This document shows, piece after piece, positions 1 through 34,554 of a DNA stretch of 34,554 bases. Position 1 is the stretch's first letter; the number at the start of each line of letters is the position of its first letter. This DNA is from Anaerolineales bacterium (GTDB lineage: Bacteria; Chloroflexota; Anaerolineae; CG2-30-64-16). The DNA is taken from positions 1 through 34,554 of the forward strand of contig JADGQF010000012.1 of assembly GCA_017882045.1 (NCBI GenBank). Reading direction: 5' to 3'. The notes beneath the pieces were generated by a model, which had not been told where the DNA came from, searched no databases, and saw nothing but the letters and a program-made list of their open reading frames with translations. The translations under genes were made by a program, and so were the position numbers.

Positions 1-402
1 GCCACTCGTTGGCTGAGTCCAACCAAGGCTCTGATCCAACTGAGTCTTCGATACAAAACCGATGACCATCTGTGGTTCACTTTCTTCCACGAGGCTGGCC
101 ATATTCTTCTGCACGGGAAGCGGGAAGTTTTCCTGGAGAACGACGGGTCGTCAGGAGCAGAAGACAAAGAGGTAGAAGCAAACAGGTTCTCAGCGGACTT
201 CCTCATCAGTCCTAAGGACCTGGACTTGTTCACAAGGGGAAGACGTTTCTTCAGTAAGGCAGACATCACGCACTTCGCCGAGCAAATCGGAATCGCACCG
301 GGCATTGTTGTGGGTCGGCTCCAGCATGACGATCTTGTGGCGCCGAAGGATTGTAATGGCCTGAAACGCCGTTTTGAGTGGGCTGTTCGAACGGAGAGCT
401 AG
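1..402 (+). CDS. ImmA/IrrE-family metallopeptidase, C-terminal part (5' truncated by window edge)
   Basis: Frame +1 is open from base 1 to TAG 400-402: ...DDHLWFTFFHEAGHILLHGKREVFLEN...EANRFSADFLISPKDLD...; HEAGH zinc motif followed by the ExEANxFAxxxLxP-like motif typical of ImmA/IrrE (HigA-ImmA) proteins. Not in ORF track because it lacks a start. Confidence 0.78.
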   Translation, partial: ATRWLSPTKALIQLSLRYKTDDHLWFTFFHEAGHILLHGKREVFLENDGSSGAEDKEVEANRFSADFLISPKDLDLFTRGRRFFSKADITHFAEQIGIAPGIVVGRLQHDDLVAPKDCNGLKRRFEWAVRTES

Positions 403-650
403 GTACGCAACTTTGGTTGGGGACCGAATCGTTCCTCTGAGGCCGCGATCTCCCAAATGGTTGCAGGCACAGACACTATGAGTGAGTCCGTGAACCAGGG
501 TGTAACCGGCAAGCAATGGGAACCGCTTGCCGCTAATAAGACAGCGAGCCCCAGCGGGTGCACGGGGCTCGGCAGCGTCAGTGTGATACCGACTCCTGAT
601 CTAGACAATCGGAATGTATCACATGGCGCGCGCGTTGTCAATCCCCTGCC

Positions 651-794
651 TGGAGGCAGCAGGTGTATACCTGCAAGTACTGCGGGCGGGCCATCATCTT
701 CAGGATGGGATACCGGAAAAAGAAAGCACCTACGTGCGGTCCACCCGGCCCATTTCCATCCACATAGATGGGGCCTGCTTTCGCAGGAAATAGC
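651..794 (+). pseudogene. Possible frameshifted small zinc-ribbon protein remnant
   Basis: One frame reads QVYTCKYCGRAIIFRMGYRKKKAPTCG; a shifted frame then reads RPISIHIDGACFRRK* up to TAG 792-794. CxxC...C and HxDxxC pattern split between frames. Confidence 0.25.
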
Positions 795-849
795 CTAGTT
801 TAGGCGCTCTTCTCCTGGGCACCCGACGGGAGGAGGAAGAATCGAGCGT

Positions 850-882
850 GCTCCCAGCTGTGCAGTTGGGAGCTTGTCTTTC
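850..882 (+). terminator. Hairpin with following T-rich stretch
   Basis: GCTCCCA (850-856) / TGGGAGC (867-873) plus inner pairs, followed by TTGTCTTTC. Confidence 0.35.
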
Positions 883-905
883 TATAAATGTCGCGTTCAT
901 CAACG

Positions 906-1106
906 CTACTGTTGCAACGCCACCTGCGCAAATCTGTCCGATAGCACTGTCACTTGATACTTAAGCGCGGCCGGCATCGCACCGGCCGGCATTTCGAAAG
1001 CAACCCATCCCTGCGCCTTTTCCCGCTTGGCCAGTTGCCCAGTGGCAATCTGCCCGTCCCCTAGCGCCAATCCCCTCACCCTTCCTACCACGTTATGAAC
1101 AGTCAC
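906..1106 (-). pseudogene. Possible DUF4352-like C-terminal remnant
   Basis: MTVHNVVGRVRGLALGDGQIATGQLAKREKAQGWVAFEMPAGAMPAALKYQ... resembles the GxxxxGWVAFEVPxxAxxxxLxY core of DUF4352; no N-terminal/lipobox region and an in-frame stop just upstream. Confidence 0.35.
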
Positions 1107-1121
1107 CTCTCCATCTCTCTA

Positions 1122-1151
1122 TTGACACGAACGTATGTTCTATGGTACACT
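1122..1151 (+). promoter_or_regulatory. Sigma70-like promoter overlapped by an SOS (LexA) box-like palindrome
   Basis: TTGACA (1122-1127), 18 bp, TACACT (1146-1151); spacer contains CGAACGTATGTTCT (1128-1141), close to the Gram-positive SOS box CGAACRNRYGTTYC. Confidence 0.5.
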
Positions 1152-1257
1152 ATCTTTGTAGTCACAGACGCGCCAACCAACTGCTTGGGCTGTGAAACTG
1201 CCCTGTTGCGGCCTGCTTTCCGCTCGGTGGCAGGACCTATCTCTCACCGAGGCTCCG

Positions 1258-2748
1258 ATGGATACTTCGTCCACTTGCGCGACCGAGACGATAGCCAGTC
1301 CCTTGCCCGGCGTCGGTACCGGTCTGCTTTCTGTCCCACCCCTCCCCGCCTCGGCCTCCCTCGATCCGTCCCTGGCTGCCGGCGCCTCCTCCTGGCTTGA
1401 CACCTACGTCGCCTACGCCTCGACCGTCTGTCCCATGCTCCCGCCGCTGTTTCACGAGAGCGCCGCCCTTTGGCTGGCCAGCGTCGCCGTTGCCCGCCGC
1501 CTCTACGTGTCGATCTCTGGCCGCCCCATCTATCCCGACCTCTTTGTCGCCTGGATCGTCCCCAACGGTCTTTACGAGACCGCCGCCGCTTTCGATCTGG
1601 TCCGGGACCTGGCCGAGCGCGCCTTTCCCGGTCTCCTCGCCCCTTCGCACATCACCCCCCTCGACCTGCTCTACCTCTTTGCCGGTTGCCTCGGGCCCCG
1701 TGAGGGTTGGGGGCGCTGGGAGCGTACCTATGACGGCAATCAGCAGGATGACCACTTTCCGGCCCAACGTGGCTGGTTGCTCGGCGACTTGAGCCGTTTG
1801 CTCCCCACGCGCCGCGCCTTCCACAGCCGCGGTCTGGGCCTGCTCGTTGACTTCTACCAGTGCCATCCCCGCTATCGCTATGCAACCAACCCTTTGGGCT
1901 TCCTCACCGTGCCCAACACCTATCTCAGCCTGCTCTCTTGTGCCACACCGGCCAGCATCGCCGGCTCTTTGTCGGATCGCGCGCTCTGGGACCTCGGCTG
2001 GTGGCCCAGCTTCGCGTTAATCGTTCCCGAGCCCGGCCGCCCCGCCTGGCAGCTACCAGCCCCCACCCCCGAGCCGCCTGCGCACCTGCCAACGCTGGTC
2101 AGGTTGTTTCAGAAGCTGCCGGGCAACGGCCAACCGGATCATTACCGGCCCTGCCAGGTCGAGCTGGCCCCCGGCGTCGCCGCTGCCTGGCTCCGCTACC
2201 AGCGCGCTCTCGCCTACGACCTCCTCACGCCGGATCTCGACGCCCGCCTGTGGAATGCCTATTGCCAGCTTCCTGTCCAGCTCATCAAGGTTGCCACCCT
2301 GCTGGCCGCTCTCGACTGGGTGGCCTCTCTTCCCCCTGACCCGCCCCCCGCTCCCAAAACGCGCGGCCGCGCCAAACCTCAGGACGTCCCCGCGCCAGAG
2401 GACGGACCGGGGGACCGCCCCACCATCACCCTGCCCCACCTTGCCCGCGCTCAATCCATCGTCGAAGCCTGGCGCGCCAGCCTCCACCGCGCCCTCGCTG
2501 CCGGCCGCGCCGCCGCGTCCGGCGACCTGGACGCCCGCCTCAGCGCCCGTATCCTGCGCCAGATCGAGAAGCACGAACCGGCCGGCGCCACCGCTCGCGA
2601 CGTCTACCACAACCTGGCTGACCGCAAGCCGAGCGAGATTGCGGCTCGTCTGGCCCAATTAGTCACTCTCGGTCTCGTCGAGACCATCCCTGGCCCGGAC
2701 CTGCCCGGCCCAGGCGGCCCTACCACCTACTACCGCGTGGCTCGCTGA
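1258..2748 (+). CDS. DUF3987-like (mobile-element/primase-associated) protein with C-terminal winged-helix-like region
   Basis: Long ORF; start at ATG 1258 preferred (GAGG upstream) over GTG 1192. YPDLFVAWIVPNGLYETAAAFDLVRDLAE, RGWLLGDLSRLL and the layout of the following region resemble DUF3987 proteins; C-term ILRQIEKHEPAGATARDVYHNLADRKPSEIAARLAQLVTLGLVETI looks like a winged helix. Confidence 0.55.
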   Translation: MDTSSTCATETIASPLPGVGTGLLSVPPLPASASLDPSLAAGASSWLDTYVAYASTVCPMLPPLFHESAALWLASVAVARRLYVSISGRPIYPDLFVAWIVPNGLYETAAAFDLVRDLAERAFPGLLAPSHITPLDLLYLFAGCLGPREGWGRWERTYDGNQQDDHFPAQRGWLLGDLSRLLPTRRAFHSRGLGLLVDFYQCHPRYRYATNPLGFLTVPNTYLSLLSCATPASIAGSLSDRALWDLGWWPSFALIVPEPGRPAWQLPAPTPEPPAHLPTLVRLFQKLPGNGQPDHYRPCQVELAPGVAAAWLRYQRALAYDLLTPDLDARLWNAYCQLPVQLIKVATLLAALDWVASLPPDPPPAPKTRGRAKPQDVPAPEDGPGDRPTITLPHLARAQSIVEAWRASLHRALAAGRAAASGDLDARLSARILRQIEKHEPAGATARDVYHNLADRKPSEIAARLAQLVTLGLVETIPGPDLPGPGGPTTYYRVAR

Positions 2749-2796
2749 CCATGTCTCGCCCAAGCCATTCCGATGGCCCCCGTCCCACCCGTCCTT

Positions 2797-2932
2797 GTCA
2801 GTCAGTGTCCGTCCGTGTCAGTCAGTGTTTTCCCCGTCCTACCCGTCCCACTCCGTCCACCGCGTCCAGTCTGCTGGACCGGTCCACTCCGTCCACCGAT
2901 TCTCCCCACTGTCGTACTGTCGTACTGTCGTA
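2797..2932 (+). repeat. GTCC-rich low-complexity region with nested short direct repeats
   Basis: GTCAGTCAGTGT at 2797-2808 and 2817-2828; CACTCCGTCCACCG at 2849-2862 and 2885-2898; CTGTCGTA x3 in tandem at 2909-2932. Confidence 0.75.
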
Positions 2933-2969
2933 TCGTCCACCGGGGGTCGTCTCATGCTCTTGCCACTGT

Positions 2970-2998
2970 TTGACAACATTTGCGGGCGCTGTTATCAT
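2970..2998 (+). promoter_or_regulatory. Sigma70-like promoter of aromatic operon
   Basis: TTGACA (2970-2975), 17 bp, TATCAT (2993-2998). Confidence 0.75.
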
Positions 2999-3024
2999 TG
3001 CGCTCACTTGTAGAGGTACATCTG

Positions 3025-3129
3025 ATGAAGCGGCAAAACGTGTCCGACGTCAACAATTACATCCCGGCCTTTGGCAGCTTTTATTATTGGCGCGTGCCGA
3101 TTCGATGTTCCGCGCCGGCCGGGAGGTAG
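3025..3129 (+). CDS. Aromatic amino acid leader peptide (attenuator)
   Basis: MKRQNVSDVNNYIPAFGSFYYWRVPIRCSAPAGR*; AGAGG 8 nt upstream of ATG; TTT GGC AGC TTT TAT TAT TGG run at 3070-3090; followed by a terminator hairpin just before the operon. Confidence 0.8.
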   Translation: MKRQNVSDVNNYIPAFGSFYYWRVPIRCSAPAGR

Positions 3130-3163
3130 GTGTCAGGGAAGCAGGGACCTCAACCAGCAGACC

Positions 3164-3200
3164 AACGAGCGTGGAGCATCAACTCCACGCTCGTTTATTA
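3164..3200 (+). terminator. Attenuator terminator hairpin
   Basis: AACGAGCGTGGAG (3164-3176) CATCAA CTCCACGCTCGTT (3183-3195), 13 bp perfect, then TATTA (weak T-tract). Confidence 0.7.
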
Positions 3201-3213
3201 CCTGGAGGATTCT

Positions 3214-4431
3214 ATGCCCTGTCGCGGTGTGCGCGGCGCCATAACGGTCGACGAGAACAGCGAGAGTGCAATTCTGGGGGCGACGCGCGAGCTACTGGAC
3301 GCGTTGGTCACAGCCAACGGGCTGCGACCCGCGGAGGTCGCGAGCGTGTTTTTCACTGCTACCCCTGATCTGGATGCGAGTTTTCCGGCCCGCGCGGCCC
3401 GCCAACTGGGCTGGGCAGATGTCCCCCTGCTCGATGCCGTGGAGATGGCGGTACCCGGCGCCCTGTCCTGTTGTATCAGAGTGTTGATCCACTGGAACAC
3501 GGATCGGCCGGCCGGCGCGATCCGTCACGTCTACTTGCGCGAGGCGGCTGTTCTGCGGCCAGACCTCGCCGGAGGGGAAGAAAGCCCAATGACGACTATT
3601 GCATACCAGGGAGAACCGGGCGCCTATTCGCAAGAGGCGATCGTCCAGCAGTTCGGCCCCCAGGTGGAAGCGTTGGCTTGCCAATCGTTTGACGAGATCT
3701 TCGCGGCCGTTGAGGGAGGCCGCGCCAACCTGGGGCTGTTGCCGGTGGAGAACTCCCAAGCGGGCTCGATCAACAGCGCTTACGACCTGCTGCTCGACCA
3801 TGATCTGCGGGTGGTCGGCGAAGTGAAGTTGCGCGTCCGCCATTGCCTGCTGGCGCCGCCGGGGACCCGTCTGGCGGATATCAAGCAGGTCTACTCGCAC
3901 CCCCAGGCGCTGGCCCAGTGCGAGCGCTACCTCAAGAACCGGGGCTGGCAGGCGGTCACGGCTTACGATACGGCAGGCTCGGCGCGCGAACTGGCCGGCA
4001 GGCGGCAGCCCGGCTGCGGGGCGATTGCCAGCCGCCTGGCCGGCGAAATCTATGGCCTGGAGGTCCTGGAGACAGGGATCGAGGATTCGCCAGACAACAC
4101 CACCCGCTTTTTTCTGCTCGGCACGGAAGAACCGCCTCGCTCCGAGCACAATAAGACCTCGCTGGTGTTCGCCACCAGTCATACGCCGGGGGCTCTATAC
4201 CGGGCTTTGAGCGAATTCGCCACGCGCGGCATTAACCTGACCAAGATCGAGAGCCGTCCGCGCCGCAACCGTCCCTGGCATTACGTTTTCTATGTCGACC
4301 TCGAGGGGCACTGGCAGGACCCGGAGATCGAGCAGTCTCTGGTGGCCTTGTTGGTGCGTTCAGCCTACGTCAAATTGCTTGGCAGCTACCCTGCGGCCAG
4401 CGAGCCGGGTAGTGCTACCGGTAAGGAGTGA
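3214..4431 (+). CDS. aroH-pheA: AroH-type chorismate mutase fused to prephenate dehydratase with ACT domain
   Basis: [16 protein letters not shown]...[11 protein letters not shown]...[14 protein letters not shown] (AroH fold) continuing in frame into [23 protein letters not shown]...[17 protein letters not shown]...[21 protein letters not shown] (PheA + ACT). Confidence 0.9.
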
Positions 4432-4442
4432 AGGGGTAAGCC

Positions 4443-5456
4443 ATGATTATCGTCATGAAGCACGGGGCCTCGGCTGCCGATATCAGTGGGGTGGTCAGCC
4501 AGGCCGAGAGGGTGGGCTACAGGACTCACCTGTCACAGGGCACCGAACGCACGATTATCGGCATAGTGGGCGACGGGCGTCCGTTGGAGAGCCACCATTT
4601 TGAGATGCTGCCCGGTGTTGAGCAAGTGGTGCGTATCCTCCAACCGTTCAAGCTTGCCAGCCGCGACTTCCATCCGCTTAACACCTTGATCGACGTCCGG
4701 GGTGTCTGTATCGGCGGTGAGAAGTTAGTGATCATCGCCGGTCCTTGCGCCGTGGAGAGCCGCAGCCAGATCCTCGAAACGGCACAGGCGGTCAAAGAAG
4801 CCGGCGCGACGGTTCTGCGCGGCGGCGCCTACAAGCCGCGCAGTTCACCCTACACGTTCCAGGGGCTCGGTGAGGAGGGACTGGAGCTGCTGGCCGAGGC
4901 GCGCGAGCTGACCGGTCTGCCGATCATCACCGAAGTCATGTCGCCCGAGGCGGTGCCCGTGGTCGGTCGTTATGCCGACATCTTCCAGATCGGGGCGCGC
5001 AACATGCAGAACTACGCGCTGCTGCAGGCCGTCGGTCAGACGCGCATACCCGTCATGGTCAAGCGCGGCATGATGAACACGGTGCAAGAGTGGCTGATGT
5101 CGGCCGAATATGTGCTGAACGGAGGCAACTACGAGGTTATGCTGTGCGAGCGCGGCATCCGTACCTTTGAGACCGCCACCCGCAACACGTTGGACATCAA
5201 TGCCATCCCGCTGCTGAAACAGTGGACGCACCTGCCCGTCCTGGGCGATCCCAGCCATGCGACCGGCAAATGGGACCTGGTAGCGCCCACCGCCCGGGCT
5301 TGCATCGCCGCCGGCGCCGATGGCCTCATCATCGAAGTCCATCCTGATCCGGCGGCCGCCCTGTCTGATGGCGCGCAGTCGTTGAAGCCGGAACGGTTTG
5401 CGGACCTGGTGAGGGACATCCGCAGGCTGGCGCCCGCGGTCGGCAGGACGCTATGA
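4443..5456 (+). CDS. aroF: 3-deoxy-7-phosphoheptulonate (DAHP) synthase, with N-terminal ferredoxin-like domain
   Basis: [14 protein letters not shown]... followed by [14 protein letters not shown]...[18 protein letters not shown]...[13 protein letters not shown]. Confidence 0.92.
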
Positions 5457-5459
5457 ACC

Positions 5460-6362
5460 GTGGCGCGCGCTGAGTTGAGCGCGGCGGACGCCGCGCGCGA
5501 TGACGGATTGACCGTCTGCATCGTCGGGCTGGGGCTGATGGGCGGCTCGCTCGCGCTGGCCTGGCGCGCGGCCGGCTGGCCGGCGCACATCATCGCCGTC
5601 AACCGCAGCCGGCAAGCGATCACGGCGGCCCTGGAAGCGGGCGCGATCGACGCCGGCACTACAGATCTGTCTGAGGGCGTGGCCGCCGCCGATGTGGTGG
5701 TGTTGGCCACCCCCGTGCGCACGATATTGCGGCTGCTGCCCGAGGTCGGCCGCCAGGCCCGACCGGGGGCCATGATCATGGACCTGGGCAGCAGTAAGCA
5801 GCAGATTTGCGCCGCCCTGGCCGCCCTGGACGAACACTTGCAGGTGATCGGCGGCCATCCGTTGTGCGGCAAGGAGACCGTCGGCTTCGGCGCCGCCGAT
5901 CCGGGGCTGTACCGCGACCGGCCGTTTGTCCTCTGCCCGTTGCCGCGCACCAGCCCTGCGTCTCTGCGGCTGGCCGAGAGGCTGGCGGTTGCGGCGGGGG
6001 CCAGGACCTTGATCGCTGACCCGCTGGAGCACGACCGGGCGGTGGCCGCTATCAGCCATCTGCCGTACGCCCTGGCCGCCGCGCTCACACGATCTGTCGC
6101 TCTGAATGGCGATGGCCTGGCCTGGTCGCTGGCGGCCTCGGGCTTTCGAGATACCTCGCGCCTGGCAGCCGCCGATGTGGACATGATGCTGGACATCCTG
6201 CTCACCAACCGCGCGGCCGTGCTCGATTGGATCGACGCTTTTTCGCATGACCTGGCCGGATTGCGGGAAACGCTCTCCGCTGAGGACGAGGCCGGCCTGC
6301 GCCTCCGCCTGGCGGAGGCGCAGGCCGGCCGGGCTGCCATCGCTCGCTCGGCCAGATGGTAG
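5460..6362 (+). CDS. tyrA: Prephenate dehydrogenase
   Basis: GTG start 3 nt after aroF stop; [18 protein letters not shown]...[28 protein letters not shown]...[19 protein letters not shown]. Confidence 0.88.
6290..6330. repeat. Perfect 41-nt palindrome (20-bp arms, 1-nt centre) inside tyrA
   Basis: GGCCGGCCTGCGCCTCCGCC T GGCGGAGGCGCAGGCCGGCC. Confidence 0.95.
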
Positions 6363-6404
6363 CGTACCAGAATCATCCTGCTGCTTATTGGTAATTTTGC
6401 TAAC

Positions 6405-6433
6405 TTGACAGGCTGCGTGGGCCATGTTATAAG
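6405..6433 (+). promoter_or_regulatory. Sigma70-like promoter of trp operon
   Basis: TTGACA (6405-6410), 17 bp, TATAAG (6428-6433). Confidence 0.75.
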
Positions 6434-6469
6434 GGTGTACGTTACTAAATCGAATATCTCCACACCGAA

Positions 6470-6862
6470 AAGCTGTGAAGAGGACGAGTACGCGCTGATA
6501 CGGTGGTACAGAGAGCGGGAGAAGCTGAGAGCCCGCCCACACGCCGGCGTCGAATGGACCTCGGAGCCGCTGACAGAACGGAGGTCAGCCTGTTCGTTTC
6601 TCGGAACGAGCACTTGACCGGCTAAGTACGTCACGCCGGAGTTGCCACCGTTATCCAGGCAAAGGGTATAAACAAGTGACCTGGGCTGCCGGCCCGAGCG
6701 CTTGTCGTACCCCAACAGAGTGAGGCTGGCTTTCGCTACCCGTCGTCATCACGACGGGTTTTTTGTTCCGCCCGGTAAGAGGTGGAACAGGCCGGCCTAA
6801 CCAGGGTGGTACCGCGGGAAGCCAATCGCCCCTCCCGTCCCTGTGGACGTAAGGGGCGTTTA
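6470..6862 (+). promoter_or_regulatory. T-box leader, predicted tRNA-Trp specific
   Basis: Canonical T-box AGGGTGGTACCGCGG at 6803-6817; Stem I signatures GAGTA, AGAGAGCGGGAGAAGCTGAGAGCCCGC; specifier context GAA-TGG-ACC with TGG at 6555-6557; upstream of trpE. Confidence 0.92.
6738..6764 (+). terminator. Intrinsic terminator upstream of the T-box antiterminator
   Basis: ACCCGTCGT (6738-6746) CATC ACGACGGGT (6751-6759) TTTTT. Confidence 0.8.
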
Positions 6863-6865
6863 ATT
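6827..6865 (+). terminator. T-box terminator
   Basis: CGCCCCT (6827-6833) ... AGGGGCG (6852-6858) followed by TTTAATTT. Confidence 0.8.
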
Positions 6866-6882
6866 TATCCCGAGGTGGTACC

Positions 6883-8403
6883 ATGCTTAGTCCGAATCTG
6901 CTGGGTTCGCCCGTGTTGACGGCCCCCAACCTGCTGCCCGTCATGCGCGAACTGCCTGCCGACCTCGAGACACCCGTCTCGGTCTATCTCAAACTGGCCG
7001 GCGGCGGACCCTCCTTCCTGCTCGAAAGCGTGACCGGCGGCGAGCAACTCGCGCGCTATTCTTTTATCGGCGTCGACTCGCGCCAGGCGTACGTCCTGCG
7101 AGGCGATCTGCTCGCACACCATGACCCGTCCGGCGCCCGCGTAACCGAGTTGGCCGCCGGGTTCGACCCGCTGGACCTGTTGCGCGAGGAGATGGCCCGC
7201 TACTCCCCGACGCCGCTGCCCGGCTTACCGCGCTTTGCCGGTGGCCTGGTGGGTTACCTGGGTTACGAGACCGCCCGCCACTTCGAGCCCACCCTCGGTC
7301 TTTCCGCTCCGGCGGACTTGCCGGACGCAATCCTGCTGCTGGCGGAAACGGTGGTGGCCTTCGACCATGCCTTTGGCCGGCTGCTCCTGATCACCAACGT
7401 ATCCCTGGAGGAGGGCGAGAGTGCCGCGCGGGCGGCGGGCGAGGTCCGCCTGGACGATCTGCAGCGGCGCCTGGCCGGCCCCATCCCCACCCCAGCGGCT
7501 TTGACCCGTCGGGCCAACGCCAATCCCTCCCCGACGCGGCCGCTGCGCTCGAACATGAGCCGGGAAGAGTACTGCGCGGCGGTGTTGCAGGCCAAGGAAC
7601 ACATCGCGGCGGGCGATATCTTCCAGGTGGTGTTGTCCCAACGCTTCTCGCGCCAGACCTCCGCCGCCCCGTTCGCGATCTACCGGGCTCTGCGCCGCTT
7701 GAACCCGTCGCCGTATATGTTCTTCTTTGACTTCGCCGGCCTCGCCGGCGCTCCGTCCGCCTACCTGATCGGCGCCTCGCCGGAGTTGCACGTGCGCTTG
7801 CAGCCCGCTGCCGGCGGGTCCCGGCAGGCGATCATCCGGCCAATCGCCGGCACCCGTGTGCGCGGCGTCGACGCCGCGGCGGATGCCGCCCTGGAGCAGG
7901 AGCTCCTGGCAGACCCCAAAGAGCGCGCCGAGCATGTGATGCTGGTGGACCTCGCGCGCAACGACCTGGGACGCGTCTGCGAGTACGGCACAATACACGT
8001 GCCGGAACTCATGGGGGTCGAGCGCTATTCGCACGTCATGCACATCGCCTCGCAGGTCGAAGGCACGTTGCGGCCGGAACAGGACGCCTTTGACCTCATG
8101 CGAGCGACCTTCCCTGCCGGTACTGTCAGTGGCGCCCCCAAGATCCGGGCCATGCAGATCATTCGCGACCTCGAGCCCGGGCCGCGCGGCCCTTATGCTG
8201 GCGCCGTCGGCTACTTCTCTTACGATGGTTCTCTCGATACTTGTATCACCATCCGGACGCTCGTCATGCGCGGCGACACAGTTTCCGTGCAGGCTGGCGC
8301 CGGCATCGTCGCCGACTCGGACCCCGAGCGCGAATACCAGGAGACCGTGAACAAGGCGCAGGCTTTGGCAACGGCAGTGCAGCGGGCGGAGGAGCAATCA
8401 TGA
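6883..8403 (+). CDS. trpE: Anthranilate synthase component I
   Basis: ...GDIFQVVLSQRFSR...LIGASPELHVRL...RPIAGTRVRG...KERAEHVMLVDLARNDLGRVC...FPAGTVSGAPKIRAMQII. Confidence 0.96.
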   Translation: MLSPNLLGSPVLTAPNLLPVMRELPADLETPVSVYLKLAGGGPSFLLESVTGGEQLARYSFIGVDSRQAYVLRGDLLAHHDPSGARVTELAAGFDPLDLLREEMARYSPTPLPGLPRFAGGLVGYLGYETARHFEPTLGLSAPADLPDAILLLAETVVAFDHAFGRLLLITNVSLEEGESAARAAGEVRLDDLQRRLAGPIPTPAALTRRANANPSPTRPLRSNMSREEYCAAVLQAKEHIAAGDIFQVVLSQRFSRQTSAAPFAIYRALRRLNPSPYMFFFDFAGLAGAPSAYLIGASPELHVRLQPAAGGSRQAIIRPIAGTRVRGVDAAADAALEQELLADPKERAEHVMLVDLARNDLGRVCEYGTIHVPELMGVERYSHVMHIASQVEGTLRPEQDAFDLMRATFPAGTVSGAPKIRAMQIIRDLEPGPRGPYAGAVGYFSYDGSLDTCITIRTLVMRGDTVSVQAGAGIVADSDPEREYQETVNKAQALATAVQRAEEQS

Positions 8404-8978
8404 TCGCCGTGATCGACAACTACGATTCCTTTACTTACAACCTCGTTCAGTACCTAGGCGAGTTGGGCGCCGATCTACAGGTCTTTCGCAATGACACCGT
8501 CTCGGTGGATGAGCTGGAGGCGTTGAATCCCAGCCATATCGTAGTCTCGCCGGGACCGGGCACCCCCGCGGAGGCCGGCATCTCTAACGCGCTCATCCGG
8601 CGCTTGGGCCTGCGCAAGCCGATCCTGGGCGTCTGCCTCGGCCACCAGTGTATCGTCGAGGCGTTAGGTGGGCGTGTGGTACGGGCCCCGCGCCTGATGC
8701 ACGGCAAGACCTCCGCCATCTACCACTACAGCGCCGGCCTCTTCCAGGGCATTCCCAGCCCCTTCGAGGCGGCCCGCTACCACTCGCTCATCGTCGAAGA
8801 ACCCCTGCCGCCTGAGCTCGAGGTCACCGCCTTCACCCGGGAAGGTGAGGTGATGGCGCTGCGCCATCGTTGCTATCCGATCTACGGGGTGCAGTTCCAC
8901 CCCGAATCTGTGCTGACGGAGCACGGCAAACGCATCCTGCGTAATTTCCTGCAGATGAAGGAGCTAAAGCCATGTTGA
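8400..8978 (+). CDS. trpG: Anthranilate synthase component II (glutamine amidotransferase)
   Basis: MIAVIDNYDSFTYNLVQYLGELGAD...PILGVCLGHQ...YGVQFHPESVLTEHG; ATGA overlap with trpE. Confidence 0.95.
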   Translation: MIAVIDNYDSFTYNLVQYLGELGADLQVFRNDTVSVDELEALNPSHIVVSPGPGTPAEAGISNALIRRLGLRKPILGVCLGHQCIVEALGGRVVRAPRLMHGKTSAIYHYSAGLFQGIPSPFEAARYHSLIVEEPLPPELEVTAFTREGEVMALRHRCYPIYGVQFHPESVLTEHGKRILRNFLQMKELKPC

Positions 8979-10015
8979 AGCCATATCTCGCCCGCTTGAC
9001 CGAAGGGCGTAGCTTGACTGCCGCGGAAGCCGAAGCGGCCATGGGGATCATCATGAGCGGGGAGGCGACCCCGGCGCAGATAGGGGGATACCTGATGGCC
9101 CTGCGCATCAAGGGTGAAACGGTGGAGGAGATCACCGGCAGCGCGCGAGCCATGCGTGCGCAGGCTTACCCGGTACGGGTACCGCCAAATGGTCATCCGT
9201 TGCTCGACACGGCGGGCACGGGTGGCGATGGGGCTCATACGTTCAATATCTCGACCGCGGCCGCTTTCGTCATTGCAGGCGCCGGGCGTCAGGTGGCAAA
9301 GCACGGCAACCGCGCCGCATCCTCGCAGTGTGGCAGCGCTGACGTCCTGGCCGCGCTCGGGGTCAGCTTGGACCTGACGCCGGAGCAGGTGTCGGCCTGC
9401 ATCCAACAGGTGGGGATCGGTTTCTTGTTTGCTCCGAAGTTCCACCCCTCCATGAAGCATGCCGCGGGCCCGCGCCGTGAGCTGGGCCAGCGTACGATCT
9501 TTAACCTGCTCGGGCCCCTGACCAACCCGGCCTCCGTCGGCCACCAGTTGATCGGCGTCTACGATGCCGCGCTGACCCGGCCCCTGGCCGAGGTGTTGGG
9601 CGAACTTGGCGGCCAGGCAGCGTTCGTCGTTCACGGCCACGGCGGCCTGGATGAACTGACCACGGACGGACCGAACACAGTCAGCTACCTGAAGGACGGG
9701 CGCGTTTCCACGTTCATCTTCCACGCAGGTGATCTGGGCTTGCGCCCGGCCGCGCACGCCGATCTGCACGGCGGCGAACCGGCCGAGAACGGCCGTATGC
9801 TGCGCGCGATCCTGAGCGGCGAGGACCTGACCCCCCGCCGCGACGTGGTGCTGCTTAACGCGGCGGCGGCCCTGGCCCTGGAAGACGCGGACTTCGGCCG
9901 GGGCCTGCGGGAGGCCCGGCAGTCGTTGGATAGCGGCGCGGCCCTGGGCAAACTCGATGCCCTGATCTCGCTCAGTCAGAGGCTGGCGGCCCAGGCCGCG
10001 CCGGTCCTGCAATGA
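8972..10015 (+). CDS. trpD: Anthranilate phosphoribosyltransferase
   Basis: LLDTAGTGGDGAHTFNISTAAAFVIAGAGRQVAKHGNRAASSQCGSADVL. Confidence 0.96.
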   Translation: MLKPYLARLTEGRSLTAAEAEAAMGIIMSGEATPAQIGGYLMALRIKGETVEEITGSARAMRAQAYPVRVPPNGHPLLDTAGTGGDGAHTFNISTAAAFVIAGAGRQVAKHGNRAASSQCGSADVLAALGVSLDLTPEQVSACIQQVGIGFLFAPKFHPSMKHAAGPRRELGQRTIFNLLGPLTNPASVGHQLIGVYDAALTRPLAEVLGELGGQAAFVVHGHGGLDELTTDGPNTVSYLKDGRVSTFIFHAGDLGLRPAAHADLHGGEPAENGRMLRAILSGEDLTPRRDVVLLNAAAALALEDADFGRGLREARQSLDSGAALGKLDALISLSQRLAAQAAPVLQ

Positions 10016-10809
10016 CCATTCTGGACGAGATCTTCGCGCACAAGCGCGAAGAGGTGGCTGCTCGCCAGCAGGCCGTACCGCTGCCGGCCGTGCGGGCCCG
10101 CGCCGAACAGGCGCTTCCCCCGCTTGATTTCGTGGCTGCCTTGTGCGGCACGCGACCCCGCCCGGCGCTGATCGCGGAAGTCAAGCGCGCCTCGCCCTCG
10201 CGCGGTCTGCTCGCGCCTGATTTCGACCCGCTGCGTCTGGCCCGCATCTACGCCGAGAACGGGGCCGCGGCGATCAGCGTGTTGACCGACGAGCGCTACT
10301 TCGGCGGTTCTTTGGATCACTTGAGCCAGATCGCCGGCTGCCGCCCACGCCTGCCCCTGCTGCGTAAGGACTTCATCGGCGATCCATACCAGGTCTACGA
10401 AGCACGCGCCGCGGGAGCTGACGCCCTGCTGTTGATCGCGGCGCTCTTGCCCGCGCGGCAACTGTGCAGTCTCCAATCGCTGACCGAGGAATTGGGGATG
10501 GCCACGCTGGTCGAAGTCCACAACCGGGCCGAGCTCGAAAGCGCGCTCCACTGCCGGGCCCGGCTGATCGGCATTAATAACCGCGACCTGGGCGACTTCT
10601 CGGTCGATCTGGGAACCGCGCTGCGCCTCCGTCCACACATCCCCGCCGGCGTCTGCGTCGTCGCCGAGAGCGGTATCCACCTACCTGCGGATGTTGCCAG
10701 GCTGGCTGAGGCCGGAGTAGATGCCATCCTGGTTGGCGAGGCGTTGGTGACCGCGCCGGATGTGGCAGCCGCCGTGCGCAGCCTGGCCGGACTGGGTGCG
10801 GAACCATGA
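10012..10809 (+). CDS. trpC: Indole-3-glycerol-phosphate synthase
   Basis: PALIAEVKRASPSRGLL...ISVLTDERYFGGSLDHL...LPLLRKDFIGDPYQVYEARAAGADALLLI...LIGINNRDL. Confidence 0.95.
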   Translation: MTILDEIFAHKREEVAARQQAVPLPAVRARAEQALPPLDFVAALCGTRPRPALIAEVKRASPSRGLLAPDFDPLRLARIYAENGAAAISVLTDERYFGGSLDHLSQIAGCRPRLPLLRKDFIGDPYQVYEARAAGADALLLIAALLPARQLCSLQSLTEELGMATLVEVHNRAELESALHCRARLIGINNRDLGDFSVDLGTALRLRPHIPAGVCVVAESGIHLPADVARLAEAGVDAILVGEALVTAPDVAAAVRSLAGLGAEP

Positions 10810-11483
10810 AGGAGCACACTCGGGTTAAGATCTGCGGCCTGACAACCCTGGACGATGCGCTGGCAGCCGTAGGCGCCGGGGCGGACATGTTGGGCTTCAA
10901 TTTCTACCGACCCAGCCCGCGCTACCTGGCGCCTGCCGAATGCGCGCGCATCCTGGGAGCATTGCGTAACCGGGGCGCAGGGGTGGAGACAGTAGGCGTG
11001 TTCGTGAATGCCTCTCTGTCAGAGATCCGGGCGATCCTGGACGACTGCGGCCTGGACCTGGCTCAACTTCACGGCGACGAGCCAGTCGAGCTGCTGACGG
11101 GCCTGGGCGACCGGGCGTTCAAGGCCATCCGGCCGCGCTCCTTGGAAGCGGCCCGCGAGAGCCTGGCGTACTACGGCTGTGGCCGTCGCCCGCGCGCACC
11201 CGCCCTGCTGCTGGACGCGGCGCGCCCGGGCCAGTACGGCGGCACTGGCCAGGCCGCCGATTGGCGCCTGGCCGCCAGCCTGGCCAAGGACTATCCCATT
11301 TTGTTGGCCGGCGGACTGCAGGCGCAGAACGTCGGCGCCGCCGTTGCCCAGGTCCGTCCCTGGGGCGTGGACGTGGCCTCCGGCGTGGAATCTCAGCCGG
11401 GCAGAAAGGATCATGCAAAGATGGCCGAGTTTGTCGCTTCCATCCGTGGAGCTGCCGTCCGTCGAGAAGAGGCTGGCTTGTGA
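10806..11483 (+). CDS. trpF: Phosphoribosylanthranilate isomerase
   Basis: [34 protein letters not shown]...LAQLHGDE...[21 protein letters not shown]. Confidence 0.95.
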
Positions 11484-12697
11484 GCAATCCTGGACCCACC
11501 GTTCACAATCTCAGATCCAAGTTTGGCCCTTACGGCGGCCAGTTCGTCCCTGATACCCTGATGCCGGCCCTGGCGGAGCTCGAGGCCGCGTACTTGAGCG
11601 CACGCGCCGATGCCGGCTTTGGCAGGGAGTTGGACGACTTGTTGCGCAACTATGTCGGTCGCCCGACGCCCCTGACCCACGCCCGCCGCTTGACCGCCCA
11701 TCTCGGCGGCGCCCAGGTGTACCTCAAACGGGAAGACCTGGCCCACACCGGCGCGCACAAGATCAACAATGCGCTCGGCCAGGCTCTGCTGGCGCGTTTC
11801 ATGGGCAAACCGCGCGTGGTGGCCGAGACCGGGGCCGGGCAGCATGGCGTAGCGACGGCGGCCGCCGCGGCCCTGCTGGGGCTTGACTGCGTCATCTACA
11901 TGGGTACGGTCGATATGGTCCGCCAGCAACCCAACGTGCTGCGCATGCGGTTGTTGGGGGCCGAAGTCAGGCCGGTAGACAGCGGCAGTTGCACGCTGAA
12001 GGACGCGATCAACGAGGCCATCCGCGATTGGGTGACCAATGTGGGTCAAACTCACTATCTGCTGGGTTCGGCCCTTGGCCCGCACCCCTACCCGTCGATG
12101 GTCCGGGATTTCCAGGCTGTGATCGGGCAGGAAGCACGCGCGCAGATCCTCGCTCAAGCTGGCCGGCTGCCGGACGCCTGCATTGCCTGCGTCGGCGGCG
12201 GCTCCAACGCCATCGGCCTGTTCGATGCTTTCCGAGATGACCCAGGCGTGCGCCTGATCGGCGTCGAGGCGGGCGGCCAGGGAATCGCGTCCGGGCGGCA
12301 CGCGGCCCGCTTTGCCGACCCGACGACCGGCCGGCCGGGAGTGCTCCACGGAACTTACACCTATGTGCTGCAGGACGAGGACGGGCAGATCGCCGAGACG
12401 CATTCTGTCTCGGCTGGGCTGGATTACGCCGCCGTCGGGCCGGAACATGCTTACCTGCGCGACCAGGGGCGGGCGCAGTACACGTGGGCGGGCGACGAGG
12501 CGGCGCTGGCGGCCTTCCAGTTGCTGGCGCGTCTTGAGGGCATCTTGCCCGCGCTGGAATCCGCCCACGCGCTGGCCGAAGTCATCCGCTGGGCGCCCTC
12601 GCTGCCGCACGAGCAGATAATCCTGGTCAACCTGTCCGGTCGCGGAGACAAGGACCTGGAAACGGTGATGCACGCGCTGCAGGAGGTGGAGGGATGA
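11480..12697 (+). CDS. trpB: Tryptophan synthase beta chain
   Basis: GTG start overlapping trpF stop; [21 protein letters not shown]...[24 protein letters not shown]...[10 protein letters not shown]...GGGSNAIG. Confidence 0.96.
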
Positions 12698-13602
12698 GCG
12701 TGGCGATTGAGAGGCAGGGGAGCGGGGCAGGCAGCGGCCGGTTCCTATCGGGCGTGGAGCGCATCGCCGGGGCGTTTGCCGCGGCGCGGCGTGAGAGGCG
12801 GGCCGCGCTGATGCCTTATTACACACTGGGTTACCCCGATCTGGAGACCTCCGCAGCGGTCGTCCGCGCCATTGCCGATGCCGGCGCGGACTTGATCGAG
12901 CTGGGCGTGCCCTTTTCGGATCCCCTCGCAGACGGCCGGACCATTCAACGCTCCACCCAGGTCGCGCTCCGCCAGGGCATGACCGTGCGGCGCTGCATTG
13001 AGGGCGTGGCCGGTCTGCGTCGAGACGGCGTCCGCCAGCCGTTGTTGCTGATGGGCTACATCAATCCTATCCTGGCCTATGGCCTGTCTCGCTTCGTGGC
13101 CGATAGCGTCGCGGCCGGGGTGGATGGCTTGATCGTGCCGGATCTGCCGCCTGAGGAGGCGGGCGAGCTGGAGACAGCTTGCCGCGCGCTGGGTTGCGCG
13201 CTGGTCTATCTGTTGGCGCCCACCGCCAGCGCCGAACGCATCCGCGAGGTGGCTGGTCGCACGACCGGCTTCCTCTACCTGGTATCTTTGACCGGGGTTA
13301 CCGGCGCGCGCGCGAGCCTGCCCGAGAATGTTGAGAACTTCGTCGCTCGGGCGCGCTCCGCAACCGCCGTACCGCTGGCGGTCGGGTTCGGCATCTCGAC
13401 CCCCGAGCAGGCGGCGCAGGTGGGCCGCGTCGCCGACGGCGTGATCGTCGGCTCGAAGCTGATCGACGTGGTCGAGCGCGCCATTGCAGCGCCGGGCGCC
13501 ATTCCTGGGCAGGAAACCCTGCCCGCCGCGGCGGCCGGAGCTTTTGTCGGCGCCCTACGCGACGCGCTGGAAATTGACCGTATCGACCATTCTCCCACAT
13601 AA
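12694..13602 (+). CDS. trpA: Tryptophan synthase alpha chain
   Basis: [16 protein letters not shown]...[19 protein letters not shown]...[13 protein letters not shown]...[15 protein letters not shown]. Confidence 0.95.
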
Positions 13603-13671
13603 TTGGTCCGGGATTGGCATCCGGCGACCCGGGTTCTCCGCAGAGGCCCGGTCGTCGATTGAGGTGTGAGC

Positions 13672-15015
13672 ATGCGACAGTTGATTGTGCGCCGGTCCGG
13701 GCCGCTGCGCGGCACAGTGAGCGTACCGGGAGATAAGTCGATCAGCCACCGGGCGTTGTTGCTCAGCGCGCTGGCCGAGGGTGATACCGCCGTATCCGGC
13801 TGGTTGGCGGCCGAGGACTGCCAGGCCACGCTGCGCTGCATCCGGGCGTTGGGGGCAGAAGTGGAGCAACCGGGCGCCACCGATCTGCTGGTGCACGGCG
13901 TGGGCCTGCGTGGGCTGTGCGAGCCGGCCGACGTGTTGAACTGCGGCGGATCAGGCACCACCATGCGCCTGCTGGCGGGGATACTGGCCGGCCAGCCATT
14001 TCTGAGCGTCCTCACAGGCACGGCGGCCTTGCGCCGCCGCCCCATGGCTCGGGTTGCCGAACCGTTGCGTCAGATGGGGGCGAAGGTCCTGGGGCGACAG
14101 GGAGGCAGGCTGCCGCCATTGGCAGTGCAGGGCGGCGCGCTGCATGGCTTCGAATACAGCCTGCCCGTCGCCAGCGCCCAGGTCAAATCGGCCCTGCTGC
14201 TCGCCGGCCTTTTCGCGGAGGGCGAGACGACCATTCATGAACCGGGTCCGGCGCGCGATCATACCGAGCGCATGTTGCGCTTGTTCGGGCTTGACGTGCG
14301 GGTCGACGGGGCGACGATCTGCCTGGTGGGCGGCCAAAGCCTGCGCACGCCGCGCGGCGCGCGGGCGCTCGGGCAGATTACAGTGCCTGCGGATTACTCG
14401 TCGGCGGCTTTCCCGCTGATCGCGGCCACCCTCGTGCCCGGCTCAAAAGTGCAGGTGTCCGGCGTGTGTGTCAACCCCACGCGCACCGGTCTGAGCGACT
14501 TGCTGGCCGGCATGGGCGCGTGTCTAACCACCCTCTCACGCGCGGATCGGCCTGCCGCTGACGACGGCGCCGGCGAGCCGGTGGCCGATTTGCTGGCGCA
14601 GGCCTGCGCGCTGACGGCGACCACGGTAGGGGGTGACCTGGTAGTGCGGGCGATCGATGAGTTTCCCATTTTCACCGTCGCCGCGACCCAGGCGCTGGGC
14701 ACGACCACGGTGCGCGATGCGACCGAGTTGCGGGTGAAGGAGACGGACCGCATCGGCGCCGTGGCCCAGGAATTGGCCAAAATGGGCGCGCGCATCGACG
14801 AGCAGCCCGACGGTATGTTGATCCACGGGCCGGCCCGCTTGCATGGCGCGGTCGTCGATTGCCATCACGACCACCGCCTGGCGATGGCACTGGCAGTGGC
14901 CGGTCTCGTGGCGGACGGCGATACGGTGGTGCAGGACGCCGGCTTCATCGACGACTCCTTTCCGGGCTTCGTGGAAACGATGCAGGCGCTGGGGGCGGAT
15001 ATCACGTGGGCGTGA
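13672..15015 (+). CDS. aroA: 3-phosphoshikimate 1-carboxyvinyltransferase (EPSP synthase)
   Basis: GTVSVPGDKSISHRALLLSALAEG...LNCGGSGTTMRLLAG...RVKETDRIGAVAQEL...DHRLAMALAVAGL. GTG 13666 is an alternative start. Confidence 0.95.
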   Translation: MRQLIVRRSGPLRGTVSVPGDKSISHRALLLSALAEGDTAVSGWLAAEDCQATLRCIRALGAEVEQPGATDLLVHGVGLRGLCEPADVLNCGGSGTTMRLLAGILAGQPFLSVLTGTAALRRRPMARVAEPLRQMGAKVLGRQGGRLPPLAVQGGALHGFEYSLPVASAQVKSALLLAGLFAEGETTIHEPGPARDHTERMLRLFGLDVRVDGATICLVGGQSLRTPRGARALGQITVPADYSSAAFPLIAATLVPGSKVQVSGVCVNPTRTGLSDLLAGMGACLTTLSRADRPAADDGAGEPVADLLAQACALTATTVGGDLVVRAIDEFPIFTVAATQALGTTTVRDATELRVKETDRIGAVAQELAKMGARIDEQPDGMLIHGPARLHGAVVDCHHDHRLAMALAVAGLVADGDTVVQDAGFIDDSFPGFVETMQALGADITWA

Positions 15016-15914
15016 TACCCGGACGCCCTGAACTGTTTTTCCCCCGTATCGACGGCTCCACGCGCCTGGTTGGGGTCATGGGCTGGCCGGTCTCGCACAG
15101 CCGCAGCCCGGCCATGCACAATGCCGCCTTTGCCGCACTCGGCCTTAACTATGTCTACGTGCCCCTGCCCGTGCCGCCATCCGAGGTGGCGACGTCCGTG
15201 CGCGCGTTGCGCGGCCTTGGGTTTGCCGGTGTGAACGTCACGGTGCCGCATAAAGCGGCGGTATTGCCGCTGCTCGACGTGCTGACTCCCATCGCAGCCG
15301 CGATTGCCTCGGTCAATACGATCGTCGTGCGGGCCGATGGTACGCTCTTGGGCGATAGCACGGACGGGGCCGGCTTCCTGGAGGATCTGCGGGCGCACGG
15401 CTGCGAGCCGGCGGGGCGCAGCATCCTGCTCCTCGGAGCCGGCGGCGCAGCCAAAGCCGTAGCCTATGCGCTGGCCGGGTGTGGGGCCACGCTGGCGGTA
15501 GCAAACCGGACCCGGGAGCGCGCTGACGAACTGTGTCGCCTGGTCCTGGCGGCGCTGCCGTCTGCGCGCATCACGGCGCACCCGTTCCCGGACGGCCTGG
15601 CGCGGCTGGCAGTGCGCGCCGACCTGGTTGTCAATGCTACAAGCCTCGGCCTGCATGTCGACCGCGATCCCTTGCCCTGGGACCCCGCCGTCTCTTTCCG
15701 GCCGGGCCAAATCGTCTACGATCTGGTCTATTCCCCGGGGACGGGCGGCAAGGCGAGCCTGCCGACACCATTTCTGCGGCTGGCCGGCGAGGCCGGCGCC
15801 CAGGCCATCGACGGTCTGGGCATGCTGGTGTACCAGGGAGCGAGAGCTTTCGAGTTGTGGACCGGGCAACAGGCGCCGGTAGAAGTGATGCGCGCTGCGG
15901 TTGGAAGGAACTGA
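15012..15914 (+). CDS. aroE: Shikimate dehydrogenase
   Basis: GTG start with GTGA overlap; VGVMGWPVSHSRSPAMHNAAFAALGLNYVYVPL...GFAGVNVTVPHKAAV...DSTDGAGFLEDL...LLGAGGAAKAV. Confidence 0.93.
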   Translation: MIPGRPELFFPRIDGSTRLVGVMGWPVSHSRSPAMHNAAFAALGLNYVYVPLPVPPSEVATSVRALRGLGFAGVNVTVPHKAAVLPLLDVLTPIAAAIASVNTIVVRADGTLLGDSTDGAGFLEDLRAHGCEPAGRSILLLGAGGAAKAVAYALAGCGATLAVANRTRERADELCRLVLAALPSARITAHPFPDGLARLAVRADLVVNATSLGLHVDRDPLPWDPAVSFRPGQIVYDLVYSPGTGGKASLPTPFLRLAGEAGAQAIDGLGMLVYQGARAFELWTGQQAPVEVMRAAVGRN

Positions 15915-15915
15915 T

Positions 15916-17097
15916 ATGTCGCTATTACGCTTTCTCACCGCCGGCGAGAGCCACGGGCCGAAACTGACTGCCCTGCTAGAGGGCATGATCGCCGGAGTGC
16001 TCGTGACGGCCGAGACGATCGATCGGGAACTGGCGCGCCGCCAGCAGTCTTACGGCTCCGGCGGGCGGATGCGTATCGAGCACGACCACGTCCGCATCAC
16101 CGCCGGCGTGCTGGCCGGCAAGACAACCGGCGCGCCGGTGGCGTTGGAGATCGATAACCAGGACTACAGGGCCTGGGCGGAAAAGGATATCCCGCCCATG
16201 ACCGTGCCGCGGCCCGGCCATGCCGACCTGACCGGCGCGATCAAGTACGGATACCGTGACCTTCGTCCGGCCCTGGAACGCGCCAGCGCCCGGGAAACCG
16301 CGGCCCGTGTCGCCGTCGGAGCCATCTGCAAGGCCTACCTGGCCGAGTTCGGCATCACGATCGGGGGGTATGTGACCTCGATCGGCGAGGTGGAGTGCGT
16401 TCTGCCCGATCACCTGCCCTACCCCGAGCGTTTTGCCCTGGCCGAGACTAACGATGTGCGCTGCCCCGACGCGGCGGCCGCCGAGGCGATGCACAGGTTG
16501 ATCTGGGATATCATGCAGGCGCGGGACACCATCGGCGGAGTGTTCGAAGTCGTCGCCCTTGGTCTGCCGCCAGGTCTGGGCAGTCACGTGCACTTCGACC
16601 GGCGGTTGAGCGGGCGGTTGCTGGGCGCGCTGGGTTCCATCCAGGCAATCAAGGGCGCAGAGATCGGGCCGGCCTTCGCCAACACGCGCTTGCCGGGCAC
16701 GCGTGTGCACGACGAGATCCTGCAAGAGGACCGGGCTTTACGGCGGGCCAGCAACCGGGCGGGGGGACTGGAGGGGGGCATGACGACTGGCGAGCCGCTG
16801 GTCTTGAGAGCGGCGATGAAGCCCATCAGCACCACGCTGACCCCACTCGCCTCCGTCGATCTTGCCAGCGGGCAGCCCGCCCCGACGCGCTACGAGCGTT
16901 CTGATTTCTGCGCAGTGCCGCGCGCGGTCGTGGTCGGCGAGGCGATGGTGGCCTGGGTGCTGGCCGGCGAACTGATCCGCAAGCTGGGCGGAGATTCGCT
17001 GGCCGAACAACTGCCGCGTTTTGCCGGGTTGCCGGGCGAGCGTGTCGACGATCTGCCGATGGATAACACCGAGTGGCGCTTCGGCTATGAGGAGTGA
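15916..17097 (+). CDS. aroC: Chorismate synthase
   Basis: LLRFLTAGESHGPKLTALLEGMIAG...RPGHADLTGAIKYGYRDLRPALERASARETAARVAVG...RASNRAGGLEGGMTTGEPLVLRAAMKPI. Confidence 0.96.
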   Translation: MSLLRFLTAGESHGPKLTALLEGMIAGVLVTAETIDRELARRQQSYGSGGRMRIEHDHVRITAGVLAGKTTGAPVALEIDNQDYRAWAEKDIPPMTVPRPGHADLTGAIKYGYRDLRPALERASARETAARVAVGAICKAYLAEFGITIGGYVTSIGEVECVLPDHLPYPERFALAETNDVRCPDAAAAEAMHRLIWDIMQARDTIGGVFEVVALGLPPGLGSHVHFDRRLSGRLLGALGSIQAIKGAEIGPAFANTRLPGTRVHDEILQEDRALRRASNRAGGLEGGMTTGEPLVLRAAMKPISTTLTPLASVDLASGQPAPTRYERSDFCAVPRAVVVGEAMVAWVLAGELIRKLGGDSLAEQLPRFAGLPGERVDDLPMDNTEWRFGYEE

Positions 17098-18704
17098 ACG
17101 AGGGATGGATGCTTGAGAGAAATATCGTCCTGACCGGCTTTATGGGCTCGGGGAAAACTAGCGTTGGGCGCGAGGTCGCGCGACGCCTGGGCCGCAGTTT
17201 CGTGGACCTGGACGATCTCATCGAGCAGCAGGCCGGGAAGCCGGTGACGGAGATCTTTGCGCGGGACGGTGAGGAAGTATTCCGAGCCCTGGAGGCAGAG
17301 GCTTGCCGCAAGGTCAGCGCGCCGGCCGGGCTGGTGGTCGCGACCGGCGGTGGCGCCGTTCTGAGCGCCGCCAACCGTGAAGCGCTGGCTGCAGGAGGCA
17401 CGCTTATTTGCCTGGAAGCCGAGCCTGAGATCCTCCTGGCCCGGCTGGCGGGCGCAGACGACCGGCCGCTGCTGCGCGCGCCGGATCGCCTGGCAAGAAT
17501 GCGCGCCTTGCTGGGAGAGCGAGAAGTGGCCTACTCCGCCGTACCAAGGCACCTGGACACCGGCCGCCTTTCGGTGGCCGCAGCCGCGGAGAGGGTGATG
17601 GGTTTGGCGACGGATCTGCCGGAGGGAGGGCATCGACTGGTGGTGAAGGCGGGGGACGATGCCCGCTCCTCCTACGACATTCTGATCGCCGATAACCTTC
17701 TCCCCCAGGCGGGAACCCGCCTGCTCGCCGCCGGCCTAGCGCCCGGACGCTGTGCCGTCGTGACGAATCCCACGGTCGCCAAGCATCACCTGGCCGGGCT
17801 GTGCGCAGCGCTGGCGGAGGCCGGCTTTGAGACCGTCGTCTGCGAGGCGCCGGATGGCGAAGCGTACAAGACGCTCGAGACCGCAGCTGGCCTGTACGAA
17901 CGGTTGGCTGACGCACGCTTGAGCCGGGATGAAGGGGTGATCGCCCTGGGGGGCGGGGTCATCGGAGACATGGCCGGTTTTATCGCCGCCACATGGTTGC
18001 GCGGTGTGCCGTTCGTGCAGGTTCCGACCAGTCTGTTGGCGATGGTCGACGCCAGCGTGGGCGGCAAAGTCGCTGTGGACCTGCCGCAGGGTAAGAACCT
18101 GGTTGGAGCCTTCAAGCAGCCCGCGTTGGTGCTGATGGACCCGGCCGTCCTCGGGACGCTGCCGGGTGGCGAGTTTCGCTCGGGGCTGGCGGAAGTCCTC
18201 AAGACCGCCATCATCGGCGACCCGGCGCTGTTTGAGGCGCTGGCCGGGCCGGGTCCTGGCTTCTTGACAGCCATGATCGCCGATACCGTGCGCGTGAAGG
18301 CAACTATTGTCGAACGCGACCCCTACGAGGCCGGCGACCGTGCCTGGCTGAACCTGGGGCACACGTTCGGCCATGCCCTCGAACTGGTCTCGGGCTATAC
18401 CCTGCGCCACGGCGAGGGCGTCGCCCTGGGCCTGGTGGCTGCGGCGGAGCTCAGCGCGGACCTGGGCCTTTGTGACCCGGCTTTGGCGGTTCGCATCCGG
18501 GCAGCAGTGCAGCGTCTCGGGCTGCCTGTCGTGCGCGAGTTCGATTCCACGGCGGTGATGCAGGCGATGGGCACCGACAAGAAGCGGCGCGGGCGCGCCC
18601 TGCGTTTCGTGCTGCCGTTGCGTATCGGCGAGGTGTCGTTGGTTGAGGATGTGCCGGCAGATAAGGTGGCACGCGCGCTCGCGAGCATACGCTCGACAGT
18701 ATAA
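17094..18704 (+). CDS. aroKB: Bifunctional shikimate kinase / 3-dehydroquinate synthase
   Basis: NIVLTGFMGSGKTSVGREVARRLGRSFVDLDDLIE (AroK) then one frame into SYDILIADNLLPQAGTRL...ALGGGVIGDMAGFIAATWLRGVPFVQVPTSLLAMVDASVGGKVAVDLPQGKNLVGAFKQP (AroB). ATG 17109 is an alternative start. Confidence 0.95.
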   Translation: MNEGWMLERNIVLTGFMGSGKTSVGREVARRLGRSFVDLDDLIEQQAGKPVTEIFARDGEEVFRALEAEACRKVSAPAGLVVATGGGAVLSAANREALAAGGTLICLEAEPEILLARLAGADDRPLLRAPDRLARMRALLGEREVAYSAVPRHLDTGRLSVAAAAERVMGLATDLPEGGHRLVVKAGDDARSSYDILIADNLLPQAGTRLLAAGLAPGRCAVVTNPTVAKHHLAGLCAALAEAGFETVVCEAPDGEAYKTLETAAGLYERLADARLSRDEGVIALGGGVIGDMAGFIAATWLRGVPFVQVPTSLLAMVDASVGGKVAVDLPQGKNLVGAFKQPALVLMDPAVLGTLPGGEFRSGLAEVLKTAIIGDPALFEALAGPGPGFLTAMIADTVRVKATIVERDPYEAGDRAWLNLGHTFGHALELVSGYTLRHGEGVALGLVAAAELSADLGLCDPALAVRIRAAVQRLGLPVVREFDSTAVMQAMGTDKKRRGRALRFVLPLRIGEVSLVEDVPADKVARALASIRSTV

Positions 18705-18719
18705 GAGGGTTGGCACACG

Positions 18720-19157
18720 ATGAATATCCTTGTCCTGCATGGGCCAAACATGAACATGCTCGGTAGACGTGAGCCCGGAATCTATGGCACGCTGACTTTG
18801 GAAGAGATCAACCGCCAGTTGGAGGCCAGCGCGCAGCAGCAGGGACTCGTCCTGCGCATCCTGCAGTCTAACTACGAGGGCGCGTTGATCGATGCCATTC
18901 AGCAGGCCGGCGGTTGGGCCGATGCGCTCCTGATCAATGCCGCCGGGCTGACGCACTATTCATACTCCTTGCGCGACGCCATCGCCGGCGCCGGCATCCC
19001 GGCGGTAGAAGTCCACATGAGCAACATTTATGCGCGAGAAGCCTTTCGCCACACGTCCGTGATCGCGCCCGTCTGCCGCGGTCAGATCAGTGGCTTCGGC
19101 GCACAGAGCTATCTGCTTGGACTGGCTGCCCTCGCCGGTCAGAAGACGACTACGTGA
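18720..19157 (+). CDS. aroQ: Type II 3-dehydroquinate dehydratase
   Basis: [31 protein letters not shown]...[15 protein letters not shown]...[17 protein letters not shown]...[31 protein letters not shown]. Confidence 0.96.
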
Positions 19158-19202
19158 CCCGGGTCGGCGCGACAGGGCCAGGCCAACGCGCTCTCGCTCG
19201 AT

Positions 19203-19230
19203 TTGACAACTGACGGTATCGGGTTATAAT
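19203..19230 (+). promoter_or_regulatory. Sigma70 promoter of lysine operon
   Basis: TTGACA (19203-19208), 16 bp, TATAAT (19225-19230). Confidence 0.82.
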
Positions 19231-19264
19231 GCCGCACATTCTTTTCAGAGAGATTTGCGCCGTT

Positions 19265-19342
19265 ATGATGCTAAGGTCACCTAAGTTCCCTAAGTGCAAG
19301 AAGCCTTCCCTCGGCAGGGACGGCTGTTTGTGCCTGGGGTAA
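19265..19342 (+). CDS. Lysine-rich leader peptide 1 (attenuator)
   Basis: MMLRSPKFPKCKKPSLGRDGCLCLG*; four AAG codons within seven (19283-19303); followed by a strong terminator. Confidence 0.65.
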   Translation: MMLRSPKFPKCKKPSLGRDGCLCLG

Positions 19343-19364
19343 CGGCAATACCCGCCAAGCACAG

Positions 19365-19405
19365 CGCCCTGCCAGGACAAGGTCCCGGTGGGGCGTTTCT
19401 TTTTT
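19365..19405 (+). terminator. Lys attenuator terminator 1
   Basis: CGCCCTGCCAGGAC (19365-19378) AAG GTCCCGGTGGGGCG (19382-19395), one mismatch, then TTTCTTTTTT. Confidence 0.88.
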
Positions 19406-19430
19406 CGGTCTAGAGAACAGGTCATGAAAG

Positions 19431-19508
19431 ATGATGCATAGCCAACTGGCCGTTGCACCTCGCGCTAAGAAGCAGAGCACCAACCTGCCGGACTGGAGGT
19501 CCGGATAG
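19431..19508 (+). CDS. Candidate leader peptide 2 with Lys-Lys codons
   Basis: MMHSQLAVAPRAKKQSTNLPDWRSG*; AAG AAG at 19467-19472; lies between terminators 1 and 2. Shine-Dalgarno weak. Confidence 0.35.
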   Translation: MMHSQLAVAPRAKKQSTNLPDWRSG

Positions 19509-19541
19509 GCGGCTCGCGCGCACCCCTCATCGGTCAACGCA

Positions 19542-19583
19542 AGCCCCCATCCGCCAGTCTGGCGGGTGGGGGCTTTGTATTTT
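19542..19583 (+). terminator. Lys leader terminator 2
   Basis: AGCCCCCATCCGCCA (19542-19556) GTC TGGCGGGTGGGGGCT (19560-19574), then TTGTATTTT. Confidence 0.88.
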
Positions 19584-19610
19584 ATCTCACTTAGAAAGGA
19601 AACTTGCACC

Positions 19611-19781
19611 ATGTCTTACCAAACTGTCTGTCCGGAATGTGAAGGCGATCTGACCCTGGATGATCCGATGGTCGGGGAGATCCTGCCCTGCGCCTTCTGT
19701 GGCGTCGATCTGGAGGTTACTTCGCTGGACCCGCTCCAGCTGGAGATGGCGCCCGAGGTGGAGGAGGATTGGGGAGAATGA
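19611..19781 (+). CDS. lysW: Amino-group carrier protein LysW
   Basis: [60 protein letters not shown]/CxxC zinc motifs and C-terminal EDWGE. Confidence 0.95.
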
Positions 19782-20671
19782 CAGCCATTCGTGTTGCAGT
19801 GATCCTATCGCGTATCCGCGTGGAGGAGAAGCTGCTGCTCTCAGCGCTCGAAGCTGCCGGGGCGGTTGTCCAGCTTTTGGACGATGGCGAGCTGGTCTTC
19901 CCGTTGGGCGATGGACGTCCCTGCCTGGAGGCGGACGTGGTGCTCGAACGCTCGCTGAGCGCTGCGCGTGGTCTGTACGCTCTGCGCCTCCTGGAACTGG
20001 CCGGCATCCCTACCGTCAATCGCTATGCCACGGCTGCGACCTGCGCCGACAAGCTGTTGACCACTGCCGCCCTCACCGAAGCCGGCGTTCCCCAGCCCCG
20101 GGCCCGCATCGCCTTCACGGCGGAGACGGCGCTGAACGCGATCGAGGAACTAGGTTATCCCGTAGTGCTCAAGCCGGTGGTCGGCTCCTGGGGCCGCCTG
20201 CTGGCGCGCATCAACGACCGGGACGCGGCTGAGGCCGTTCTGGAGCACAAAGAAACGCTGGGCTCCTACCAACACAGCATCTTCTATATCCAGGAGTACG
20301 TGGCCAAGCCCGGCCGTGACATCCGCGCGTTTGTCATTGGCGAGGAGACCGTGGGCGCGATCTATCGCCAATCGCCGCATTGGATCACGAACACCGCCCG
20401 CGGCGGCACCGCCAGCCGGTGCGAAGTGACCCCCGAAATCCATGCTCTCTGCCAGCGGGCGGCGCAGGCCGTCGGTGGCGGTGTTCTGGCGCTGGACCTG
20501 ATGGAGGACCCTGACCGGGGCCTGCTGGTCAATGAGGTCAACCACACGATGGAGTTTCGGAACAGTATTGCGCCCACTGGTGTCGACATCCCGGCCAGGG
20601 TGGTCCAGTACGTGCTGCGCCAGGCACGCGTGGGTGTCGCGTCCCAGGCCGTTCTGGAGCCGGCCCTATGA
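19778..20671 (+). CDS. lysX: LysW-alpha-aminoadipate ligase (LysX)
   Basis: [18 protein letters not shown]...[30 protein letters not shown]...[24 protein letters not shown]...[18 protein letters not shown]...[13 protein letters not shown]. Confidence 0.92.
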
Positions 20672-21723
20672 CGACTCGTGCGCGCGTCTCGATCGTCGGC
20701 GGCTCGGGTTATACGGGCGGCGAATTGCTTCGTCTGCTATTGGGGCATCCGGAAGTCGAGATTGCCCAGGTCACTTCGGAATCGCAGGCAGGCAACTACG
20801 TACACAGCTTGCATCCCAACTTGCGTCCTGTCGCCGGTCGTCCGCAGCCGCTGCGCTTCACGACCTCTGCTGAACTGGCGCCGTGTGATGTCCTGTTCCT
20901 GGCCCTGCCGCACGGTCAGGCCCAGGGCCGGATCGAGGAGTTCGCGGCGTTGGCTGAACGGATCGTGGATCTTTCGGCCGACTTTCGCCTGCGCGATGGC
21001 CAGGTCTACCAGCAGTATTATGGCGAACCTCACAAAGCGCCCGATTGGCTCGGGCGCTTTGTTTATGGTCTGCCCGAGCTGAACCGCGAGTGCATCCGCG
21101 GGGCGCGCTACGTGAGTGGCGTCGGCTGCAACGCCACGGCTTCAATCCTGGCCCTGCTGCCGCTGAGCCGGTCGGGGCTGCTCCTGCCGGAACGACCCCT
21201 GGTAGTCGATCTGAAGGCCGGATCCTCCGAGAGCGGCGCCTCTCCCAGCGCGGCTTCGCATCACCCGGAACGCAGCGGAGCGGTGCGCTCGTTTGCTCCA
21301 ACCGGGCACCGGCACGAGGCCGAGGTGGCGCAGGCCCTGGGGCGTCCGGACGTTTACCTGTCGGTCACCTCCATCGAATTGGTGCGGGGAGTGCTGGCTA
21401 CCGCCCATGCGTGGGTAGAACCGGGCGTTGGCGACAACGAGTTATGGCGCGCTTACCGGAGCGCCTATGGCGCCGAGCCCTTCGTGCGTATCGTGCACGA
21501 GCGTGGCGGCATCTACCGGCATCCAGAGCCGAAACTGCTGGCAGGCACGAACCTGGCGGACGTGGGCTGGGACGTGGACACGCGCACCGGCCGCCTGGTC
21601 GCCCTGTCGGCCATCGACAACCTTGGCAAAGGCGCGGCGGGCAGCGCCGTGCAATGCCTCAATCTCATGCTGGGTTGGGACGAAAGCGCGGGCCTGCAGT
21701 TCATGGGCCTGCATCCTGTTTAG
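20668..21723 (+). CDS. lysY: LysW-aminoadipyl-6-phosphate reductase (ArgC-like)
   Basis: [34 protein letters not shown]...[19 protein letters not shown]...[36 protein letters not shown]. Confidence 0.92.
21032..21064 (+). terminator. Intragenic terminator-like hairpin within lysY
   Basis: ACAAAGCGCCCGA (21032-21044) TTGGC TCGGGCGCTTTGT (21050-21062), 13 bp perfect, then TT. Confidence 0.5.
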
Positions 21724-21776
21724 GCGAGCATTCTGGCCAGCCATGCTGGGCGTACATTGTCGAGCGAGGAGCAATC

Positions 21777-22673
21777 ATGAATCCGATCATCGTGAAAGTA
21801 GGTGGGGCGGCAGGCGTCGATAGCGCCGCGGTCTGCGCAGACGTAGCCGCGCTCACTGCGCGTGGGCTGCCGGTCATCCTGGTGCACGGGACGTCGGCGG
21901 CAGCCGACGCCCTGGCTACGCGCGCGGGCGTGCCGGTGCGCCACCTGGTTTCGCCATCGGGCCACGTCAGCCGTTACACCGACCCGGTCATGCTGGAGCT
22001 GTACGTCGCCGCCGCGGCGGGCCAGGTGAATAAAACGCTGGTCGCCATGCTGCAAAGGCTGGGCTGCAATGCCCTCGGTCTCTCGGGCGTGGATGGGCGC
22101 CTGCTGCAGGCGCGGCGCAAGAACGCCCTGCGCGTGGTCGAAAACGGCCGCCAGCGCGTGGTGCGCGATGACTACAGCGGGCAACTTGAGATAGCCAACG
22201 GCGGTCTGTTGCGCCTGCTGTTGGATGCCGGTTACACGCCTGTTGTTGCGCCCTTGGCGCTGGGCAGCGAAGGGGAGCCGCTGAACGTGGACGGCGACCG
22301 GGTAGCGGCTTTGCTGGCGCGGACGGTGGGCGCGCAGATGCTGCTGATCCTCAGCAATACGGTCGGGTTGCTGGCGAATTTCCCGGACGAAAGCACCATT
22401 ATGCGCCGTGTCCCGTATGAAAGGCTGGCCGCGGCCGAAGACGTGGCGCAGGGGCGCATGAAGAAAAAGGTGTTGGCCGCGCGCGAGGCGCTCGAAGGCG
22501 GCGTCCCGTCGGTCATCTTTGCCGACTCGCGCCGGGCTCACCCAGTCGAGTCCGGGCTGAGTGGTGAGGGAACAGTGTTCGAGAACGCTCGCAGCGCCAC
22601 GGCCGGCCCGTTCGCGCTCCCGGTTTCCTGGCCTCTCCCTCGTCTCCAGGGCGCAGACGGGGGTGGCGAGTGA
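21777..22673 (+). CDS. lysZ: LysW-aminoadipate kinase (ArgB-like)
   Basis: Start ATG 21777 after GAGGAGC; IIVKVGGAAGVDS...VILVHGTSAAADALATRAGVPVRHLVSPSGHVSRYTDPVMLE...NALGLSGVDGRLLQARRK. Confidence 0.93.
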   Translation: MNPIIVKVGGAAGVDSAAVCADVAALTARGLPVILVHGTSAAADALATRAGVPVRHLVSPSGHVSRYTDPVMLELYVAAAAGQVNKTLVAMLQRLGCNALGLSGVDGRLLQARRKNALRVVENGRQRVVRDDYSGQLEIANGGLLRLLLDAGYTPVVAPLALGSEGEPLNVDGDRVAALLARTVGAQMLLILSNTVGLLANFPDESTIMRRVPYERLAAAEDVAQGRMKKKVLAAREALEGGVPSVIFADSRRAHPVESGLSGEGTVFENARSATAGPFALPVSWPLPRLQGADGGGE

Positions 22674-23851
22674 TGGATCAGCAGAGCATAATCGAGCTGG
22701 AGGCAAGGTATACGTCCGGTGTATACCCCAAGCGCCCCCTGGCCATCGTGCGCGGGCAGGGCGCACGGGTGTGGGACGCGGACGGGAACGAGTACATCGA
22801 TTGTGTTGGCGGTCAGGGAGCGGCTAACCTGGGGCACGCGCATCCGGCCATCGTCTCGGCGGTTGCCGAGCAAGCCGCCCGGCTCATCTCCTGTCCAGAG
22901 ATCTTCTATAACGACCGGCGCGCGCAACTGCTCGCCGCGCTCGCCGGGGTGGCGCCGGCCGGGCTCACGCGCATCTTTCTCTGCAACTCGGGCACCGAGG
23001 CAGTCGAGGCGGCGCTCAAGCTCGCGCGGGCGAGCACCGGGCGCAGCGGGATCGTCGCCGCCATGCGCGGTTTTCACGGGCGCACGATGGGCGCGCTCTC
23101 GGCCACCTGGAACCGGGAGTATCGCCAGCCTTTCGAGCCACTGGTGCCCGGTTTTGCCCACGTGCCCTTTAACGACCTGGCGGCTCTCGAACGCGCGCTG
23201 TCCGATAACACCGCGGCGGTCCTGCTCGAAGCGGTGCAGGGAGAGGGCGGGGTCCATCTCGGCGAGCCGGCCTTCTTGCGTGGCGCACAGGAACTGTGCC
23301 GGGAGCGAGGCGCGCTGCTCATCATCGACGAAGTGCAGACTGGCTATGGGCGCACCGGTTGCTTCTTCGCCTCCCAGCATTATGGCATCGAGCCGGATCT
23401 GATGGCCGTCGCGAAGTCAATGGCCGGCGGACTGCCGATGGGCGCCTGCCTGATTGGCCCGCGTGTTGCGCCTCCGCCCGCGCACAGCCACGGCAGCACC
23501 TTCGGCGGCAACCCGCTGGCCTGCGCGGCTGCGCTGGCGACGCTACAGGTGATGGCCGGCGAAGACCTGCCGGGCCGGGCCGCGCGGCTTGGCGCCCGCT
23601 TGCTTGAGCGCTTGCAGGCGCTGCGCTCGCCGCTGATCCGGGAAGTGCGCGGCCTGGGTCTGCTGGTCGGAATTGAACTCAAAACCAAGGTGACGCCGAT
23701 CTTGCAGGGGTTACAGTCCCGCGGGGTCCTAGCCTTGCCCGCCGGAGCGACGGTGCTCCGTCTGCTGCCGCCCCTGGTCATCGAGGAGGAAGACCTGGAG
23801 CGGGTAGTGGGCGCGATAGCGCAAACCTTGGAGGTGCGCCGTGTCGCTTGA
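22673..23851 (+). CDS. lysJ: LysW-aminoadipate semialdehyde aminotransferase (ArgD-like)
   Basis: [53 protein letters not shown]...[17 protein letters not shown]...[13 protein letters not shown]...[13 protein letters not shown]. Confidence 0.94.
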
Positions 23852-25043
23852 ACAGTACGCGATCATTGATTCCACGTTGCGAGAGGGCGAGCAGTTCATC
23901 AATGCCAACTTCACGCACGAGCAGAAGGTCGAGATTGCCCGAGCCTTGGATGAATTCGGCGTCGAATGCCTCGAGCTTACTTCACCGCTGGCCTCTCCCG
24001 GCAGCGCAGAAGATGCCCGCACCATCGCACGCCTCGGCTTGAAGGCGAAGGTCCTTACGCATATTCGCTGTCAGAAGGAAGACGCGCGCGTGGCTCTCGA
24101 CACCGGTGTGGCCGGCCTCGACGTCGTCATCGGTACCTCCTCGGCCCTGCGCCGTTTCAGCCACAGCAAGAGCATCGAGGAGATCATCGATCTGGCCGCC
24201 GATGTGTTGACCTGGATAAGATCTCAGGCGCCGGATATCGTGCTGCGTTTCAGCACGGAGGACTCCTTCCGCAGCGAGGAGGCCGATCTGTTCCGTGTCT
24301 ACCTGGCGGTCGATCGCCTGGGCGTGGTGAATCGCCTGGGCATCGCCGACACGGTCGGCATCGCTTCGCCCGGACAGGTGGCGCGCATCGTCGGCACCCT
24401 GCGCCGCATGACCAAGGCGGATATTGAGTTCCACGGTCACAATGACTCCGGCTGCGCAGTCGCCAACGCTTTCGCCGCCCTCGAAGGCGGCGCGACCCAC
24501 ATCGATACTACGGTTCTCGGCATCGGCGAGCGCAACGGGATTGCTTCGCTGGGCGCCTTCATCGCCCGCATGTACACCTGGGATCGTGACCTGGTACGCC
24601 AGAAGTACCATCTGGACGGCCTGCGCGGGTTGGAGCTCCTGATAGCCGAGCTCGTCGGCGTCGATATCCCGTTCAATAACTGCATTACCGGCTACTGCGC
24701 GTTTACTCACAAGGCCGGCATCCATGCCAAGGCAATCCTCAACGCCCCGGAAACCTATGAGGCGCTCGATCCTCACGATTTCGGCGTGACCCGCTACGTC
24801 TCGATCGCCCATCGTCTGACCGGCTGGAATGCCGTCAAGGGCCGCGCTGATCAACTGGGCGTGGCTCTGAGCACCGAACAGATCAAAGCCCTTACGTTGC
24901 ACATCAAGGCCCTGGCCGACGAAAAGCGCCTGACCCTGGATGACGTGGATGATTTGCTCCGGCTCTGGGCGAACGGCCATCACGATGCGGCGACGGATTC
25001 GGCGCTCAGCCTGGCCGAAGAAACGCCCGCAGATGCCCAGTGA
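23841..25043 (+). CDS. Homocitrate synthase
   Basis: [44 protein letters not shown]...[38 protein letters not shown]; in LysW cluster. Confidence 0.92.
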
Positions 25044-25054
25044 TGGAGGGTTAG

Positions 25055-26395
25055 ATGGCATATACCTTCGCCGAAAAAGCCCTGGCGCGGGCCGCGGGCC
25101 TGCCGTCGGCGGTGGCCGGGCAGATCGTCGACGCCCGGCCGGATGTAGTGCTGAGCCACGATAATACGGCTGCCATCGCCCGCATCTTTCATGACCTGGG
25201 AGCCGACCGCGTGCAGCACCCGGAGCGGCTGGCGATCACTCTCGATCATGCGGTGCCGGCGCCAACCACGCAACACGCGGCCAACCATGCCGAGGTGCGC
25301 AGGTTTGTGGCCGAGCAAGGCATCCCTCACTTCTTTGAAGCGGGACGGGGCATCTGCCACCAGGTGATCAGCGAAGAGGCGCTGGTCTGGCCCGGCCAGC
25401 TTATTCTCGGCGCCGACAGTCATACCACCCACTTCGGTTGGCTGGGCGCCTTCGGGGCCGGGGTGGGCCGCAGCGAGATTGCCGCGCTCTGGGCCACGGG
25501 CGAGCTATGGCTGCGCGTGCCCGAAACGATCCTCGTCCACCTGGCGGGCCGCCTGCCGCCATGGGTCAGCGCCAAGGATCTGAGCCTGTGGGTACTGCGC
25601 CGGCTGGGTCCTGAGGCGGGCATCTATTGCGCCGTGGAGTTCGCCGGTCCCGGCATTGCCGGCCTGAGCCTCGAAAGCCGGATGGTACTGCCCAACATGA
25701 TGGCCGAGGCCGGCGTCAAGAACGCCTATGTGCCGCCGGACAGCGCCGTGTATGCCTGGCTGGCCGGCCGGGTGGCGGCGCGCACTGGGCAGCCGGAAGG
25801 CGAATGCCTGGACCGTATCGCGGCGGGTGCGCTGTTCCCCGATGCGGATGCTACCTACCTGGCTCGTCAAACCGTCGAGCTGGGGGAGCTTCAACCGTTT
25901 GTGGCCGCCCCGCACCGCCCAGACAACGTCGTGCCGGTCTCCGCGCTGGCCGGCATCCACGTGGACCAGGCCTTTCTCGGCACCTGTACTAACGCGCGCC
26001 TGGAGGACCTGAAGATCGCGGCCTCTGTGCTGCGCCGCCCGGACGGCCGGGTGCGCCATGTGGCGCCCGGCACGCGCCTCCTGGTCATCCCGGCCTCCAG
26101 CGAGGTCCTTCGGGCGGCGCTCGCCGCCGGCTACATCGAAACCTTCCTGGCCGCCGGTGGCATGATCGGCACGCCCGGCTGCGGCCCCTGCATGGGTAAT
26201 CATATGGGCGTCCCGGCCCCCGGCGAGGTCACCATCAGCAGCGCCAACCGTAACTTCCGCGGCCGCATGGGCACCGCCGAGAGCGAGGTATACCTGGCCA
26301 GCCCGGCGGTGGTGGCCGCCAGCGCGGTGGCGGGCCACATAGTCGATCCACGCGCAGTGGTAGAAACTGGAGATGATGCCGAATGGGGAGCCTGA
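25055..26395 (+). CDS. lysT: Homoaconitase large subunit
   Basis: [14 protein letters not shown]...[44 protein letters not shown]...[15 protein letters not shown]...[35 protein letters not shown]. Confidence 0.92.
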
Positions 26396-26928
26396 TCCAG
26401 GGTCCAGAAGCGAAGGTCCAGCATCTGACGGGCCGCGTCTGGAAATACGGCGACGACGTCAATACCGACGTCATCTTTCCGGGCAAGTACACGTACACGC
26501 TGACCGATCCCGAGCAGATGGCGCAGCATGCGCTCGAAGACCTTGATACTGCTTTCGCCGGCGCCGTCCGCCCCGGCGATATCATCGTGGCCGGCCGCAA
26601 CTGGGGCTGCGGCTCGAGCCGTGAGCAGGCCGTGACCTGCCTGGTGGCGGCAGGCGTGCGGGCGATCGTCGCCGTGTCCTTCGCCCGTATCTTCTTTCGC
26701 AACGCAGTCAACAACGGTCTGTTGCCCGTTGTCTGCCCGGAGGCAGTGAGTGCGATCCCGCCCGGCTCGATCGTCAGCGTAAACCTGCAGACTTGCCGGG
26801 TGCTCTACGGCGAGCGAGCCTTCATTTTTCCGCCCCTCTCGCCTTCGCTCTTGCAGATCATCGAGGCGGGCGGGCTGATCCCCATGCTCAAGAGGAAGTA
26901 TGCCGCTAATCTGTCTGATCCCAGGTGA
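26383..26928 (+). CDS. lysU: Homoaconitase small subunit
   Basis: [39 protein letters not shown]...[47 protein letters not shown]. Confidence 0.92.
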
Positions 26929-27931
26929 TGGTATCGGCCGGGAGGTCGTCCCCGCCGCGGCCCAGGTGCTGGCCGCGGTCCAGCCGGATCTGCGCTTCGT
27001 CGAGGCTGACGCGGGGTGGGATTGCTTTCAACGCAGCGGCAGCGCGTTGCCCGACGCGACCCGCGCGGCCGTCGGATCGGCGGATGCTACGCTCTTCGGC
27101 GCAACCCAATCTCCCAGTGGGCCGGTGGCAGGTTATGCCAGCCCGATCCTCGCGCTGCGGCGCAGCTTCGATCTCTATGCTAACCTGCGCCCGGTGAACA
27201 CGCTTCTGCCCGGCCAGCCCAAGGTGGATCTGTTGATCGTGCGCGAGAACACGGAGGGTCTGTACAGCGGCCGGGAACATCGTGAGGGAGATACGGCGAT
27301 CGCCGAACGGGTGATAACCCGCCCGGCCAGTGAACGCATCGCGCGTGTCGCCTTTGAGCAAGCCCGCCTGCGCGCGCAGGCGCGGCTCGCAGCCGGAGAG
27401 GCGTCCTCGCCCTCCGCCACCGTCACCATCGTGCACAAAGCCAACGTCTTGAAGCTGAGCGACGGCCTGTTCCGCGAGACCTGCCTGGGCGTGGCCGCTG
27501 AGTATCCCGACATCCGTGTGAAGGAAATGCTGGTCGACGCGGCTGCCATGTGGCTGGTCAAGGAACCGGCCCGTTTCGACGTGCTGGTTACTACGAACCT
27601 GTTCGGCGATATTCTGTCGGACCTGGCGGCGGGCCTGGTCGGCGGCCTGGGCGCCGCACCTTCGGCCAACGTCGGGGCCGGGCCGGTGGCCGTCTTCGAG
27701 CCGGTGCACGGCAGCGCCCCCGACATCGCGGGCCGGGGGATCGCCAATCCACTGGGCGCGGTCCTCAGCGCGGCGTTGCTCCTCGAGCATATCGGCCGGG
27801 GCGCAGCGGCGCGGCGCGTCAGGCGGGCGGTAACGAGGTCGCTGGCCGGCGGCACGCTGACGCCGGACCTGGGCGGCGCGGCCACGACCGGGCAGGTAGT
27901 CGCCGCGGTCCTGCAGGGTCTGGAGGACTGA
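26900..27931 (+). CDS. Homoisocitrate dehydrogenase
   Basis: [24 protein letters not shown]...[16 protein letters not shown]...[17 protein letters not shown]...[30 protein letters not shown]. Confidence 0.92.
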
Positions 27932-27938
27932 TTTGCTG

Positions 27939-29018
27939 ATGCTAGAAGATGAAGGGCTGCGTTTGCTGCAGGACCTGGTAGCCATCCCCTCGCTTTCCGG
28001 CCAGGAGGCCGCGGCCAGCGCTTTCCTGGTGGACTGGATGGCGGCGCATGGCTTCCGGGCCTTCGTCGATCCCGCGGGCAATGCCGTCGGTGTGTTGGAA
28101 GGCGGCCCGGGCGCGGCGGACGAGCCGGCCAGAGAAATCCTGCTGCTAGGGCACATCGACACTGTGCCGGGCCGCCTGCCGGTGATGGTCCGGGACGGCA
28201 AGCTCTACGGACGCGGCGCGGTGGACGCCAAGGGTCCGCTGGCGGCCTTTGCCACAGCAGCAGCCCAGGCGGGAGCGCAGCCAGGCTGGCGCATCGTCGT
28301 CGCCGGCGCGGTGGAAGAGGAGGCGGCCACATCCAGGGGCGCGCGCTACCTTGCGCCACAGCACCGTCCGGCCCTGGCGGTCATCGGCGAACCCAGCGGC
28401 TGGCAGCGGGTCACCGTGGGATACAAAGGGCGGCTGCTGGCCGACGCGACGGTGCGCCAGGCTATCTCTCATCGCAGCGGGCGCCTTCCGAGCGCCTGCG
28501 AGCTGGCAGTTTCTTTCTGGAACCGGGTAGAGGCCCACCTGGGCGAGTGGAATGCCGGGCGCGAGCGCGCCTGGGACCAGGTGTTGCCCGCGTTGTTCGG
28601 CTTTGCTTCAAGCGATGATGGTTTGGTCGAGGAAGCGCGCCTTAAGGTTGGCTTCCGTCTCCCGCCAGATATGGGGCCTGAGGAACTGAAACCCGTCCTG
28701 CAAGGCTTGGCCGGCAGTATTGCCCTGTCGTTTCGCGGCGAGGAATCGGCCTACCAGGCGGAGAAAGACAGCCCACTCGCCCGCGCCTTTCTGAGGGCGA
28801 TCCGCGAGCAGGGCGGCCGGCCCGGTTTCCTGCTGAAGACCGGCACGTCGGACATGAATGTGGTTGGACCGCTTTGGCGCTGCCCGATCCTTGCCTACGG
28901 ACCGGGCGACAGCAGCCTGGACCACACACCCGAGGAGCACATCGACCTGCAGGAGTGGGCTCAGGGTGTCGGTGTGCTGGCCTATGTTCTGCGCTCGCTC
29001 GGTGAAAGGGGCGGGTAA
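27939..29018 (+). CDS. lysK: LysW-lysine hydrolase (M20-like)
   Basis: [31 protein letters not shown]...[15 protein letters not shown]...[20 protein letters not shown]...[14 protein letters not shown]...[12 protein letters not shown]. Confidence 0.92.
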
Positions 29019-29077
29019 GCTGTTCCGGATGCGGCTCTGCAAGCCCTGGCAGGCGCCCGTTCTGCGTGAAACTCCAT

Positions 29078-29106
29078 TTGACAGATGCAAAATACTATGT
29101 TAACAT
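29078..29106 (+). promoter_or_regulatory. Sigma70-like promoter of ilv-leu operon
   Basis: TTGACA (29078-29083), 17 bp, TAACAT (29101-29106). Confidence 0.72.
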
Positions 29107-29149
29107 CCCGAGCGGTAACGTAAGGCACGTAAGATGAGGATATGAACTG

Positions 29150-29236
29150 ATGCAGTTCTATGGCCTGGTAATCGTTCTTATTAGCGTGCTCCTAAGCCTG
29201 TCGCTTATGGAGCCACTACCTGTTGGGAGGACGTAG
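29150..29236 (+). CDS. Branched-chain amino acid leader peptide (attenuator)
   Basis: MQFYGLVIVLISVLLSLSLMEPLPVGRT*; dense Leu/Val/Ile codons 29165-29206; GAGG ~10 nt upstream; downstream terminator with competing antiterminator; precedes ilvB. Confidence 0.88.
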   Translation: MQFYGLVIVLISVLLSLSLMEPLPVGRT

Positions 29237-29271
29237 GCCAGACCGTAACCGCCGCCAAGCTGACGAGCCAG

Positions 29272-29302
29272 GGGCCTCCCAACAAGGGAGGCCCTTTTTC
29301 TT
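29272..29302 (+). terminator. ilv attenuator terminator 1
   Basis: GGGCCTCCC (29272-29280) AACAA GGGAGGCCC (29286-29294) TTTTTCTT. Confidence 0.92.
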
Positions 29303-29341
29303 GCCTGATATTGTCTGCAGCTTGCATGCTGCCGGGTAAAG

Positions 29342-29379
29342 GCGCCCACCGGACCCTGTTTTGGTTGGGCGCGTTTTCT
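29342..29379 (+). terminator. ilv leader terminator 2
   Basis: GCGCCCA (29342-29348) ... TGGGCGC (29366-29372) then GTTTTCTT. Confidence 0.7.
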
Positions 29380-29404
29380 TAATCCGGACTCATAAGGGGA
29401 TTAG

Positions 29405-31122
29405 ATGAGGCAAAGAAAGAGTGGGGCGCAGATCGTGTGGGAGAGCATGCTTCACGAAGGCGTCGACGTTGTCTTCGGCTTGCCCGGTGGCGCAACCCTG
29501 CCCATTTACGACGCGCTGGCCAAGTATCACTATCCGATCCGCCACGTCCTCGTGACCCATGAACAGGGCGCGGCTCACATGGCCGACGGTTACGCGCGCG
29601 CGAGTGGGCGGGTGGGGGTCTGCCTGGCCACTTCGGGTCCCGGCGCCACGAACCTGGTCACCGGACTGGCGACGGCTTTTATGGACTCTTCACCCGTGGT
29701 CGCCATCACCGGCCAGGTGTCGACCGCTTTGCTGGGGCGAGATGGCTTCCAGGAGGCGGACATGCAGGGGGTCAGCCTGCCGGTGACCAAGCACAACTAC
29801 TTGATCACCAAGATTCAGGACCTCCCCGATGCCCTCAAAGAAGCCTTCTACATCGCCCGCACCGGGCGACCCGGCCCGGTCGTCGTAGACATCGCCAAAG
29901 ATGTGCAGCAAGCTGAAATGGAGCTGGAATATCCCACCTCGGTGAACTTGCCCGGTTACGACCCTGCCCTGAGCGCGGCCGATCCTAAGGCCATCGCTCG
30001 TGCGGCCCGGCTCATCAACGATGCCGAACGGCCGGTGATCATCGCCGGCCAGGGGGTGCTGATCGCGAAGGCGACCGCAGAACTGCGCCAGCTTGTCGAA
30101 AAGGCCAACATCCCCGTCGCGACCAGCCTGTTGGGCATCGGCACCCTGCCTGCCACGCACCCACTTTCGATGGGTATGGGCGGGATGCACGGCGAGGCTT
30201 ACACCAACTATGCAATCCAGGAATGCGATATCCTGGTGGCCATCGGTTCCCGGTTGGACGACCGTTTGACGGGTGCTTTCAGCAGCTTCGCGCCGAAGGC
30301 GCGCATCATCCATATCGACCTCGATCCCGCGGAAGTGGGCAAGACGATGACCATCGACACACCGGTCATCGGGGACGCCTTGCTGACGCTGCGCGAACTC
30401 ATCCCCCTGGTCGAGCCCAAGAGGCACCCGGACTGGTTGGCCCAGATCGCCGAATGGCGCGGCGACACCGACCGGCGCGACGTGCTGGCGCGTGAGGCGG
30501 ACGAACTCGTCCCCCCTTTCATCATGCGCGAGCTGTGGTACCAGACCGACGAGGGCAACTGCATCGTGGTCACCGATGTCGGCCAACACCAGATGTGGGA
30601 GGCCCAGTATTTCCCGCACATCCATCCGCGCAGCCTGATCACCTCCGGCGGCCTGGGCACCATGGGCTTCGCTCTGCCGGCGGCCATCGGCGCGCAGATG
30701 AGCCGGCCCGACGAGGAAGTGTGGGTGGTGGCGGGCGACGGCGGTTTCCAGATGACCATGCCGGAGCTGTCCACCGTGGTTGCCGAGGAGCTGCCGATCA
30801 AGATCGCGATCATCAACAATGGCTACCTGGGGATGGTGCGCCAGTGGCAGGACATCTTCTATGAACAGCGCTACGCCGGCACGCCGCTCTTCAATCCCGA
30901 TTTCGTGAAGATCGCCGATGCCTACTGCATCCCGGCCGTAACCGTTTCTCACAAGGAGGATGTGGACGGTGCGATCCAGCAGGCGCGCGCTCACAAGGGA
31001 CCGTTCCTGATCAACTTCAAGGTCGATCCGTTCACCAATGTGTATCCGATGGTGGCGCCGGGCAGAAGCAATGCCGATATGATCCGCCGGCCGCTGCCGG
31101 ACATGCCCAACGCAGAAGAGGC

Positions 31123-31126
<4 letters not shown>
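29405..31126 (+). CDS. ilvB: Acetolactate synthase large subunit
   Basis: [32 protein letters not shown]...[47 protein letters not shown]...[19 protein letters not shown]. Confidence 0.96.
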
Positions 31127-32707
<1,581 letters not shown>

Positions 32708-32736
32708 GGGGATCGAGAGAAGGGGAGAAGCTTTCT

Positions 32737-34380
32737 ATGAGCCATCCTGACGATGCCGTACTGATCTTTGATACTACCTTGCGCGATGGGGAGCAGTCGC
32801 CGGGCGCGACCCTGAACGTCGACGAGAAGCTGGAGATCGCCCATCAACTGTCGCGCCTGGGTGTCGATATCTGCGAGGCGGGCTTCCCGATCGCATCGCC
32901 GGGCGATTTCGAGGCCGTACGGCGCATCGCCCAGGAAGTCGGCCCGCTGACGGAGGGGCGCAAATCCGGCCAGCCGATGGTCATCGCCGGGCTGGCGCGC
33001 GCGAACAAGCCGGACATCGCGCGCGCCTACGAGGCCGTCAAGGCGGCGCCCCGCCACCGCATCCACACTTTCCTCGCCACCAGCGATATTCATCTGCAGT
33101 TCAAGCTTAAGATCGACCGCGAGGAATGCATCCAGCGGGCGATCGAAGCGGTGACCCACGCCAGCGGCCTGTGCGATGACGTTGAGTTCTCGCCTGAGGA
33201 CGCCGGGCGCTCCGATGCGCAGTTCTTGACGGTGGTGCTTGGCGAGGTCATCAAGGCCGGCGCGACGACGCTGAACATTCCGGACACTGTCGGTTATACT
33301 ACCCCTGAGGAGTACGGTCGGCTGATCGAGTACCTCATCTCGCATACACCCGGCGCCGAGCGCGTCGTATGGTCGGTGCATTGCCACGACGACCTGGGAT
33401 TGGCAACGGCCAATACCCTGGCCGGCGTGCGTGCCGGTGCACGCCAGGTGGAGGTAACCGTCAACGGCATCGGCGAGCGGGCCGGTAACACCTCACTCGA
33501 AGAGGTGGTGATGGCCATCGCTACCCGGCCGCAGGTCTTTGGCTTGCACACCGACATCGATACAACGCAGCTCACACGTACCAGTCGTATGGTCAGTGCC
33601 TATACCGGCATGGTCGTGCAGCCGAACAAGGCAATTGTCGGCGCCAACGCGTTCGCCCACGAGGCCGGCATTCACCAGGACGGCATGCTCAAGAGCAGCC
33701 TGACCTATGAGATCATGCGTCCGGAGACTGTGGGTCTGTTGTCCTCCCGCCTGGTGCTTGGCAAACACTCGGGACGCCATGCGTTTCGCTCGCATCTCAA
33801 CGATCTGGGCTATGCCGACCTGTCGGACAAGGATGTTAACCTGGCCTTCGAGCGCTTCAAGCGTCTGTGTGACATGAAGAAGATCGTCACCGATGCGGAC
33901 ATCGAGGCCATCATCGCCGACGAGATCTACCAGCCGCGCGAAGTGTGGCGCTTGAATCACATCCAGGTTTCCTGCGGCGACCACAGCATTCCGACTGCCA
34001 CAGTCAACCTGATGGGGCCGGATGGTAAGGTGTACGAGGACGCGGCCCTGGGCTCCGGGCCGGTCGATGCCGTCTACAAGGCGATCAACCGCGTTGTTGG
34101 CGTCGTCAATACGCTGACCGAGTTCAGCATCAAGGCCGTCACCGAGGGGATCGACGCTGTGGGTGAGGTGACCATTCGCATTCAGCCGCACAACGGCGAT
34201 CGCGATGAGGTGGTCAACCCGCAGACCGGCCAATCGTTCGCCCGCACTTTCAGCGGCCACGGAGCTGATAACGATATCATCGTCGCCGCAGCACGTGCCT
34301 ACATGAGCGCGCTGAACAAGATGCTGACGGCACGCGAGGAAAAGGGTGCTAATGAGCGTCAAACCGCAAACGCTGTTTGA
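32737..34380 (+). CDS. leuA: 2-isopropylmalate synthase
   Basis: [59 protein letters not shown]...[46 protein letters not shown]. Confidence 0.95.
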
Positions 34381-34554
34381 GAAGATTTGGGCTGCCCACG
34401 TCGTCCACGAGGAGCCGGGCAGCCCGCCAGTCCTATACATCGACCTGCACCTGGTGCATGAAGTCACCTCACCCCAGGCTTTTCAGGGCTTGCGTGAGCG
34501 CGGACTGAAGTTGCGCCGGCCCGGCCAGACGGTGGCGACGATGGACCACAGCAC
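34352..34554 (+). CDS. leuC: 3-isopropylmalate dehydratase large subunit (3' truncated by window edge)
   Basis: [67 protein letters not shown]...; open to window end. Confidence 0.93.

Follow-up and report, generated by a model that had tools for sequence, protein, structure and literature searches.

What controls the LysW operon for lysine biosynthesis in this Anaerolineales genome? In the window, by which we mean the whole stretch of 34,554 nucleotides analysed here, lysW is preceded by a promoter and a leader in which an earlier note, made from the sequence alone, had described a single attenuator. On the present evidence it is very probable (about 0.9) that two ribosome-mediated transcription attenuators stand in series between the lysW promoter and lysW, and that both of them read lysyl-tRNA. 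Such an arrangement would probably let the cell turn the operon on when lysine-charged tRNA is scarce.

Anatomy of the leader

The features of the leader and of its surroundings are collected in Table 1. A site scan returned the TTGACA-16-TATAAT sequence as the best promoter-like site within 15-25 kb, and of 62 relatives, 37 have a promoter-like site ahead of the first Lys leader, in most cases with a spacing of 16-17. Leader ORF 1 carries four AAG codons within seven (KFPKCKK), and the predicted fold of positions 19237-19405 has a z-score of -3.06. Each of the elements described in the earlier note, namely the promoter, the leader ORF rich in Lys, the terminator and the antiterminator, is present where the note had placed it. 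The complementarity that it had pointed out between GGCAGGG (19313-19319) and CCCTGCC (19367-19373) is also there, and the helix is extended by GCTGT (19323-19327) and ACAGC (19361-19365), the whole antiterminator 1 duplex amounting to -23.0 kcal/mol. The ribosome-binding sites of the two leaders of the window look weak (AGAGAG and GAAAG).

The first unit is therefore real, while the idea of a single attenuator has to be revised because a complete second unit lies downstream. By its anatomy, the segment 19431-19585 is a second attenuator. Its leader ORF is kept in relatives as ..KRAKKQ..LPDW.SG*, its antiterminator 5' strand pairs with the 5' arm of terminator 2 in the predicted stalled-ribosome fold, and its terminator lies directly ahead of lysW. 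After lysW, NCBIfam models identify lysX, an argC-like lysY, lysZ, lysJ and homocitrate synthase, as well as the large and small subunits of homoaconitase, a homoisocitrate dehydrogenase-like gene and lysK.

Table 1. Positions of the leader elements, the lysine operon and the ilvB leader in the window.
Feature	Coordinates	Strand	Remarks
Sigma-70-type promoter, TTGACA-16-TATAAT	19203..19230	+	consensus match 12/12
1:2 hairpin over leader ORF 1 (GCCGTTA...TAACGGC, long inner stem)	19259..19346	+	predicted fold
Leader ORF 1, MMLRSPKFPKCKKPSLGRDGCLCLG*	19265..19342	+	tandem Lys codons 19298-19303
Antiterminator 5' strand 1 (GGCAGGG..GCTGT)	19313..19327	+	pairs with 19361-19373
Antiterminator 3' strand 1	19361..19373	+	overlaps 5' arm of terminator 1
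Intrinsic terminator 1 and T tract	19364..19405	+	14-pair stem 19364-19396, ending in GTTTCTTTTTT
Leader ORF 2, MMHSQLAVAPRAKKQSTNLPDWRSG*	19431..19508	+	AAG AAG at 19467-19472
Antiterminator 5' strand 2 (ACTGG...CGGATAGGCGGCT)	19492..19518	+	just downstream of ORF 2 Lys codons
Intrinsic terminator 2 and T-rich tail (TTTGTATTTTAT)	19541..19585	+	16-pair stem, 19541-19575
Terminator 2 5' arm, also antiterminator 3' strand 2	19541-19558	+	
lysW	19611..19781	+	TIGR01206 above cut-off
Remaining lysine operon	19778..29018	+	NCBIfam, ORFs
ilvB promoter-like TTGACA	29078		
ilvB leader ORF, MQFYGLVIVLISVLLSLSLMEPLPVGRT*	29150-29236		rich in Leu/Val/Ile
ilvB terminator, GGGCCTCC..GGAGGCCC	near 29271-29303		

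In each unit, then, the leader ORF contains tandem AAG codons, which are closely followed by an antiterminator strand; this strand can pair with the 5' arm of the terminator. With ample Lys-tRNA, the ribosome would reach the leader stop codon and mask the antiterminator strand, allowing the terminator to form. If Lys-tRNA is scarce, the ribosome would stall at the Lys codons, the antiterminator would form first and the polymerase would read on. Since the polymerase must pass both attenuators, read-through should multiply, resulting in tighter repression and a wider range of expression. What the analysis shows is the anatomy of the units, their conservation, their codon specificity, their co-variation and a predicted fold switch; that the leaders are translated, that ribosomes stall on them, that transcription terminates there in vivo and that the two read-through values multiply are steps that we infer.

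Conservation of the units across the class

A search for lysW found the gene in 49 of 60 relatives; over the whole class, 300 of 397 genomes gave a hit. The comparison covered 147 lysW upstream regions of this class. We looked for ORFs of 8-45 codons with at least three of one residue in six, followed by a terminator. Lys-rich ORFs of this kind were found in 60 of the 147 regions in the sense orientation, against a single antisense case and 0.0 cases per set after dinucleotide shuffling. Under the same criterion, Lys was followed by Arg (31), then Leu and Ser (23 each). These antisense, shuffle and amino-acid controls rule out that the Lys runs are a chance product of AAG-rich DNA, and conserved Lys codon runs upstream of lysW, which the earlier note had suggested looking for, are indeed found. 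The leader peptides diverge strongly in length and sequence while retaining in-frame Lys runs, as in MSHSLLSKCSKSKKLSLACRDGDLCLG* (a counterpart of leader ORF 1), MTTNLFIKKATKKPDHGSG* and MQHLFIDTKKQKKAKKPDRRPG*.

The order leader 1, terminator 1, leader 2, terminator 2 occurs at 25 loci, including the window, in five families (anonymous labels f1, f15, f20, f33 and f35). Could only one of the two units be functional, for instance unit 2, the other being a decaying relic? Unit 2 is the nearer one to lysW and looks like the attenuators that occur singly in other families, ORF 2 of the window lacks one flanking Lys codon found in relatives, and the units kept vary among relatives, as in the family member L005, in which leader ORF 2 is gone. 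However, terminator, KK codon pair and antiterminator are all retained in each unit of the window, two-unit leaders occur in five further members of its own family, and a constitutive terminator at either place would shut the operon. We therefore regard a single working unit as unlikely. L005 itself keeps both terminators upstream of lysW, and the one before lysW is thus left with no obvious antitermination signal.

No Lys leader was seen in f39, f43, f11 and f12, lineages that do have lysine operons. At seven loci of f39 and f43 (L014, L112, L122, L129, L131, L171 and L206), the lysW leader contains a promoter, a conserved non-Lys sequence (in f43, for example, GATGCAATCCGATT.ACC) and a terminator, and the operons of these two families that were read contain homocitrate synthase. 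These leaders possibly harbour a different, undescribed control element.

Predicted fold switch and co-variation

A product-codon-rich leader ORF and an intrinsic terminator between this ORF and the first gene are what the anatomy of an attenuator calls for, and both are found here. The alternative folds were analysed in 84 Lys units: a ribosome was positioned so that its A site held either the stop codon or the last Lys codon of the pair, and the RNA beyond it was folded. Across these units, the predicted antiterminator and the terminator exclude each other; antiterminator pairing is open while the ribosome is held at the Lys codons and mostly disappears once it is at the stop. With the RNA ending at the terminator loop, upstream pairing of the terminator 5' arm scored 0.68 for a stalled ribosome, 0.23 for one at the stop codon and 0.51 after shuffling of the segment in between (Wilcoxon 2.4e-12 for stalled versus shuffles and 9.5e-15 for stalled versus stop). 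In unit 1 of the window itself, arm pairing is no better than in shuffles (0.42 vs 0.55); its duplex lies within the best 3% of swapped pairs.

In longer RNA at equilibrium, the terminator is usually favoured even with a stalled ribosome (0.78 vs 0.97), so the switch must be kinetic, as it is in classical attenuators. Equilibrium folding alone makes a weak switch by these values, and we argue for the co-transcriptional version only.

The antiterminator strands fit the terminator of their own locus better than those of other loci (mean -18.6 vs -14.7 kcal/mol; 0 of 20,000 permutations reached this difference). The earlier note had also proposed looking for co-variation between antiterminator and terminator, and the preference for the own partner persists within families (0 of 50,000 within-family permutations). 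The antiterminators share a common core, CTGG:CCAG, with the co-varying pairs on its flanks, where 3.07 of 5 positions pair in own combinations and 2.08 in swapped ones (0 of 100,000). At one flanking position the compensated pairs include C-G, T-A and A-T.

Codon specificity, the arginine counterpart and known systems

Some lysW genes lacking Lys leaders are preceded by Arg-rich leaders followed by a terminator, for instance ..VRNSRRARAKR.. and ..LYRRARAM... Seven such loci were considered: L169 and L204 (f50), L192, L200 and L261 (f10), L106 (f53) and L027 (f9). They were picked before their downstream genes were inspected, except L261, which comes from a later comparator set. GC-rich DNA yields Arg-rich ORFs more readily by accident (2.3 per shuffled set), and many are incidental, so that the choice is partly a matter of judgement, based on repeated occurrence within f10 and f50 and on gene content. 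The operon stretches read covered 3-12 kb, and absence of a gene means absence nearby. Within them, homocitrate synthase accompanies 26 of 31 Lys-leader loci and 0 of 7 Arg-leader loci; argG, argH or carAB are found at 0 of 31 Lys-leader loci, and carAB or argG/argH at 5 of 7 Arg-leader loci (one-sided Fisher about 6e-5 and 4e-5, hand calculation). The identities of ArgG, ArgH and CarA were confirmed by NCBIfam. Since Arg leaders go with arginine genes and Lys leaders with homocitrate synthase, the leader codons track the product of the operon, and the Arg leaders suggest LysW-dependent arginine synthesis under Arg attenuation in Anaerolineae.

The arginine counterpart is a strong independent argument that specificity resides in the codons and not in an RNA aptamer. 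The rival view would be an untranslated RNA element, either a new lysine riboswitch or a tRNA-binding, T-box-like leader, with the AAG repeats lying within the aptamer. The very stable fold of the leader (z -5.0 for the whole region) would suit it. Conservation, however, concerns a reading frame that stays open and has its Lys codons in changing contexts, and not a fixed nucleotide core. AAA is also used in the leaders (338 AAG, 52 AAA), readouts of the AAG repeat in another frame are rarer (Glu 5, Lys 60), and the leaders of arginine operons spell Arg with differing synonymous triplets. Rfam gives no match either: no family reaches its gathering score in the window, L-box and T-box are missing there even at permissive E-values, and their covariance models found no match in 14 relatives. 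Taken together, these observations make an untranslated element very improbable. The preference for AAG has no support as a special tRNA signal, the ratio being 338:52 in leaders and 74:20 in the genes of the window. Near another lysW locus we observed an FMN riboswitch (RF00050, 93 bits, L015:820-986, minus strand), unrelated to the Lys attenuators.

That the terminators just end the upstream aro operon or insulate it, the short ORFs being accidental, is hardly credible: the aro genes do finish just upstream, at 19157, but a consensus promoter lies between them and the leader, placing both terminators downstream of the lysW promoter, and the leader-terminator unit is conserved before lysW in nine or more families.

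The earlier note's proposal that Lys-tRNA charging controls the LysW operon through leader-peptide attenuation is well supported by comparison, through the conserved Lys runs, the co-variation, the lack of a matching aptamer family and the independent Arg version, the response to charging itself being inferred. For Anaerolineae LysW leaders in general, we lean towards a wider hypothesis. In it, two attenuators that read one amino acid in succession form a multiplicative gate with switch-like behaviour, and a Lys-to-Arg codon exchange accompanies the change of a LysW operon from lysine to arginine production, so that the codons could reveal the product of an unannotated LysW operon.

Ribosome-mediated attenuation is a classical mechanism. 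The E. coli trp, his, leu and ilv attenuators likewise have a run of product codons, alternative 1:2, 2:3 and 3:4 pairings and a terminator before the first gene; here the signal is lysine or arginine and units with the same signal come in tandem, and we claim no sequence homology. The L-box and Lys T-boxes also regulate lysine genes through transcription termination and differ in the covariance models that the window and the 14 relatives fail to match. The lysine cluster of Thermus thermophilus is reportedly controlled by leader-peptide attenuation as well, sharing the LysW/alpha-aminoadipate pathway, the lysine signal and a Lys-codon leader peptide with a terminator. The Thermus attenuator is said to be single and to lie ahead of homocitrate synthase, whereas in the Chloroflexota window there are two in series, before lysW. 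Upstream of lysS on a Deinococcus plasmid we observed the ORF ATG ACC GCC CTT GCG ACC GCC AGC AAA AAA CCC ... TGA (MTALATASKKPTAPPG*), followed by a terminator-like GC-rich hairpin and a T-rich tract, as a single unit; this fits the Lys leader reported for Thermus thermophilus. The earlier note knew of no established ribosome-stalling Lys leader peptide; the view that there is no such precedent is thus probably wrong.

In Salmonella, two short ORFs in one leader, mgtM and mgtP, act on the transcription of the mgtCBR operon; they read different signals (ATP and proline) additively, (PMC3641672), whereas the two units of the window share the codons of one amino acid and have separate terminators. 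A search of the open literature returned no case of serial attenuators that read one amino acid and no Lys leaders in Chloroflexota, which is not proof of absence. The doubled Lys attenuator, its occurrence in Chloroflexota and the Lys/Arg exchange thus seem to be new, the attenuation principle being known. They would extend lysine ribosome-mediated attenuation from Deinococcota, where it has reportedly been described, to Chloroflexota. With tandem attenuators for one amino acid, one could also ask in a natural system whether attenuation in series makes a response sharper. The leader exchange could moreover discriminate, from sequence only, between lysine and arginine LysW operons, which are hard to tell apart by enzyme homology.

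The window contains a further, classical-looking leader attenuator (29078-29303), upstream of the acetolactate-synthase-like gene at 29405 (ilvB). A clear orthologue of this gene exists in 8 other members of the family, and each of the 8 is preceded by a similar Leu/Ile/Val leader.

Follow-up and report, generated by a model that had tools for sequence, protein, structure and literature searches.

The ilvBNC-leuA operon in the DNA analysed here (a stretch of 34,554 nucleotides from an uncultured Chloroflexota bacterium, referred to as the window) is preceded by an element that, judging from sequence comparison, is very probably a ribosome-mediated transcription attenuator sensing charged Leu, Val and Ile tRNAs. 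An attenuator of this kind, with a Leu/Val/Ile leader peptide and an antiterminator that excludes the terminator, had been proposed in an initial annotation of the sequence, and this proposal is now supported by compensatory base changes and by class-wide conservation. The mechanism belongs to a known class; the RNA represents a lineage-wide family without a match in Rfam.

Leader anatomy and genomic context

The features of the leader and of the operon behind it are compiled in Table 1. Leader ORF, 10-bp complement and terminator were all found base for base as initially annotated, while a conserved hairpin inside the control codons, here called P1, had been missed. Leu, Val and Ile account for 13 of the 28 residues of the leader peptide in the window. 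Close to the end of its ORF, the strand TGTTGGGAGG (29221-29230) is the exact reverse complement of CCTCCCAACA (29275-29284) over 10 bp. When the leader tail was shuffled 20,000 times, 10 of the shuffles gave a Watson-Crick run of at least 10 against this terminator arm, as did 5 of 3,452 genuine 41-nt stretches taken from the window; for the 10-bp helix alone this corresponds to a chance of about 0.05-0.15% of comparable tails. The terminator reads GGGGCCTCCC-AACAA-GGGAGGCCCT followed by TTTTCTT, with 11 pairs predicted between 29270 and 29296. Shuffling of a 601-nt stretch gave chance expectations of 0.2 promoter-like and 0.3 terminator-like sites. As the terminator has a predicted stability of -23.0 kcal/mol compared to -15.4 kcal/mol for the antiterminator alone, the switch must be kinetic, which is usual in attenuators.

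Table 1. Positions of the attenuator elements and of the operon genes in the window.
Feature	Position	Strand	Basis
Promoter TTGACA-17 nt-TAACAT	29078..29106	+	consensus scan, 10/12 matches
Shine-Dalgarno-like GAGGA of the leader ORF	29136..29140	+	sequence
Leader peptide ORF MQFYGLVIVLISVLLSLSLMEPLPVGRT*, ATG to TAG	29150..29236	+	sequence; homologous leaders
Control codons, Leu/Val/Ile run (codons 6-19)	29165..29206	+	sequence; position profile, 43 leaders
Hairpin P1, GCTCCTAAGC-CTGTC-GCTTA(T)GGAGC, within the control codons; proposed RNA polymerase pause hairpin	29188..29213	+	covariation, stability vs synonymous versions, position
Antiterminator 5' strand TGTTGGGAGG	29221..29230	+	exact complement, pairing and covariation
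Near-invariant U-G, predicted pause site (U = RNA 3' end, G next)	29224..29225	+	alignments; geometry (PMC12288461)
Intrinsic terminator, 11-bp stem and U tract	29270..29299	+	terminator prediction, covariation
Antiterminator 3' strand CCTCCCAACA (terminator 5' arm plus loop)	29275..29284	+	exact complement, covariation
Second terminator-like hairpin T2, dG -20.3, then TCTTAA	29338..29376	+	fold prediction; between attenuator and ilvB
ilvB, acetolactate synthase large subunit (regulated gene)	29405..31126	+	TIGR00118
ilvN, acetolactate synthase small subunit	31123..31644	+	TIGR00119
ilvC, ketol-acid reductoisomerase	31703..32707	+	TIGR00465
leuA, 2-isopropylmalate synthase	32734..34380	+	TIGR00973

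On its 5' side the attenuator is bordered by the end of a LysW-type lysine operon, with lysK at 27933-29018. The attenuator model does not account for the second hairpin T2, which transcription of ilvB must pass; T2-like hairpins occur in 14 of 32 leaders, with 1.4 expected from shuffles, and a search for an antiterminator partner of T2 returned none.

IlvB is 55-57% identical to its counterparts in genomes of the same family and 74-77% identical to those in members of two other families, and LeuA likewise shows 72-74% identity within the family versus 77-80% to the two other families. From these identities, the ilvB-leuA operon (29405-34380), and perhaps the attenuator with it, seems to have been replaced horizontally. 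The contig also encodes a homocitrate synthase sharing 75-80% identity with that of same-family genomes, and is therefore unlikely to be a binning contaminant.

Covarying helices and control codons

Upstream regions of ilvB were collected from 148 loci, 59 of which carry a Leu/Val/Ile-rich ORF followed by a terminator within 160 nt. ilvB genes lacking a leader immediately before them often have ilvD on their upstream side, and in that arrangement the element frequently stands ahead of ilvD. Removal of matches from other phyla and of one duplicate, together with the addition of Chloroflexota leaders with a weak U tract, resulted in 43 dereplicated Chloroflexota leaders; L025, the ORF of which continues beyond the antiterminator strand, was excluded from the pairing statistics. 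In an alignment-free comparison of the 43 leaders, pairing between each leader and its own terminator reached a mean of -18.5 kcal/mol, against -14.6 kcal/mol for swapped partners, a difference seen in none of 20,000 permutations.

Thirty-seven leaders were aligned with MAFFT (alignment A1), and a scan of A1 for any helix returned three strong ones, namely antiterminator, terminator and P1. Pairing amounts to 83.8% in the antiterminator (columns 48-59 : 119-130), with 46 double-sided changes versus 15.7 in shuffles, to 83.8% in the terminator, with 80 versus 29.7, and to 84.7% in P1, with 44 versus 16.2. For each of the three, the covariation score was reached by none of 500 shuffles and all slid registers scored lower. 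A covariance model, R1, was built from P1 and the terminator only and does not contain the antiterminator. When 35 further sequences, a few of them close relatives of the training sequences, were aligned with R1, the antiterminator was 84.9% paired and its covariation again exceeded all shuffles (0/500). Antiterminator and terminator are mutually exclusive, as the leader strand pairs with the terminator 5' arm, and the intrinsic terminator stands ahead of the first structural gene, both of which are hallmarks of ribosome-mediated attenuators.

A further hallmark is a short ORF rich in codons for the operon products, and the predicted leader ORF, the translation of which we infer from sequence, has this composition. 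Across the 43 leaders, the last 25 codons leading up to the antiterminator strand are 55% Leu, Ile and Val, with a maximum of 95% at individual positions, whereas Phe (2.5%), Ala (4%), Met (1.8%) and Trp (0.1%) are scarce in the same stretch. The Leu/Val/Ile fraction lies between 0.65 and 0.95 at codons -18 to -7, amounts to 0.56 at codon -6 and then falls to 0.16, 0.09 and 0.12 at codons -5 to -3, the drop being located where a stalled ribosome would reach the antiterminator strand. Counted from the first base of the A-site codon, a ribosome extends about 12-13 nt downstream, so codon -6 is approximately the last one at which a stalled ribosome would leave the strand free. Codons that are rare in ilvB are favoured in the leaders, with CTT representing 40% of Leu codons (4% in ilvB) and ATT 71% of Ile codons (23% in ilvB), a preference that holds outside P1 too.

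This composition also bears on whether the ORF might encode a functional small membrane peptide, with the terminator merely ending a small transcript. The leader peptide is indeed hydrophobic and its end K/R-E-P-x-P-V-G-R is conserved, but this end is precisely the stretch encoded by P1 and the antiterminator strand. L120 and L123 retain both the strand and the 11-nt spacing to P1 although their ORFs terminate ahead of the strand. A membrane peptide would explain neither the dominance of Leu, Val and Ile over Phe, Ala, Met and Trp, nor the preference for ilvB-rare codons, nor the covariation of the terminator arm with the leader, and we regard it as very improbable. Control of the terminator by a T-box or a metabolite riboswitch appears even less credible. 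T-boxes are known in Chloroflexi (PMC3766115), but no Rfam family reached its gathering score in the window, relaxing the cut-off to E up to 5 gave no credible one for the leader, the T-box model RF00230 matched neither window nor leader, and the transcript ahead of the terminator is largely occupied by the leader ORF. Attenuation by a translating ribosome is our preferred reading.

Hairpin P1 and a candidate RNA polymerase pause

P1 is more stable than synonymous versions encoding the same peptide (z of -2.96 in the window, mean z of -2.2, below -1 in 36 of 43 leaders) and is therefore a feature of the RNA. The hairpin does not overlap the antiterminator strand. Its base is located exactly 11 nt upstream of a near-invariant U in 71 of 72 sequences (37/37 in A1 and 34/35 among those aligned with R1), and a U-G is found at that position in 35/37 and 34/35 sequences, respectively. 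Neither an ORF that ends ahead of the strand (L120, L123) nor a 3-nt displacement of the pairing strand (L005, L006) alters the 11-nt spacing. In the his and trp leaders of E. coli the polymerase pauses at a U that is followed by G, and the pause hairpin doubles as the 1:2 hairpin of the switch. As in these leaders, where the hairpin lies 11-12 nt upstream of the paused U (PMC12288461), the Chloroflexota P1 lies 11 nt upstream of its U; on geometry alone it therefore qualifies as a stabilising hairpin of the kind known 11-12 nt upstream of paused 3' ends (PMC12288461). P1 may thus hold RNA polymerase until the ribosome melts it. Unlike the double-duty hairpin of E. coli his and trp, it would be an element dedicated to this task and placed within the control codons.

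It is possible, if somewhat doubtful, that the spacing is a by-product of peptide and antiterminator conservation and that P1 acts as a spacer, an insulator or a means of slowing the ribosome. Because the U-G forms part of the antiterminator strand, its conservation does not count as independent evidence, and pausing of the Chloroflexota polymerase is a prediction from geometry. A by-product would, however, not be expected to exceed synonymous alternatives in stability, to covary, or to keep 11 nt in all but one sequence, including the four with an early ORF end or a shifted strand, and this value falls into the range of known pause hairpins.

With P1 as a pause hairpin, attenuation would proceed as follows. 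RNA polymerase transcribing the leader would pause as P1 forms 11 nt behind it, giving a ribosome time to start on the leader ORF and to catch up. When charged tRNAs are scarce, a ribosome stalling in the Leu/Val/Ile run would halt just short of the antiterminator 5' strand, which could then pair with the 3' strand once this is transcribed, so that no terminator forms and ilvB is transcribed. With charged tRNAs plentiful, the ribosome would cover the 5' strand and reach the stop codon, the terminator would fold and transcription would end; the tRNA supply would in this way set how often termination occurs. A ribosome at the stop codon would cover the strand in the window, as initially annotated, but this holds for only about half of the homologues, its predicted footprint including at least half of the strand in 23 of 43 cases and none of it in 13. 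The stop codon ranges from 43 nt downstream of the strand start to just upstream of it and wanders to such an extent that the conserved distance is the one from strand to P1, not from strand to stop.

In a classical three-state attenuator, P1 and a longer upstream pairing would form an anti-antiterminator (1:2) sequestering 29221-29230 in the untranslated leader. The minimum-energy fold of the window pairs an upstream CGTTCTT with GGAGGACG around P1 (7 bp, in the window only), and in most sequences the 5' arm of P1 could pair with the strand over 4 bp. We nevertheless consider this arrangement unlikely, as the 4-bp pairing covaries little beyond column make-up (paired cells 103/500, pair types 153/500), its covariation score stands at 22/500 with a slid register scoring higher, and the predicted accessibility of the strand is about equal for the native sequence (0.30) and for synonymous upstream codons (0.32). 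By covariation and predicted accessibility, no conserved 1:2 hairpin sequestering the strand was found among the Chloroflexota leaders. We tentatively propose instead that this class-wide leader RNA splits the jobs of the 1:2 hairpin, with a dedicated pause hairpin embedded in the control codons at a constant distance of 11 nt from the pause site, and with no anti-antiterminator.

Distribution, regulon and relation to known leaders

Searches with R1 were evaluated at E up to 0.001 within the class and at E up to 1e-4 in a phylum-wide sample. R1 matched 205 of the 298 class genomes and 60 of the 301 genomes in the phylum-wide sample, where the strong matches fall mostly within the class and some outside. 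Among six non-class loci that were inspected, four (L216, L217, L220, L221) lie ahead of ilvB or ilvD; L219 is accompanied only by a distant ilvB-like gene, and at L218 no such gene was recognised. Only weak matches occur at ilvB loci of Acidobacteria, Myxococcota and others. At four of the Acidobacteria loci (L067, L113, L066, L057), different Val/Ile/Leu-rich ORFs are followed by a recurrent terminator-like hairpin that has GCCAGA..GCTGG in the loop region and no clear match to R1; these loci possibly constitute a separate ilvB leader family. The genome of the window contains one clear attenuator copy, and a second match (G000:C109, E 0.07) most likely reflects a chance resemblance to a gene-end terminator.

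At the loci inspected, the elements mostly precede ilvB or ilvD, but also leuC, ilvE and cimA. Attenuation of rplI in some members was considered and rejected, as a small conserved ORF intervenes. Two tandem attenuators stand before ilvB at L131/L210 (G003:C154) and in G013:C512, those of G003 being separated by a small WRYYHG ORF. Nine of the 10 family genomes encode a small uncharacterised protein ending in ..MHPEWHDPEWRYYHG (L190, L184, L189, L203, L208, L210), which gave no match in a Pfam search. Its gene adjoins ilvD, cimA or ilvB, and several copies immediately follow a second attenuator. At L185 (G015:C88:26500-29500) the gene behind the attenuator appears to join the N-terminal ~25 residues of ilvD to a rubrerythrin-like protein (PF02915), an apparent capture of an ilvD attenuator by another gene. 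Attenuators with related leaders also precede an uncharacterised ORF (MTDLIRFVPEDHRSP..) at L187 and L188 (G056:C242, G021:C241); this ORF has no Pfam match and is a possible new member of the branched-chain amino acid (BCAA) regulon.

Leader-peptide attenuation is textbook knowledge for Proteobacteria and Actinobacteria, and in trp, ilv and leu leaders the first hairpin excludes the antiterminator. Proteobacterial ilvL, leuL and ilvBL leaders likewise let a ribosome stalled on Leu/Val/Ile codons select antiterminator or terminator, and to this extent the ilvL/leuL logic assigned to the window initially is retained; the Chloroflexota leaders depart from it in having neither an Rfam match nor a conserved 1:2 helix by which the antiterminator strand would be sequestered. 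Rfam scans, run with gathering as well as loose thresholds, offered no credible family for the Chloroflexota leaders tested, its Leu, Thr, Trp, His and Phe leaders included, and the best leader family was Phe_leader with 21.5 bits against a threshold of 55.

The ilvBNC attenuator of Corynebacterium glutamicum (ilvB-II motif; PMC11857589, PMC10272879) shares with the Chloroflexota element a BCAA-rich leader ORF, the target operon and an antiterminator overlapping the terminator 5' arm. Its first hairpin has also been proposed to pause RNA polymerase, but overlaps and excludes the antiterminator (PMC11857589), whereas the Chloroflexota P1 is separate, with its base 11 nt upstream of the U-G. The ilvB-OMG and Leptospira ilvB motifs (41 and 7 representatives, respectively) are predicted attenuators in ilvB leaders with BCAA-rich upstream ORFs as well, in which Thr codons are abundant too (PMC10272879). 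Thr amounts to 2.7% in the codon profile of the Chloroflexota leaders, a distinction drawn from the motif descriptions and not from direct alignment. The Rfam scan gave no match named ilvB-OMG, the presence of that model in the library being uncertain. A pause-like hairpin within the control codons combined with the lack of a conserved anti-antiterminator is possibly an unusual layout among these systems.

A 2010 survey knew of no cases beyond Proteobacteria and Actinobacteria before its own in Firmicutes (PMC2965389), a 2013 survey described the amino-acid attenuators of Rfam as mainly gamma-proteobacterial and perhaps of that origin (PMC3766115), and upstream ORFs of ilvB have since been predicted in further groups (PMC10272879). 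Among the papers covered, a scope that leaves priority uncertain, our literature search yielded no report of ilv leader-peptide attenuation in Chloroflexi, and within this scope the initial description of such control as poorly documented for this lineage is supported.

About two thirds of the sampled genomes of a Chloroflexota class thus carry a BCAA attenuator without an Rfam match. R1 can annotate hundreds of such leaders, placing ilv, leu and unknown genes in one regulon. To our knowledge, the coupling of transcription and translation has hardly been studied in Chloroflexota, and the strict spacing between hairpin and U-G suggests that it takes place there. If the split layout proves true, an untranslated leader may default to antitermination and leave the operon on, the opposite of trp, ilv and leu attenuators.
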